A DNA stretch of 64,000 nt from Pseudomonas fluorescens Q2-87 (lineage in GTDB: Bacteria; Pseudomonadota; Gammaproteobacteria; Pseudomonadales; Pseudomonadaceae), in NCBI RefSeq assembly GCF_000281895.1, contig NZ_CM001558.1, forward strand, positions 5,646,556-5,710,555. Reading direction: 5' to 3'. Both the position numbers and the translations under genes were made by a program. Shown piece after piece: positions 1-64,000 of the stretch. Numbering within the stretch: the stretch's first letter is position 1; each line of letters opens with the position of its first letter. Below the pieces are notes generated by a model that searched no databases, was not told where the DNA came from, and was given only the letters and a program-made list of their open reading frames with translations.

Positions 1-48
1 GGGGTGTGGTTGTTGGCGGGTTGATTCTTTAGCGCCTTCAATGACCCC

Positions 49-110
49 TTCGCGAGCAAGCCCGCTCCCACAGTTTGATTGATCCCTGTGGGAACGGGCT
101 TGCTCGCGAA
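49..110. repeat. Inverted REP pair (GTGGGAGCGGGCTTGCTCGC family)
   Basis: Two inverted copies of the roughly 24-bp REP unit face tail to tail around a 12-14 bp spacer. The right copy has one change (GGAACGG for GGAGCGG). The order is opposite to the normal REPIN layout seen elsewhere in the window, so it folds into one tight hairpin. It lies upstream of the AGE-family gene, and the 1-197 stretch holds nothing else I can support. Confidence 0.85.
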
Positions 111-197
111 GGCGGCCCGTCAGCCGCCCCATCTCCCCAGGCCTGCCACTCTGCTACCATGTCGCGCAATCGCCCCCAGCCGTGACGACGTCCGCCA

Positions 198-1373
198 ATG
201 CCTGATGCTTCCCGCCCCGCCCCCCAGCCAGAATTGACCGCCCTGTTCGCAGCGGTGCGCCAGCATTTTCACGACGTGATCGTGCCGATGTGGCAAGGCC
301 CGGGCTGGAACACCGAACTGGCGTTGCCTTATGAGTCCCTGGATGCCGGACATACGCCACTGCCGCCCCAGCGCTACCGCGCCATGGCCTGCGCCCGGCA
401 GTTGTACGTTTTCGCCAGCCTGATCGGCCAAGTGCCTCAGGCCGAAGAGCGGGCCAGCGCTTTGTTCCGTTCGTTGCAGCGGCATTTTCACGATGCCGAA
501 CACGGCGGTTGGTTCTACAGCATCGACCCTCAAGGCGCACCGCTGGACACCGGCAAGGACCTCTATACCCACGCCTTCATCCTGTTCGCCTGCGCCCATT
601 ATTGGGAGAAGGTCCGCGAACCGCTGGTGGAATCGGTGCTCAATGCTGCCTTGGAAGTCATCGCCCGACGCTTTGCCACGGGCGATGGCCTCTATGAAGC
701 CAGCCTCAAGCGCGATTGGTCGACGCTCGGATCCGGCCCGCTGCAGAACCCTTTGATGCACCTGGCCGAAGCCTTCCTCGCCACCCTCTCGGTGCGCGAA
801 GACGCCCACGTCCGCCAGGCGCTGTTGAGCCTGTGCGACGGCATGTTCCAGCGCTTCATCGACCCGCAGCGCGGCGTCATGCTGGAGAAACCACTCAAGG
901 CTGTGGATAACTGGTTCGAACCGGGGCACCAGTTCGAGTGGTACTTCCTGCTGGCGAGCTCCCCCCTGCTGCGCAACGGCAAGTTGCACACGGCGCTGGA
1001 GCGAAGCTTCGGTTATACCGAGCAACAGGGCGTAGCCCCGCAGTCCGGCGCGGTGTGCGCCATGCGGGTCCTGGAACCGCAGGCAGCCCCACGGGACGCG
1101 ACCCAGCGCATCTGGGCCCAGGCCGAGTACCTGCGGGCGCTGACCTTGCGCCCAGGGAGTGAGCAGCTCTTGCTGCGCCAGTTGCAGGCGCTGCAGCAAC
1201 ATTTCCTGCACGACAAAGGCTGGAACGAATGCCTGGACGCCGAAGGCACCGTCAGCCGTCGGGACATGCCATCCACCACGCCGTATCACCTGCTGACTTG
1301 CTACCGCGGGCTGGCCGATTATGTGGCGAGGGAGCTTGCTCCCGCTGGGTCGCGCAGCGGCCCCCAAAGCTAG
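198..1373 (+). CDS. AGE-family (N-acylglucosamine 2-epimerase / mannose isomerase-like) enzyme
   Basis: A 391-residue (alpha/alpha)6-barrel type protein. Motifs visible are YTHAFILFACA (about residue 122), HLAEAFLA, EPGHQFEWYFLL (about residue 240) and STTPYHLLTCY near the C-terminus. In AGE/RnBP and mannose isomerases such histidines serve acid-base catalysis on C2 of the sugar. The substrate cannot be told; mannose/fructose isomerisation is the commonest activity of such Pseudomonas proteins. There is no clear Shine-Dalgarno before the ATG. The last 17 or so residues (from [10 protein letters not shown]) and the stop are encoded by a REPIN, so the native C-terminus was probably remodelled by its insertion. 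It is convergent with the SDR gene. Confidence 0.85.
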   Translation: MPDASRPAPQPELTALFAAVRQHFHDVIVPMWQGPGWNTELALPYESLDAGHTPLPPQRYRAMACARQLYVFASLIGQVPQAEERASALFRSLQRHFHDAEHGGWFYSIDPQGAPLDTGKDLYTHAFILFACAHYWEKVREPLVESVLNAALEVIARRFATGDGLYEASLKRDWSTLGSGPLQNPLMHLAEAFLATLSVREDAHVRQALLSLCDGMFQRFIDPQRGVMLEKPLKAVDNWFEPGHQFEWYFLLASSPLLRNGKLHTALERSFGYTEQQGVAPQSGAVCAMRVLEPQAAPRDATQRIWAQAEYLRALTLRPGSEQLLLRQLQALQQHFLHDKGWNECLDAEGTVSRRDMPSTTPYHLLTCYRGLADYVARELAPAGSRSGPQS

Positions 1374-1414
1374 CGACTGCTTCGCAGCCGAACGGGAGCA
1401 AGCTCCCTCGCCAC
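1323..1414. repeat. REPIN (GTGGCGAGGGAGCTTGCTCC family)
   Basis: Two inverted REP units flank a variable centre. The left unit and part of the centre lie inside the AGE-family reading frame and supply its stop codon at 1371-1373. The element fills nearly all of the space between two convergent genes and could also act as a bidirectional transcript-end structure. Confidence 0.9.
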
Positions 1415-1427
1415 GGGATGTCAGTCA

Positions 1428-2306
<879 letters not shown>

Positions 2307-2484
2307 TCATAAAACAACCAATCTGCCCCAGGCCTTGCGGAACAAGGCTCGCAGCCGGTTGCCCGCACCTTATCCACAGGCGCGTCCACAGTAATCGGGG
2401 GCAAGTACAAACAGCGCAGGCCGCTGTGTATAAGGCTTTGCGAGGTTTTTCGGAATTTTTTTTTGCTTGACCGCGCAAGTGACC

Positions 2485-2512
2485 TTGTGCAGATCAAATC
2501 CTCTGCTATAAG
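2485..2512 (+). promoter_or_regulatory. Possible sigma-70 promoter, no gene downstream
   Basis: TTGTGC and TATAAG are separated by 16 bp. Transcription would run rightward through the DnaA-box-rich region toward the terminator near 2930-2958. No credible reading frame follows, so this is either fortuitous or drives an untranslated RNA. Confidence 0.25.
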
Positions 2513-2929
2513 CCGACGCCCACAGAGCGATGGCGCCAAGCCAGCAACGACGGCCCTCAGCGCGGTCTTTCCAGAGTTTAGTCACAGACTTATCCACAGG
2601 CTTAGCCCCTGGATTTCCAGCCTTGGATAAACCTCATCAAGGGCTTGACAACCACCGCTCACACTTGACCTGAAACGCCTGATCAAAAATTGATCACCCT
2701 CGTAGAGGCCACGTATTTAAAGGCTTGCAGCCAGCTACACCCACGTTACCCACAGCCAGTTCCACAGCAAACGGGGACAACTCAAAACCGAGACAAAACA
2801 ACTGTTTGCGGCGACTTTATGTCGCGGTTTCACAGAGGGCTGGGATTGTTGTCCACAATTCTGGAGCCCCTGCAAAACCCCGGTGAGAGCGAGCTCGCTC
2901 CCACCAAGGGACAGTGGTGTTCCGGAGAG

Positions 2930-2958
2930 AAAAAAACCGGCGATCACTCGCCGGTTTT
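2930..2958 (-). terminator. Rho-independent terminator of the liv operon
   Basis: A 9-bp stem (AACCGGCGA / TCGCCGGTT) with a 4-base loop is followed on the minus strand by a run of T residues. It lies 18 bases past the livF stop. Confidence 0.85.
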
Positions 2959-2976
2959 CTTATTGCTGCAGCCGCC

Positions 2977-3693
2977 TCAATGCCCGCCCAGATACGCGTT
3001 GCGCACCTCTTCGTTGGCGAGCAGTTCCTTGCCGGTGCCGGTCAGGCGGATTTCACCGTTGACCATCACATAGGCCCGGTCCGACAACTTGAGGGCGTGG
3101 TTGGCGTTCTGTTCCACCAGGAAGATCGTCATCCCGGTGGATGCCAACTCGCGCAGGGTAGCGAAGATCTGTTTCACCACGATCGGCGCCAAGCCCAGGC
3201 TCGGCTCATCGAGCAGCAACAGCTTGGGACGGCTCATCAATGCCCGGGCGATGGCGAGCATTTGCTGCTCGCCGCCGGACATGGTCATGGCCCGCTGGTT
3301 GCGCCGCTCCTTGAGCCGGGGAAACAGATCGAACATGCGCTGCATGTCTTCGCCGGCGAACTTGTCGCCGATGGGAATGGTGCCCATCAGCAGGTTTTCC
3401 TCGACCGTCATGTCGGGGAATACCCGCCGTCCTTCCGGCGACTGCGCAATGCCATTGGAGGCGATGTAGTGAGACGATTTGTGGGTAATGTCCACACCCT
3501 GGTAAAGAATCTGCCCGCCCGCTGCGCGCGGCTGGCCGAAGATCGACATCAGCAGCGTGGACTTGCCGGCACCGTTGGAGCCAATCAGGCTCACGGTCTC
3601 GCCTTCGTCAATGTGCATCGAGACTTTCTTCAGGGCCTGGATCGGCCCGTAGAACACGTCCAGCGCCTTGAGCTCGAGGATAGGCCCACTCAT
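2977..3693 (-). CDS. livF: Branched-chain amino-acid ABC transporter ATPase LivF (BraG)
   Basis: A 238-residue ABC ATPase, the normal LivF length. The Walker A is GSNGAGKS, the Q-loop region has IAQSPEGRRVFPDMTVEENL, the signature is MSGGEQQML, the Walker B is LLLLDEPSLGLAP, and the H-loop region is FLVEQN. Together with LivG it forms the nucleotide-binding heterodimer that powers import of leucine, isoleucine and valine through LivH/LivM. It is the last gene of livKHMGF; its ATG overlaps the livG stop (ATGA), so the two are translationally coupled. Confidence 0.95.
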   Translation of the reverse strand: MSGPILELKALDVFYGPIQALKKVSMHIDEGETVSLIGSNGAGKSTLLMSIFGQPRAAGGQILYQGVDITHKSSHYIASNGIAQSPEGRRVFPDMTVEENLLMGTIPIGDKFAGEDMQRMFDLFPRLKERRNQRAMTMSGGEQQMLAIARALMSRPKLLLLDEPSLGLAPIVVKQIFATLRELASTGMTIFLVEQNANHALKLSDRAYVMVNGEIRLTGTGKELLANEEVRNAYLGGH

Positions 3694-4562
3694 ACCAGCT
3701 CCTCTTCATCGGCACCCAGGTAGGCCGCGATCACCTTCGGATCGTTGCGAATCGCCTCGGGACCGCCTTCGGCGATCACGTTGCCGTGGTCCAGCACCAC
3801 GATGTGGTCGGAAATGCTCATTACCATGCCCATGTCGTGTTCGATCAGCACCACGGTCAGATCATGCTCGTCGCGTAGCAGCCGGATCATCGCGCTCAGC
3901 GCTTCGGTTTCCTGAGGGTTGAGGCCGGCCGCCGGTTCGTCGAGGCAGATGATCTGCGGACGGGTGCACATGGCCCGGGCAATTTCCAGGCGCCGTTGCT
4001 GGCCGTAGGAAAGCTCACCCGCCAGGCGGTTGGCACAATCCACCAGGTCCACCACTTCCAGCCAGTAGAAGGCGTGGTCCAGGGCATCGCTTTCGGCCTT
4101 GCGGTAGCCCTTGGTGTTGAGGATGCCCGCCACCAGGCTGCGGTTGACCCACATATGCTGGGCCACCAGCAGGTTTTCCAGCACCGACATTTCCTTGAAC
4201 AGGCGAATGTTCTGAAAGGTACGCGCCAAACCGGCGCGGTTCACCAGGTGGGTGCCGCCAAACATCTTGTAATACAGCCGGCTGGCGAAGGATTTCGGCG
4301 ACACGAAGTCGGTTGGGCGAAACGCTTCGCCCAACAGCTTGATGACGTTGGTCCGCTCGCCGCGCACGTTGAGTTCGATCTTGCCGCCGGTGGCCTTGTA
4401 GAACCCGGTCAGGCAGTTGAACACCGTGGTCTTGCCCGCACCGTTGGGGCCGATCAGGGCGAAGATCGAGTTGCGCTTGACCTGCAGGCTGACGTCGCTG
4501 AGGGCCTTGATCCCGCCGAATTGCATCATCAGGTTTTCAACCTGGAGTACGACTTCGCTCAT
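3690..4562 (-). CDS. livG: Branched-chain amino-acid ABC transporter ATPase LivG (BraF)
   Basis: A 290-residue ABC ATPase. The Walker A is GPNGAGKTTVFN at about residues 37-48, the signature is LSYGQQRRLEIARAM, the Walker B is IICLDEPAAGLNP, and the switch His is in VVLIEHDMGMVM. The long insert between Walker A and the Q-loop (about residues 60-105) and the C-terminal BCA_ABC_TP extension are typical of LivG and account for its greater length than LivF. It overlaps livM upstream and livF downstream by ATGA. Confidence 0.95.
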   Translation of the reverse strand: MSEVVLQVENLMMQFGGIKALSDVSLQVKRNSIFALIGPNGAGKTTVFNCLTGFYKATGGKIELNVRGERTNVIKLLGEAFRPTDFVSPKSFASRLYYKMFGGTHLVNRAGLARTFQNIRLFKEMSVLENLLVAQHMWVNRSLVAGILNTKGYRKAESDALDHAFYWLEVVDLVDCANRLAGELSYGQQRRLEIARAMCTRPQIICLDEPAAGLNPQETEALSAMIRLLRDEHDLTVVLIEHDMGMVMSISDHIVVLDHGNVIAEGGPEAIRNDPKVIAAYLGADEEELV

Positions 4563-5842
4563 GGCGCGACTCCTTTACGCGGCGTCACACCGGTACGGCT
4601 GATGCGAATCAGGCCGCGGGGGCGCCAGATCATCATCAACACCATCAGTATGCCGAACAGTAATACACGGTACTCGGCGAAACCGCGCAGCAGTTCCGGC
4701 GCCACGGTCAGCACGAAGGCCGCTATCACCACGCCGATGGTCGAGCCCATGCCGCCCAGCACCACGATGGCGAGGATCAGGGCCGACTCGAAGAAGGTGA
4801 ACGATGTCGGGTTGACGAAACCTTGGTACGTGGCGAAGAACACGCCGGCCAGGCCGGCCGTCGAAGCGCCAATGGTGAACGCCGAGAGCTTGACCAGTAC
4901 ATGGTTCAGGCCCATCGAGCGGCAGGCGATTTCATCTTCGCGCAAGGCTTCCCAGGCGCGGCCGACCGGCATGCGGGTCAAGCGATGCTTGATGTACAGC
5001 ACGGCCAGCACGACAAGGAACAACACGGCATAGATGAAGTAGTACTTCACGTCCGGGTTGTAGGCGATGCCGAAAAACTCATGGAAGGGGACGCCGCCAT
5101 CCTTTGCCCTTTTACCGAACTCCAGACCGAAAAAGGTAGGCAATGGTGCCGGCATACCGTTCGGCCCGCCGGTCAGGCTCAGCCAGTTATTCAGGATCAG
5201 CCGGATGATTTCACCGAAACCCAGGGTCACGATCGCCAGGTAGTCGCCATGCAGGCGCAGCACCGGGAAACCGAGGATGCAACCGGCCAGCCCCGCCGTG
5301 ATAGCCGCCAGGGGCAACACCGTCCAGAACCCCAGCCCCAGGTATTGATAACCGAGCGCCAGGCCATAGGCACCGATGGCGTAGAACGCCACGTAGCCCA
5401 GGTCGAGCAAGCCGGCCAGGCCGACCACGATGTTCAAGCCCAGGCCCAGCAGCACGTAGATCAGCCCAAGGATGACCACGCCCAGCAGGTACGAATTGGA
5501 AAAAAACGGGAACACCACGGCGATGACGATCACCAGGGGGATGATCCAGCGCAACCGGGTTTTGTAGTCAGGTGGCAGTACATGCACCCCGGAGCCGGTG
5601 CTTTCGAAGCCATCAAGAATCTTCAGGCCCTTGGGCGTTTGCAGGAACAGGCCCAGGGCAAAGCGACCGGCCATGACGATGGCGACAATCCATGCCACGC
5701 GGGTCGGTTGCAGGTTGAAGCCGTAGCCGTCCAGGACCACGCCGACAATCGGACCGAACACAATGAGGGCCACCAGACCGGCAAGAATCGCGTCAACCAG
5801 GCTTCTTTTGATATCAGTGGTTTTTTTAGTGGTTGAAGACAT
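4559..5842 (-). CDS. livM: Branched-chain amino-acid ABC permease LivM (BraE)
   Basis: A 427-residue inner-membrane permease with many hydrophobic segments. It has LivM-family signatures such as GLNIVVGLAGLLDLGYVAFYAIGA (quoted region about residues 135-160) and the cytoplasmic coupling-loop motif GRAWEALREDEIACRSMGLN. The N-terminal 80 or so residues form an extra pair of membrane segments, as in the Pseudomonas BraE proteins. It pairs with LivH to form the translocation pore. It starts 3 bases after the livH stop and ends overlapping livG. Confidence 0.95.
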   Translation of the reverse strand: MSSTTKKTTDIKRSLVDAILAGLVALIVFGPIVGVVLDGYGFNLQPTRVAWIVAIVMAGRFALGLFLQTPKGLKILDGFESTGSGVHVLPPDYKTRLRWIIPLVIVIAVVFPFFSNSYLLGVVILGLIYVLLGLGLNIVVGLAGLLDLGYVAFYAIGAYGLALGYQYLGLGFWTVLPLAAITAGLAGCILGFPVLRLHGDYLAIVTLGFGEIIRLILNNWLSLTGGPNGMPAPLPTFFGLEFGKRAKDGGVPFHEFFGIAYNPDVKYYFIYAVLFLVVLAVLYIKHRLTRMPVGRAWEALREDEIACRSMGLNHVLVKLSAFTIGASTAGLAGVFFATYQGFVNPTSFTFFESALILAIVVLGGMGSTIGVVIAAFVLTVAPELLRGFAEYRVLLFGILMVLMMIWRPRGLIRISRTGVTPRKGVAP

Positions 5843-5845
5843 CGC

Positions 5846-6760
5846 TTACACCTTCGACACAAGAGGACGGCCAAGCAGGCCTTGGGGCCGAAAGACCAGA
5901 ACGAGAACGAGCAGCGAGAAGCTGAAGACGTCTTTGTAGTCCGAGTTGACCAGGCCCGAGAACAGCGACTCGGAGATCCCGAGAATGATCCCGCCAAGCA
6001 TCGCGCCAGGCAGTGAGCCGATCCCGCCGAGTACCGCGGCGGTGAATGCCTTGATGCCGATGATGAAGCCGGCATAGAAGTCGAACGTGCCGTAGTTCAT
6101 GGTGATCAGCACGCCAGCCAGGGCTGCCATCGCTGCACCAATGATGAAGACGTAGGAAATCACCCGGTCGGTGTTGATCCCCAGGATCGAGGCCATCTTG
6201 CGGTCTTGCTGGGTCGCGCGGCACATGCGGCCGAGCTTGGTGTACTTGATGACGTAGGTCAGCAGGCCCATCCCAACAAACGCAGCGACAAGGATGAAGA
6301 CCTTGGTGTAGGTCAGTTGCACGAATCCGCTGCCGACTTCGACGCGCCAGGCGCCTGTCAGCAAGGTCGGAACACCTTGTTGCTTCGCACCCTGGGCGAT
6401 CTGTGCATAGTTTTGCAGGATCAGCGAAATACCGATGGCGCTGATCAGCGGTGCCAATCGGGTGGAGTTACGCAGGGGTTTGTAGGCGACACGCTCGATG
6501 ACCCAGCCATACACCGCCGTAACGACGATGGTGAAGACCAGCGTGCCAAGCATCAGCAGGGGAAAGGATTCAATACCGAAGTATGCCAGCAGAGCCAGAC
6601 TGATCGCCGCGAGGTACGCAGAGATCATGTAAACCTCGCCATGGGCGAAGTTGATCATGCCAATGATGCCATAGACCATTGTGTAGCCGATGGCGATCAG
6701 GCCATAGACCGACCCGAGGGTCAGGCCGTTGACCAGTTGCTGCAGGAAAATACCATCCAT
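5846..6760 (-). CDS. livH: Branched-chain amino-acid ABC permease LivH (BraD)
   Basis: A 304-residue permease with 8 or so membrane segments. The N-terminal QQLVNGLTLGSVYGLIAIGY, the MINFAHGEVYM motif and the coupling loop CRATQQDRKMASILGIN are diagnostic of LivH. It is separated from livK by a 223-base intercistronic region with two hairpins, which fits the usual need for far more binding protein than permease. Confidence 0.95.
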   Translation of the reverse strand: MDGIFLQQLVNGLTLGSVYGLIAIGYTMVYGIIGMINFAHGEVYMISAYLAAISLALLAYFGIESFPLLMLGTLVFTIVVTAVYGWVIERVAYKPLRNSTRLAPLISAIGISLILQNYAQIAQGAKQQGVPTLLTGAWRVEVGSGFVQLTYTKVFILVAAFVGMGLLTYVIKYTKLGRMCRATQQDRKMASILGINTDRVISYVFIIGAAMAALAGVLITMNYGTFDFYAGFIIGIKAFTAAVLGGIGSLPGAMLGGIILGISESLFSGLVNSDYKDVFSFSLLVLVLVFRPQGLLGRPLVSKV

Positions 6761-6779
6761 AACGCAATCTCACGCAGTG

Positions 6780-6810
6780 AGAACCTGCACACCCGTAAGT
6801 GTGCGGTTCT
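6780..6810 (-). promoter_or_regulatory. Intercistronic hairpin in the livK-livH gap
   Basis: On the minus strand AGAACCGCACAC pairs with GTGTGCAGGTTCT around a TTACGG loop: a 12-bp stem with one bulged A, ending 20 bases before the livH ATG. There is no T tract, so it more likely stabilises the livK message or attenuates partly than terminates fully. Confidence 0.6.
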
Positions 6811-6930
6811 TCTAAGGAAAATACAGATTTACGTCGGAGCAATGTCAGTCAAAACACTACCCCCCTTATGGAAGCTGGCCTGACGCGATAACGGACAGAC
6901 ATTCAACAACGATGTCGCCTGTCAGTCCGC

Positions 6931-6953
6931 CATCGCGAGCAAGCTCGCTCCCA
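6931..6953. repeat. Single degenerate REP unit between livK and livH
   Basis: ATCGCGAGCAAGCTCGCTCC is a variant half of the GTGGGAGC-family REP and folds on itself (GAGC..GCTC). It lies about 30 bases past the livK stop, where it may protect the livK 3' end. Confidence 0.7.
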
Positions 6954-6983
6954 TATGGAATCGGGGGATCTAGCCGATCGCGT

Positions 6984-8117
6984 TTACTTCTGTTTTTCCA
7001 ACTGGTGGTATTTGCCGTCCTTGTCCCACTCGTAGACCACGTAGTCGGAGACTTTCAGGTCGCCCTTGCTGTCCCAGGCTTTCTCGCCCATGACGGTCTT
7101 GACCGGGTTTTTCTTCAACCAGGCAGCGGCTTCTTCGCCTTTGTTGGACTTGGCCCCGTTGAAGGCCGCAGCCAACGTTTGCACCGACGCGTAGGCATAC
7201 AGGGTGTAGCCTTCCGGCTCAGTGCCCTTGGCGCGGAACGCATCCACTACGGCCTTGCTGTCTGGCAGCAGGCGCGGGTCGGCACCGAAGGTCATCAGCA
7301 CGCCGTCGACAAATTGCGGGCCGCCAGCGGTGGTGACCAATTCGTCGGTCACGATGCCGTCGTCGGACATGAACTTGACGTCCTTCAGGCCCTGCTCACG
7401 CAGTTGACGAACCAGGGGCCCGGCTTCCGGGTGCAGGCCGCCAAAGTAGACGACATCGGCGCCAGCGCCGCGGATCTTGGTAACAATGGTGCTGAAGTCT
7501 TTTTCGCCACGGGTCAGGCCTTCGTACAGCACAGGCGTCACGCCACGCTTGACGAGCTGGGCCTTGGTGGCATCCGCCAGGCCCTGGCCGTAGGTATCCT
7601 TGTCGTGCAGCACGACGACTTTCTTACCTTTGAGCACGTCGACGATGTAGTCACCGGCGACGATGCCTTGCTGGTCGTCACGACCGCACATACGAAACAT
7701 GGCGCTCAAGCCGCGCTCGGTAACCTGTGGGTTGGTAGAACCCGGCGTGATCGCGATGATGCCGGCTTCGTCGTAGATCTCGGAGGCCGGGATGGTCGAC
7801 GAGGAGCAGAAGTGACCGACAACGCCGGCCACTTTCTGGTTGGTCAGGTCCTTGGCTACCGTAACGGCCTGTTTCGGTTCGCAGGCGTCATCGCCCTTGA
7901 CCAGCAGGATTTTTTCCCCGTTCACGCCGCCCTTGGCATTGATTTCGTCTGCCGCGGCCTGTGCACCCTTCATGTACTGCTCGCCAAATGCTGCGTTGGC
8001 GCCTGTCATGGGACCCGCCACGCCGATCTTGATGTCGGCCTGGGCAAACGCAGAAACACCCAGCGCAGCTGCCACTGCGAGGGCCAGGAAACCTTTCTTG
8101 TAAAACGTCTGGGACAT
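6984..8117 (-). CDS. livK: Branched-chain amino-acid periplasmic binding protein LivK (BraC)
   Basis: A 377-residue precursor. The signal peptide FLALAVAAALGVSAFAQA is followed by DIKIGVAGPMTGANAAFGEQ, the standard start of a mature leucine/isoleucine/valine-binding protein. The type I periplasmic fold features VGHFCSSSTIPASEIY and ITPGSTNPQVTERG are visible. The ATG at 8117 is chosen because GGAG lies upstream and the next in-frame start, 33 bases earlier, would add residues before the signal peptide. It is the first gene of the liv operon, transcribed from the sigma-54 site at 8179-8194. Confidence 0.95.
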   Translation of the reverse strand: MSQTFYKKGFLALAVAAALGVSAFAQADIKIGVAGPMTGANAAFGEQYMKGAQAAADEINAKGGVNGEKILLVKGDDACEPKQAVTVAKDLTNQKVAGVVGHFCSSSTIPASEIYDEAGIIAITPGSTNPQVTERGLSAMFRMCGRDDQQGIVAGDYIVDVLKGKKVVVLHDKDTYGQGLADATKAQLVKRGVTPVLYEGLTRGEKDFSTIVTKIRGAGADVVYFGGLHPEAGPLVRQLREQGLKDVKFMSDDGIVTDELVTTAGGPQFVDGVLMTFGADPRLLPDSKAVVDAFRAKGTEPEGYTLYAYASVQTLAAAFNGAKSNKGEEAAAWLKKNPVKTVMGEKAWDSKGDLKVSDYVVYEWDKDGKYHQLEKQK

Positions 8118-8178
8118 GAGGTGGTGCTCCAAGGTTTTTTTAGTTGGCACTGCGACTTCATTTCACTGAGAAGCTGAG

Positions 8179-8194
8179 AGCAAGGGCCGTGCCA
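8179..8194 (-). promoter_or_regulatory. Sigma-54 (RpoN) promoter of livKHMGF
   Basis: The minus strand reads TGGCACGGCCCTTGCT, a full match to the -24/-12 consensus TGGCACG-N4-TTGCW. Transcription would begin near 8169, leaving a leader of about 50 bases before the livK ATG. This places the transporter under RpoN and an enhancer-binding activator. Confidence 0.8.
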
Positions 8195-8266
8195 TCGGTT
8201 TTTCATTCTGAAAAAAGTCGCTGCTTTATTGTTATTTCGACTGTTTCGGGCCCTTTTTCATAGGGC

Positions 8267-8366
8267 GTGCAACCGTCTAAACCGCGCGAGGTGCAACCTT
8301 TTATTCGAATGGGTGAAACCCTCCATGAGCCATCATTGCAACCATCCGACGAAACGGCGTGCAACC
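8267..8366 (-). promoter_or_regulatory. Five phased direct repeats, likely activator-binding array upstream of livK
   Basis: On the minus strand GGTTGCAC occurs at 8267-8274, 8291-8298 and 8359-8366, with GGTTTCAC at 8313-8320 and GGTTGCAA at 8336-8343. Start-to-start steps are 24, 22, 23 and 23 bp, about two helical turns, so all units face one side of the helix. The array lies roughly 100-200 bp upstream of the predicted sigma-54 start, the normal position for an enhancer-binding-protein site. The 8118-8486 gap contains no gene. Confidence 0.65.
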
Positions 8367-8486
8367 ACTCTGTAACAACCTGCGTCACCGAACTGCACAC
8401 TAGCGGTGCGCGACTGCTACAACCCGCACCATAACAGGCTAGACGCTAAGCGGGAAAACGCGGCTTCCGGCAACATTTTTCAACAC

Positions 8487-9770
8487 TCAAATGACGATGC
8501 GCAGGCACTGGCCCGCGTGATACAGCGAGAAGCCCGCCTCGTACAGGCAACTGCGCACACCCGCTGCGGCCAATGGCTGCATGGGGGCGAAGGGAATCGG
8601 CAGCGCCTTGGCATCACCATGGCACAGGTAATCGGCGAAGGCCTTGCCCACCACGGTACCGGTGGTCACGCCCCGGCCGTTGTAGCCGGTCACGGCCACC
8701 AGCCCGGGGGCAGGTTCGAACAGGCGCATCAGGTGATCGGGTGTGAAGGCAATGCACCCTGTCCAGGTGCACTCCCATTCCACCGCCTTGAGGTAGGGGA
8801 AATAGTGTTGCTGCACACGGTCCGCCCAAGCCTTGAGGAACCAGCCCGGCTTGCGGTTGCCGTTGCCAAGGCTGCCCAGCAGCAGGCGGCCGTCCTTGTC
8901 ACGGCGGATGCTGCTCAACACCTGGCGGGTGTCCCATGAACCCTGCCCGCCGGGCAAAATCCGTTGAGCTGCTTCGTCCGTCAGCGGGACGGAGGCGACC
9001 TGATAGTAATAGCCAGGGAAAAAGTTGCGCCGCAGCTCGGTCCAGTCGCCCTCGGTATAGGCGTTGGAGGCAATCACCACCTGCTCGGCCAGCACCGACC
9101 CGTGGGCGGTCTGGACCGACCAGCGCTGGCCCTGGCGTTCCAGGCGCGTCACAGGCGAGTGATCGAAAAGCTGGCCGCCCAAGTCCTTGGCAGCCTTCGC
9201 CAGTCCGCTGGTGTAGGCCATCGGATTGAGGGTGCCGGCGCGTCGGTCAAGCAACGCTGCGGCAATCTTTGGGGTGCCAGTGGCGTCGAAGCAGGCCTGG
9301 CCGGTGAGCAATTCCACCGGGGCGCCGCGGCGTTTCCATTGCGCTTCGCGACTGCGCAGGTCCGCCTCGCCACGGGCGTTATGGGCCATGTGCAAGGTGC
9401 CTTCGCGGCGCAACTGGCAATCGATGTTGTATTTGTCGACGAGGCTGAACACCAAGGCCGGCGCGGCGCCCAGCATGCGATTGAGCTGGCTGCCCACCGC
9501 CTCACCGAACCCCGCCTCGATGTCATCCGGCGGGATCCACAGGCCGGCGTTGACCAGGCCGACGTTGCGTCCCGACCCACCATGCCCGGCCCGATGGGCT
9601 TCCAATACTGCAACGCGCTTGCCTTGTTCCAACAAGTGCACCGCCGCCGACAGCCCGGTGAAACCTGCGCCGATGACGCAGACATCTACCGTGATTTCTG
9701 CGCTGAGCGAGCTGTTTTCAGGCCTTTGTGGCGTCAGTTTTTCCCACAGACATTCTTCGCGTAACGGCAT
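8487..9770 (-). CDS. amaA: L-pipecolate oxidase AmaA (FAD-dependent oxidoreductase)
   Basis: A 427-residue DadA-type flavoprotein. The dinucleotide-binding motif VCVIGAGFTGLSAAVHLLEQG lies at about residue 28 and is followed by an acidic residue (VLEAHRAGHGGSGRN), with a C-terminal FAD segment GYNGRGVTTGTVVGKA. The order oxidase, 496-residue aldehyde dehydrogenase and LysR gene matches the P. putida ama locus, where AmaA oxidises L-pipecolate to piperideine-6-carboxylate in lysine catabolism; the assignment rests mainly on that neighbourhood. A related possibility is a gamma-glutamylputrescine oxidase-like enzyme. The ATG at 9770 has GGAG 7 bases upstream. Confidence 0.8.
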   Translation of the reverse strand: MPLREECLWEKLTPQRPENSSLSAEITVDVCVIGAGFTGLSAAVHLLEQGKRVAVLEAHRAGHGGSGRNVGLVNAGLWIPPDDIEAGFGEAVGSQLNRMLGAAPALVFSLVDKYNIDCQLRREGTLHMAHNARGEADLRSREAQWKRRGAPVELLTGQACFDATGTPKIAAALLDRRAGTLNPMAYTSGLAKAAKDLGGQLFDHSPVTRLERQGQRWSVQTAHGSVLAEQVVIASNAYTEGDWTELRRNFFPGYYYQVASVPLTDEAAQRILPGGQGSWDTRQVLSSIRRDKDGRLLLGSLGNGNRKPGWFLKAWADRVQQHYFPYLKAVEWECTWTGCIAFTPDHLMRLFEPAPGLVAVTGYNGRGVTTGTVVGKAFADYLCHGDAKALPIPFAPMQPLAAAGVRSCLYEAGFSLYHAGQCLRIVI

Positions 9771-9813
9771 TGCCAGACTCCGGAAATGAAACCCAACCAC
9801 TACACATTCAATT

Positions 9814-9901
9814 GTGGGAGCGGGCTTGCTCGCGAAAGCGGACGGTCAATCAACATTGTTGTCGCCTGATATACCGTTTTCGCGAGCAAGCCCGCTCCCA
9901 C
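9814..9901. repeat. REPIN (GTGGGAGC family) between amaA and amaB
   Basis: Two inverted, essentially identical REP units are separated by about 40 bases whose centre (GTCAATCAACATTG...) resembles the centres of the REPINs at 14809, 17078 and 32135. It separates two genes transcribed in the same direction and may uncouple their mRNA levels. Confidence 0.9.
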
Positions 9902-9927
9902 AGGGGGGTCGCCGCTTGGCTCAAGCC

Positions 9928-11418
9928 TTAATCAAAGGTGATGCCTTGCGCCAACGGCAATTCCAGCGAGTAGTTCACGGTGTTGGTCTGGCGACGCATG
10001 TAGCCGCGCCATGCGTCGGAGCCGGATTCGCGACCGCCGCCGGTTTCTTTCTCACCGCCAAACGCACCGCCGATTTCCGCCCCGCTCGGGCCAATGTTGA
10101 CGTTGGCGATGCCACAGTCGCTGCCCACCGCCGACATGAACTGCTCGGCCTCGCGCACGTCCGTGGTAAAGATGCAGGACGACAGGCCTTGGGGCACCGA
10201 GTTGTTCAGGTGCAGGGCTTCGCTGAAGTCCTTGTAGCCAACCACGTAGAGAATCGGCGCGAAGGTCTCGTGGCGCACGACGTCGCTCTGCTCGGGCATC
10301 TCGACGATGGCTGGCGAGACGTAATAGGCATTCGGGAATTGGTCTTCGAGCTGGCGCTTGCCGCCGAATACCCGGCCACCTTCACTCAAGGCCTGCTCCA
10401 GCGCGTCCTGCATGTTGTCGAAGCTGTGTTTGTCGATCAGTGGCCCGACCAGATTGCCTTCCAGCGGATGGCCGATGCGCACTTTCGAATAGGCGGCCTT
10501 GAGGCGGGTGACGATCTCTTCTTTCACCGATTCATGGGCGATCAGGCGGCGCAGGGTGGTGCAACGCTGGCCGGCAGTGCCGACGGCGCTGAACAGGATG
10601 GCGCGCACGGCCATGTCCAGATCCGCGCTTGGCGCAAGGATCATGGCGTTGTTGCCGCCCAGTTCCAGGATGCTGCGGGCGAAACGCGCGGCGACTTTTG
10701 GCGCCACCTCACGGCCCATGCGGGTGCTGCCGGTGGCGCTGATCAAGGCCACGCGGGGATCGTCCACCAGCGCCTCGCCGGCGTCGCGACCGCCAATGAT
10801 CACTTGCGTCAGGTACGGCGGCGCATCGCTGAAATTCTTCAGCACACGGTCGAACAGCGCCTGGCACGCCAGGGCGGTGAGCGGGGTCTTTTCCGACGGT
10901 TTCCAGATCACCGAGTTACCGCACACCAAGGCCAGCGTGGTGTTCCAGGCCCAGACCGCCACGGGGAAGTTGAAGGCGCTGATCACCCCGACCACACCCA
11001 GCGGATGCCAGGATTCACGCATGTGATGGCCGGGGCGCTCGGAGGCGATGGTCAGGCCGTACAGCTGACGGGACAAGCCCACGGCGAAGTCGCAGATATC
11101 GATCATCTCTTGCACTTCACCCAGGCCTTCCTGGGTGATCTTGCCCGCCTCCCATGACACCAACTCACCGAGGTCGGCCTTGTATTCGCGCAACAGGTCG
11201 CCAAATTGACGCACCAGCTCACCGCGACGCGGGGCAGGCACTTGGCGCCACAGGTCGAACGCATGCTCGGCACGACTGACCTGCTGTTCCACTTCAGCCG
11301 CGCCTTCCCAATTCACGGCGCCGATACGGCTGCCATCGATGGGCGAATGCACCGGTTGTGTGCCGTTCTGGTACAGGGTCGAGTCGACGCCCAGACGATC
11401 AAGCAATGCAGCAACCAT
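9928..11418 (-). CDS. amaB: L-2-aminoadipate 6-semialdehyde dehydrogenase AmaB (antiquitin-type ALDH)
   Basis: A 496-residue aldehyde dehydrogenase of the ALDH7/antiquitin group. Seen are the N-terminal VGVISAFNFPVAVWAWNTTL, the NAD-site GSTRMGREV, the catalytic Glu in LELGGNNAMI, the catalytic Cys in GTAGQRCTTLRRL, and a C-terminal GGEKETGGGRESGSDAWR typical of antiquitins. It oxidises aminoadipate semialdehyde (from piperideine-6-carboxylate) to 2-aminoadipate, the step after AmaA. The length equals the P. putida enzyme. The start has GAGGAAA upstream and is divergent from the LysR gene. Confidence 0.88.
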   Translation of the reverse strand: MVAALLDRLGVDSTLYQNGTQPVHSPIDGSRIGAVNWEGAAEVEQQVSRAEHAFDLWRQVPAPRRGELVRQFGDLLREYKADLGELVSWEAGKITQEGLGEVQEMIDICDFAVGLSRQLYGLTIASERPGHHMRESWHPLGVVGVISAFNFPVAVWAWNTTLALVCGNSVIWKPSEKTPLTALACQALFDRVLKNFSDAPPYLTQVIIGGRDAGEALVDDPRVALISATGSTRMGREVAPKVAARFARSILELGGNNAMILAPSADLDMAVRAILFSAVGTAGQRCTTLRRLIAHESVKEEIVTRLKAAYSKVRIGHPLEGNLVGPLIDKHSFDNMQDALEQALSEGGRVFGGKRQLEDQFPNAYYVSPAIVEMPEQSDVVRHETFAPILYVVGYKDFSEALHLNNSVPQGLSSCIFTTDVREAEQFMSAVGSDCGIANVNIGPSGAEIGGAFGGEKETGGGRESGSDAWRGYMRRQTNTVNYSLELPLAQGITFD

Positions 11419-11593
11419 GGAATTTTCCTCAAACGTAAGACAAGTAGTGGCAGCCGCAAATGTCGGCTGAGCAGACCTGTAGTTGTAGCTGGCCTGAGAC
11501 TTGCCAACAAACGACCTTTAAGCGAGATATCATTCCGTTTATTCATGCTGGCCATGACCGGATAAGCAGCGCCACAAGAAATAAGGCCTCATC

Positions 11594-12499
11594 ATGCTCA
11601 ATAAACGCTATTTGCCGTCGATCACGGCGCTGCAATGCTTCGAAGCGGTGACCCGCCACCTGAGCTTCACCCGTGCCGCCGAAGAGCTGAACCTGACCCA
11701 GAGTGCCGTCAGCAAGCAGGTCGCGCAATTGGAGGAACTGCTGCAGCACTTATTGTTCCGGCGCGTACGTCGACGCTTGCAACTGACACCGGCCGGGGAT
11801 TTGTACCTGGGGGAAGTGCGAAAAATTCTTTCCCAGGTGGAGATGTCTACCCATTACCTGCGTTCCTACGGCGGCGACACCGAAGTCCTGCGCGTTTCCA
11901 CACCTCCGACGTTCGGCGCCCGCTGGCTGGTCCCACGCTTGAAGGGGTGGCGTTTGCGCCACCCCACGATTCACCTGGATCTGTGCAGTGAGCAAGAGGC
12001 CGATGACTTGGTGCAGGGGCGCAGCGACCTGGCGTTTTACTTCGGCCACGGCTCACGGCCCGGCACCGAATCCCTGAAGCTGTTCGGCGAAGAGCTGGTG
12101 CCGGTCTGCGCACCCGGCAGCCTGCCGGAACACCCCTTCACCGACCCGACCCAACTGGCCGAACTGGTGCTGCTGCAAAACGCATCGCGTCCCCAGGCCT
12201 GGCACGACTGGTTCGACAGCCAGGGCTACCACACCGAACACAGCTACCACGGGCCGCGCTTCGAAACGTTCTATATGTGCATCCGAGCCGCCCAGGTCGG
12301 CTGCGGCGTTGCCTTGCTCCCGCGCTTCCTGGTGGAAGAAGAACTGGCCGACGGCAAGCTCATCATTCCCTGGGCCCATGCGATGCCCAGCACCAGCGCC
12401 TATTACCTGGCCTACCCGGAACATTCGGCGGAAGTGCCCAAGGTCCGGCTGTTCGTGGAATGGATGCTAGAGCAGGTCGAGAACCCGGATACGCTGTAA
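11594..12499 (+). CDS. LysR-family transcriptional regulator (GcvA-like), next to ama genes
   Basis: A 301-residue LysR-type regulator. The N-terminal winged helix-turn-helix ITALQCFEAVTRHLSFTRAA, then LNLTQSAVSKQVAQLE, spans about residues 9-60; the effector-binding domain from about residue 90 has the TPPTFGARWLVPRL motif of the GcvA subgroup. It is transcribed divergently from amaB across 175 bp, the usual arrangement for a regulator of its neighbour, so control of pipecolate/lysine degradation is likely but inferred. I could not identify a convincing T-N11-A operator by eye. Confidence 0.88.
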   Translation: MLNKRYLPSITALQCFEAVTRHLSFTRAAEELNLTQSAVSKQVAQLEELLQHLLFRRVRRRLQLTPAGDLYLGEVRKILSQVEMSTHYLRSYGGDTEVLRVSTPPTFGARWLVPRLKGWRLRHPTIHLDLCSEQEADDLVQGRSDLAFYFGHGSRPGTESLKLFGEELVPVCAPGSLPEHPFTDPTQLAELVLLQNASRPQAWHDWFDSQGYHTEHSYHGPRFETFYMCIRAAQVGCGVALLPRFLVEEELADGKLIIPWAHAMPSTSAYYLAYPEHSAEVPKVRLFVEWMLEQVENPDTL

Positions 12500-12516
12500 T
12501 AGCAACTGCCCACCCT

Positions 12517-12610
12517 GTGGCGAGGGAGCTTGCTCCCGCTCGGTTGCGCAGCAACCGCTCAAGTACCTGGGGCCGCAGCGCGACCCAGCGGGAGCAAGCT
12601 CCCTCGCCAC
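12517..12610. repeat. REPIN (GTGGCGAGGG family) between LysR gene and pncB
   Basis: Inverted REP units lie around a centre with internal GCGCAGC complementarity, directly after the LysR stop. The rest of the 12500-12733 gap shows no gene and no strong promoter. Confidence 0.9.
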
Positions 12611-12733
12611 AACGGCCTTCGGACGTTAAAAAATCACTGGCAATACCCACCCAGGTTATGCGCCACTAACCCCTTCACCCCAAACCGCTGTACGCCGCTG
12701 CCCAGCACAGCGGCCTGCCTGGAGATTCCCGCC

Positions 12734-13960
12734 ATGAGCGAGAGTGTATTTGCCGATCGTATCGTGCAGAACCTGCTCGACACCGACTTCTACAAACTGA
12801 CGATGATGCAGGCGGTGCTGCACAACTATCCCAACGTTGAAGTCGAGTGGGAATTTCGTTGCCGCAACAGTGAAGACCTGCGCCCGTACCTGGCGGAGAT
12901 CCGCTTTCAGATCGAACGCCTGGCCGAGCTGAACCTGAGCGCCGACCAATTAAGTTTCCTTGAGCGCATCAGCTTTATGAAGCCGGACTTCCTGCGTTTC
13001 CTGGGCCTGTTTCGCTTCAACCTGCGCTACGTCCACACCGGCATCGACAACGGCGAGCTGTTCATCCGCCTGCGTGGGCCCTGGCTACACGTGATTCTGT
13101 TCGAAGTACCGCTGCTGGCCATCGTCAGCGAAGTGCGCAATCGCTATCGCTACCGCGAAATTGTCCTGGAACAGGCACGGGAACAGTTGTATCGCAAGTT
13201 CGACTGGCTGAGCGCCAACGCCAGCGCCGACGAATTATCCGAACTGCAGGTAGCGGACTTCGGCACCCGCCGTCGGTTTTCCTACCGAGTCCAGGAAGAA
13301 GTGGTGAACGTGCTCAAGCACGATTTCCCCGGGCGTTTTGTCGGCACCAGCAACGTGCACCTGTCCCGGGAACTGGACATGAAGCCCCTGGGCACCATGG
13401 CCCACGAGTGGATCATGGCTCACCAGCAACTGGGGCCACGACTGATCGATAGCCAGATCGCCGCCCTCGATTGCTGGGTGCGTGAATACCGGGGCCTGCT
13501 GGGGATCGCCCTGACCGATTGCATCACCATGGACGCCTTCCTGAAGGACTTCGACCTGTTCTTCGCCAAGCTCTTCGACGGTTTGCGCCATGACTCCGGC
13601 GACCCGGTGCTCTGGGCCGAAAAAGCCATCGCCCACTACCACAAGCTCGGCATCGACCCGATGAGCAAGACCCTGGTGTTCTCCGACAGTCTGACATTGC
13701 CTAAATGCCTGGAGATTTTTCGGGCATTGCGCGGTCGCATTAATGTCAGCTTCGGTATCGGCACCAACCTGACCTGTGACATACCGGGTGTAGAGCCAAT
13801 GAGCATCGTGCTTAAAATGATCAGCTGTGACGGGCAACCCGTGGCCAAGATTTCAGACGAGCCCGGCAAGACCCACTGCAAGGATCCGAACTTCGTCGCC
13901 TACATGCGACATGTTTTCCAAGTACCTGCCACCCTTTCAGACACATCAAGCAAGGAGTGA
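12734..13960 (+). CDS. pncB: Nicotinate phosphoribosyltransferase
   Basis: A 408-residue enzyme of the PncB family. Characteristic segments are [20 protein letters not shown] near the N-terminus, [16 protein letters not shown] in the middle, [13 protein letters not shown], and GLRHDSGDP, where the family His is phosphorylated. It forms nicotinate mononucleotide from nicotinate and PRPP with ATP hydrolysis, in NAD salvage. The ATG at 12734 is preferred (GGAG about 9 bases upstream); a longer frame would run through the REPIN. nadE follows 4 bases later, giving a salvage operon. Confidence 0.93.
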
Positions 13961-13964
13961 ATTC

Positions 13965-14792
13965 ATGCAAGCCGTACAGCGTGAGATTGCTGAACAGCTC
14001 AAGGTCCAGCCACCGTTCGCCGATGACGCCGCCCTCAAGGCCGAAGTCGCCCGGCGCGTGAGCTTTATCCAGGATTGCCTGGTCAATTCCGGCCTCAAAT
14101 CCCTGGTGCTGGGCATCAGCGGTGGCGTCGACTCGTTGACCGCCGGGCTGCTGGCCCAACGTGCCGTGCGCGAACTACGGGAAAAAACCGGCAACGCGGC
14201 CTACAAGTTCGTAGCCGTTCGCCTGCCGTATGAAACCCAGTTCGACGAGCACGAAGCACAAGCCTGCGTGGACTTCATCGAGCCGGACGAGCGCCACACC
14301 GTCAACATCGGCCCGGCGGTCAAGGCACTGGCCAAGGAAGTCCTGGCCTTCGAGGGCAAGACACCGGGCTCGCGGGATTTCGTATTGGGCAATACCAAGG
14401 CGCGCATGCGTATGGTGGCGCAGTACACCATCGCCGGAGCCGAGCAGGGCCTGGTGATCGGCACCGACCACGCGGCCGAGGCGGTCATGGGATTCTTCAC
14501 CAAGTTCGGTGACGGCGCCTGCGACCTGGCCCCGCTCAGCGGTCTGGTGAAGAACCAGGTCAGGGCCATCGCCCGGGACTTCGGCGCGCCGGAATCGCTG
14601 GTGGAAAAGGTTCCCACCGCCGACCTCGAAGACCTGTCCCCCGGCAAACCCGACGAGGCCGCCCATGGCGTGACCTACGGTGAGATCGATGCCTTCCTGC
14701 ATGGCCAGCCGATCCGCGAAGAAGCCGCCCGGATCATCTGCGAGACCTATCGCAAGACCGAGCACAAGCGAGTAATGCCTTACGCCCCCTGA
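13965..14792 (+). CDS. nadE: Ammonia-dependent NAD+ synthetase
   Basis: A 275-residue N-type ATP pyrophosphatase, the same length as E. coli NadE. The P-loop [39 protein letters not shown] and the C-terminal [18 protein letters not shown] are standard. It amidates nicotinate adenine dinucleotide with ammonia to give NAD; there is no glutaminase domain. The AAGGAG ribosome site overlaps the pncB stop codon (AAGGAGTGA), so translation is coupled. Confidence 0.95.
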
Positions 14793-14808
14793 TTGGATTG
14801 CTCACCCT

Positions 14809-14895
14809 GTGGGAGCGGGCTTGCTCGCGAAAACGTCGGCACAGTCAACATCAATGTCGACTGGCAGACCCTCTTCGCGAGCAAGCCCGCTCCAC
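14809..14895. repeat. REPIN (GTGGGAGC family) after nadE
   Basis: Two inverted REP units flank a centre containing CAGTCAACATCAATGTCGACTG-like inverted sequence. The right unit lacks one base (CGCTCCACAG). It lies between the convergent nadE and azu genes. Confidence 0.9.
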
Positions 14896-14917
14896 AGGAT
14901 TTAGCCATTTACGAGAC

Positions 14918-14950
14918 AAAAAAACGCCCTGCACGAGGGCGCTTTTTTTA
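14918..14950. terminator. Bidirectional terminator between nadE and azu
   Basis: The stem ACGCCCT / AGGGCGC has a short loop, a run of A on the left and a run of T on the right, so it works for nadE on the plus strand and azu on the minus strand. It lies 13 bases past the azu stop. Confidence 0.85.
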
Positions 14951-14962
14951 CGCAACAAGCGA

Positions 14963-15409
14963 TTACTTCAGGGTCACGGTGCCTTTCATCATCGAGATGT
15001 GGCCTGGGAACGAGCAGAAGAAACCGTATTTTTCCGTGGCATCAAGTTTCGACACATCGAAGGTCACCGAGTCCGTCTCGCCGGCACCGATGACTTTGGT
15101 ATGGGCGATGATGCGCGCGTCACCCTCTTTCAGGTAGTTCTTGTCGATACCGGCGCCCAGGCCATCGGTGGCGATTGGCTGCATGTCTGTCTCTTTGCTC
15201 AGCACCCAGTTATGGCCCATGACGTTTTTTGGCAGGCTGCCCGAATGGGTCAGCTCAACGGTGAATGTCTTGCAGCTCTTGTCGATTTCGATGGCCTTGG
15301 TGTTGAAGGACATCTGATCGGTCGAGTCGATGGTGGTCTTGCACTCCGCTGCCATCAGTTGGCTGCTGGCCAGCGTCAACAGGGATACTGCAACAAGTTT
15401 GGCGAACAT
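14963..15409 (-). CDS. azu: Azurin precursor (blue copper electron carrier)
   Basis: A 148-residue precursor, identical in length to P. aeruginosa azurin. A 20-residue signal peptide ends in SSQLMA, and the mature 128-residue protein begins AECKTTID. The copper ligands are recognisable as His46 (MGHNW), Cys112 (FFCSFPGH), His117 and Met121 (ISMMKG); Cys3 and Cys26 form the disulphide. It carries electrons in the periplasm, classically linked to denitrification and redox stress. The ATG at 15409 has GGAG 8 bases upstream. An Anr-like site and a perfect palindrome lie upstream. Confidence 0.97.
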
Positions 15410-15480
15410 CGTGAATCTCCAAGGCATGGTTAACAAAATTCCTTAAAGGGGAAGACTGCCTGAATTTGAGACAAGTTCCT

Positions 15481-15510
15481 ATGACCTGAATCAAAAGTTG
15501 TATACAACTT
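15481..15510 (-). promoter_or_regulatory. Azurin upstream sites: Anr-like half site plus 16-bp palindrome
   Basis: On the minus strand TTGATTCAGGTCAT (15481-15494) matches the left half of the Anr/Fnr box TTGAT-N4-ATCAA and part of the right. Directly beside it AAGTTGTATACAACTT (15495-15510) is a perfect inverted repeat with the TTGTATACAA core common among GntR-family operators. Anr control of azu is known in P. aeruginosa; the palindrome-binding protein is unknown. The 15410-15750 gap otherwise holds only a possible 29-codon frame. Confidence 0.4.
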
Positions 15511-15599
15511 AAGGCTATCAGCCTGATGGACACAATCAACCAGCCAGACGTATGACCCTTCTCTATGATCGGCCCCATCACCTCTCTGGAGCGCCCGTC

Positions 15600-15689
15600 A
15601 TGAACCTCAACAGCCTCTTATGCAGTCTGCTCGCCGCCTACGCCTGTGGCGCCAGCGGCACCTATGAAAAACCCCGGCGCGAGGCTTAA
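15600..15689 (+). CDS. Possible 29-residue hydrophobic peptide
   Basis: ATG follows a GGAG site by 8 bases. The frame encodes a short hydrophobic N-terminus (LLCSLLAAYACGASG) and a charged tail (YEKPRREA), ending in TAA about 60 bases before the LOG gene. The lipobox is poor (AYAC). No family is recognised; it may be an uncoding leader of the LOG gene. Confidence 0.3.
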   Translation: MNLNSLLCSLLAAYACGASGTYEKPRREA

Positions 15690-15750
15690 GTGCTTTGCGC
15701 AACCCGGGCCAGGCTTTACTCTGGAGAGGTTACTGATCACGGAGTAAAGC

Positions 15751-16338
15751 ATGTCCATTGCGTCTGTTTGTGTATTTTGCGGCGCCAGCACCGGCACCCA
15801 TCCAGCCTATCGTGAAGCGGCGCAAGCCTTGGGGCGAGCGTTGGCGGAGCGAGAGCTGACCTTGGTCTATGGCGGTGGTGCGGTGGGCCTGATGGGCATC
15901 GTTGCCGACGCGGCCCTGGCGGCCGGCGGCGAGGTCATTGGCATCATCCCGCAAAGCTTGAAAGACAAGGAAATCGGCCACAGCGGCCTGACACGCCTGG
16001 AAGTGGTGGACGGCATGCATGCCCGCAAGGCGCGCATGGCCGAACTGAGCGATGCCTTCATCGCCCTGCCCGGCGGCCTCGGCACCCTGGAAGAGCTGTT
16101 CGAAGTCTGGACCTGGGGCCAGCTCGGCTATCACGGCAAGCCGCTGGGGCTGCTGGAGGTGAACGGCTTCTACAGCAAACTCACCGGTTTTCTCGATCAT
16201 ATCGTCGGCGAAGGCTTCGTCCGCGCGCCGCATCGTGACATGCTGCAAGTGAGTGAATCACCGCATAACCTGCTCGATGCGCTGGACGAATGGCAACCGT
16301 CGGTGCAGCCAAAGTGGGCCGAACAAAAACCCAGCTAA
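15751..16338 (+). CDS. LOG-family protein (nucleotide 5'-monophosphate phosphoribohydrolase)
   Basis: A 195-residue lysine-decarboxylase-fold protein. It has the N-terminal [10 protein letters not shown], the [10 protein letters not shown] glycine loop, and the catalytic [13 protein letters not shown] (PGGxGTxxE) motif at about residues 108-120, preceded by HARKARM with the paired basic residues. LOG proteins cleave the N-glycosidic bond of nucleoside 5'-monophosphates, including cytokinin ribotides; the older lysine decarboxylase label is wrong for this group. GGAG lies 8 bases before the ATG. It is followed after 68 bases by the small charged protein gene. Confidence 0.9.
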
Positions 16339-16406
16339 CGGCTCGACCCCGATACAGGGCAGAATACGCGCCGCTCAACCTCACCTTCGACCCCAGAGGA
16401 TCGCCC

Positions 16407-16595
16407 ATGGCCAAACCCAATTATTCCTTCGCCAAACGTCAGAGAGACTTGGCCAAGGAGCAGAAGAAAGAGGAAAAACTTCAGCGCAAGAAAGCCACTG
16501 CTGAAGAAGAAGCAACACTGACCCCGGATACCGAGGGCGAAGTGGCCGCAGAAGACGATGTCGATACCACGAAAGATCAGGCACCCGACGCCTGA
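16407..16595 (+). CDS. Small highly charged conserved hypothetical protein
   Basis: A 62-residue protein from an ATG preceded by AGAGGA. The first half is lysine/arginine-rich (FAKRQRDLAKEQKKEEKLQR) and probably helical; the second half is acidic and probably disordered (DTEGEVAAEDDVDTTKDQ). It has no membrane segment or known domain. Its start resembles small proteins commonly found at this place in Pseudomonas genomes; the function is unknown, and a nucleic-acid or ribosome-associated role would only be a guess from charge. Confidence 0.7.
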   Translation: MAKPNYSFAKRQRDLAKEQKKEEKLQRKKATAEEEATLTPDTEGEVAAEDDVDTTKDQAPDA

Positions 16596-16642
16596 TACCC
16601 CCAGGGCCTGATGATCCGATCCGGCCCCCCGGTTTTGTGTCC

Positions 16643-16669
16643 AGGGCCGGCAGCCCCGCTGCCGGCCCT
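16643..16669 (-). terminator. Strong GC hairpin at the end of the Nudix gene
   Basis: AGGGCCGGCAG pairs perfectly with CTGCCGGCCCT across a 5-base loop and overlaps the Nudix stop codon. There is no T run, so it may protect the 3' end or serve as a weak terminator between convergent genes. Confidence 0.5.
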
Positions 16670-17046
16670 CACAACTCGAGCGCCTTGATAATCGACTCGC
16701 GATAACCCACTGGCAGATTTGCCGGCAACCGGCCCGGCTCGAACAGCCCGATTTCCTTGTGTTCATGACTGACCGTCGGCACGAAACCGCCCAGCAACTG
16801 GCAGCGGTACGTGGAGATGAAGACGTGTTTGCCGGGAATGACCTCAAACAGATATGAATCCAGCGGCTCTCCCACGCTCACTTCAACCGCCAGCTCTTCG
16901 GCAATTTCCCGTGCCAGGCATTGCGGCGCCGTTTCGCCCAGCTCGATCCGCCCACCGGGCAGTTCCCACTCGTCCCGCTCGTTGAGCATCAGCACGACCA
17001 GGCCTTCGGGGGATTGCAGCACGCCTTTGATGGAAACCGGGAACAT
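16669..17046 (-). CDS. Nudix hydrolase
   Basis: A 125-residue single-domain Nudix protein. The Nudix box runs from GRIELGETAPQCLAREIAEE, with G-x5-E-x7-R-E-x2-E-E intact, but the glycine that normally follows two residues after EE is Ala (ELAVEV). The metal-binding glutamates are present, so it should be active on a nucleoside diphosphate-linked substrate; the specificity cannot be read. It is convergent with the 62-residue protein gene and shows no operon partner. Confidence 0.85.
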   Translation of the reverse strand: MFPVSIKGVLQSPEGLVVLMLNERDEWELPGGRIELGETAPQCLAREIAEELAVEVSVGEPLDSYLFEVIPGKHVFISTYRCQLLGGFVPTVSHEHKEIGLFEPGRLPANLPVGYRESIIKALEL

Positions 17047-17077
17047 GAACCTTCCTCGTCAATTCAATGCATACCCT

Positions 17078-17165
17078 GTGGGAGCGGGCTTGCTCGCGAA
17101 AGCGGTGGTTCAGTCGACATCAATGTTGAATGTCAGTCCGCTTTCGCGAGCAAGCCCGCTCCCAC
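17078..17165. repeat. REPIN (GTGGGAGC family) between Nudix and transglutaminase genes
   Basis: Two inverted REP units, perfect over about 22 bp, flank a centre with GTCGACATCAATGTTGAATG. It lies just downstream of the transglutaminase-like gene end. Confidence 0.9.
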
Positions 17166-17199
17166 CAAGGGATTTTTTACGATTCCAGCGGCATCACCG

Positions 17200-18069
17200 T
17201 CACGCGCACCTCGGGATCATGACTACCGCCCCCAGGATCACCCCGCGCAACGGCGATACATCGGAAAAATCCCTGCCCCAGGCCAGAGTGATGTGCTCCA
17301 GGGCCGGTTGCACATTATTGGTCGGATCGAAATCCACCCACCCCAGCATCGGACAATACACCGAGACCCAGGCGTGAGACGCATCGGCGCCAATCAACCG
17401 TGGCTGGCCGGGCGGTGGCTGGGTCAGGAGATAACCACTGACGTAACGGGCCGCCAGCCCGCGCGAGCGCACGCAGGCCAGCATCAGGTGGGCAAAGTCC
17501 TGGCACACCCCTCGACGTCGCTCCAGCACCTCCACCAGCGGCGTCGCCACCTGGGTCGCCTCGGCATCGAAGGTGAATTCCTCGAAAATCTTTTCCATCA
17601 GGGCGCGCACGCCCATCATCAATGGGCGCCCCGGCGGGAAGCAGCTTTCGGAAAACTCGACGAAACTGCGCTTGAGGTGCACGTAGGGTGACTCGAAACG
17701 ATAACGGCACGCTTCCAACAACGGCGCGGCCACTGGCCGACCGCTATAGGTCAATGCGTCACGCGTCGTCTCCCAGGCCGGGGACGCGTTGAAATCCAGC
17801 TCAGGCCGGGCCAGCACCTCGACGCTCAAGCGGGCGTTGACCAGCAACTCGTCGTGAGGCCGTTCGAAGGCCAGGCGGGTCAGCGGGTTGCCGAACACAT
17901 CCTGCTCGTCGCGACGGCTGGTCGGCTGCGGGCTGATCAGCAACTGTTGCTCGGTGCAACGCTGCCAGTCACAGGGCCGCGGCCACAGATGCGCAAGCTG
18001 CTGGGCCAGGGAAACCGGGCTGTCATAGTGATAGTGGGTGTCGTGGAGGATCTGGTAACGAGCGTTCAT
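17200..18069 (-). CDS. Transglutaminase-like cysteine protease family protein, C-terminus apparently frameshifted
   Basis: A 289-residue protein with an N-terminal transglutaminase-associated domain (about 1-90) and a papain-like core: catalytic Cys in RRGVCQDFAHLML, His in ASHAWVSVY and Asp in GWVDFDPTNN. At a run of five C on the plus strand (17229-17233) one extra base would replace the ending AVVMIPRCA with an in-frame GGSHDPEVRVTVMPLES and a stop at 17177, which looks like the natural family ending. So the called stop probably reflects a one-base deletion or a sequence error. It overlaps the alpha-E protein gene by one base (TGATG). Confidence 0.8.
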   Translation of the reverse strand: MNARYQILHDTHYHYDSPVSLAQQLAHLWPRPCDWQRCTEQQLLISPQPTSRRDEQDVFGNPLTRLAFERPHDELLVNARLSVEVLARPELDFNASPAWETTRDALTYSGRPVAAPLLEACRYRFESPYVHLKRSFVEFSESCFPPGRPLMMGVRALMEKIFEEFTFDAEATQVATPLVEVLERRRGVCQDFAHLMLACVRSRGLAARYVSGYLLTQPPPGQPRLIGADASHAWVSVYCPMLGWVDFDPTNNVQPALEHITLAWGRDFSDVSPLRGVILGAVVMIPRCA

Positions 18070-20555
18070 CAGACGGACACCGTACGCTGGCTGACGTCAT
18101 CGACGTGGGCAAAATGGCGCAAGGCCAGGCGATCGGAAACCTGGCCGCTGACATCAGCCACTTCCTGCAACAGATCGGCCAGCCCATCGAGCGCCGCGCG
18201 CAGGCTGGTTTCGCCGAACAATGGGTTTTCCAGGCAGCGCAAGTCAAAGCGCGAAAGGCGCATCACCAGTTCTGGCAAGGCGGTTTCCCGGGGCGCACCA
18301 AAATCATCGTTCAGGCGCTTGAGCGTACGGGCCACCAGTTTCAATTGAAAGAGCACGGCGTGAGGGTTCTGCTCGTCCAACAGCAACAGGTCAAGCACCG
18401 GGATCAACTGCGCCACCGCCAGGTAACGCGAGCGGTAAGTGATGCTGCTGTTGCCCAGCTCCAGCAGCCACTCCAGACCGGCCTGGTCGAATACCGCCTC
18501 GCTGCGCAGGAACGCCGCCAGGCTGCTGCTGAGAAATTGCAGGCGTTCCAGGCGCCGGCCAATCATCAAAAAGCGCCACCCCTCATCACGGGTCATGTCG
18601 TCCAGGGCGAATCCGGACAACGCCGCCAGGGACATGACCAACCGGTTGAGGAAATCCAGCAACTCGCCGAAATCCGGTTCGGCGGTTTCCAGCTCCATGG
18701 CTTCGCGCTGCAACTCTACCAGCGCCTGCCAGTTCTCTCGGGACAGCTTGCCGCGAACCTGCGAGGCGGCCCATTGCAAGCGTTGCAGGTTGGAACGAAG
18801 GCTGAACGACCAGTCCTCCCCCAGCAGCGCGGCCAACAGGCGCTCCGGCAGCTCACCTTCGTCAGGCAGCAGCATCAGGCTTTCGCCAAGGGCCACAGCC
18901 GATTGCAGCGCCTGGGGATCGTCACCGTCGACATAGCGCGCCAGCATGATGCGCAGCAACCGGGCGCTGTCGTCGCAACGTTCGCAGTAGCGGCCGAACC
19001 AGAACAGGTTCTCCACCACCCGCGAAGGCAAGTACGGGTCACGCCGCACCAGGTCGTGGACGCCGACGGTTCGCTGGGCCGTCCATTGTTCGCCGCCAGG
19101 CGCCTGTTCGCCGAGCACCCAGGTGTCCTTGCTGGCGCCACCGCGTTGCATCGACACCACCTCGGCGTCAGCCTCGGCGGCCACGCGGGTCAGGCCACCG
19201 GACAGAATTCGATAATCGTCCTTCCCGGACACGGCATACACGCGCATGCCGATGGCCCGGGGCTGGATCTGGCCGTCTTCGGCCTGCCAGACAGGCGCCT
19301 GGGACAACTGCGCCAGTTCCTGGGCGACATAGGCATAGGGCCGCGCCTGCATGCGCGCCGCCAGTTGGCCACGCTGCTCCTCGCTCAGGTCGCGACCGAA
19401 CACCGGCGCGAAACTCTGGGAAGGAAATGCCGGTTTGATCAGCAACTGCGGCAGTTTTTCCAGGGCCTGGGCCAGCACCGGCGGCTCACCGCACCACCAG
19501 GTGGCGATCGAGGGCAGCATCAGTTCCTCACCGAACAAAAACTGATTGATCTTCGGCAGGAACCCCAGCAGGCCTGGCGATTCCAGCACGCCGCTGCCCA
19601 GGGCGTTGGCCACCAGAACCCGACCCTGGCGCACCGCTTCCAGCAAGCCCGGCACGCCCAGGGCCGAATCGGTGCGCAATTCCAGCGGGTCGCAAAAATC
19701 ATCGTCGAGCCGGCGCATGATGGCATGGACCCGGCGCAGCCCACTGAGGGTTTTCAAGTACACCGTGGCGTCCCGAACGGTCAGGTCGCCGCCTTCCACC
19801 AGCGGGTAACCGAGCTGGCGTGCCAGGTAGAGATGCTCGAAATAACTTTCGTTGAAGCGACCCGGCGTCAACAGCACCACCAACGGTGGCTCGCCGTCGC
19901 TGGGTGCTTGCCGTGCGAGGGTTTCCTGCAAGGTACGGAAGAAACCGGACAGGTGCCGCACCTTCAAATCGCGATACAGGTCGGGAAATGCGCGGGAAAC
20001 GATCATGCGGTTTTCCAGCGCATAACCGGACCCGGAAGGCGCCTGGGTCCGATCCGCCGTCACCCACCAGCGGCCGTCGGGCGTGCGCGCCAGATCCACT
20101 GCATACATGTGCAGGAAGATGCCGTCCGGCGGTGCGATGCCCTGGCAGGGCCAGAGAAAATTGTTGTGCCCGAACACCAGCTCCGGCGGCAGAAGTCCTT
20201 CGCTGATCAACCGCTGCGGCCCGTACAAGTCGGCCAGCACCGCATTGAGCAGCCGTGCACGCTGGGCGATGCCGGCCGAAAGTTGCCGCCACTCCTGTGC
20301 GTCGATGATGTGCGGCAGCAAGTCCAGCTCCCAGGGCCGGTCCGCGCCCTTCGGGTCCGCATAGACGTTATAAGTGACACCGTTTTCCTGGATCTGCCGG
20401 GCCAGGAGGGTTTGGCGCTGGAGCAACTGAGCCGGCGTGCTGCGCTGCAACTGGTCGAACAGCGGCTGCCAGTGCACACGCACCGCGCCGCTGTTATCCA
20501 GCAATTCGTGATAGGTGCCCGTCGTCAGCGGGTAACGGTCAAGCAGGTCAGGCAT
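18069..20555 (-). CDS. Circularly permuted ATP-grasp / alpha-E domain fusion protein
   Basis: An 828-residue two-part protein. Residues 1 to about 480 match the circularly permuted ATP-grasp family (DUF404/DUF407): ENGVTYNVYADPKG, FHLM-type IFLHMYAVDLARTPDGRWWV, the RTQAPSGSGYALENR loop, LTPGRFNESYFEH and the KPAFPSQS lysine. The rest is an alpha-E (DUF403) helical domain beginning RVVENLFWFGRYCER. Such ligases are predicted to form peptide-like bonds. The ATG at 20555 is preferred to an upstream TTG; neither has a good ribosome site. It lies between two transglutaminase genes on the same strand. Confidence 0.82.
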   Translation of the reverse strand: MPDLLDRYPLTTGTYHELLDNSGAVRVHWQPLFDQLQRSTPAQLLQRQTLLARQIQENGVTYNVYADPKGADRPWELDLLPHIIDAQEWRQLSAGIAQRARLLNAVLADLYGPQRLISEGLLPPELVFGHNNFLWPCQGIAPPDGIFLHMYAVDLARTPDGRWWVTADRTQAPSGSGYALENRMIVSRAFPDLYRDLKVRHLSGFFRTLQETLARQAPSDGEPPLVVLLTPGRFNESYFEHLYLARQLGYPLVEGGDLTVRDATVYLKTLSGLRRVHAIMRRLDDDFCDPLELRTDSALGVPGLLEAVRQGRVLVANALGSGVLESPGLLGFLPKINQFLFGEELMLPSIATWWCGEPPVLAQALEKLPQLLIKPAFPSQSFAPVFGRDLSEEQRGQLAARMQARPYAYVAQELAQLSQAPVWQAEDGQIQPRAIGMRVYAVSGKDDYRILSGGLTRVAAEADAEVVSMQRGGASKDTWVLGEQAPGGEQWTAQRTVGVHDLVRRDPYLPSRVVENLFWFGRYCERCDDSARLLRIMLARYVDGDDPQALQSAVALGESLMLLPDEGELPERLLAALLGEDWSFSLRSNLQRLQWAASQVRGKLSRENWQALVELQREAMELETAEPDFGELLDFLNRLVMSLAALSGFALDDMTRDEGWRFLMIGRRLERLQFLSSSLAAFLRSEAVFDQAGLEWLLELGNSSITYRSRYLAVAQLIPVLDLLLLDEQNPHAVLFQLKLVARTLKRLNDDFGAPRETALPELVMRLSRFDLRCLENPLFGETSLRAALDGLADLLQEVADVSGQVSDRLALRHFAHVDDVSQRTVSV

Positions 20556-20642
20556 GGAAAGCTCGGCAGAGGGCAATGAAAGGTGAGACTAGCGCAGCAC
20601 GTCACGCCCGGATAGCTGTGTTTGGACCCGGACATGACGACT

Positions 20643-20772
20643 GTGGCGAGGGAGCTTGCTCCCGCTGGGCTGCGCAGCAGCCCTGAAACCTGACCACCCG
20701 GTGTGTCAGGCAAATGGAGTCGGCTGTCTTGGGGCCGCTTCGCAGCCCAGCGGGAGCAAGCGCCCTCGCCAC
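20643..20772. repeat. REPIN (GTGGCGAGGG family) inside the transglutaminase cluster
   Basis: Inverted REP units are separated by about 80 bases; the right unit has one change (GCGCCCTCGCC). It separates the DUF2126 gene from the ATP-grasp gene, both on the minus strand. Confidence 0.88.
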
Positions 20773-20781
20773 AGGGTTCAC

Positions 20782-23700
20782 TTACACCTTGGGTGCCCCT
20801 TGAAATCGGCGCAGATCGAGCGTGAGGGGAAACTCGTCATCCATTGCCAAGCTGGGTATCGGAAGTTTTCCTGGCGTGTGGCCGAGGCGGAAGAAGCGCG
20901 CCATTCGCCGGCTTTCGGCCTCGTTGGCGTTCACCGGCAGGCTGTCATAGTTGCGCCCGCCCGGATGGGCAACGTGATATTGGCAGCCGCCCACCGAGCG
21001 TTGCATCCAAGTGTCGAGCAGATCGAAGACCAGCGGCGCATGCACCGGGATGGTTGGTTGCAGGCAGTTGGCCGGCTGCCAGGCACGGAAACGTACACCA
21101 GCGACGAATTCGCCAACCCGGCCGGTGGGTTGCAAGGGCACCGGCACGCCATTGCAGGTCAGCAGGTAGCGTTGCGGCGCCAAGCCGCTGAGCTTGACCT
21201 GCAAGCGCTCCAGGGAGGAATCCACGTAGCGCACGGTGCCACCCACCGCGCCCTCTTCCCCCAGCACATGCCAGGGCTCGAGGGCCTGGCGCAGTTGCAG
21301 CTCGATACCACTGACGGCGTAATCGCCCACCTTGGGGAAACGAAACTCCAGGTGCGCGGCGAACCACTCGGCCCGCAGCGGGTAACCGGCGGCGTTCAGG
21401 TCATGGATGACATCAGCGAAATCCTGCTCGATAAAGTGCGGCAGCAGGAAGCGGTCATGCAGCTCGGTGCCCCAGCGCGCCAGCTTCGCCGGTGCATAGG
21501 GCTCGCGCCAGAATCGCGCCACCAGCGCCCGCAGCAATAACTGTTGGGCCAGGCTCATGCGAGCGTGGGGCGGCATCTCGAACGCACGCAGCTCCAGCAG
21601 ACCGAGGCGCCCGGTGGCACCGTCCGGCGAATAGAGTTTGTCGATGCAGAATTCGGCACGATGGGTATTGCCGGTCACGTCGATCAACAAGTTGCGCAAC
21701 AACCGGTCGACCAGCCAAGGCGGGCATTCCTCGCCCGGCTGCGGCATCTGGGCGAAGGCGATTTCCAGCTCGTACAACGCGTCATTGCGCGCCTCATCCA
21801 CCCGTGGCGCCTGGGAGGTCGGGCCGATAAACAGCCCGGAAAACAGGTAGGACAACGACGGGTGGTTATGCCAGTAACTGATCAGGCTGCGCAGCAGGTC
21901 GGGACGCCGCAGGAATGGTGAGTCAGCCGGCGTCGCACCACCCAATACGAAATGGTTACCGCCGCCTGTGCCGGTGTGCCGGCCATCGATCATGAATTTT
22001 TCAGTGGTCAGCCGGGTCTGTCGTGCCTGCTCATAGAGAAATTCGGTGCGCTCGACCAGCTCATCCCACGTCGCCGACGGCTGCACGTTGACCTCGATCA
22101 CGCCCGGATCGGGGGTGATGCGAAAGTTGCCCAGGCGCGGGTCGCTCGGCGGCTCATAACCTTCCAGCAGCACCGGGCAATGCAGCTCCTGAGCCGTGGC
22201 TTCGATGGCGCTGACCAGTTCCAGGTAATCCTCGACCCGTTCCAGCGGTGGCATGAACAAGTACAGCCGGCCTTCCCGTGCCTCGGCACAGAACGCGGTG
22301 CGCGTCAGCCAGTCGGCGGACTCGTCGATTTGTGGGGCGCGATCCTGCCCGTCCGCTGACTCGCCGTGACGCGCCAGTTGCTCGGTGTCGGGCAGCTCGG
22401 GCAAATCCTGGTTCGGGTCGGTGGGGTGGATGAACGGGTACTCAGCCGCCGTCACCCACGGCTGGGACGCCAATGGCAGGCGATAGCCCAGGGGCGAATC
22501 CCCCGGTACCAACCGGCAATGGTTGTCCCGCAGGTACCAGCGGCCACTCTGCCACTGGTCACCCTTGGCGGTACGGGCCAGCGGCAAGACCTGACCGATC
22601 ACTTTATCCAGGCCCTGGCTGAAGACCTTGCGCAACCGTGCCCGCTCAAGGGCGTCTTCCAGGCGTGGATCTTCGGCCGTGACATTCGAGGGCAACGCAC
22701 CTTCGCGCCAGAGGTAATAGAAATTGTCTTCATAGGCTGGAAACACGAATCGCGCCGGGATGTCCAGGCGCTCGGCGACACTCGCCAAAAAGCGCCCCGC
22801 CAGTTCGCCATCGGCGCCATAGTCTTGCTGTTCGTCGGCAATCAACGCAGCGTTGTGCCAGATCGGCACCCCGTCACGCCGCCAATAGCAGTTCAAGGAC
22901 CAGCGCGGCAGTTGCTCGCCGGGGTACCACTTGCCCTGGCCGAAATGCACCAGCCCCTTGGGCGCGTAGTGGCTGCGCATGCGCTGGAACAGTTCAGCGG
23001 AGAGCCGACGCTTGTCCGGTCCGAGCGCCGCGGTGTTCCATTCGGCGCCGTCCGGGTCATCGATGGACACGAAGGTCGGTTCGCCGCCCATGGTCAGGCG
23101 CACGTCGCCCTCCAGCAGGTCGGCATCGATCTGGCGGCCCAACGCCTGGATCGCCAGCCATTGTGCGTCGGTGTAGGGCTTGGTGACCCGCGGCGCCTCC
23201 CAGACCCGCTCCACGGACATCTCATGATTGAATTCGCATTCGCAAGGCTCCACCAAACCGCTGATGGGCGCGGCCGAGGAAGGATCAGGACTACACGCCA
23301 ACGGGATGTGTCCTTCGCCAGCGAACAACCCCGACGTCGCATCCAGGCCGATCCAGCCGGCACCGGGCAGGTAAACCTCGCACCAGGCGTGCAGGTCGGT
23401 GAAGTCCACCTCGGTACCGGACGGGCCATCGAGGCTTTTCACATCGGCGGTCAACTGGATCAGGTAACCGGACACAAAACGCGCGGCCAAGCCGAGGTTG
23501 CGCAATAGCTGCACCAGCAGCCAGGCCGAATCGCGGCAGGAACCGGACGCGTGCTCAAGCGTATGCTCCGGCGTCTGCACGCCGGGCTCCATGCGGATCA
23601 GGTAGTTGATGTCCTCGCTCAAGCGTTGGTTGAGCGCCACCAGAAAATCCACCGCCGGCAATGGCGTGCGGTCGATGCCGTCCAGATAAGCCTGGAACCT

Positions 23701-24075
23701 GGGCGTCAACGGCAAGGTTTCAAGGTACGGCGCCAGCTCCTTGCGCTCGTCGGCGGCGTAGGCGAACGGAATCTTTTCGGCGTAGGGCTCGAGAAAAAAA
23801 TCGAACGGGTTGAACACCGCCATTTCCGCCAGCAGATCGACTTCGATCCGCAGCTCCCGAGTTTTCTCGGGAAACACCAACCGCGCCAGGTAATTGCCCT
23901 GAGGGTCCTGTTGCCAGTTGATAAAGTGCTGGTCGGGGGAGACTTTCAGTGAATAGGAAAGAATGCGCGTGCGGCTATGGGCCGCCGGGCGCAGGCGAAC
24001 GATCTGCGGGCCGAGTTCGACAGCGCGGTCGTAACGGTAATGCGTGACGTGATGCAATGCGACATGAATCGACAC
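20782..24075 (-). CDS. Transglutaminase / DUF2126 fusion protein
   Basis: A 1097-residue protein. It has an N-terminal transglutaminase-associated domain (HVALHHVTHYRYDRAVELGP), a transglutaminase core at about residues 170-290 (Cys in GSCRDSAWLLVQ, His in DLHAWCEVY, Asp in WIGLDATSG), then the very long DUF2126 region beginning DVRLTMGGEPTFVSIDDPDG and running to the end. DUF2126 is suspected to be a glutamine-synthetase-like amidoligase fold. The GTG at 24075 is chosen: GGAGG lies 7 bases upstream and the sequence fits family starts. It probably works with the two genes downstream. Confidence 0.82.
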   Translation of the reverse strand: MSIHVALHHVTHYRYDRAVELGPQIVRLRPAAHSRTRILSYSLKVSPDQHFINWQQDPQGNYLARLVFPEKTRELRIEVDLLAEMAVFNPFDFFLEPYAEKIPFAYAADERKELAPYLETLPLTPRFQAYLDGIDRTPLPAVDFLVALNQRLSEDINYLIRMEPGVQTPEHTLEHASGSCRDSAWLLVQLLRNLGLAARFVSGYLIQLTADVKSLDGPSGTEVDFTDLHAWCEVYLPGAGWIGLDATSGLFAGEGHIPLACSPDPSSAAPISGLVEPCECEFNHEMSVERVWEAPRVTKPYTDAQWLAIQALGRQIDADLLEGDVRLTMGGEPTFVSIDDPDGAEWNTAALGPDKRRLSAELFQRMRSHYAPKGLVHFGQGKWYPGEQLPRWSLNCYWRRDGVPIWHNAALIADEQQDYGADGELAGRFLASVAERLDIPARFVFPAYEDNFYYLWREGALPSNVTAEDPRLEDALERARLRKVFSQGLDKVIGQVLPLARTAKGDQWQSGRWYLRDNHCRLVPGDSPLGYRLPLASQPWVTAAEYPFIHPTDPNQDLPELPDTEQLARHGESADGQDRAPQIDESADWLTRTAFCAEAREGRLYLFMPPLERVEDYLELVSAIEATAQELHCPVLLEGYEPPSDPRLGNFRITPDPGVIEVNVQPSATWDELVERTEFLYEQARQTRLTTEKFMIDGRHTGTGGGNHFVLGGATPADSPFLRRPDLLRSLISYWHNHPSLSYLFSGLFIGPTSQAPRVDEARNDALYELEIAFAQMPQPGEECPPWLVDRLLRNLLIDVTGNTHRAEFCIDKLYSPDGATGRLGLLELRAFEMPPHARMSLAQQLLLRALVARFWREPYAPAKLARWGTELHDRFLLPHFIEQDFADVIHDLNAAGYPLRAEWFAAHLEFRFPKVGDYAVSGIELQLRQALEPWHVLGEEGAVGGTVRYVDSSLERLQVKLSGLAPQRYLLTCNGVPVPLQPTGRVGEFVAGVRFRAWQPANCLQPTIPVHAPLVFDLLDTWMQRSVGGCQYHVAHPGGRNYDSLPVNANEAESRRMARFFRLGHTPGKLPIPSLAMDDEFPLTLDLRRFQGAPKV

Positions 24076-24250
24076 GGCGTGCCTCCTGCGAACCTGGGCG
24101 TTATCGAAAGCGGCGCAAGACTTATGCCATGCAGGCAGGCCGGACACTTTCCTCATCTACTCAAGGCAGTAGAGCACTAAAACCGCGCGATGCCTGTATT
24201 GATCTGCAGGCGGTCGCACATAAATGCGGCGCCGACGGCAGGGAATCGGC

Positions 24251-24712
24251 TCAGCGACGGGGGCGAGAGGTCTTGGCAGCCTGGATGATGAGTTCACGCT
24301 GGCGGCGGATTTCCACGAGTTTGCTGCGCATCTCGCGGTGGCGTTTGCTGTTGATCAACAGCAACCCCAGCAGTGGCAGCAGCACAGCGAATACGTAGAC
24401 GCCTTGATGCGGACGGTAGGCGAGCATCGGCAATACCGCTGCCAGGCATGCCAGGAAATAACCCGCCACGCACCAGACCGCCCAAGCACGCCCGCGGGCA
24501 ATCATGAGATTGCCCAACACCAGGACGCAGACCAGAGCCAAGGTCCCGAACCCCACATAATCAGTCCTGATTGAAGGCTCCAGGGCGCGCCAATAGGTAG
24601 TCCCGGCCAGAACGAGCAACGTTGATCCCGAAAAGCAGCCCAGCAGAATGGTGCCCATGAACACCGGAAAATACCGGGCGAGGAAGCTCTTCAATGACCC
24701 GCCGCCGATCAT
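24251..24712 (-). CDS. Four-helix membrane protein, possible immunity protein
   Basis: A 153-residue protein with about four hydrophobic helices (VFMGTILLGCFSGSTLLVLAG; FGTLALVCVLVLGNLMIA; AVWCVAGYFLACLAAVLPML; VYVFAVLLPLLGLLLI) and a basic cytoplasmic-type tail ending TSRPRR. No enzymatic motif is seen. The ATG overlaps the stop of the upstream gene (ATGA), so the two are made together. A small multispanning protein coupled to a membrane-active candidate toxin is the usual arrangement for immunity to pore-forming effectors or bacteriocins; this is inference. Confidence 0.75.
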   Translation of the reverse strand: MIGGGSLKSFLARYFPVFMGTILLGCFSGSTLLVLAGTTYWRALEPSIRTDYVGFGTLALVCVLVLGNLMIARGRAWAVWCVAGYFLACLAAVLPMLAYRPHQGVYVFAVLLPLLGLLLINSKRHREMRSKLVEIRRQRELIIQAAKTSRPRR

Positions 24713-25638
24713 TCCGTAAACTCCTCGTACAATCCGACAGCAACCGTTTTCACATGGCCGCCCCCCGTGTAACTGCCGATAACGCCCAGGGCGCCGCCCA
24801 GGGAGTCCTTGATTTGAGTCAGCGTCGCGTGCCGGATCTCAGCAGATGAATAACGCTTGGGCAGGGCCCCGGCTCGTTGTTCAAGCTTGAGCAATTTTGC
24901 AGTCAGGCTCGGGTCCTTCAGCGTCAACAGCTCCTTGGTCAACTTGCTTCGTTCCTGCCGACTCAGGCCCTTGAGCAACTGATACCAACTCTTCCCGGTG
25001 CCGGCCGCTTTGTTGGCCTTGAGCAGCCGGACAGTCGTCAGGGCCGAGCCACCGACACCCACCAGGGAGACCCCGTCAAGGATCGGCGACACAATGTTGT
25101 ACCAATCAGCGTCATTCATCTCGTCGTTGCCGGTGGGGTTGGTCAGCTCATTCGCCACCCGCATTCCGCCGATGACACATTGCGCGGTACTGGCCGTCGC
25201 GGCAGCAGCACCCAGCGCAACGACAAAAGCACTTGCACCGGCCGTAAAGGGCACCGCGACACTTCCACTGAACACCACCACCCAACCAATCACCGCGGCG
25301 ACACAGGACAGGCCGGCATTGGTTGCTTCAAGCCCGAGCTTGGACTCGCGCGGGCTGCTCTTAACCTGATCGATGAATTGCTGCGGTGCGATGTATTTTT
25401 TTGCCTCGCGCAGGATGATGCGCTTGGGCGCAATGCTGCAAATCGGCTTGAATTCGCGCAGGGTCACGACGTTGTATTCGGAGTCGATGTACACCACTCC
25501 CGCCCCCGCAACACCCGGATCAGCATCAATGGCTGCAAACAGGCGTGGCAGGTTGACCTGGCTTTCGATGCGCTGGCGAGCCATGTATTGCGAGAACGTG
25601 AAGTCCATGCCAAGGGTCGGTGAAGGGGCGCTGCTCAT
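24709..25638 (-). CDS. Hypothetical protein with central membrane hairpin, candidate effector
   Basis: A 309-residue protein with no recognised family. Residues 1-100 are soluble and mixed. Residues 107-160 form a glycine/alanine-rich pair of hydrophobic segments (CVAAVIGWVVVFSGSVAVPF and ASAFVVALGAAAATASTA). Residues 175-309 are amphipathic and lysine-rich (SRQERSKLTKELLTLK) with a glycine-rich end (GGALGVIGSYTGGG). It has no signal peptide. The ATG at 25638 has AAGGA upstream. The layout recalls pore-forming interbacterial effectors, with the downstream membrane protein as immunity. No VgrG, PAAR or bacteriocin release genes are nearby. Confidence 0.7.
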   Translation of the reverse strand: MSSAPSPTLGMDFTFSQYMARQRIESQVNLPRLFAAIDADPGVAGAGVVYIDSEYNVVTLREFKPICSIAPKRIILREAKKYIAPQQFIDQVKSSPRESKLGLEATNAGLSCVAAVIGWVVVFSGSVAVPFTAGASAFVVALGAAAATASTAQCVIGGMRVANELTNPTGNDEMNDADWYNIVSPILDGVSLVGVGGSALTTVRLLKANKAAGTGKSWYQLLKGLSRQERSKLTKELLTLKDPSLTAKLLKLEQRAGALPKRYSSAEIRHATLTQIKDSLGGALGVIGSYTGGGHVKTVAVGLYEEFTE

Positions 25639-25687
25639 GTGAATCGTCCTTGAGAATTGGGAGTGAGATTTTATCCACACTGAACCT

Positions 25688-25705
25688 TGTGGCGAGGGAG
25701 CCTGC
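25688..25705. repeat. Solitary truncated REP unit
   Basis: GTGGCGAGGGAGCCTGCT matches the left half of the GTGGCGAGGG-family REP with one change and no partner. It lies upstream of the candidate effector gene. Confidence 0.6.
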
Positions 25706-25770
25706 TGTATTGGAGTGGCGCGCATCGGCGGCCGCCACGATAACAAACGGCCAGCACTGTCGCTAGAAAG

Positions 25771-25800
25771 CAAAACGCCAGCACTGAGGCTGGCGTTTTG
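25771..25800. terminator. Terminator after ygiQ
   Basis: A 12-bp perfect stem CAAAACGCCAGC / GCTGGCGTTTTG with a 6-base loop lies 16 bases past the ygiQ stop. Its ends are A/T-rich on both sides. Confidence 0.8.
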
Positions 25801-25816
25801 CGTAGCGGTTTTACAA

Positions 25817-28117
<2,301 letters not shown>

Positions 28118-28182
28118 GTCGATGACCGGTATAAAAGAAGAAAAATCGCGGGCGCGGAATATAGCACAAAAAATAACCAATT

Positions 28183-28300
28183 GTGGCGAGGGAGCTTGCT
28201 CCCGTCCGGCTGCGCAGCAGTCGGATATCCCACACCCCCTTGATTACAAGGGCAACTGGGGTCTGCTGCGCAGCCCAGCGGGAGCAAGCTCCCTCGCCAC
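28183..28300. repeat. REPIN (GTGGCGAGGG family) between dnaB and ygiQ
   Basis: Inverted REP units flank a centre with complementary GGCTGCGCAGCAG and CTGCTGCGCAGCC arms, so the whole 118 bp can fold into one long hairpin. It ends 20 bases from the dnaB stop. Confidence 0.9.
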
Positions 28301-28319
28301 AAGGGCAGTTTCGGACGGA

Positions 28320-29717
28320 TTATTCATCGTCGTCAAAATTGTAGCTACCCGGCGCCAGGTTCTCGAATCGGGTGTACTTACCGATGAACGCCAGGCGAAT
28401 GAAGCCGATTGGACCGTTCCGCTGCTTGCCGATGATGATTTCGGCGATGCCCTTGTGTTCCGTCTCGGGGTGATACACCTCGTCGCGGTAGACGAACATG
28501 ATCACGTCGGCGTCCTGCTCGATCGCTCCGGATTCCCGCAAGTCAGAGTTCACCGGCCGCTTGTTCGGGCGCTGCTCCAGGGAGCGGTTCAACTGGGAAA
28601 GCGCCACCACCGGACAGTTGAATTCCTTGGCGAGGGCCTTGAGGGAGCGGGAGATTTCGGAAATCTCGTTGGTCCGGTTATCACCGCTGGAACCGGGGAT
28701 CTGCATCAACTGCAGGTAGTCAATCATGATCAACCCGACCTCACCGTGCTCACGCACCAGTCGACGGGTTCGGGCGCGCATTTCCGACGGACTGATACCG
28801 GCCGTATCGTCGATGAACAGCTTGCGGTCGTTGAGCAGGTTGACCGCCGACGTCAGGCGCGGCCAATCGTCATCTTCCAGCTGACCGGAACGTACCTTGG
28901 TCTGGTCGATGCGCCCCAGGGACGAGAGCATACGCATGATCAGCGATTCGCCTGGCATCTCGAGGGAGTACACCAGGACAGCCTTTTCGCTGCGCAGCAC
29001 GGCGTTTTCCACCAGGTTCATCGCAAAAGTGGTCTTACCCATGGATGGACGGCCGGCGACGATGATCAAGTCGGACGGTTGCAGGCCGCTGGTCTTCTCG
29101 TCGAGGTCGGTGTAGCCGGTGGACAGGCCGGTGATGGCGTTGTCGGTGTTGAACAACGTATCGATGCGGTCGATGGCCTTGGTCAGCAGGTCGTTGACGC
29201 TCACCGGACCACCGGTCTTCGGCCGGGCCTCGGCGATCTGGAAGATCTGCCGCTCGGCTTCGTCGAGGATTTCGGCGGCGGTTCGGCCTTCCGGGTTGAA
29301 CGCGCTGTCGGCGATTTCGGTACTGATGCCGATCAGTTGGCGCAAGGTCGCCCGCTCGCGGACGATCTGGGCGTAGGCCTTGATGTTGGCGACCGACGGC
29401 GTGTTTTTCGCCAGTTCACCCAAGTAACCGAGGCCGCCGACCTGGGATGTCTGGCCTTCCTTGTCCAATTGCTCGGACAGGGTCACGACGTCGATCGGCA
29501 TGTTCTGATCGGCGAGCTTGGCGATCGCACGGAAAATCAGACGGTGGTCATGTCGGTAGAAATCGCCGTCGGAGACTTGATCGAGCACGCGTTCCCAGGC
29601 GTTGTTGTCCAGCATCAGGCCACCGAGTACAGCCTGTTCGGCCTCGATGGAATGCGGCGGCACCTTCAGGGCTGCGGTTTGCAGATCGTATTGCTCGGGA
29701 GCGGTGATTTCGTTCAT
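28320..29717 (-). CDS. dnaB: Replicative DNA helicase DnaB
   Basis: A 465-residue hexameric 5'-3' helicase that unwinds DNA at the replication fork. The N-terminal primase-interaction domain (LKVPPHSIEAEQAVLGGLML) is followed by a RecA-like domain with Walker A GRPSMGKTTFAMN, Walker B-type GLIMIDYLQLM and the conserved LNRSLEQR and RPVNSDLRESGAIEQDAD. The ATG at 29717 gives the standard DnaB start (MNEITAPEQYDLQ). It follows rpsF-rpsR-DUF2232-rplI on the same strand, after a terminator-like hairpin. Confidence 0.96.
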   Translation of the reverse strand: MNEITAPEQYDLQTAALKVPPHSIEAEQAVLGGLMLDNNAWERVLDQVSDGDFYRHDHRLIFRAIAKLADQNMPIDVVTLSEQLDKEGQTSQVGGLGYLGELAKNTPSVANIKAYAQIVRERATLRQLIGISTEIADSAFNPEGRTAAEILDEAERQIFQIAEARPKTGGPVSVNDLLTKAIDRIDTLFNTDNAITGLSTGYTDLDEKTSGLQPSDLIIVAGRPSMGKTTFAMNLVENAVLRSEKAVLVYSLEMPGESLIMRMLSSLGRIDQTKVRSGQLEDDDWPRLTSAVNLLNDRKLFIDDTAGISPSEMRARTRRLVREHGEVGLIMIDYLQLMQIPGSSGDNRTNEISEISRSLKALAKEFNCPVVALSQLNRSLEQRPNKRPVNSDLRESGAIEQDADVIMFVYRDEVYHPETEHKGIAEIIIGKQRNGPIGFIRLAFIGKYTRFENLAPGSYNFDDDE

Positions 29718-29771
29718 GGCCACTTGATTCTTTGGGAAACGCAGGGGGTTATGAAAATCGGGCATTGCAGA

Positions 29772-29808
29772 AAGACAAAGGGCACGACCTGTAAACAGGA
29801 TCGTGCCC
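29772..29808 (-). terminator. Hairpin terminator between rplI and dnaB
   Basis: On the minus strand GGGCACGA pairs with TCGTGCCC, with an inner CCTG/CAGG extension around TTTA, and is followed by TTTGTCTTT. It lies about 45 bases past the rplI stop and 55 bases before the dnaB ATG. Confidence 0.65.
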
Positions 29809-29853
29809 GATGTTACCGGCTAGCACCCGAGGGTGCCAGCCGACAGATATTGC

Positions 29854-30300
29854 TTAGGCTGCTACCACGACAACGCGTACGGTGGCTTCAACTTCGGCGT
29901 GCAGGTGCACGGCTACGTCGAATTCACCCACGTTGCGGATGGTGCCGTTCGGCAGACGAACTTCGCTTTTCGCAACTTCAACGCCGGAGGCGGTCAGTGC
30001 GTCAGCGATGTCGTGAGTACCGATCGAACCGAACAGCTTGCCTTCGTCGCCAGCGGTGGCAGTGATGGTCACTTCCAGCTCGGCCAGTTGGGCAGCACGG
30101 CTTTCAGCCGATGCTTTACGGTCTGCGGCGGCTTTTTCCAGCTCAGCGCGACGCTCTTCGAACGCAGCCAGGTTGGCAGCGGTCGCAGCGGTGGCTTTGC
30201 CGAAAGGCAGCAGGTAGTTACGGCCGTAACCGGCCTTAACGTTTACTTTGTCGCCCAGGTTGCCCAGGTTGGCGATTTTTTCCAGAAGGATCAGTTGCAT
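29854..30300 (-). CDS. rplI: 50S ribosomal protein L9
   Basis: A 148-residue L9 of normal length. The N-terminal rRNA-binding domain ([32 protein letters not shown]) is followed by the long connecting helix and the C-terminal domain. It stabilises the L1-stalk base of the large subunit and helps maintain reading frame. GAGG lies 9 bases before the ATG. It is the last gene of the rpsF-rpsR-DUF2232-rplI cluster. Confidence 0.97.
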
Positions 30301-30318
30301 GTGAAAATCCTCTAACTT

Positions 30319-31209
30319 TTAACCTTCACCGTTCGCGTTGTCGGCGTCTTTCGACGCCATACGACCGCGAAAATCAATCAGGCTGTCGACGATGGCCAAG
30401 ACCACGAGCAACGGACCGAGCAAGTGCATGAAAGGCAACAACGTCACGTACATCCCCACCAGCCAGAACATGGCCAGCCGTTTCTGCGCCACCAGCCCGT
30501 GAACCAGGGCCAGGCCGGCGAAGACCAGCGGTACACTGCACAACGGCAACAGGATCAGTGCATGCAGCCCAAGGAACGGGGCAACACACATGACGGCCAG
30601 CAGTGACAGCGCCACGCTCTTGGGGAATCGGATAGCGCGAAATTCGCGCCCGAAACCACCGGGGTTATACAACGACGCCTGCCAATAGCGCCCAAGAATC
30701 AGGCACAGCACGCTAAAGATCTGCACCGAAGACGCTATCGAAATGATCATCAGCGGAGTGGTCAGAGCAGTGACTAACGCCTTCTGGTCTGCCGAGAATG
30801 TCTCGTAGACCCCACCCATCGCCAGCGGCAGGACGTTTTCGAACGTCTGCGCCAGTGACTCGATGAAGGAGCTGAATACAGCTCCCAGGCTCACCGCACT
30901 TAACAACCCCACGGCCACGCTGCAAAGCAGCACGCGGTTCCAGGTATGCCCGGCGCGCAAAATCAACGCCAGGCCGCTAGCCCCGAGCAACACCAGGAGT
31001 GTCGTCGGGTCTTTCAGGAAGTACCAGCTCACCAACGCTGACAACATTCCGATACCCAGGACGCTCAGGGCGTCCGAACCGCGCCGCAGGAGCACAAGGC
31101 AACCAGCGGCGGCACTCAACCAGAACAACAGCGGCAATGCCGCGGATCCGGCCACAACCAACGTGGCCTGCACACGTCCCCGCATGATGAAGTCAGCTAA
31201 GGCGCGCAT
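30319..31209 (-). CDS. DUF2232-type membrane protein
   Basis: A 296-residue polytopic protein with about eight hydrophobic segments (for example ATLVVAGSAALPLLFWLSAA and LLGPLLVVLAIVDSLIDF) and a short acidic cytoplasmic tail. It has no catalytic motif. A YybS/DUF2232-like protein at exactly this place between rpsR and rplI is conserved in pseudomonads; its job is unknown. It lies 36 bases after rpsR and 18 bases before rplI, so it is co-transcribed with ribosomal protein genes. Confidence 0.85.
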   Translation of the reverse strand: MRALADFIMRGRVQATLVVAGSAALPLLFWLSAAAGCLVLLRRGSDALSVLGIGMLSALVSWYFLKDPTTLLVLLGASGLALILRAGHTWNRVLLCSVAVGLLSAVSLGAVFSSFIESLAQTFENVLPLAMGGVYETFSADQKALVTALTTPLMIISIASSVQIFSVLCLILGRYWQASLYNPGGFGREFRAIRFPKSVALSLLAVMCVAPFLGLHALILLPLCSVPLVFAGLALVHGLVAQKRLAMFWLVGMYVTLLPFMHLLGPLLVVLAIVDSLIDFRGRMASKDADNANGEG

Positions 31210-31245
31210 GCATTCAATCCCTTACTACTCGTCGACTGCCCGGTC

Positions 31246-31476
31246 TCAGCGGCCGTGGCTGTCGGTGTAGGCCAGCAGGGCCAGGAAGCGGGCGCGCTTG
31301 ATAGCGGTGGCCAGCTGACGCTGATAACGAGCTTTGGTACCGGTGATACGGCTTGGAACGATTTTGCCGGTCTCGGATACGTAGGCTTTCAGAGTGTTGA
31401 GATCTTTGTAATCGATCTCTTTCACGTCTTCAGCGGTGAAGCGGCAGAATTTACGACGACGGAAGAAACGTGCCAT
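31246..31476 (-). CDS. rpsR: 30S ribosomal protein S18
   Basis: A 76-residue S18 of normal length with the family core [20 protein letters not shown] and the C-terminal [20 protein letters not shown]. It binds S6 and helix 22-23 of 16S rRNA in the platform. It follows rpsF by 28 bases with a GGAG site. Confidence 0.97.
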
Positions 31477-31504
31477 GTGATTGGCTCCTTAAAAGGTCCG
31501 TGGA

Positions 31505-31933
31505 TTACTCGTCAGCGTTATCGCTGTTGTCGCTGTCGCTATCGCTGTCATCGCCATCGGCGCTGTCAGAGTGCTCAGGACGGTCGCGACGCTCACGGCG
31601 CTCACTGCGGTTTTCTTCAGCCTTGAGCATCTCGGATTGGCCGGTGACGGCTTCTTCGCGACGGATGACCAGGTTACGGATCACTGCATCGTTGTAGCGG
31701 AAGTTGTCTTCCAGCTCGGCCAGGGCCTTGCCAGTGCACTCAACGTTCAGCATCACGTAGTGAGCCTTGTGAACATTGTTGATTGCGTAGGCCAGTTGAC
31801 GACGGCCCCAATCTTCCAGACGGTGGATTTTGCCGCCGTCTTCTTCGATCAGCTTGGTGTAACGCTCAACCATGCCGCCGACTTGCTCGCTTTGATCCGG
31901 GTGGACCAAAAAGATGATTTCGTAATGACGCAT
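31505..31933 (-). CDS. rpsF: 30S ribosomal protein S6
   Basis: A 142-residue S6. The RNP-like domain [18 protein letters not shown] to about residue 95 is normal. The C-terminal 45 residues form a charged tail, first basic ([10 protein letters not shown]) and then acidic ([15 protein letters not shown]). S6 tails ending in Glu are polyglutamylated by RimK in Pseudomonas and E. coli; the final residue here is Glu. The AAGGAG ribosome site 5 bases upstream can pair with CTCCTT in the leader, giving likely S6:S18 autoregulation. Confidence 0.97.
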
Positions 31934-32045
31934 GAATGCTCCTTACGGGTTGTAGCCTGCCGCTCAAAAACGGTCAGACAAGGAGTGAATGACACTTATG
32001 GACTTGAGGACGCTAGACACATAAGTGCCTGCCATCACAGCAAGG
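31934..32045 (-). ncRNA. Candidate S6:S18 autoregulatory mRNA leader
   Basis: Between the predicted start site and rpsF the minus-strand RNA has two hairpins: CACTTATG pairs with CATAAGTG (31993-32000 with 32020-32027), and CTCCTT (31980-31985) pairs with the AAGGAG ribosome site (31939-31944). The second encloses ACCCG next to the ribosome site. S6:S18 leaders in many bacteria use a CCG-bearing hairpin that mimics the 16S binding site, so this fits, but the match is by eye. Confidence 0.5.
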
Positions 32046-32051
32046 GGCGCA

Positions 32052-32080
32052 ATTGTAGAGAAGGGTCGAGGGAGGCGCAA
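32052..32080 (-). promoter_or_regulatory. Sigma-70 promoter for rpsF-rpsR-DUF2232-rplI
   Basis: On the minus strand TTGCGC and TACAAT are exactly 17 bp apart. The predicted start is near 32045, giving a leader of about 110 bases. Confidence 0.65.
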
Positions 32081-32134
32081 GGCAATTGGTGATTATTTGA
32101 ACAACCCCCAATCTTTACCCAAACACAAAACACT

Positions 32135-32222
32135 GTGGGAGCGGGCTTGCTCGCGAAGGCGGCGTGTCAGTCAACATCGATATCAACTGATCCAACGCTT
32201 TCGCGAGCAAGCCCGCTCCCAC
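32135..32222. repeat. REPIN (GTGGGAGC family) between rlmB and rpsF
   Basis: Perfect inverted REP units flank a centre reading GTCAGTCAACATCGATATCAA, which is itself an inverted repeat. It separates the rlmB end from the rpsF promoter. Confidence 0.92.
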
Positions 32223-32240
32223 ATTTGACTTGCGCCTGAC

Positions 32241-33002
32241 TTAAGGCTTCTTGGCGGTAGCCTTGACGCTCCGCTGGCGCAGGGCCTCGAACAGGCAGAC
32301 GCCGGTCGCCACCGAGACGTTGAGGCTGCTGACGCTGCCTGCCATCGGCAATTTGACCAGGTAATCGCAATGTTCGCGGGTCAGGCGACGCATGCCCTTG
32401 CCTTCGGCGCCCATGATCAGGATGGTCGGGCCTGTCAGGTCCTGGTCATAAATATTGACCTCGGCCTCGCCCGCCGTACCCACGACCCACAAGCCGCGCT
32501 GCTGGAGTTTCTCCAGGGTGCGCGCCAGGTTGGTCACGGCCACCAGCGGAATCACTTCCGCCGCGCCGCAGGCAACTTTGCGCACCACCGGCGTCAGGGT
32601 TGCCGATTTGTCTTTAGGCACGATGACCGCCAACGCACCGGCCGCATCCGCCGAACGCAGGCACGCGCCGAGGTTATGCGGATCGGTCACGCCGTCCAGC
32701 ACCAGCAACAAGGGAGCGCCTTCGGTGCGATCGAGCAGCTCGTCGAGCATCGCCTCGCCCCAGACCTGGCTTGGGCTGACTTCAGCCACGACGCCCTGGT
32801 GGACGCCTTCGACCCAGGCATCCATCTCGCGCCGCTCGGCCTGGCCGACCGCGACACGGCTTTCGTTGGCCAACTCGACCAGGGTCTGGACCCGCGGATC
32901 GCTACGACCTTCCGCCAACCAGATCTGCTTGACCCGCTTGGGGTGGTGACGCAGCAACGCTTCCACGGCGTGCACGCCGTAGATTTTTTCCAACTGACTC
33001 AT
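32241..33002 (-). CDS. rlmB: 23S rRNA (guanosine-2251-2'-O)-methyltransferase
   Basis: A 253-residue SPOUT/TrmH-family enzyme. The N-terminal L30e-like substrate domain (IYGVHAVEALLRHHPKRVKQIW) is followed by the knotted SAM domain with LLVLDGVTDPHNLGACLRSA, IMGAEGKGMRRLT and the C-terminal LPMAGSVSSLNVSVATGVCL knot. It methylates the ribose of G2251 in the P loop of 23S rRNA. Its ATG overlaps the rnr stop (ATGA), and the two form one operon. Confidence 0.95.
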   Translation of the reverse strand: MSQLEKIYGVHAVEALLRHHPKRVKQIWLAEGRSDPRVQTLVELANESRVAVGQAERREMDAWVEGVHQGVVAEVSPSQVWGEAMLDELLDRTEGAPLLLVLDGVTDPHNLGACLRSADAAGALAVIVPKDKSATLTPVVRKVACGAAEVIPLVAVTNLARTLEKLQQRGLWVVGTAGEAEVNIYDQDLTGPTILIMGAEGKGMRRLTREHCDYLVKLPMAGSVSSLNVSVATGVCLFEALRQRSVKATAKKP

Positions 33003-35635
33003 GACTTGGCCTTGGGTTTACGCGCCCCGCCACTTTTGGCTGGGGCCGAGCCCGCTTTTGGCGGGCCTTTACGGTGCTTGCTCGGTTTGCTGGTCGCCTT
33101 GTCCGGGGCCGACCGTCCGGCCTTTCCCCCAGACGCCGCTTTACCACCGCTTTTGGCTTCGGCCAGCAACGCCTGCTTCATTTCACGACTTTTGCGCAGC
33201 TCGGCGTTTTTCGCCGCTGCGTCGCTGGGGCGGTAGGCTTCGGGAGCCTTGTCCTTGGCAGACGAACGGCGACCAGCCTTGGCTGGCTCCGACTCTACGG
33301 TTTTTGCTGGAGCGCCTTTACCCTTGGTCGCAGGCGCTGCGGCCTCGCCACCACGCTTTTTACGGCCAGTCGGTGCTTCGGCGGGTTTGTCAGACATTCC
33401 GAAGTCGATCTTGCGCTCATCGAGGTCGACGCGCATGACCTGCACTTCCACGGTGTCACCCAGACGGAAGCTGCGACCGGTGCGCTCGCCCGCCAGGCGG
33501 TGATGTACAGGGTCGAAGTGGTAGTAATCACCCGGCAAGGCGGTGACGTGCACCAAGCCCTCGACGTAGATATCGGTCAGCTCGACAAACAAACCAAAGC
33601 CGGTCACAGCCGTGATCACGCCTGGGAACGACTCGCCCACGCGGTCTTTCATGAACTCGCACTTGAGCCAGTTCACCACGTCGCGGGTGGCTTCGTCGGC
33701 GCGGCGCTCACTCATGGAACACTGCTCGCCCAACTGTTCCAGGGCCGCCTCGTCGTACGGATAGATCCGTGCTTTCGGAATGGTCATGGCACCGGCGCGC
33801 TTGACGTGCGGGGTGTTCTGCTTGGAATGGATCACGCTGCGGATCGCGCGGTGCGTGAGCAGGTCCGGGTAACGACGGATCGGCGAGGTGAAGTGGGTGT
33901 ACGCCTCGTAATTCAGACCAAAGTGGCCCTGGTTGTCGGCGCTGTACACCGCCTGGCTCAGGGAGCGCAGCATCACGGTCTGGATCACATGGTAATCCGG
34001 ACGGTCCTTGATGCTGGCCAGCAGCGCCTGGTAGTCCTTCGGCGTCGGGCCGTCCTTGCCTTTGTGCAGGGACAGGCCGAGCTCGCCGAGGAAGGCACGC
34101 AGTTTTTCCAGACGCTCCGGCGGCGGGCCGTCATGCACGCGGTACAGCGCAGGAATCTCGTGCTTCTTGAGGAATTCGGCGGTGGCCACGTTGGCCGCCA
34201 GCATGCACTCTTCGATCAGCTTGTGCGCATCGTTACGGGTGGTCGGGGTGATTGCGGCGATCTTGCGCTCGGAACCGAAGACAATCCGGGTTTCCTGGGT
34301 CTCGAAATCGATCGCGCCACGCACGTGACGGGCCCCCAGCAACACCTTGTACAGCGAGTACAGTTGCTTGAGGTGCGGCACCACGCCAGCGTATTCGGTA
34401 CGCAGGGCCTTGGCTTCATTGGTCTTCGGCGTTTCCAGAATGGTGCTGACCTTGTTGTAGGTCAGGCGCGCCTGGGAGTGGATCACCGCTTCGTAAAACT
34501 GGTAGTCGGTCATTTCGCCGGTCTTGGAGATGGTCATCTCGCACACCATGGCCAAACGGTCGACTTTCGGGTTCAGCGAGCACAGGCCGTTGGACAGCTG
34601 CTCAGGCAGCATCGGGATCACGCGCTCAGGGAAATACACGGAGTTGCCGCGCACCTGGGCTTCGTTATCCAGGGCCGAACCGATCTTCACATAGCTGGAC
34701 ACGTCGGCAATGGCGACGAACAGCTTCCAGCCGCCGGAGAACAGGCGCAGCTTGCCGGGCTTGGCTTCGCAGTAGACCGCATCGTCGAAGTCGCGGGCAT
34801 CTTCGCCGTCGATGGTGACGAACGGCAGATGGCGCAGGTCGATACGTTTTTCTTTATCTTTCTCTTCGACTTCCGGCTTGAGCTTGGCGGCTTCCTTGAG
34901 CACAGCCTCGGGCCATACGTGAGGAATATCGTAGGTGCGCAGCGCAACGTCGATCTCCATGCCCGGCGCCATGTAGTTGCCGACCACTTCAACGATATCG
35001 CCCTGTGGCTGGAAGCGCGCAGTGGGCCAGTGGGTGATTTTCACCTCGACGAACTGGCCGACCTTGGCAGCGCCATTACGGCCCGGGGTAATCAGCACTT
35101 CCTGCTGAACCTTCGGGTTATCCGGCACAACAAAACCGATACCACCTTCTTCGAAGTAACGGCCGACGATGCTTTCGTGGGCACGGGACACCACTTCGAC
35201 GATCACGCCTTCACGCCGACCACGGCGATCCAGGCCGGACACGCGGGCCAGGGCCCGGTCGCCATCGAACACCAGGCGCATTTGCGCCGGGCTCATGAAC
35301 AGGTCGTCGCTGCCGTCGTCAGGGATCAGGAAACCGAAGCCGTCACGGTGACCGGCGATGCGGCCCAGGATCAAATCGAGCTTGTCCACCGGCGCATAGG
35401 TGCCGCGCCGGGTGTAGATCAGTTGAGCGTCGCGCTCCATGGCGCGCAGACGGCGGCGCAGGGCTTCGAGTTGGTCTTCGGTGGTCAGACCGAACTCTTC
35501 GACCAACTGCTCGCGGCTAGCAGGCGAACCCCGATCGGCGAGATGCGCCAGGATCAGTTCGCGGCTAGGAATAGGGTTTTCATATTTTTCCGCTTCACGA
35601 GCGGCCTCGGGATCGAGGGACTGCCAATCGGCCAT
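32999..35635 (-). CDS. rnr: Ribonuclease R
   Basis: An 878-residue RNase II-family 3'-5' exoribonuclease. Domain order is an N-terminal winged helix (SRELILAHLADRGSPASREQL), two cold-shock domains, the catalytic RNB domain with FVTIDGEDARDFDDAVYC (metal-binding aspartates) and YTHFTSPIRRYPDLLTHRAI, an S1 domain (ESFPGVITAVTGFGLFVEL), and a basic tail of about 120 residues rich in Lys and Ala. It degrades structured RNA and rRNA. It is the first gene of rnr-rlmB, with a weak ribosome site. Confidence 0.96.
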   Translation of the reverse strand: MADWQSLDPEAAREAEKYENPIPSRELILAHLADRGSPASREQLVEEFGLTTEDQLEALRRRLRAMERDAQLIYTRRGTYAPVDKLDLILGRIAGHRDGFGFLIPDDGSDDLFMSPAQMRLVFDGDRALARVSGLDRRGRREGVIVEVVSRAHESIVGRYFEEGGIGFVVPDNPKVQQEVLITPGRNGAAKVGQFVEVKITHWPTARFQPQGDIVEVVGNYMAPGMEIDVALRTYDIPHVWPEAVLKEAAKLKPEVEEKDKEKRIDLRHLPFVTIDGEDARDFDDAVYCEAKPGKLRLFSGGWKLFVAIADVSSYVKIGSALDNEAQVRGNSVYFPERVIPMLPEQLSNGLCSLNPKVDRLAMVCEMTISKTGEMTDYQFYEAVIHSQARLTYNKVSTILETPKTNEAKALRTEYAGVVPHLKQLYSLYKVLLGARHVRGAIDFETQETRIVFGSERKIAAITPTTRNDAHKLIEECMLAANVATAEFLKKHEIPALYRVHDGPPPERLEKLRAFLGELGLSLHKGKDGPTPKDYQALLASIKDRPDYHVIQTVMLRSLSQAVYSADNQGHFGLNYEAYTHFTSPIRRYPDLLTHRAIRSVIHSKQNTPHVKRAGAMTIPKARIYPYDEAALEQLGEQCSMSERRADEATRDVVNWLKCEFMKDRVGESFPGVITAVTGFGLFVELTDIYVEGLVHVTALPGDYYHFDPVHHRLAGERTGRSFRLGDTVEVQVMRVDLDERKIDFGMSDKPAEAPTGRKKRGGEAAAPATKGKGAPAKTVESEPAKAGRRSSAKDKAPEAYRPSDAAAKNAELRKSREMKQALLAEAKSGGKAASGGKAGRSAPDKATSKPSKHRKGPPKAGSAPAKSGGARKPKAKS

Positions 35636-35758
35636 TAGAGAGTTTTCACCTTGTCTATATGCGGGTTAGTTTGGCATAGGCTTAATGAAACGGGAAATTT
35701 CAAGCACCCAATGCCTTTTCTAAAGTCTTTTGCCTCACCTTTGAAGCCCCGGAATGCA

Positions 35759-35785
35759 CCGCTCGTGAAATTTAGCGGTTTTTTT
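35759..35785 (+). terminator. Terminator upstream of the tRNA-Leu pair, no plus-strand gene before it
   Basis: CCGCT and AGCGG form a stem with a 10-base loop, followed by seven T on the plus strand. It lies between the divergent rnr gene and the first tRNA promoter, so it may block antisense read-through from inside rnr or mark a short unannotated RNA. Confidence 0.5.
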
Positions 35786-35796
35786 ACCAAGAGGGG

Positions 35797-35825
35797 TTTA
35801 CAGTTAAAAACACGCTCCGTATAGT
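35797..35825 (+). promoter_or_regulatory. Sigma-70 promoter of the first tRNA-Leu
   Basis: TTTACA and TATAGT with 17-bp spacing are followed by a GC-rich GCGCGCC start region. The same elements with the same spacing recur before the second copy. Confidence 0.75.
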
Positions 35826-35861
35826 GCGCGCCATCGACGACGTACACACGTTGACGATATT

Positions 35862-35948
35862 GCCCAGATGGTGAAATTGGTAGACACGCCAGCTTCAGGT
35901 GCTGGTGACCGCAAGGTCGTGGAAGTTCGAGTCTTCTTCTGGGCACCA
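35862..35948 (+). tRNA. tRNA-Leu (anticodon CAG), copy 1
   Basis: An 87-nt class II tRNA with encoded CCA. The acceptor stem is GCCCAGA / TCTGGGC, the D-arm contains GGTAGAC, the anticodon stem CCAGC / GCTGG holds loop TTCAGGT (anticodon CAG, reading CUG), then come a long variable arm and a T-arm with GTTCGAGTC. It reads the dominant leucine codon of this GC-rich genome. A terminator hairpin follows at about 35985. Confidence 0.97.
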
Positions 35949-35984
35949 ATTTCAAGCAGCAGATCAACGGTCTGCCTGCTTCAC

Positions 35985-36008
35985 AAAAACCCGCGAAAGC
36001 GGGTTTTT
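35985..36008 (+). terminator. Terminator of tRNA-Leu copy 1
   Basis: AAACCCGC / GCGGGTTT stem with a GAAA loop, followed by T residues. It is the same hairpin as after the second copy. Confidence 0.88.
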
Positions 36009-36061
36009 GCATTTCTCCCCCTCGCCATTTCGTTTGGCAATTACTAAAACAAAAACAGGGG

Positions 36062-36090
36062 TTTACAGATCAAAACGCGCTCCGTATAGT
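36062..36090 (+). promoter_or_regulatory. Sigma-70 promoter of the second tRNA-Leu
   Basis: TTTACA and TATAGT are 17 bp apart, repeating the copy 1 promoter including the intervening CGCTCCG. Confidence 0.75.
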
Positions 36091-36124
36091 GCGCCACATC
36101 GACAGCGGCAACGCTGAAGATGCT

Positions 36125-36211
36125 GCCCAGATGGTGAAATTGGTAGACACGCCAGCTTCAGGTGCTGGTGACCGCAAGGTCGTGGAAGTTCGAGTCTTCT
36201 TCTGGGCACCA
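36125..36211 (+). tRNA. tRNA-Leu (anticodon CAG), copy 2
   Basis: An 87-nt sequence that appears identical to copy 1 through the CCA end, 263 bp further along. Promoter and terminator are also duplicated, so each copy is an independent transcription unit. Confidence 0.97.
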
Positions 36212-36248
36212 ATTCAAGGTTCAAGGTTCATGACCTTGGATCTCACAG

Positions 36249-36270
36249 AAACCCGCGAAAGCGGGTTTTT
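36249..36270 (+). terminator. Terminator of tRNA-Leu copy 2
   Basis: AACCCGC / GCGGGTT stem with a GAAA loop and a T run, the same as after copy 1. Confidence 0.88.
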
Positions 36271-36353
36271 GCGTTTCAGTGGTTCGGAAACCATAAACAT
36301 TCTTTCACCGCTTGTATCAGAACCTCAATTCCCTCAAGCCGCACATGAGAAAC

Positions 36354-36372
36354 AATATCGTTTATCATTGCG
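36354..36372 (+). promoter_or_regulatory. Possible Fur box upstream of the iron ABC genes
   Basis: AATATCGTTTATCATTGCG agrees with about 11 of 19 positions of the Fur consensus GATAATGATAATCATTATC, with the strongest match in ATCATT. It lies 38 bases before the ATG of an iron-binding protein gene, where iron repression would be expected. Confidence 0.4.
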
Positions 36373-36409
36373 ACATGTTTTTGCTACACGACAGTGAGGA
36401 ACCCTGCGA

Positions 36410-37420
36410 ATGATGTTTCGAACCACCCTGCACCGCGCACTGGCCTGCACCCTGCTCGGCCTGACCCTCGCAACGCCCCTCACCCACGCCGCCGACAAAG
36501 TCGAACTGACCCTCTATAACGGCCAGCACAAGGAAGTCGGCGACGAATTAGCCAAGGCCTTCGAAGCCAAGACCGGCATCCACGTCAACGTGCGCAAGGG
36601 CAGCAGCAACCAACTCGCCAGCCAGATCGTCGAAGAAGGCGACCGCTCCCCGGCCGATGTCATCTACACCGAAGAATCGCCGCCCCTGAACAAACTGGGC
36701 GAACAGGGCCTGCTGGCAAAAATCGACGATGCCACCCTGAATGTCCTACCCAAGGATTATGTCGCCGGCAACGGTACCTGGATGGGCGTCACCGCCCGGG
36801 TGCGTGTCGTGGCCTACAACCCGAAACTGATCGACGAAAAAGACCTGCCCAAGACCGTCCTCGATTTTGCCCAGCCGCAATGGCAAGGCAAGGTCGGCTT
36901 CGTACCGAGCAGCGGCGCCTTCCAGGAGCAGGCCGTCGCCATCATCAAGCTGCACGGGATGGAAGCGGCCGAAGAATGGCTCACCGGGCTGCGCGCTTTC
37001 GGCAAGGTCTACAGCAACAACATGGTTGCCCTGAAAGCAGTGGAAAACGGTGAAGTGGCGACCGTCCTGGTGAACAACTATTACTGGTTCGCCTTGCAGC
37101 GGGAGAAAGGCCAGCTCGACTCCAGATTGCACTATTTCACTGGTGGCGACGCCGGTGGCTTGGTGACCGTGTCCAGCGCCGCCGCGCTGAAATCCAGCAA
37201 GCACCCTGAAGAAGCCCAGCAATTGCTCGCCTATATGGCCAGCGAAGAAGGCCAACGGGTCATCACCCGGACGTCCGCCGAATATCCGCTGCACAAGGGT
37301 ATGGTTTCGGACCGCGGCCTCAAGCCTTTCAATGAGCTGGAGCCACCGAAGGTCACCCCCGCCGACCTTGGCAACGCCGAAGAAGCGCTGGACTTGGAAC
37401 GCGAGGTCGGCCTGAACTGA
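36410..37420 (+). CDS. Periplasmic Fe(III)-binding protein of an FbpA/HitA-type ABC transporter
   Basis: A 336-residue precursor with a signal peptide (LACTLLGLTLATPLTHAADK) and mature start DKVELTLYNGQHKEVGDELAKAF, typical of bacterial transferrins. The paired tyrosines that bind iron are seen in LVNNYYWFAL at about residue 220. It delivers Fe(III) to the permease encoded next. GAGGA precedes the start; ATG at 36410 and 36413 are both possible. The stop overlaps the permease ATG by one base. A possible Fur box lies upstream. Confidence 0.9.
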   Translation: MMFRTTLHRALACTLLGLTLATPLTHAADKVELTLYNGQHKEVGDELAKAFEAKTGIHVNVRKGSSNQLASQIVEEGDRSPADVIYTEESPPLNKLGEQGLLAKIDDATLNVLPKDYVAGNGTWMGVTARVRVVAYNPKLIDEKDLPKTVLDFAQPQWQGKVGFVPSSGAFQEQAVAIIKLHGMEAAEEWLTGLRAFGKVYSNNMVALKAVENGEVATVLVNNYYWFALQREKGQLDSRLHYFTGGDAGGLVTVSSAAALKSSKHPEEAQQLLAYMASEEGQRVITRTSAEYPLHKGMVSDRGLKPFNELEPPKVTPADLGNAEEALDLEREVGLN

Positions 37421-38985
37421 TGACGCCGTCGCTGAGCACACCACACCCGAGCGGGGGCTACGTGCCCCGGCGCAGGCGCCCCTCCATCGGGGTGTTGCTC
37501 CCTGTGTTGCTGCTGGTGCTGCTGAGCCTGCTGCCACTGCTCTATGTGGTCGCGAAGGCGTGGCAGGCCGGGTGGGCCGAGGCACTGCACCTGCTGTGGC
37601 GCCCCTACGTGTTCGGGCTCTTGCGCAATACCCTGGCACTGATGGTCGGCGTCACGCTGGCCTGTGGAGTGATCGGCCTCTCCCTGGCCTGGCTGCTGGA
37701 GCGCAGCAATTTGCCGGGACGCCGGGTATGGGGAGTCATCCTGTGCCTGCCATTCGCGGTGCCGGCCTTTGTCAGCAGCTTCACCTGGGTTTCCCTCAGC
37801 GCGCAATTCGAAGGCCTGGGCGGGGCGATTCTGGTGATGACCCTGTCGAAATACCCGCTGATTTTTCTGCCAGTGGCGGCGACGTTGCGCAACCTGGACC
37901 CCTCGCTCGAAGAATCCGCCCGCACCCTGGGGCAAAACCGCTGGGGCGTGTTCTTTCGCGTCACGCTGCCGCTGCTCTGGCCATCGTTGCTGGCCGGCTC
38001 GCTGCTGATCGCGCTGCACATGCTGGTGGAGTTCGGCGCGCTGTCGATCATCGGCCTGCAAACCTTCACCACCGCGATCTATCAGCAGTTCGAACTGGAA
38101 TTCAGTAACGCCAATGCCGCCATGCTGTCGGCGGTGTTGCTGGTCTTGTGCCTGGTGTTGCTGTGGCTGGAACTGAGGGTGCGCGGCAAGGGCCGTCACG
38201 TGCGCACTGGCCAAGGGGCGGCGCGGCGGGCCGAACAGGTCCGACTGGGCTCCTGGGCGCCTCTCGGCCAGGTGTATTGCTTGGCGCTGGCGGTCATTGG
38301 CAGTGGCGTCCCCCTGGGCATGCTCGTGTATTGGCTGGCGGTGGGCACATCCGCCGCATTCCCGATGGGCGAAATCGGCGAGGCGCTGCTATCGTCGCTG
38401 GCGCTCTCACTTGGGGGCGCCGCACTCTGCCTGGTGCTGGCCGTGCCGGTCGGTCTGCTGGTGGTGCGTTACAAGGGTCGCCTGGCGCTGTGGGCCGAAC
38501 GTTTGCCATACCTGCTGCACGCGTTGCCCGGACTGGTGATCGCCCTGAGCCTGGTGTATTTCGCGCTGCACTATGTACCAGTGCTGTACCAGACCTCGGC
38601 CCTGCTGCTGATCGCCTATGCGTTGCTGTTCCTGCCACTGGCCCAGGCACCGGTGCGTACCGCGCTGAACAAGGCAGCGCCGCAACTCGAAGAGGCGGCG
38701 CGAACGCTGGGGGCTTCGTCATTCAGTGCTTTTTGCCGGGTGACCTTGCCGATCATCTTCCCGGCGCTGGGCGCGGCGTTTGCGCTGGTGTTCCTGGATG
38801 CGATGAAGGAATTGACGGCCACGCTGCTGCTGAGCCCAACCGGGCTCAATACCTTGGCGACGGCGGTCTGGGCCCATACGTCGAACGTGGAGTTCGCGGC
38901 GGCAGCGCCTTATGCGGCGCTGCTGATCGTGGTGTCGGGGTTGCCGGTGTATTTGCTGACGACGCGGATGTATCTGAGCCGTTGA
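37420..38985 (+). CDS. Fused two-module iron ABC permease (FbpB/HitB-type)
   Basis: A 521-residue inner-membrane protein with two homologous permease halves of about six helices each. Each half has an EAA coupling loop: EESARTLGQNRWGVFFRVTLP near residue 165 and EEAARTLGASSFSAFCRVTLP near residue 428. Such internal duplications characterise ferric iron permeases. No ATPase gene (FbpC/HitC) follows; the next gene is a chemoreceptor on the other strand, so the ATPase must be encoded elsewhere. Translation is coupled to the binding-protein gene. Confidence 0.9.
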   Translation: MTPSLSTPHPSGGYVPRRRRPSIGVLLPVLLLVLLSLLPLLYVVAKAWQAGWAEALHLLWRPYVFGLLRNTLALMVGVTLACGVIGLSLAWLLERSNLPGRRVWGVILCLPFAVPAFVSSFTWVSLSAQFEGLGGAILVMTLSKYPLIFLPVAATLRNLDPSLEESARTLGQNRWGVFFRVTLPLLWPSLLAGSLLIALHMLVEFGALSIIGLQTFTTAIYQQFELEFSNANAAMLSAVLLVLCLVLLWLELRVRGKGRHVRTGQGAARRAEQVRLGSWAPLGQVYCLALAVIGSGVPLGMLVYWLAVGTSAAFPMGEIGEALLSSLALSLGGAALCLVLAVPVGLLVVRYKGRLALWAERLPYLLHALPGLVIALSLVYFALHYVPVLYQTSALLLIAYALLFLPLAQAPVRTALNKAAPQLEEAARTLGASSFSAFCRVTLPIIFPALGAAFALVFLDAMKELTATLLLSPTGLNTLATAVWAHTSNVEFAAAAPYAALLIVVSGLPVYLLTTRMYLSR

Positions 38986-38992
38986 AATCGCT

Positions 38993-39068
38993 ATCGCGAA
39001 CAAGCTCGTTCTCACGTTGGCCCGCTTGAATACTCGGGTTCAACTGTGGAAGCGAGCTTGCTCGCGAT
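38993..39068. repeat. Degenerate inverted REP pair after the iron permease
   Basis: ATCGCGAACAAGCTCGTTCTCAC-like and GTGGAAGCGAGCTTGCTCGC-like units lie inverted about 30 bp apart, each with several changes from the consensus. It sits between convergent genes and probably replaces a terminator. Confidence 0.65.
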
Positions 39069-39084
39069 GAGACCTCCCCAGGCA

Positions 39085-41019
39085 TCAAGCCCTGAACTGC
39101 CCCAGGCTTGCCTTCAATTGCGCCGCCAGACTGTCCAGCACCTTGCCGCTGGCCGTGGTCTCGACCACGGCTTGGGCCGCTTTTTCGGCCTGGACGTGAA
39201 TGGTTTCCACCCGACCGCGCACCGCTTGCGCGCCTTGGGCCTGATGCGCCGCTGCCTGGGTCGCCAGGCCGATGGCTGCATGCACTTGCTCCACCGACAC
39301 CTGGACTGACTGCTGCAGGCGGGCACTGTCACGCAGCACCAATAACCCCTCGCTGGCCTGGCGCCCGGCCTGGCCGATAGCCGCCACCGCCTCTCGCGCG
39401 CCTTGCTGCAAGGCCACGATATGAGCCTGGATGTCCCCCGTCGAGCTCTGGGTCTTGCTCGCCAATGCCCGCACCTCATCCGCCACCACCGCAAACCCGC
39501 GCCCGGTTTCGCCGGCACGCGCCGCTTCGATGGCCGCGTTCAACGCCAGCAAGTTAGTTTGCTCGGCGATGCCATGGATCACGGTCAGCACCACTTCGAT
39601 CTGCTCGCTCTGCTGCGCCAGCCGCTCGATCACTTTCGCCCCGGTGTCCACCTGCCCCGCCAGCGCCTCGATCAAACCGCTGACCTTGGCCGAAGTCCGA
39701 GTGTTCTCATCGGTGGCCTGGCGGATCTCCACCACTTGCTGCAGGGCCGCTTGCATCGCCTGGCTTTCCGACTGCGCTTCGTCCGCCATTTGCGACAGCG
39801 CCCGCAGACTCTCGGCCACTTCATCACGCTGCATTCCGGCAGCGGCATCGGCACCCGAGTTACGCAACGTCATCGCACCAATCTCCACACCGGTACGCTG
39901 GGCCACATCTCCAGCCTCGCGCACGATGGGTTGCAACTTATCCACAAAGCGATTGACCGCCGAGGCCATGTCGCCGATTTCGTCCTTGCTGCTGATTTGT
40001 ACGCGCTTGGTCAAGTCGCCCTCGCCCGCCGCCAGGTCATTCATTGCCGCGATCAACAGCTTCAAGCGATTGACCACCCGACGCCCCAGCACCACGGCCA
40101 GCAGCAACAGCACACCAAAGCCAACCAGCGCCAGGCCCAGGCCGATGCGCCAGCGCAAGGTGCTCGCAGCTTCTTGCACGGTGGTTGAAGTGTTGGTCTG
40201 CATTTGCGTAGCAGTGGCCTGGGCCGACTCCAAGCGACCGCGCATGGCGGTAGCGCTGTCAGCCGCCGCCCCCTTGAGGCTGTCGCCGACCAACTGGTCG
40301 CTGCTGGCGATCAAGGCCGAGAAACGCTGGTCCAGCGCCTTCAGGTCGGTTTCAACCGAAGCTGTGGAAACCCCCATCAACACCTTGCCGATCTCCACGC
40401 CATTGGGGTTGATGGAGGCTTCGAGGTAATAGACTGATGGATCGTTCTTCGCCGCATCCAACACCTTGTCCAACGCCCGCTCGCCCTTGCCTTTTTCCAG
40501 CAGCGCCTTGTTGATCGGGTTTTCCCGGTTCAGGTAGCGAGTCAGGTGCTCACCGGCTGCGTCGTCATAAATGACGAACAGCACGTTGGGATTGCGTTGG
40601 GCCCGGCGGGCAAATTCGGAAAGGGTCGGCACGTCGCTGTCCCACATCGCCCGGGGAGCGACGGACGCCAGGAGCTGCGCCATATCATTGGCGGAATCCC
40701 TTAAGTCCTTTTCCAGCGTCCCACGCAATTGGACCTGCTCATCCTTCAGACGCGCAGATAATCCGGCGTTCAGCCGCTGGCGGGTATTGGTGGACAAACT
40801 GTCCAGGCTCGAGGTGACTTCGCGCCCGGCCTGCTCCAGCTCGCCGGAAAGTTTCTGGCTGTCCGCCCCCAGACGCGCGCCCAGGTCGGCTTCCAGCGCC
40901 GTCACGGTGCTTCGGGTCAGCGCAACAGCCACCAGCACCTGCACCAAAAGGGCGATACCGAGGGTAACGAACACAGGCCGCAATAAACGGCTTTGTAACA
41001 GTGAGAGAACGGCCGACAC
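39085..41019 (-). CDS. Methyl-accepting chemotaxis protein
   Basis: A 644-residue chemoreceptor. TM1 at about 12-35 ([21 protein letters not shown]), a periplasmic domain to about 275, TM2 ([19 protein letters not shown]), a HAMP domain, then the signalling domain with the hairpin tip [19 protein letters not shown] and flanking methylation helices. The ligand is unknown. GTG at 41019 is preferred: GAGGG lies 8 bases upstream and [12 protein letters not shown] fits a normal receptor start. It is downstream of purA behind a terminator, so independently expressed. Confidence 0.92.
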
Positions 41020-41122
41020 GTGAAATCCCTCTACCAAACGCCATTAAATTGATAGCACTCATGGAAGCGGTGCCTTAATGGAGATGCATAGCAAGTGTCG
41101 TGCCGTCGGGTAGGCAGAAACG

Positions 41123-41155
41123 ACAAAGGCCCCAAACGAGGGGCCTTTGTGTTTT
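41123..41155 (-). terminator. Terminator of purA
   Basis: ACAAAGGCCCC pairs perfectly with GGGGCCTTTGT around a 6-base loop, with T-rich flanks. It starts 15 bases past the purA stop. Confidence 0.85.
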
Positions 41156-41169
41156 ACATCAACGAGTTA

Positions 41170-42516
<1,347 letters not shown>

Positions 42517-43704
42517 TCAAGAAGCCAGCGGCAATACTTGCCAAAGCCCGTTCTGCTGAATCAATTGCCGGTCGCAGTCCGCTTCACGGGCGGCGGCCAA
42601 AGGTTGCCCAGGCAAGGCCTGGACGACACGCTGACCCTCACTGCGCAACTGGCAGACCGCCTGCCAGAGTGCCGCATCCGTACTGTCAGGCATCCAGATA
42701 CCGCCAGACGGTAGCTCGATTTCAGCACGCCCCAGGGTCACCAGGGTTTTCAAATCGGTAGAGAAGCCAGTTGCCGGACGGGCACGACCGAAGTCGGCAC
42801 CGATATCGTCATAACGGCCGCCCTGGGCGATGGACTGCCCCACACCGGGAACGAACACCGCGAACACCACACCGGTGTGGTAGTGATAACCGCGCAACTC
42901 ACCCAGGTCGAAATACAGCGGCAGCTCGGGGAAACGCACCGACAACCGCTCGGCAATCGCCAGCAAATCGTCCAGCGCCGCCAGCACAGGCGCCGGAGCA
43001 TTGGCCAGGCGCTCGCGGGCTGCCGCCAGCACGTCACGACCGCCGCACAGATCAACCAGGGCCCGCAGCATGCCCGACAGGTCTGCTGGCAGGCCTTCGG
43101 TCAGGCTGATGACTTCGTCGATGGCCTTGCGTTGCAACGCATCGAACAGTTGTTGCTCCACTTCGCCAGACAAACCGGCCGCACGGGCCAGGCCGCGATA
43201 AATGCCGACATGCCCCAGGTCCATGTGGACATCCGGCACGTCGGCCAGTTGCAGCATGGCCAACATCAGGCTGATGACTTCTACGTCGCTGCTCGGGCTG
43301 GCGTCGCCATACAGCTCCGCACCCAGCTGGATCGGGCTGCGCGAAGATGACAAGGCGCGCGGCTGGGCGTGCAGCACACTGCCGGCGTAGCACAGGCGGC
43401 TAGGGCCTTCGCGGCGCAGGGTGTGGGCGTCGATGCGCGCCACTTGCGGCGTAATGTCTGCACGAAAGCCCATCTGCCGACCCGATTGCGGGTCGATGAC
43501 CTTGAAGGTGCGCAAGTCCAGGTCCTGGCCCGCGCCGGTCAGCAGGGATTCCAGGTACTCGATATGCGGGGTGACGACGAACTCGTACCCCCAGCTCTGG
43601 AACAGATCCAACACCTGCCGACGCGCAACTTCAATACGCGCAGCTTCCGGTGGCAGTACTTCTTCGATGCCATCTGGCAGCAGCCAGCGGTCTACCGTTG
43701 CCAT
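42517..43704 (-). CDS. hisZ: ATP phosphoribosyltransferase regulatory subunit HisZ
   Basis: A 395-residue paralogue of histidyl-tRNA synthetase. The class II-like fold is recognised from [44 protein letters not shown] and [15 protein letters not shown]. The C-terminal anticodon-binding domain of HisRS is missing, as expected for HisZ. It binds the short-form HisG to make the first enzyme of histidine synthesis and confers feedback control. AGGGG precedes the ATG. It begins a hisZ-purA unit after the hflC terminator. Confidence 0.95.
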
Positions 43705-43921
43705 TACGCCATTCCCCTATGGTCCGGGCGGCCAGCTTTCGGGCTGGCCTTGAGTGAAGCAGAAAATGCCTGCGCCGTACGCGCATCATGGGCAAAAGAC
43801 GCGCAAGAGCGACGTGACGAATGGCCCATCGTCGGCCTCGCCCGGCACTTTCCTCGAAAAACCTGTCGAGTCGTTCAACTCGACGCCTGCATCGTGAAAC
43901 CGCAATCGAACGTGCAGACGC

Positions 43922-43945
43922 AAAAAAGCCGGGAATTTCCCGGCT
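43922..43945 (-). terminator. Terminator of the hfq-hflXKC operon
   Basis: AGCCGGGAA / TTCCCGGCT form a stem with almost no loop, followed on the minus strand by six T. It ends the long operon about 85 bases past hflC. The remaining 43705-43920 stretch should contain the hisZ promoter and shows a 7-bp hairpin at 43865-43884 but no gene. Confidence 0.88.
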
Positions 43946-44029
43946 GCCGCATCATACACACGTTTTCCGAAAGGATCACCCCGCCCGACGTTTTAGCCGC
44001 CGGGCGGAATGCTTCAGGTCAACGTCGTA

Positions 44030-44899
44030 TCAAGGCTTGGCCTTTTCCAGGTAATGGAAGAAGTCGCTGCTTGGGTCCAGGACCATGACGTCGGATTTGT
44101 TCGCAAAGCTTTCGCGGTAGGCGCGCAGGCTACGGTAGAACGCGTAGAACTCCTGGTCCTGGCCGTAGGCCTTGGCGTAGATCGAAGCGGCCTGGGCATC
44201 ACCATCACCACGGACCTCTTCCGATTCACGGTAGGCTTCGGCCAGCAGCACACGGCGTTGGCGATCGGCGTCGGCACGGATGCCTTCGGCCAGCTCGTTA
44301 CCCTTGGCGCGGTGCTCGCGGGCTTCACGCTCACGTTCGGTGCTCATGCGCTCGAACACGCTGCGGTTCACTTCCTTCGGCAAGTCGATGGCCTTGACCC
44401 GGACATCGACCACTTCGATACCCAGCTCTTTCTCCGCCATCGTATTCAGCGAACGGGTGATGTCGGCCATGAGCGCATCACGCTCACCGGATACCACCTC
44501 ATGCAACGTGCGCTTACCGAACTGGTCACGCAGGCCCGACTCCAGGCGACGGGACAGACGCTCGTCGGCGATCTGCTTGAGACCGGACGTCGCGGTGTAG
44601 AAGCGCTCGGCGTCCTTGACGCGCCACTTGGCGTAGGCGTCGACCATCACGGCTTTCTTTTCCAGCGTCAGGAAGCGTTGCGTCGGTGCATCCAGCGTCA
44701 TCAGGCGAGCATCGAACTTGCGCACCTTGTTGACGTACGGCACCTTCACATGCAGCCCCGGCTGGACATCAGCCTGGACCACGCGACCGAATTGCAGCAA
44801 CACCGCGCGCTCGGTCTGAGCCACGATGTAGAAGCAGTTCCAGGCAGCGATCGCCACGACGACACCGACAATAAGGGCGATCAGCGATTTATTGCTCAT
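44030..44899 (-). CDS. hflC: FtsH modulator HflC
   Basis: A 289-residue SPFH/prohibitin-domain protein. An N-terminal membrane anchor (LIALIVGVVVAIAAWNCFYIV) is followed by QTERAVLLQFGRVV and the band-7 domain, most of it periplasmic. With HflK it forms the large cage around FtsH and restrains its proteolysis. Its ATG overlaps the hflK stop by one base (TGATG). It is the last gene of the operon. Confidence 0.96.
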   Translation of the reverse strand: MSNKSLIALIVGVVVAIAAWNCFYIVAQTERAVLLQFGRVVQADVQPGLHVKVPYVNKVRKFDARLMTLDAPTQRFLTLEKKAVMVDAYAKWRVKDAERFYTATSGLKQIADERLSRRLESGLRDQFGKRTLHEVVSGERDALMADITRSLNTMAEKELGIEVVDVRVKAIDLPKEVNRSVFERMSTEREREAREHRAKGNELAEGIRADADRQRRVLLAEAYRESEEVRGDGDAQAASIYAKAYGQDQEFYAFYRSLRAYRESFANKSDVMVLDPSSDFFHYLEKAKP

Positions 44900-46071
44900 C
44901 AGCGACTCTCCCTGGTACGTGCTTGCTGTTGCTGCAAGTCCGCCGCCGCACGGGCATTGGCTTCATTGCTGGCGGCTGCCGCGCTGGTCGGCGGCGTGCT
45001 GGTGTTGCGACCGCTCTCGACCATCTTGTCCAGCGGCAAGTACAGCAGATTGCTCTGGCCGTTCTTGTTGCCGGTCACGAGGACCTTGCTGGTATTGCTG
45101 AAGACTTCCTGCATGGTGTCCAGGTACAGACGTTGGCGGGTCACTTCAGGGGCCTTGCGATACTCGACCACCAGCTTGGTGAAGCGGTCAGCCTCACCCT
45201 TGGCACGGGAAACGACTTCGTCGCGGTAACCATTGGCATCTTCGATGATGCGCTGGGCCTGGCCACGGGCTTCCGGCACGACGCCGTTGGCATAGGTTTC
45301 GGCCTGGTTGCGCGAGCGCTGCTCGTCTTCACGGGCACGGATCACGTCGTCGAAGGCTTCCTGGACCTCACGCGGTGCAGCAGCGCTCTGGACGTTGACC
45401 TGGGTAACGGTGATACCGGTGCGATAGGTATCGAGGAAACGCTGCAGGCGCTCCTTGATTTCGCTGGCCATCAGTTCCCGGCCTTCGGTCAGCACCTGGT
45501 CCATGGCAGTGGAACCCACCACATGGCGCAAGGCGCTTTCAGTTGCATGCTGCAGGCTGACTTCCGGCTGGTCGACGTTCAGCACGAAGTCCTGCAGGTT
45601 GGTGATCTTGTATTGCACGGTCAGCGGCACCTCGACGATGTTCTCGTCTTCGGTCAGCATCTGGCCTTGCTTGGTATACGCCCGCTCACGCGTGACGTTT
45701 TCCATGTACTTCTGGTCGATCGGCGGGAAATAGATATTCAGGCCCGGACCAACCGTCTCGTAGTACTTGCCGAAGCGCAGCACCACGGCCTGCTCCTGCT
45801 CGTCCACGACATATACCGCGCTGTACAGCCAAATAGCCGCGAGCACGACGAGACCGATGCCGAGCAGGCCGAAACCGCCGCCCTTGCCCGGACGACCGCT
45901 GCCATCGTCACCGCGTTTCTTACCACCACCGAACAAACCGTTCAGGCTTTCCTGCAGCTTTCGGAAGGCCTCGTCGAGATCGGGCGGCCCCTTGCGGTCG
46001 CCGTTGTTACGACGCTTGCCACCCCAGGGATCCTGATTATTCGAGTTGCCACCCGGCTCATTCCAAGCCAT
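44899..46071 (-). CDS. hflK: FtsH modulator HflK
   Basis: A 390-residue SPFH protein. A glycine- and asparagine-rich cytoplasmic N-terminus (MAWNEPGGNSNNQDPWGG) precedes the single membrane segment (LLGIGLVVLAAIWLYSAVYVV) and the prohibitin domain starting DEQEQAVVLRFGKY; the C-terminal 40 residues are low in complexity. It partners HflC in regulating FtsH. The ATG at 46071 has GGAG six bases upstream. It lies 85 bases after hflX. Confidence 0.96.
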   Translation of the reverse strand: MAWNEPGGNSNNQDPWGGKRRNNGDRKGPPDLDEAFRKLQESLNGLFGGGKKRGDDGSGRPGKGGGFGLLGIGLVVLAAIWLYSAVYVVDEQEQAVVLRFGKYYETVGPGLNIYFPPIDQKYMENVTRERAYTKQGQMLTEDENIVEVPLTVQYKITNLQDFVLNVDQPEVSLQHATESALRHVVGSTAMDQVLTEGRELMASEIKERLQRFLDTYRTGITVTQVNVQSAAAPREVQEAFDDVIRAREDEQRSRNQAETYANGVVPEARGQAQRIIEDANGYRDEVVSRAKGEADRFTKLVVEYRKAPEVTRQRLYLDTMQEVFSNTSKVLVTGNKNGQSNLLYLPLDKMVESGRNTSTPPTSAAAASNEANARAAADLQQQQARTRESR

Positions 46072-46156
46072 AGCGCTCTCCATCTGATAAAGCAAAGACG
46101 CACCCACGGCGCGCCGACCAATGCTACAGAATGCCTGACACAGCTTGCTCAGGCTT

Positions 46157-47458
46157 TTATTGCAAAGTGTGTTGCTCGATGAATTCCATCGGCTGCAGCC
46201 CTTCGCGACTGACCAGTCGGTTCAACTCCGACCGTGGCAGGCGAACAGCCAGCAGACAGACGCCTTCGTCGTCGTGCTCTTCTTTTTGCACCGCCCCCAG
46301 CTCAAAGAACTGGGCACGCAGCCGGGCGAAACGCTGCGGCAACTTCAGGGTGCCAACAAACAGATCATTGCCAAGAAGCTCGGCCACGGCCTGCTTGAGC
46401 AGGTCCAGGCCGGTACCGTCGCGGGCAGACAACCAGACCCGTTGCGGCTTGCCGTCGGCATCGCGCTGGATCTGCGGCTCCACCCCTTCGAGCAAATCGA
46501 GTTTGTTGTATACCTCCAGGATCGGCAAGTCCTGGGCACCGATCTCGCCCAGCACCACCATCACCTGCTCGATCTGCAGCATACGGTCCGGCTCGGCGGC
46601 ATCGATCACGTGCAGCAGCAGGTCGGAATTGCTCGACTCTTCGAGCGTAGCCCGGAAAGCCTCGACCAGTTTGTGCGGCAAGTGACGGATGAAGCCCACG
46701 GTGTCGGCCAGCACGATCGGCCCGAGGTCATCCAGGTCGAGCCGGCGCAGGGTCGGGTCGAGCGTGGCGAACAACTGGTCGGCGGCGTAGACGTCCGATT
46801 GGGTGACGTTATTGAACAGGGTCGATTTGCCGGCGTTGGTATAGCCCACCAGTGAAACCGTAGGAATATCCGCACGCTTGCGCCCGCGCCGCGATTGTTC
46901 GCGCTGGCTGCGGACCTTCTCCAGGCGCCCCTTGATCTGGCGCAGGCGAACCCGCAACAGGCGCCGGTCGGTTTCCAGCTGGGTTTCACCTGGGCCGCGC
47001 AGGCCGATACCGCCTTTCTGCCGCTCAAGGTGAGTCCAGCCGCGAACCAGCCGCGTGCTCATGTGTTCAAGCTGGGCCAGTTCGACCTGGAGCTTGCCTT
47101 CATGGGTACGGGCGCGTTGCGCGAAGATATCGAGGATCAGGCCCGTGCGGTCGATCACGCGACACTCGAAAACACGTTCGAGGTTACGCTCCTGACTGGG
47201 CGTGAGGATGTGATTGAAAATCACCAGATCGACCTGTTCGGCCTTGACCAGGTCGCGCAACTCCTCGACCTTGCCGCTGCCGATCAGGAACTTGGCGGTT
47301 GGCCGATGACGCGGCACGTTGAAGAACGCGACGGTCTCGGCGCCGGCCGAAAGTGCCAATTCCTGGAACTCCTGCGGATCTTCGCGCGCCTCAGGGTCCT
47401 GTCCATCCAAGTGAACGAGAATGGCCCGTTCACCACCACCGTGGCGCTCAAAGAACAA
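46157..47458 (-). CDS. hflX: Ribosome-associated GTPase HflX
   Basis: A 433-residue TRAFAC GTPase. An N-terminal HflX domain with the glycine-rich linker GGIGLRGPGETQLETDRRLL precedes the G domain: G1 GYTNAGKSTLFN, G3 DTVGFIRHLP and G4 NKLD. It splits stalled ribosomes under stress. The start is an unusual TTG at 47458: AGGAG lies six bases upstream and the translation FFERHGGGERAILVHLDG matches the family start. It follows hfq by 12 bases. Confidence 0.95.
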   Translation of the reverse strand: MFFERHGGGERAILVHLDGQDPEAREDPQEFQELALSAGAETVAFFNVPRHRPTAKFLIGSGKVEELRDLVKAEQVDLVIFNHILTPSQERNLERVFECRVIDRTGLILDIFAQRARTHEGKLQVELAQLEHMSTRLVRGWTHLERQKGGIGLRGPGETQLETDRRLLRVRLRQIKGRLEKVRSQREQSRRGRKRADIPTVSLVGYTNAGKSTLFNNVTQSDVYAADQLFATLDPTLRRLDLDDLGPIVLADTVGFIRHLPHKLVEAFRATLEESSNSDLLLHVIDAAEPDRMLQIEQVMVVLGEIGAQDLPILEVYNKLDLLEGVEPQIQRDADGKPQRVWLSARDGTGLDLLKQAVAELLGNDLFVGTLKLPQRFARLRAQFFELGAVQKEEHDDEGVCLLAVRLPRSELNRLVSREGLQPMEFIEQHTLQ

Positions 47459-47470
47459 AGGAGACTCCTA

Positions 47471-47731
47471 TCAGGCGTTACCCGGTTCAGCGTCGCCGCC
47501 TTCGGATTCGGTTGCGCTAGGCAGACGAATCGGACGAACTGGCACCACTGTCGAGATCGCGTGCTTGTAGACCATCTGGCTGACGGTGTTCTTCAGCAGG
47601 ATGACGAACTGGTCGAAAGACTCGATCGTGCCTTGCAGTTTGATCCCGTTGACCAGATAGATGGACACCCCAACTTTTTCTTTACGTAAAGTGTTCAAGT
47701 AAGGGTCTTGTAGCGAATGCCCTTTTGACAT
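47471..47731 (-). CDS. hfq: RNA chaperone Hfq
   Basis: An 86-residue Hfq. The Sm1 motif region ([20 protein letters not shown]) and the Sm2 motif [10 protein letters not shown] are intact, with a short acidic/low-complexity tail ([11 protein letters not shown]). The hexamer pairs small RNAs with mRNAs and in Pseudomonas also acts with Crc in catabolite repression. A strong AAAGGAG precedes the ATG. It lies about 90 bases after miaA, where an hfq promoter probably also lies. Confidence 0.97.
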
Positions 47732-47822
47732 GTGCCGCACTCCTTTAAGGATCAATAATAAAAATCGGAATCAGATGGCTTGGGCCGTCACACCCCCAAG
47801 GATAGACGGCAATTGCAAGGAC

Positions 47823-48794
47823 TCAGCTCAATATGGAGATGGTCCCGAGGTATTTCAAGGCGCGTGGCAGATTGTCGCAATCGAGACTGTCGAGCCAATG
47901 CAAGTCAGTCCAGCTGCGCAGCCAGGTGAACTGGCGCTTCGCCAATTGGCGCGTGGCAATGATCCCACGCTCCTGCATCTCGGCTGACGTCAGCTTGCCG
48001 TCCAGGTAGTCCCAGACTTGTCGATAACCCACCGCACGTATAGACGGCAACCCGGCATGCAGGTCACTTCGCTCACGCAGGGCTACGACCTCGTCGATGA
48101 ATCCCTGTTCCAACATCAATGTGAATCTTTGTTCAATTCGCTGGTGCAGCACTTGCCGGTTCGCCGGGGCGATGGCCAGATTCGCGACAGTATAGGGCAA
48201 TTGTTGCAGTCCCGAAGCGGCTGCTTCAGTACTTTGCGCAGATTGTCGCTGCCTCAGGGCCGTCATGCTCTGGCCGCTGACCCGGTAAACCTCCAGCGCC
48301 CGGCTGAGCCGCTGCGGGTCGTTGGGGTGAATCCGCGCCGCCGACTCCGGGTCGATGATCGCCAATTGTTCATGCAGGGCCTGCCAGCCAAGGCGCGCGG
48401 CTTCTTCTTCGATCTGCGCGCGCACCTCCGGATCGGCGGCGGGCATGTCCGCCAGGCCATCGACCAGGGCCTTGTAGTACAGCATTGTGCCGCCCACCAG
48501 CAGCGGGATCTTGCCTCGCGCGGTGATCTCGGCCATGGCCTGGAGGGCATCGCGACGAAAATCCGCCGCAGAATAAGCCTCGGCCGGGTCAAGGATGTCG
48601 ATCAGACGGTGAGGAAATTCGGCCAGCAGCGCTTTCGACGGCTTGGCGGTACCGATGTCCATGCCCCGGTAAACCAGCGCCGAATCGACGCTGATCAGCT
48701 CGCAGGGCAGGACCTTGGTCAGTTCGATCGCCAGGTCGGTCTTGCCGGCGGCGGTCGGCCCCATCAGGAAAATCGCGGGTGGCAACTGGCTCAT
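47823..48794 (-). CDS. miaA: tRNA dimethylallyltransferase
   Basis: A 323-residue enzyme of standard length. It has the P-loop [14 protein letters not shown], the substrate motif [16 protein letters not shown], and [11 protein letters not shown]. It transfers the dimethylallyl group to N6 of A37 in tRNAs reading UNN codons. The ATG at 48794 overlaps the mutL stop by one base (TGATG), which decides the start over an upstream in-frame codon within mutL. Confidence 0.96.
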
Positions 48795-50707
48795 CAGCGA
48801 CCGCGCAGGAACAGTTTGTCCAGGTCGTCCAGGCCCAATTGGGTCCAGGTCGGCCGGCCATGGTTGCATTGACCGCTGCGCTCGGTATTTTCCATGTCCC
48901 GCAGCAGGCCGTTCATTTCCGGCAGGGCCAGGCGCCGGTTGGCGCGGATCGCGCCATGGCAGGCCATGGTGCCGAGCAGTTCGTTCAGGTGCGCCTGGAT
49001 CCGGTCGCTGGTGCCGTATTCCATCAGGTCTGCCAATACGTCGCTGACCAGGCGATTGGCCTCGGCTTGCTTCAATAACGCCGGGATCTGCCGGATCGCC
49101 AGGGTTTCCGGGCCCAGGCGCTGCAACTCAAAGCCCAGGCGCTGGAACCAGCTCACATGTTCCTCGGCACAATCGGCTTCGCGCTGGCTGACGGCCAGGG
49201 ATTCGGGCACCAGCAGCGGCTGGCCACTCAGGCCTTCACTGGCCATGGCAATTTTCAGCCGCTCGTACATGATCCGCTCGTGGGCGGCATGCATGTCCAC
49301 CAAGACCAGGCCCTGGGCGTTTTCCGAAAGGATATAGATGCCTTTGAGCTGCGCCAGGGCATAACCCAGCGGCGGAATGTCGCCCTGGCCGTCGGGCAGT
49401 GCCGCCGCGCCGGTTTCAGGCAACGGCTTGAAGAACTCGCGATAGGCCGCCTGGGCCTCGGCCGCCGGCACATTCGATTGCGGTCGCGGGGTGTATTGAT
49501 ACTGGTAACCGCTGCCGGCGCCAGTCCCCGCCGTGTTGTAGCTCGGCGGCGGCTGGGGCTGTTCCAGCAGTGCGTTGGCCGCCAGGCGCATTTCGCCCTG
49601 GGGACCGAATTCGCCGGCTTCCAGCCCCGTTGGCCGGACCATGCCAGCCACTGCCGCCGGAGCTGCCAGTTGATCTTCCGGGCGCACATCGCCCAACGCG
49701 CGGTGCAAGGTACCGTAAAGGAAATCATGGACCATGCGTCCATCACGGAAACGGACTTCGTGCTTGGTCGGGTGCACGTTGACGTCTACGACCGCCGGAT
49801 CGACTTCGAAAAACAGCACGAAGGTCGGATGCCGTCCATTGAACAGCACGTCGCGATAGGCCTGGCGCACCGCGTGGGCCACCAGCTTGTCGCGCACGGC
49901 GCGGCCATTCACATAGAAATACTGCAGGTCTGCCTGGCTGCGGGAAAACGTCGGCAACCCGACCCAACCCCACAGGTGCAGGCCATTGCGCTCCACCTCG
50001 ATGGGCAATGCCTGCTCGAGGAAACCCGCGCCGCAGACCGCACCCACCCGCCGCGCACGGGCCGCATCGTCATGGGCCTCGTGCAGGCTGAGAATGGTCT
50101 TGCCGTTGTGGCGCAAATGGAACGCCACGTCAAAACGCGCCAGGGCCAGACGCTTGATGACTTCCTGCAGGTGATCGAATTCGGTCTTCTCGGCCTTGAG
50201 GAACTTGCGTCGGGCCGGGGTGTTGAAGAACAGGTCGCGCACTTCCACCGAAGTGCCCACCGGATGGGCCGCGGGCTGGACGTGGGAGGCCATGTCTCGG
50301 CCTTCGGTCTCGACCTGCCAGGCCTGCTCGGCGTCGCGGGTACGGGAGGTCAGCGTCAGGCGCGACACCGAACTGATGGACGCCAGCGCCTCGCCCCGAA
50401 ACCCCAGGCTCATGACTCGCTCAAGGTCTTCCAAGTCGCGAATCTTGCTGGTGGCATGACGCGCCAGGGCCAGCGGCAGGTCGTCGGAAGAAATGCCGCC
50501 ACCGTCATCGCGCACCCGCAGCAGCTTGACGCCGCCCTGCTCGACATCCACATCGATGCGCCTGGCGCCGGAATCGAGACTGTTCTCCAGCAATTCCTTG
50601 ATGACCGACGCCGGGCGCTCGACCACTTCACCGGCGGCGATCTGGTTTGCCAGCCGCGGGCTGAGCAGCTCGATGCGAGCAGTGCTGCCGATCACTTCAT
50701 CACTCAT
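48794..50707 (-). CDS. mutL: DNA mismatch repair protein MutL
   Basis: A 637-residue GHKL ATPase. N-terminal motifs are [28 protein letters not shown] and [10 protein letters not shown]; the C-terminal dimerisation domain carries [14 protein letters not shown], the metal-binding endonuclease signature found in MutL proteins of bacteria lacking Dam/MutH. So this MutL probably nicks the daughter strand itself. The middle linker (about 340-440) is proline- and glutamine-rich. It overlaps amiB (ATGA) and miaA (TGATG). Confidence 0.96.
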
Positions 50708-52134
50708 TGCTGGACCGCCACTTCATTTCCGGGGATGGTCAGGGTCTGGCCGATCTTGAGCTCGTCACTCTTGAGATTGTTGGCACTGCGCAAGGTAGCG
50801 GGCGATACCTGGTAGCGCACGGCGATCATCGCCAGGGTTTCGCCGGGGCTGACCCGATGGTCCCGCGGGCCTTGGGCGATCTTGCCGGAATCGCGCAGCC
50901 ACGCAATGTAGGTGCCTGGCGGCGGGTTCTGCTGGAAGAACTGCCGTACACCGCTGCTGATGGAACGGGCCAGTGCCTGCTGGTGGTTGGCGGACGACAG
51001 CTTGGACGCCTCGTTGGCGTTGGAGATGAAGCCGGTCTCCACCAGGATCGACGGGATGTCCGGCGACTTGAGCACCATGAACCCGGCCTGCTCGACGCGC
51101 TGCTTGTGCAGCGGCGTGACGCGACCGATGTTGCTCAGGACTTTCTGGCCGACGTTCAAACTGGAGGTCAGCGAGGCGGTCATCGACAAATCGAGCAACA
51201 CACCGGCAAGCATGCGGTCCTTGTCGTCGAGGCTGACGTTGCCGGCACCGCCGATCAGGTCAGAACGGTTTTCACTGTCGGCCAGCCAGCGAGCGGTCTC
51301 GGACGTGGCGCCACGGTCGGACAAGGCGAATACCGAAGCCCCGAAGGCTGCCGCCGAAGGTGCCGCGTCAGCGTGAATGGAAACGAACAGGTCGGCGCCT
51401 TTTTTGCGGGCGATTTCGGTACGGCCGCGCAGTGGGATGAAGTAGTCGCCGGTACGGGTGAGTTCGGCGCGGAAGCCCTTCATGCCGTTGACCTGACGCT
51501 GCAGCTCGCGGGCAATGGACAGCACCACGTCTTTCTCACGCTGCCCGCGCGAACCCGAGGCCCCTGGGTCTTCGCCGCCGTGACCGGCGTCGATCACCAC
51601 GATGATGTCGCGCTTGCCGGCCGGGGCCGGTGGCAGCTTGATCGCAGGTTCGGTCGGCGTAACCGGTACCGCCGGCACCGTGGCGACGTTGGTCGGAGGC
51701 GGTGGAGGCGGCGCGGCGTCGGCCGGATTGTCGAACAGGTCCACCACCAACCGGTTGCCGTACTGGGCGTTCGGGGCCAGGGTAAAGCTCTTCGGCGTCA
51801 CGGCTTTTTTCAGGTCGATGACCACCCGCAAATCGGTCGGCGTACGCTGGGCCGAACGCATCGCGGTAATCGGCGTGTTGGCGGTGGCCACGTTCAATGG
51901 CGCGCCCAGGGACGCGCCATTGATGTCGATCACCAGGCGATCCGGCGCGGTCAGGGTGAATACGCTGTGCTGCACCGGACCCGTCAGGTCGAACACCAGC
52001 CGCGTGTTGTCCGGCGCCCGCCAGAGGCGAACGCTGTTGACCTTTGTCTCAGCCACAGCATCGACGGCCAGTGCCGTAAGCAACAGTCCTACGACAGCAA
52101 CCACCGCGCGAAAGCGCATACCAAACCCCATCAT
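50704..52134 (-). CDS. amiB: N-acetylmuramoyl-L-alanine amidase with AMIN and LysM domains
   Basis: A 476-residue exported amidase. The signal peptide ([19 protein letters not shown]) is followed by an AMIN domain ([19 protein letters not shown]), a proline linker, the zinc-dependent amidase_3 domain ([36 protein letters not shown]), and a C-terminal LysM repeat ([20 protein letters not shown]). It splits septal peptidoglycan between MurNAc and L-Ala and should need an EnvC/NlpD-type activator. The start is ATG at 52134 or 52131, four to seven bases after the tsaE stop. Confidence 0.95.
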
Positions 52135-52137
52135 CAA

Positions 52138-52605
52138 TTAGTTTTCCAATGCCAAAGCGGCACACCACGACTCGCCACGCGAGCCTTGCGGCGTCAGTTT
52201 CAGCGAACGCCCGCCGTTCTGCGCGCCAATGGTAATGGTCAGGTCAGGCTTTGGCAAAAAGCCTGCACCCTTCTGGGGCCATTCGATCAGGCACAAGGCA
52301 TCGTCTTCGAAATAATCGCGGATCCCGAGGAATTCCAGCTCCTCGGGGTCCACCAGCCGATACAGGTCGAAATGAAAGGCGCGGATGTCGCCGATCTCGT
52401 AGGGCTCGACCAAGGTGAACGTAGGACTCTTTACCGAGCCGACATGCCCGAGGCCGCGAATGATGCCACGGGACAGGGTGGTTTTTCCCGCGCCGAGGTC
52501 CCCTTCGAGAAAAATCAGGCCATGGCCTGCGGTGGTACGCGCAATGCGCGCACCAAGCTCCGTCATGGCCTGTTCATCGGCCACGTACAGGGTTACTTCA
52601 GACAC
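52138..52605 (-). CDS. tsaE: tRNA threonylcarbamoyladenosine biosynthesis ATPase TsaE
   Basis: A 155-residue P-loop protein. Walker A is GDLGAGKTTLSRGI, followed by VKSPTFTLVEPYE and FHFDLYRLVDPEELEFLG. With TsaB and TsaD it makes t6A at position 37 of tRNAs reading ANN codons. The start is GTG at 52605, with GGAGGAG about 9 bases upstream; it lies inside the end of the nnr gene, a 13-base overlap that couples the two. Confidence 0.95.
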   Translation of the reverse strand: MSEVTLYVADEQAMTELGARIARTTAGHGLIFLEGDLGAGKTTLSRGIIRGLGHVGSVKSPTFTLVEPYEIGDIRAFHFDLYRLVDPEELEFLGIRDYFEDDALCLIEWPQKGAGFLPKPDLTITIGAQNGGRSLKLTPQGSRGESWCAALALEN

Positions 52606-54092
52606 GGTGAATGCTCCTCCAATAACTGACGAATGGCCGGAATCAGATCGGTTGCCGCCAGCCCCCGGCCCGACCGACCGGCTTGGGTGCCGGCATTGGC
52701 GTGCAGCCAGACTGCCAGGCACGCCGCCTCGAAACCCTCCAAGCCCTGGGCCAGCAAAGCGCCAACCACACCGGCCAGCACATCCCCGAGGCCCGCCGTG
52801 GCCATTGCCGGATGGCCCTGGGCGCAAACCGCCAGGCGACCGTCCGGGCTGGCGATCAGGCTTCCGGCGCCCTTGAGGACCACCGTAGCTGTGTATTTTT
52901 TGCTCAATGCATGGGCCGCCGCCGGACGATCGGCCTGGACCTGGACCGTGGATATTCCCAGCAGGCGCGCCGCCTCGCCCGGGTGCGGAGTGATCACACA
53001 CTGCTCGGGCAAGCTGACAGCGCCTTCGCTCAACAGATTCAGCGCGTCGGCATCCCACACTTGCGGCAGCGTTGCATTGGCCGCCGCCGATAACAGGCTA
53101 CGACCCCATGCCGCCTGGCCCAGGCCCGGCCCGACCACCAACACGCTGGCCTGCTGGAGCAGGCCCATCAATTGGTTGGCCGAATGGGTGCCTTGCACCA
53201 TGACCTCCGGCAAACGCGTCAGTGCAGCGGATACGTGTTCGCTGCGGGTCGCCATCGAAACCATTCCCGCGCCGCAGCGCAGGGCGCTCTCGGCGCTCAT
53301 CTGGATCGCGCCGCCAAAGCCGCGGTCGCCGCCGATCAGCAGCACATGACCGAACTTGCCTTTGTGAGAGGTGGCCGCGCGTGGCGCCAGGCGTGGCAGA
53401 TGATCGGGCAACAGCAGCCGAGCGCTGGCCGGGGTCACTTCGACGATGTCGGGGTCCGCGTGCAGATCATTGAAAATCAATTCACCGACCCGATCCGCCG
53501 CATCCCCTGTGAACAAGCCCAGCTTCAAGCCAATGAACGTCACGGTCAGGTCCGCCGCCACCGCAGTGCCCAGCACCCGGCCGGTATCGGCACACAGCCC
53601 GGAAGGAATATCCACCGCCACGACCGGCAGACCACTGACATTGATCGTGTCGATGGCACGGATGTAAGGCTCGCGAACTTCGCCACTCAACCCTGTACCC
53701 AGCAACGCGTCCAACAGCACGCCACGCAGTTCGGATTCGTCCGACCACGGTTCCACCGGCACACCCACCGCTACGGCCTCGGCGTGGGCATTGGCGGCAT
53801 CGCCCTGCAAGCGCCGGGGCTCGCCCACGGTCAGCACCCGCACCGACCAGCCGGCGCGCCGGGCCAGGGTCGCAACCAGGTAGCCGTCACCGGCGTTATT
53901 GCCATGGCCGGTCAGGACGGTCAGCTCGACGGCATCAGGCCAGCGACGCACGATCGCTCGCCAGATGGCGCGGGCGGCGCGCTGCATCAATTCGAACCCG
54001 GTGGTACCTGCCGCGATCAGGCGTGCATCGAGGGCCCGGACTTGCGCGGCGCTGTACAGCGCGTCGGGAAAATCATCTTTAGTGTGCGGCAT
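52593..54092 (-). CDS. nnr: Bifunctional NAD(P)H-hydrate epimerase / ADP-dependent dehydratase
   Basis: A 499-residue fusion. The N-terminal YjeF epimerase domain (about 1-215) contains VLTGHGNNAGDGYLVA and VVAVDIPSGLCAD. The C-terminal ribokinase-fold dehydratase has HVLLIGGDRGFGGAIQMSA, VVLKGAGSLIASPDG and the catalytic GHPAMATAGLGDVLAG. It repairs hydrated NADH and NADPH. The ATG at 54092 begins the YSAAQVRALD epimerase start with a GGAG upstream at a long spacing. It is divergent from queG across 63 bp and coupled to tsaE. Confidence 0.93.
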   Translation of the reverse strand: MPHTKDDFPDALYSAAQVRALDARLIAAGTTGFELMQRAARAIWRAIVRRWPDAVELTVLTGHGNNAGDGYLVATLARRAGWSVRVLTVGEPRRLQGDAANAHAEAVAVGVPVEPWSDESELRGVLLDALLGTGLSGEVREPYIRAIDTINVSGLPVVAVDIPSGLCADTGRVLGTAVAADLTVTFIGLKLGLFTGDAADRVGELIFNDLHADPDIVEVTPASARLLLPDHLPRLAPRAATSHKGKFGHVLLIGGDRGFGGAIQMSAESALRCGAGMVSMATRSEHVSAALTRLPEVMVQGTHSANQLMGLLQQASVLVVGPGLGQAAWGRSLLSAAANATLPQVWDADALNLLSEGAVSLPEQCVITPHPGEAARLLGISTVQVQADRPAAAHALSKKYTATVVLKGAGSLIASPDGRLAVCAQGHPAMATAGLGDVLAGVVGALLAQGLEGFEAACLAVWLHANAGTQAGRSGRGLAATDLIPAIRQLLEEHSPCLK

Positions 54093-54155
54093 GCGTCTTC
54101 GGGCTCCGATGTCTGGCAGAATTATACGCATCTCAGCTCCGGTTTCTCTCGCCTC

Positions 54156-55235
54156 ATGCCTGCCATTACCACAGACCTGCCCGCCCTCGCCCAATCCATC
54201 AAGGAATGGGGCCGCGAGCTGGGTTTCCAGCAGGTCGGCATCAGCGGCGTGGACCTGGCCGAGCACGAGCAGCACCTGCAACGTTGGCTCGAAGCGGGCT
54301 ACCACGGCGAAATGGACTACATGGGTGCCCATGGCAGCAAACGCTCGCACCCGGAGGAACTGGTACCCGGCACGTTACGCGTGGTGTCCCTGCGCATGGA
54401 CTACCTGCCGGGCGACACGCAAATGGCGCAAATGCTCGGCCAACCGGAAAAAGCCTACGTCTCGCGCTATGCGTTGGGCCGCGATTACCACAAATTGATC
54501 CGTAAACGCGTGCAGCAACTGGCAGAAAAAATTCAGGCGGTGATCGGTCCCTTCGGCTACCGCGCCTTCGTCGACAGCGCACCGGTGTTGGAAAAAGCCA
54601 TCGCGCAGCAGGCCGGGCTGGGCTGGATCGGCAAAAACACCCTGGTACTGAATCGCAAGGCCGGCAGCTACTTCTTCCTGAGCGAATTGTTTGTCGACCT
54701 GCCGCTGCCCGTGGACCCACCCCACGCCAGCGAACATTGCGGAAAATGCACCGCTTGCTTGGACATCTGTCCTACAAATGCCTTCGTCGGCCCCTACGTG
54801 CTGGACGCACGCCGGTGCATTTCCTACCTGACCATCGAACTGAAAAGCGCCATTCCCGAAGAATTGCGGCCGCTGATCGGTAACCGCGTGTTCGGGTGTG
54901 ACGATTGCCAGATCGTCTGTCCGTGGAACCGCTTTGCCCGGCCATCCCGGGAAAGCGACTTCAAGCCGCGACACAGCCTGGACAATGCCGGACTCGCCGA
55001 GCTGTTCCTGTGGGATGAAGACACCTTCCTGAGCCGCACCGAAGGCTCGCCGCTGCGCCGCGCCGGTTATGAGCGCTGGCTACGCAACCTGGCGGTGGGG
55101 CTTGGCAATGCCCCCTCAACGATTCCGGTGCTGCAAGCGCTGCAAGCGCGGCGCGACCATCCTTCAGAACTGGTGCGCGAACATGTGGAATGGGCGTTGC
55201 GCCAACACGCCGAGCGTCAGACCTCGTCGTTGTAA
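54156..55235 (+). CDS. queG: Epoxyqueuosine reductase QueG
   Basis: A 359-residue cobalamin- and iron-sulphur-dependent enzyme that reduces epoxyqueuosine to queuosine in tRNA. Visible are SLRMDYLPGD and the corrin-site region YGRDYHK-like YALGRDYHKLIRKR, two 4Fe-4S ferredoxin clusters (CGKCTACLDICP; FGCDDCQIVCPWN), and a HEAT-like C-terminus (ERWLRNLAVGLGNAP). The start MPAITTDLPALAQSIKEWG is chosen by similarity; the ribosome site is weak. Its last 19 bases overlap the convergent UPF0126 gene. Confidence 0.95.
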   Translation: MPAITTDLPALAQSIKEWGRELGFQQVGISGVDLAEHEQHLQRWLEAGYHGEMDYMGAHGSKRSHPEELVPGTLRVVSLRMDYLPGDTQMAQMLGQPEKAYVSRYALGRDYHKLIRKRVQQLAEKIQAVIGPFGYRAFVDSAPVLEKAIAQQAGLGWIGKNTLVLNRKAGSYFFLSELFVDLPLPVDPPHASEHCGKCTACLDICPTNAFVGPYVLDARRCISYLTIELKSAIPEELRPLIGNRVFGCDDCQIVCPWNRFARPSRESDFKPRHSLDNAGLAELFLWDEDTFLSRTEGSPLRRAGYERWLRNLAVGLGNAPSTIPVLQALQARRDHPSELVREHVEWALRQHAERQTSSL

Positions 55236-55828
55236 ACGAACTTCGGCATTTCCCAGTGAAAGCGGATCGCCAGGAGCCGCAGCAGGAAACCGCCGAACAA
55301 GGTGATGAGTATGGCCTGTTCATTAGGCAGTTGCAGGTAGACACAGAGCAGATAGCACCACGCCGCTGCAAACGAGACGCTGGCGTAGAGCTCACGGCGA
55401 AAGATCAGCGGAATATCGTTGCAGAAAATGTCCCGCAGGATGCCGCCGAACACGCCGGTGATCACTCCGCTGACCGACGCCACCAGCATGCCGTGGCCCA
55501 TTTCCAGGGCGGTCATGCAGCCAATCAACGTGAACGCCACCAGGCCCACCGCATCGAGGACCAGGAACAACGAGCGCAGATGGCGCATCCAGCGCGCCAG
55601 GAACACCGTCAACATCGCCGCCGCTGTGGTCAGCACCAGGTATTCCGGGTGCTTGACCCAGGTAAGCGGGTAATGACCGAGCAGCACGTCGCGCACCGAG
55701 CCGCCACCCAGGGCCGTGATGCAGGCGATCAGCACCACGCCGAACCAGTCCATGCCACGGCGCCCGGCAGACAAGGCACCGGTCATGGCTTCGGCGGTGA
55801 TGGCGATCAGATAAAGCATCAGCAACAT
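55217..55828 (-). CDS. UPF0126 / TRIC-like membrane protein
   Basis: A 203-residue protein with about seven helices in two similar halves, each carrying a glycine-kinked motif: GGGSVRDVLLG (about residue 42) and GGILRDIFCND (about residue 128). This is the bacterial UPF0126/YicG family, structurally related to TRIC cation channels; ion transport is inferred from the fold. The start is MLLMLYLIAITAEAMTGALS with AGGGA upstream. It is convergent with queG (19-base overlap) and 139 bases from orn on the same strand. Confidence 0.88.
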   Translation of the reverse strand: MLLMLYLIAITAEAMTGALSAGRRGMDWFGVVLIACITALGGGSVRDVLLGHYPLTWVKHPEYLVLTTAAAMLTVFLARWMRHLRSLFLVLDAVGLVAFTLIGCMTALEMGHGMLVASVSGVITGVFGGILRDIFCNDIPLIFRRELYASVSFAAAWCYLLCVYLQLPNEQAILITLFGGFLLRLLAIRFHWEMPKFVYNDEV

Positions 55829-55967
55829 GTTGGCGGTCCCTACAGGAAGGCGCGCAGTCTAGCCAGTTTGGGCCGGCACCAAAAGAGGGCATGGCAGCGG
55901 CCTTAGCCCGGGCACCGTCCCGTGGAGAGCAAGCGTGCTCCCTCTCCACATAGAACACGCCGGGCAA

Positions 55968-56510
55968 TCAGAACTTGATGAAATGCTTGCGGTAGTGCTG
56001 CAACTCGGCAATGGACTCGCGAATGTCGTCCAGGGCCAGGTGGCTGCCGCCCTTCTTGAAGCTGTCACGCACGTCGGGAGCCCAGCGCGCGGCGAGTTCC
56101 TTGAGGGTGGAGACATCCAGGTTGCGGTAGTGGAAATAGCTTTCCAGGGCTTTCATGTGGGTATAAAGAAAGCGCCGGTCCTGGCAGATGCTGTTGCCGC
56201 AGATCGGCGATTTGCCCTTGGGCACCCACTGCTCCAGAAAAGCGATGGTCTGGGCCTCGGCCTCGGCCATGCTGATTTTGCTGTCGCGTACTCGCTGGGT
56301 CAGGCCGGAGCCGCCGTGCTGGCGAGTGTTCCACTCGTCCATGCCAGCCAGGATTTCATCACTGTGATGTATGGCAATCACCGGGCCTTCGGCCAAGGTG
56401 TTCAGTTCACTGTCGGTGACGATGGTGGCCATTTCGATGATGACGTCGGTGTCCGGGTTCAGACCGGTCATTTCCAGGTCGATCCAGATCAGGTTCTGCG
56501 GGTTTTGCAT
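55968..56510 (-). CDS. orn: Oligoribonuclease
   Basis: A 180-residue DEDDh 3'-5' exonuclease. Exo I is [20 protein letters not shown], Exo III is in [12 protein letters not shown], and the C-terminal YRKHFIKF is typical. It degrades diribonucleotides, including pGpG, the c-di-GMP breakdown product, and is essential in many pseudomonads. GGGGAGC lies upstream of the ATG. Divergent from rsgA with overlapping promoter elements. Confidence 0.97.
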
Positions 56511-56535
56511 GGGGAGCTCCTCAGCGTAGCTGCGC

Positions 56536-56571
56536 AGTTTAGCCTAGGCAGGCCCTTGGGCGTGCTAAACT
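56536..56571. promoter_or_regulatory. Back-to-back overlapping promoters of orn and rsgA
   Basis: AGTTTAGC (56536-56543) and GCTAAACT (56564-56571) form an inverted repeat, giving a TAAACT -10 candidate on each strand. Each would place its -35 close to the other -10, so polymerase binding for the two genes would be mutually exclusive. Both -35 elements are weak. Confidence 0.4.
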
Positions 56572-56616
56572 CGCGACCGTTTTACCTAATCGCTGCACTC
56601 TTCATACGGAACACCC

Positions 56617-57648
56617 ATGGCCAAACGCCAACTCAATCGTCGTCAAAACTGGCGCATCGAAAAGATCCAGGGCGAGCGCGCAGCCCGCGCCGCCAAACGC
56701 GAATCCAGTGCCGTCGAGGCGCTCGAGGGCGGCGACTTGGGGCCGGAACAAACCGGCCTGGTGATCGCCCACTTCGGTGTGCAGGTCGAGGTCGAGGCCC
56801 GCGAAGGCGAGCTGACCGGCCAGGTGTTCCGCTGCCACTTGCGCGCCAACCTGCCCGCGCTGGTCACCGGCGACCAGGTCGTCTGGCGTGCCGGCAACCA
56901 GGGCATCGGCGTGATCGTGGCGCAACTGCCGCGCCACACGGAACTGTGCCGTCCGGACAGCCGTGGCCAGCTCAAGCCCGTGGCTGCCAACGTCGACATG
57001 ATCGTCATCGTGTTCGCCCCGCTGCCCGAGCCCCACGCCAACCTGATCGACCGCTACCTGGTGGCAGCCGAACACGCGGGCATCCGCCCATTGCTGCTGC
57101 TCAATAAATTCGACCTGATCGACGAGCACAACGCCCCGGCGCTGAACGCCCTGCTGTCGGTCTATCGGGACCTGGGTTACCCGGTATTGGAAGTTTCGGC
57201 CCACCACGGCAACGGCATGGAACAGTTGCAACAGCAGTTGGACGGACGCATCAGCGTGTTCGTCGGCCAGTCCGGTGTCGGCAAGTCTTCGCTGGTCAAC
57301 AGCCTCCTGCCGGAAGTCGAGACCCGTGTCGGGCCGTTGTCCGAGCTGTCCGGGCAAGGCACCCACACCACCACTACCGCACGGTTGTTCCACTTTCCCG
57401 GTGGCGGCGAGCTGATCGACTCCCCGGGCATCCGTGAATTCGGCCTGGGCCATGTCAGCCGGGCCGATGTCGAAGCCGGGTTCATCGAGTTCAACGAGCT
57501 GATCGGCACCTGCCGTTTCCGCGACTGCAAGCACGACCGCGAACCTGGTTGCGCCCTGCTCAAGGCCTTGGAAGAAGGCCGCGTGCACCAGCAACGAATG
57601 AACAGCTACCGCTCGATCATCGCCAGCTTGCCGGAAAGCACTTACTGA
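56617..57648 (+). CDS. rsgA: Small ribosomal subunit biogenesis GTPase RsgA
   Basis: A 343-residue circularly permuted GTPase. An N-terminal OB domain is followed by G motifs in the order G4 (NKFD), G1 ([12 protein letters not shown]) and G3 (DSPGIREFG), and a C-terminal zinc-binding domain ([14 protein letters not shown]). It releases late assembly factors from the 30S subunit. The basic N-terminus ([20 protein letters not shown]) suits rRNA contact. The stop lies 30 bases before a REPIN. Confidence 0.96.
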
Positions 57649-57678
57649 CCTGCATGCCATGTGAAGCCGATCACTATT

Positions 57679-57808
57679 GTGGCGAGGGAGCTTGCTCCCG
57701 CTGGGCTGCGAGCAGCCCCAAAATCTGCCAAATGCGGAGCATCAGACACACCGCGCCCGCCGGTTTACGACTGCTTCGCAGCCGAGCGGGAGCAAGCTCC
57801 CTCGCCAC
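57679..57808. repeat. REPIN (GTGGCGAGGG family) between rsgA and motB
   Basis: Inverted REP units with GCTGC- and GCAGC-containing shoulders lie around an unpaired centre of about 60 bases. It occupies the convergent gap. Confidence 0.9.
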
Positions 57809-57840
57809 AAAGGCAGGCACGCCTCACTGAACAGCGATTC

Positions 57841-57873
57841 ACAAAAAAGCCGACAATGATGTCGGCTTTTTTG
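57841..57873. terminator. Bidirectional terminator at the end of motB
   Basis: AAGCCGAC / GTCGGCTT stem with a 6-base loop, A run on the left and T run on the right. It ends 5 bases before the motB stop and also faces rsgA transcription. Confidence 0.88.
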
Positions 57874-57877
57874 TGGC

Positions 57878-58915
57878 TCACTGCCCAGGCGTTCCGGCAG
57901 GCTTGGGCGCGGCATCGTCGAACAGGTTCAGCCGCTCGCGCAACTCATGGGCCGGCACCGGCTGTTGGTCAGCCGGCAAGGCGTTCGGATCGGCCGCAGC
58001 GCCAGGGGTCGCCGGCGCCTCGCCCGGAGCACCCTGGCCCTGGGCAGGGTCGGGCGCCGGATCATTGGTTTGCGAACCTTCGATGGCCTGCTGAGCCTTC
58101 TTGGTCAGCACCACGATATCGATACGCCGATTGACCGGGTTGAACGGGTCCTTGCGATCGAACAGCGCCGAGGAGGCATAACCCACCACCCGCGCTACCT
58201 GCTCGTCCGGATAACTGCCAGCCACCAACGCACGACGTGCCGCGTTGGCGCGGTTGGCGGACAACTCCCAATTACCGAAATCGCCCTTGCCGATATAAGG
58301 CTTGGCATCGGTATGGCCACTGATGCTGATCTTGTTCGGCACCGCCTTGATGGTATCGGCCATGGCCAGCAGGATGTCTTCGAAATAAGGCTTGAGACGG
58401 GCGCTGCCGGAGTCGAACATCGGCCGATTCTCGGCGTCCATGATTTGGATGCGCAGGCCGTTCGGCGTGATTTCGAACAGGATCTGGTCCTTGAATTTCT
58501 GCAGTTGCGGGTTCTCTTCGACCTTGTTCTGCAATTCTTGCAGCAGCAACTCCAGACGCTCGCGCTCGACCTGCTCGGCCATGCCTTCGACCTGCTCGGT
58601 ATCCACCGTGACCTTGTCGGGCTGGGGCTGGGACTTGACCTCCGGGTTGAGGGTCGTGTCCGGCGCCAGGGTCGGCGAGCCGCCCAGGTCAATGATGTAA
58701 GGCGTGCCGCTTTCGGAGAAGCCGACCGGATCCTTGAAGTAACCGGCAATGGCGATTTTTTGTTCCGGGGTCGCGGTGGACAGCAGCCACAGCACCAGGA
58801 AGAACGCCATCATTGCCGTCGCGAAGTCGGCGAACGCAATTTTCCAGGCGCCACCATGGTGCCCGCCCGCTATGCGCTTGACGCGCTTGATGATGATCGG
58901 CTGGTTATTTTCCAT
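57878..58915 (-). CDS. motB: Flagellar motor stator protein MotB
   Basis: A 345-residue stator protein. The basic N-terminus precedes the single membrane helix with the proton-carrying Asp (AFADFATAMMAFFLVLWLL), the plug and linker follow, and the OmpA/MotB peptidoglycan-binding domain contains ISGHTDAKPYIG and ELSANRANAARRALV. A proline- and alanine-rich C-terminal tail of about 70 residues is a Pseudomonas feature. It begins 3 bases after the motA stop. Confidence 0.95.
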   Translation of the reverse strand: MENNQPIIIKRVKRIAGGHHGGAWKIAFADFATAMMAFFLVLWLLSTATPEQKIAIAGYFKDPVGFSESGTPYIIDLGGSPTLAPDTTLNPEVKSQPQPDKVTVDTEQVEGMAEQVERERLELLLQELQNKVEENPQLQKFKDQILFEITPNGLRIQIMDAENRPMFDSGSARLKPYFEDILLAMADTIKAVPNKISISGHTDAKPYIGKGDFGNWELSANRANAARRALVAGSYPDEQVARVVGYASSALFDRKDPFNPVNRRIDIVVLTKKAQQAIEGSQTNDPAPDPAQGQGAPGEAPATPGAAADPNALPADQQPVPAHELRERLNLFDDAAPKPAGTPGQ

Positions 58916-58918
58916 AAC

Positions 58919-59770
58919 TTAACGACCGCGAACTGCTTGTTCCAACTCGGCGAAGCTTGGACGGTGCGCCGGGTACAGGACCTTGCGACCGAACTCCACC
59001 GCCAGGGACGGCGGCATGCCCGAGGCCGAGGCCACCAGGGAAGCCTTGATGGCCTCGTAGACGTTGAGTTCTTCCTTGGCATCATGGGCCAGGGAATGGG
59101 CCAGCGGGCCGAAAAAGCCATACGCGGCCAAAATACCGAAGAAGGTACCGACCAGTGCCGCGCCCACGTGCAGGCCGATGGATTTCTGGTCGCCCTCGCC
59201 CAGGGAAGCCATGGTGACCACGATCCCCAGTACCGCCGCGACGATACCGAAACCGGGCATGGCGTCGGCGATGCCGTTGACCGCGTGAGAAGGGTGTTCC
59301 AAGTCTTCCTTGAGGCTGTAGAGCTCCATGTCGAACAGGCCTTCAAGCTCATGGGGAGCCATGTTGCCGGACGACATGATGCGCAGGTAGTCGCAGATGA
59401 ACGCCGTCATGCGGGCGTCCTTGAGCACCGTGGGGTACTTGGCGAAGATCGGGCTGGCGGCAGCGTCTTCGATATCGCCCTCAATCGCCATCATGCCTTC
59501 GCGACGGCTTTTATTGAGGATCTCGTAGATCAGCCCCAACACCTCGAGGTAGAAGGTGTGGCTGAAGCGCGAACTGAACATGCTCAGGGATTTCTTGAGC
59601 ACGTGCATCGTCATATAGCCGGGGTTGGCCTGCAAGAATGCGCCGAGGGCCGCACCGCCGATGATCATCACCTCAAAGGGCTGGATCAAAGCGGCAATCT
59701 TGCCATGGGAGAGCACGTATCCGCCGAGCACGCTCGCGAACACGACAATGATGCCGATAATTTTAGCCAT
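58919..59770 (-). CDS. motA: Flagellar motor stator protein MotA
   Basis: A 283-residue four-helix protein of standard length (MAKIIGIIVVFASVLGGYVL; PFEVMIIGGAALGAFLQANP; MPGFGIVAAVLGIVVTM; LVGTFFGILAAYGFFGPLA). With MotB it forms the proton channel that drives the flagellar rotor. The ATG at 59770 matches the family start though the ribosome site is poor. A sigma-28-like promoter lies about 70 bases upstream. Pseudomonads also have MotCD; this is the MotAB pair by its place beside rsgA and orn. Confidence 0.96.
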   Translation of the reverse strand: MAKIIGIIVVFASVLGGYVLSHGKIAALIQPFEVMIIGGAALGAFLQANPGYMTMHVLKKSLSMFSSRFSHTFYLEVLGLIYEILNKSRREGMMAIEGDIEDAAASPIFAKYPTVLKDARMTAFICDYLRIMSSGNMAPHELEGLFDMELYSLKEDLEHPSHAVNGIADAMPGFGIVAAVLGIVVTMASLGEGDQKSIGLHVGAALVGTFFGILAAYGFFGPLAHSLAHDAKEELNVYEAIKASLVASASGMPPSLAVEFGRKVLYPAHRPSFAELEQAVRGR

Positions 59771-59838
59771 AGGTAGAAAGTACTTATTTAAGTCGGGTTC
59801 AAGGTCATATTCGGAAGCTGAAAAATCTCTTCTTCTAC

Positions 59839-59887
59839 TTATCGGCAAAACTGCGCCAGACTATAGCCAGTTCAGGCGAAAAGCCAA
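59839..59887 (-). promoter_or_regulatory. motAB promoter region: sigma-28-like and sigma-70-like elements overlap
   Basis: On the minus strand TATA-N15-GCCGATAA (59839-59865) fits the FliA consensus TAAA-N15-GCCGATAA with one change. Overlapping it, TTGGCT and TATAGT with 16-bp spacing (59860-59887) form a possible sigma-70 promoter. The FliA start would leave a leader of about 60 bases. Confidence 0.55.
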
Positions 59888-59936
59888 TTTGCCCCGTTCC
59901 GGGCGTAGATACCCTATGTGATGATCGCGTCCAGCC

Positions 59937-61475
59937 ATGACATACGAAACGAAGGTTCCAACCCCACGACCGACCACGCTCCAAGGTTGGGTGAAGCTGC
60001 TCGACGGCGTGCACCTGCCCGTGCCCCAGGCCAGTCACGACTTGGTTTGCAAGGCCCTCGCCGACAGCCGCCGGTCGCTGCGCGATATCGCCGAGCTGAT
60101 GCAGGACAGTCCTGCCTTGGCCCTGAGCGTCATCCGCGAAGCCAACCACCACACCCATGGCAGCCTCGCCGAGCCTGCGGAAAACCTCGAAGTCGCCCTC
60201 AACCGCCTGGGCCTCAAGCGCACCGAAGAATTGCTCGCCCGCCTGCCCTCGCTGCCGGGGCGGGAAATACCCGTCGCCCTGCGTCAATTGCAACTGATCA
60301 GCCAGCACGCCACGCAACAGGCCAATGGTTTTTTCGCGAGCCGCCTGGCGCGACTGTGGCAAGACATCCACTGGGGCAGCCTGTTGTTCCTCTCGCCGCT
60401 CTGGCCGCTGGCCCTGACACACCCGCGATTGCTCGGGGAATGGGAATTGCGGGTCATCCACAAAGGCCAGTCCGCCCGCCAGGTAGAGCGCGAACTGTTC
60501 GGCGTCAGCCTGCTGAAGATCTGCCTCGCACTGGTGGAGACCTGGCGGCTGCCGATCTGGGTGATGCAAGGCTACCGCCTGTTGATCAATGAGCGCCGCG
60601 AACTGGTGCAAGTGCTGCGCATCGCCCGCGACAGCGAACATCCCTTGCGCCAGCAGAATCGGCTGGACGACGACCCAACCCTGCGGCGCTGGCTCAATCA
60701 GCCGGCCAACACCGTGCTGTTGGCCAACGGCCTGGCGCTTTCGGCGCAGCAGGCGTGGAATAGCCCCCACTGTCTGCGCTGGCAATACCTGACCAGCTTG
60801 TATCTGCAAATGCCCATGGATGAAATCCAGCAGCAAATGCATCAACAGGCCGTCACCAGCGCCCGCAATGACGCTATGCCAGACCTCTGGCACCCGGCCG
60901 TGGCGCTGATCTGGCCCTGGAACAGCCACCGCATCCACCCAGGCTTGCTGCCGGCGGCCCCGCCCAGCAGCGAAGACCTGACCCAGTGGCGCAAACAATG
61001 CGCTGCGCTGCTGGTGGAACCGAGCCCCTTCAGCAATGCCATGCACTTGACCACCTCGGCCCGGGACACGCTGGTGGCTTGCGGCATGCGCCGGGTGATG
61101 ATCCTGATGCCCGACCGCAGCCAGACCAGCGTGCGCGTGCACCAGACCGCCGGCCTGCCCCAGGAAGCTGCGGCCATGAGCTTTTCCATCAGCCAGAGCA
61201 AGGTCTTGCAGCGATTGCTGGCCCAGCAGGCCCAGGTTCGCCTGAACCCGGACAACAATGCCCAGTTCTCGGCATTGCTGCCACCGGGGCTGCGCGCCCT
61301 GTTCCGGGGTGAACATCTGCTGTTGCGCTCGCTGACCTGCAATGGTCGGGTGATCATGCTGGTAGCAGCGGACCAGGGCGGTGGGCCGTTCTCGGACGTG
61401 ACCGTGCAAGCCTTCGGCAAAACCGTGCAGTGCATCGAACGGGCACTGCATACCTTTACCAACCGCGGTCGCTGA
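59937..61475 (+). CDS. HDOD-domain protein
   Basis: A 512-residue cytoplasmic protein. Residues 15-210 or so fit the HDOD fold (LPVPQASHDLVCKALAD; IAELMQDSPALALSVIREAN; LEVALNRLGLKRTEELLARL), in which the HD metal ligands are usually lost. The C-terminal half has no named domain. HDOD proteins act in signalling, stress or chemotaxis output; the partner here is unknown, but the divergent neighbours are motAB. The start codon has a weak ribosome site. Confidence 0.8.
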   Translation: MTYETKVPTPRPTTLQGWVKLLDGVHLPVPQASHDLVCKALADSRRSLRDIAELMQDSPALALSVIREANHHTHGSLAEPAENLEVALNRLGLKRTEELLARLPSLPGREIPVALRQLQLISQHATQQANGFFASRLARLWQDIHWGSLLFLSPLWPLALTHPRLLGEWELRVIHKGQSARQVERELFGVSLLKICLALVETWRLPIWVMQGYRLLINERRELVQVLRIARDSEHPLRQQNRLDDDPTLRRWLNQPANTVLLANGLALSAQQAWNSPHCLRWQYLTSLYLQMPMDEIQQQMHQQAVTSARNDAMPDLWHPAVALIWPWNSHRIHPGLLPAAPPSSEDLTQWRKQCAALLVEPSPFSNAMHLTTSARDTLVACGMRRVMILMPDRSQTSVRVHQTAGLPQEAAAMSFSISQSKVLQRLLAQQAQVRLNPDNNAQFSALLPPGLRALFRGEHLLLRSLTCNGRVIMLVAADQGGGPFSDVTVQAFGKTVQCIERALHTFTNRGR

Positions 61476-61517
61476 ACTTGCTACAATCCTTTCCCTTTGC
61501 GCCTCTGGAGACCTCAC

Positions 61518-62333
61518 ATGCCTGACTTCTCTGGCTTGCCGTTGGTGATCGAGCCAAGCACGCTGCTGCCGCGCCTCGACGCCCGCGAACTGATTCTGGT
61601 GGACCTGACCAGCGCCGCCCGCTACAGCACCGGGCACATCCCTGGCGCACGCTTCGTCGATCCCAAGCGAACCCAGCTGGGCCAACCTCCGGCGCCGGGC
61701 CTGCTGCCGGCAAAAGCCGATCTTGAAGCGCTGTTCAGCGAACTCGGGCACCATCCGGATGCGGTCTATGTGGTCTATGACGACGAAGGCGGCGGCTGGG
61801 CCGGGCGGTTCATCTGGTTGCTGGACGTGATCGGGCATCGCAACTATCACTACCTCGACGGCGGCCTGCTGTCGTGGCTGGACGAAGGCCTGCCGGTCTC
61901 CACTGAAGTGCCGGCGCCCGGCGCAGCCCCGGTGAGCCTGACGCTGCACGACGAACCCACCGCCACCCGCGAATACCTGCAAAGCCGGCTCGGTGCCACC
62001 GACCTGGCAATCTGGGATGCCCGTGGTCCGTTGGAATATTCCGGCGAGAAAGTCGTCGCAGCCAGGGGTGGCCACATTCCCGGCGCGGTCAACTTCGAGT
62101 GGACGGCGGGCATGGACCCGGCGCGCAACCTGCGCATCCGCCAGGACATGCCGCAGATCCTCGAACGATTGGGCATCACGCCTGACAAAGAAATCATCAC
62201 CCACTGCCAGACTCACCATCGCTCTGGCTTCACCTATCTGGTGGCCAAGGCGCTCGGTTATCCGCGAGTCAAAGGCTATGCCGGTTCCTGGGGCGAATGG
62301 GGCAACCACCCTGACACGCCCATCGAGCTTTGA
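61518..62333 (+). CDS. rhdA: Thiosulfate sulfurtransferase (rhodanese RhdA)
   Basis: A 271-residue tandem-domain rhodanese, the same length as Azotobacter vinelandii RhdA. The first domain is inactive; the second has the active loop CQTHHRSGFT with the catalytic Cys, the exact CQTHHR loop known from RhdA. It moves sulphur from thiosulfate to an acceptor such as cyanide or protein thiols. GGAG lies 8 bases before the ATG. psd follows 19 bases later, so the two are likely co-transcribed. Confidence 0.93.
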   Translation: MPDFSGLPLVIEPSTLLPRLDARELILVDLTSAARYSTGHIPGARFVDPKRTQLGQPPAPGLLPAKADLEALFSELGHHPDAVYVVYDDEGGGWAGRFIWLLDVIGHRNYHYLDGGLLSWLDEGLPVSTEVPAPGAAPVSLTLHDEPTATREYLQSRLGATDLAIWDARGPLEYSGEKVVAARGGHIPGAVNFEWTAGMDPARNLRIRQDMPQILERLGITPDKEIITHCQTHHRSGFTYLVAKALGYPRVKGYAGSWGEWGNHPDTPIEL

Positions 62334-62352
62334 AGGTTCTTAAGGACAGTTA

Positions 62353-63213
62353 ATGAAAAACCGTTTGTTCATCCTCTCTCAATACCTGCTGCCTCACCAC
62401 CTGCTGTCGCGGCTGGCCGGCTGCATCGCCGAATGTCGCGTGCGCTGGTTCAAGAATGCCTTTACCGCGTGGTTCGCCAAGCGTTACCAGGTTGACATGT
62501 CCCAGGCCTTGGTCGAAGACCTGACAGCCTACGAGCACTTCAACGCGTTCTTCACCCGTGCCTTGAAAGACGGCGCCCGCCCGCTGGACGAAACTCCCGG
62601 CGCGATCCTCAGCCCTGCCGACGGCGCCGTCAGCCAGCTCGGCCCGATCGAGCACGGCCGGGTGTTCCAGGCCAAGGGCCACAGTTTCAGTGTGCTGGAA
62701 CTGCTGGGCGGCGATGCAGCCAACGCAGCGCCGTTCATGGGCGGCGACTTCGCTACGATCTATCTGTCACCCAAGGACTACCACCGCGTACACATGCCGC
62801 TGGCCGGCACCTTGCGCGAAATGGTCTACATTCCTGGGCGAATTTTCTCGGTCAACCAGACCACCGCTGAAAATGTTCCGGAGCTGTTCGCCCGCAATGA
62901 GCGCGTGGCGTGCATCTTCGACACCGAGCGCGGGCCAATGGCCGTGGTGCTGGTGGGCGCGATGATCGTGGCCTCGATCGAAACCGTCTGGGCCGGACTG
63001 GTGACACCGCCCAAGCGCGAACTGAAAACCTTGCGCTACGACGAAGCCGCTCGTGCGCCGATTCATCTGGAAAAAGGCGCCGAACTGGGCCGCTTCAAGC
63101 TGGGTTCGACCGCCATCGTGCTGTTCGGGCCGGACCAGGTGAAATGGACCGACGACCTGGTGGCCGGTTCGCCAGTGCAGATGGGCCAGGGGCTGGCACT
63201 GCCCAAGGGCTGA
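62353..63213 (+). CDS. psd: Phosphatidylserine decarboxylase proenzyme
   Basis: A 286-residue PSD-B type proenzyme. It has [15 protein letters not shown], the catalytic-site region [10 protein letters not shown], and the self-cleavage site in [12 protein letters not shown]: cutting between Gly and Ser gives a pyruvoyl group on the small alpha chain. It makes phosphatidylethanolamine at the inner membrane. AAGGACAG precedes the ATG. Confidence 0.96.
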
Positions 63214-63230
63214 ATCATCGATTAACTTGT

Positions 63231-63258
63231 TGGGGGAGCGAGCTTGCTCGCTCCCCCA
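63231..63258. terminator. Perfect palindromic hairpin after psd
   Basis: TGGGGGAGCGAGC and GCTCGCTCCCCCA pair fully around TT, 17 bases past the psd stop. The core is the inner part of the GTGGGAGC REP family. There is no T run, so it may work as a REP-derived 3' stabiliser. Confidence 0.6.
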
Positions 63259-63356
63259 AGGGGCCACAGCCTCTGGATAGAGCCCTTCGTTTTTGGCTAC
63301 AGCTGCTAGAGTTGAAAAGATCCTTTTCAATTTTTCGGCCGGAGCCCGTCCACGGC

Positions 63357-64000
63357 ATGAATGAGACCAGCCCTCTCCAGCTATTGCGCGTCCTGACCCC
63401 GACGCAATCGCGCCTATCGTTCTGCGACGCCACGCCACGCGACCTCAAGCGCTGGATCGCCAACCTGCCCAAGGCCAACATCGGCGAAACCGCCCGGTTG
63501 CTGTACCAGGCCCTTGGCGAACTCAACCAACTGCTCACCCCCAGCGACAACCGTCTGCAACTGCTCGAACTGCTGCGTCCCGAGGTGTATTACGTCTGCA
63601 AACACCTGGAACGGCATTTTCTGCAACAGGCCATCGTGCTGGATGACCGCTCGCGCAAAATCGCCAACCTGTGCCAGGCCCTGCAAACCCAATTGGCCAT
63701 GGGCTACAAGCAGATCGTGGCGCGCATCGCTGCGAAGTTCACCAAGGACCGGGCCCGGGTGCTGAGTACCGCATTGCAACGGGCGATCCATGCGCTCAAC
63801 GGCCCGCTGCTGCGGGCCGGCCAGTTGTACAGTCCCGTGCCTGAAGGGTTGTGGCTCGATTTGCACCAGTTGTACCGGATCGCCTGCCAACTCCGACTTC
63901 AGCATTTGAATGTCGGTGACGAACTGGCTAGCCAGGTCCATCAGTTGAACGCCGAGCAAACCTACGCCGTCGCCCTGCTGCTGGGCGCCTCACGCAGTAA
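63357..64000 (+). CDS. Conserved hypothetical protein downstream of psd, cut by the window end
   Basis: Open from an ATG at 63357 to the window edge: 214 complete codons, no stop. GGAG lies about 14 bases upstream. The sequence is mostly alpha-helical and leucine-rich (LLQALGEL-like RLLYQALGELNQLL; VYYVCKHLERHFLQQAIVL; KQIVARIAAKFTKDRARVL). In P. aeruginosa the gene after psd is a conserved hypothetical located just before fimX, and this is probably its counterpart. I cannot assign a function from the part visible. Confidence 0.75.
   Translation, partial: MNETSPLQLLRVLTPTQSRLSFCDATPRDLKRWIANLPKANIGETARLLYQALGELNQLLTPSDNRLQLLELLRPEVYYVCKHLERHFLQQAIVLDDRSRKIANLCQALQTQLAMGYKQIVARIAAKFTKDRARVLSTALQRAIHALNGPLLRAGQLYSPVPEGLWLDLHQLYRIACQLRLQHLNVGDELASQVHQLNAEQTYAVALLLGASRS

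Follow-up and report, generated by a model that had tools for sequence, protein, structure and literature searches.

The branched-chain amino acid import operon that begins with livK is preceded by a real and strongly conserved composite enhancer, in which an NtrC-type site and a sigma-54 promoter box, both ordinary in themselves, occur together with an unusual ladder of short sites that all point one way. We analysed this region within a 64,000-nucleotide stretch of the Pseudomonas fluorescens Q2-87 genome (the window, to which all coordinates refer) and in livK/braC upstream regions of other genomes. Sequence comparison shows the box, the dyad and the array, and also their conservation and near-fixed spacing.

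The first gene of the operon encodes a livK/braC-type branched-chain amino acid binding protein of 377 aa (6984..8117, minus strand), counted from the ATG at 8117; the list of open reading frames for the window starts it at an earlier GTG. Other liv-like reading frames follow downstream on the same strand. We presume the gene to be livK, the name given in a preliminary description of this DNA. Sigma-54 promoters follow the consensus TGGCAC-N5-TTGCW, and the box upstream of livK, TGGCACGGCCCTTGCT (8194-8179, minus strand), matches it exactly. Judging by the position of this box, transcription of livK would start near 8168.

Five 8-bp repeats, or rungs, stand upstream of the box, all on the minus strand. 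A motif scan places rung 1 at 8366-8359 (GGTTGCAC, exact), rung 2 at 8343-8336 (GGTTGCAA, one mismatch), rung 3 at 8320-8313 (GGTTTCAC, one mismatch), and rungs 4 and 5 at 8298-8291 and 8274-8267 (both GGTTGCAC, exact), with spacings of 23, 23, 22 and 24 bp. Counted from the start predicted near 8168, the last rung spans about -99 to -106. The motif GGTTGCAC is not enriched by itself in the 64-kb window, where it matches 64 times with at most one mismatch against 80 expected, whereas the ordered chain of rungs at livK scores 13. No score above 5 was reached when the 456-base region was shuffled 5000 times with its dinucleotides preserved, and no other chain in the window scores above 3. We conclude that the signal resides in the ordered chain and not in the motif, since the motif alone is not enriched and the chain is far above the shuffles. 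The preliminary description, which had reported five direct repeats in one orientation every 22-24 bp, ending about 100 bp from the predicted start, is thus borne out by the motif scan and the shuffles.

When the rungs are stacked, the resulting logo is a sharply bounded, asymmetric 8-mer with no palindromic partner in its flanks. Its strongest columns are GGTT (1.8-1.9 bits), while the A and C of a part that resembles an NtrC half-site carry 1.1-1.2 bits and the base after them 0.26 bits. We considered a palindrome, an AraC-type second box and an Lrp-type dyad, and rejected all three, there being no second conserved box in the rung flanks; the earlier statement that the rungs are not palindromes agrees with this lack of a second arm. 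At 10.5 bp per turn the rungs of the window fall at 0, 69, 137, 171 and 274 degrees; a pitch of 11-11.4 bp per turn aligns them better. Neighbouring rungs are roughly in phase, and the whole array runs off one face of the helix unless the DNA is bent or wrapped. The helical phasing first ascribed to the ladder therefore holds only approximately, and the single face fails at 10.5 bp per turn.

The preliminary description had staked the ladder on its conservation in relatives. We found it in 130 of the 170 livK/braC upstream regions examined, which are not a random sample, and not in the other 40. The set contains 80 livK loci from named genomes, the most similar ones among 581, together with 29 family loci and 60 hand-chosen upstream regions (20 + 40). 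The 29 loci were used out of 52 family matches, one of which, L112, is the window's own locus and was represented by the window. Twenty further regions were fetched from the same 52 matches, leaving out G074 and the second match of G124, and the remaining 40 came from 128 genomes of the same genus with a livK match, picked by hand and mostly of lower identity. Some hand-picked genomes may duplicate named ones; 129 of the 130 ladder-bearing sequences are distinct. The ladder and the sigma-54 box occur together in 80/80 of the named-genome loci, that is, in the best 80 of 581 by similarity.

The layout of the ladder varies little among the 130 ladder-bearing regions. Five good rungs are present in 91, four in 24, six in 9 and three in 6, and the spacings between good rungs are 22 bp (212 cases), 23 bp (154), 24 bp (102) and 21 bp (8), with a mean of 22.7 bp. 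The distance from the start of the last rung to the start of the box is 80 bp in 75/130 and 78-82 bp in 126/130. Mean pairwise identity is 0.86 in rung columns versus 0.57 in spacer columns, and 0.92 over the 16 columns of the sigma-54 box. A TGGCAY-N5-TTGC box is present in 130/130 ladder-bearing regions and in 30/40 ladder-less ones; the sigma-54 promoter box originally proposed for livK is supported. At L005, L008 and other named-genome loci, rung 2 overlaps a loose match to the sigma-54 consensus such as TGGCGCCGCGGTTGCA; in several species such a second match is seen roughly 230 bp before the start of livK, and the window has none.

By genus, the ladder was found in 2/2 regions examined from g4, 8/9 from g9 and 2/9 from g12, and in none of the regions examined from eight others (g2, g6, g8, g10, g11, g14, g16 and g17). 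In g12 the ladder is carried by L130 and L132 (genomes G078 and G090), and the seven regions that lack it keep the sigma-54 box. Eight of the 40 hand-picked regions from the window's own genus (g1) are ladder-less, seven of them with a livK identity of ≤78% and one with a decayed ladder. The 40 ladder-less regions as a whole include this decayed ladder (L276 of genome G219, score 5), in which the dyad, KGTTAC and the last rung are intact and the middle rungs changed, and 10 regions with no recognised sigma-54 box. Across the regions compared, the ladder is conserved within the lineages that bear it, and the array is lineage-restricted.

Further upstream lies an NtrC-type dyad, CGCACC-GCTAG-TGTGCA (8410-8394, minus strand), which we recognised by a pattern scan and by its conservation. 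The NtrC consensus is TGCACC-N5-GGTGCA; the window dyad departs from it by one mismatch per arm, and we count it as an NtrC-type site. Taken alone, the pattern shows no enrichment in the window (3 matches versus 2 expected), but GCACY-N6-GTGC is found upstream of the box in 129/130 ladder-bearing regions, most commonly at a distance of 214 bp (68 regions). These regions contain 39 distinct dyad sequences, with an identity of 0.96 in the arms versus 0.49 in the centre; fixed arms around a free centre are what a dimer site should show. As controls we used three permuted palindromes, none of which occurs in any ladder-bearing region. Among the 30 ladder-less regions with a box, 13 also have the dyad; nine of the 13 have it at 193-194 bp, about 20 bp closer to the box than in the ladder-bearing regions.

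Upstream of glnK in the same genome, at 92 bp from a candidate box, stands CGCACCGTTGTTGTGCG, a dyad of this form with no ladder beside it; glnA has only imperfect NtrC dyads. The counterpart of livK in P. putida KT2440 is presumably PP1141. In a nitrogen-limitation study of P. putida, the 'LivK' that is reported is PP4841, which belongs to a different operon, and PP1141 does not occur in the text of that study (PMC3325844). In P. stutzeri A1501, Table 3 of PMC2820453 places braC among the nitrogen-fixation-inducible core genes together with glnA, ntrB, ntrC and glnK. Because of the conservation of the dyad, the form of the glnK dyad and the listing of braC in P. stutzeri A1501, we consider NtrC the likely basic and older activator of the livK promoter. 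The P. putida study, the imperfect dyads at glnA and the chance-level frequency of the bare pattern in the window speak against this.

Just upstream of the dyad is a further block, TGTAGCAGT (TGTAGCA[GA]T; 8421-8413, minus strand). It recurs in 84/130 ladder-bearing regions at 225-229 bp from the box and in 1/30 of the ladder-less regions with a box, and is possibly a second activator site. Inverted arms, GGTGC ... GCACC, flank it at 8431-8404 on the minus strand and are conserved in an 81-region alignment.

Two hexamers occupy the interval between the dyad and the ladder, both in the same orientation as the rungs. TGTTAC (8372..8377, minus strand) stands 11 bp before rung 1 and is identical to the published CbrB subsite. 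GGTGAC (8384..8389, minus strand; 'rung 0', GGTKAC in relatives) precedes TGTTAC by 12 bp and rung 1 by 23 bp. Among the ladder-bearing regions, TGTTAC is present in 108/130 and KGTTAC in 126/130, with a mean pairwise identity of 0.94 over the hexamer, and GGTKAC is found upstream of the box in 119/130. The order of the elements could be parsed in 111 of the 130; the step from GGTKAC to KGTTAC is 12 bp in 109 of these and that from KGTTAC to rung 1 is 11 bp in 100. The five-rung ladder of the preliminary description is thus sound as far as it goes, but the element runs on upstream to about 8410, through TGTTAC and GGTGAC to the NtrC-type dyad. With this dyad in 129/130 regions and KGTTAC between it and the ladder, we find no support for the further view that the ladder stands alone, in which case firing of the promoter would require a specific unrecognised activator.

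The identity of TGTTAC with a CbrB subsite invites comparison with CbrB targets. We take L143 to be the CbrB gene of this genome, on the strength of its sequence and of a crcZ-like region behind it. In the crcZ-like promoter there, successive subsites begin at steps of 20 and 22 bp, and the last of them is 82 bp from its sigma-54 box, versus 80 bp (the commonest distance) for the livK ladder. The consensus given for CbrB is TGTTAC-N12-14-GTAACA-N15-19-GTAACA, a spacing that makes the two R subsites direct repeats 21-25 bp apart, and in the P. putida put promoter a subsite GcAACc is named, the reverse complement of which is GGTTGC (PMC8871633). CbrB is reported to act as a monomer on non-palindromic subsites (PMC6296734). 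Like the CbrB sites described at crcZ, crcY and PP2810 (PMC6296734, PMC8871633), the livK array consists of asymmetric NGTTNC hexamers at a sigma-54 promoter, spaced as direct repeats at 21-25 bp and ending about 80 bp before the box. In contrast to the forward-reverse-reverse order described for CbrB, each livK rung is GGTTGC followed by AC, and the rungs, of which there are usually five, share one orientation. The window region has one TGTTAC and no GTAACA partner, and GTAACA occurs in only 3/130 ladder-bearing regions. In the published target list livK does not appear: PP1141, its presumed counterpart, is absent from the 61 CbrB ChIP-seq targets of P. putida in Table 1 of PMC6296734 and from the text of that paper, the authors of which note that many targets may be overlooked. 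We conclude that the ladder resembles a CbrB-type array but departs from the published CbrB site: its rungs differ from the hexamer at two positions in nearly every copy and all run one way, and PP1141 is off the target list.

We tentatively favour, at somewhat less than even confidence, a composite sigma-54 enhancer in which the NtrC dyad is combined with an array for a second activator of the CbrB kind, at an operon for branched-chain amino acid import. NtrC binding, the identity of the protein on the ladder and its role as activator or repressor are inferred. The older activating input would come from an NtrC dimer some 214 bp before the box and would turn on the operon when nitrogen is limiting. 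Between this site and the box, the seven asymmetric sites in one orientation (GGTKAC, KGTTAC and the five GGTTGCAC rungs at 22-24 bp), lineage-restricted and at a fixed distance from the promoter, would most likely be bound by single DNA-binding domains of one oligomerising regulator. The candidate is a second sigma-54 activator of the CbrB kind, either CbrB itself or a relative, through which a carbon or amino-acid signal would enter and which may also contribute to the form of the loop. Against this reading count the departures of the rungs from the CbrB site, the lack of PP1141 among the CbrB targets and the absence of the ladder from the regions examined of eight genera of the family.

A different reading, which we regard as a serious possibility but would not ourselves bet on, makes the ladder the operator of a dedicated and so far unnamed regulator, either an activator or a repressor that responds to branched-chain amino acids. 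Such a protein would polymerise over the ~100 bp that separate the promoter from the NtrC site, helping or blocking the enhancer loop. The placement of the array between dyad and promoter suits this reading, as do the rungs, which depart from the CbrB hexamer TGTTAC at the same two positions in nearly every copy. It is also favoured by our finding the array only at livK in searches for three rungs, for two rungs and around sigma-54 boxes. A three-rung pattern matched in 29/40 genomes of the genus, and 30 loci were kept. Of these, 10 are livK-type loci whose sigma-54 box is no more than 300 bp away. Another 19 fall within open frames of 167 codons or more and lack a box over the same distance, and one (L089) has neither a long frame nor a box in the 1201 of its 3048 bases that were read. 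Two-rung pairs number 20 in the window's own genome (two of them at livK) versus 26 for a reversed control; the other 18 all fall within open frames, of 163 codons or more, and have no box. In 24 relatives there are 82 such pairs, livK included, versus 76 in the control; several non-livK pairs recur between these relatives, the frame check applying to the copies in the window's own genome. At the 11 perfect sigma-54 boxes found in the genome, dyad and ladder are combined at livK and at none of the other 10. For the genomes searched we therefore reject a regulon that shares the ladder, since the other three-rung matches, L089 apart, lie in open frames with no box and the two-rung pairs are at control level. 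Within these searches the ladder appears confined to livK, as one would expect of a dedicated regulator, or of an array special to this one promoter, whereas further arrays should exist for a global regulator.

Against a dedicated regulator stands the want of a candidate gene. The frames adjoining livK do not read as regulators, and a LysR-type frame lies about 3.5 kb upstream (11594-12499). The genome has 27 strong loci for sigma-54 activators, and the upstream regions of 23 could be parsed; none has two rung-like hits at ladder spacing. With at most two rung-like hits in each of these regions, we rejected autoregulation of an activator through the ladder. NCBIfam models applied to 20 of the 27 activators gave NtrC once and NorR twice above cut-off, and no candidate for a ladder-binding protein. 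A transcribed RNA element was likewise rejected, an Rfam scan of 7900-8600 giving one sub-threshold hit (E 0.44). In addition, KGTTAC and GGTKAC, in the same register and orientation as the rungs, suggest kinship with known sites of sigma-54 activators. In its full form, the reading has an unnamed regulator use five to seven asymmetric 8-bp sites as a cooperative filament inside the loop between NtrC and the promoter, dedicated to a single transport operon; we would put this at perhaps one chance in a few. If it were true, both a palindrome-free enhancer grammar and its regulator would be new to the literature searched. We found no description of the array in the open-access literature searched, outside which most subscription papers lie, and in this sense the array is apparently undescribed, as had been supposed.

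It is unlikely, in our view, that NtrC itself weakly occupies the rungs through their TGCAC portion, as a low-affinity array beside one strong dyad. The rungs do contain TTGCAC, which is close to an NtrC half-site, and in some relatives the register of the ladder runs on into TGCAC further upstream. However, the GGTT columns are the strongest in the logo, ahead of the half-site A and C, and the next base is barely specified. We think it improbable, too, that the ladder is an architectural array on which a bending or wrapping protein, Lrp/BkdR-like or other, draws NtrC site and promoter together, a task usually left to an IHF site. Steps of 22-24 bp, which fit 11-11.4 bp per turn better than 10.5, and the near-fixed distances to both promoter and dyad would suit such a protein, but proteins of this type have loose binding sites, unlike the sharply specified, asymmetric 8-bp motif found here. 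A chance or neutral repeat, for which nothing speaks beyond the shortness of the motif, is refuted by the conservation of the ladder, with the shuffles also against it, and has next to no credibility.

Set beside known systems, the livK enhancer is part familiar and part strange. Like NtrC-activated sigma-54 promoters such as those of glnK-amtB and glnA, it has a box and an upstream dyad of the form YGCACC-N5-TGTGCR; unlike them, it has one clear dyad some 214 bp away and a five-rung ladder between dyad and promoter. Most descriptions of sigma-54 enhancers give them one to three palindromes. In P. aeruginosa, GcsR also uses several tandem sites before a sigma-54 promoter, that of gcvH2, but these are described as three 18-bp sites, each a dyad TGTAACG-N4-CGTTCCG (PMC4894688), and the flanks of the livK rungs contain no second arm of a GcsR/TyrR-like site. 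Five to seven sites in one orientation, conserved across many species and almost constant in their distance from the promoter, make livK a place to learn how an activator can assemble without dimer sites, and the split within genus g12, two regions with the ladder and seven without, makes that genus well suited to a presence-and-absence search for the regulator. The livK enhancer is also a place to learn how nitrogen signals and carbon or amino-acid signals join in the uptake of branched-chain amino acids.
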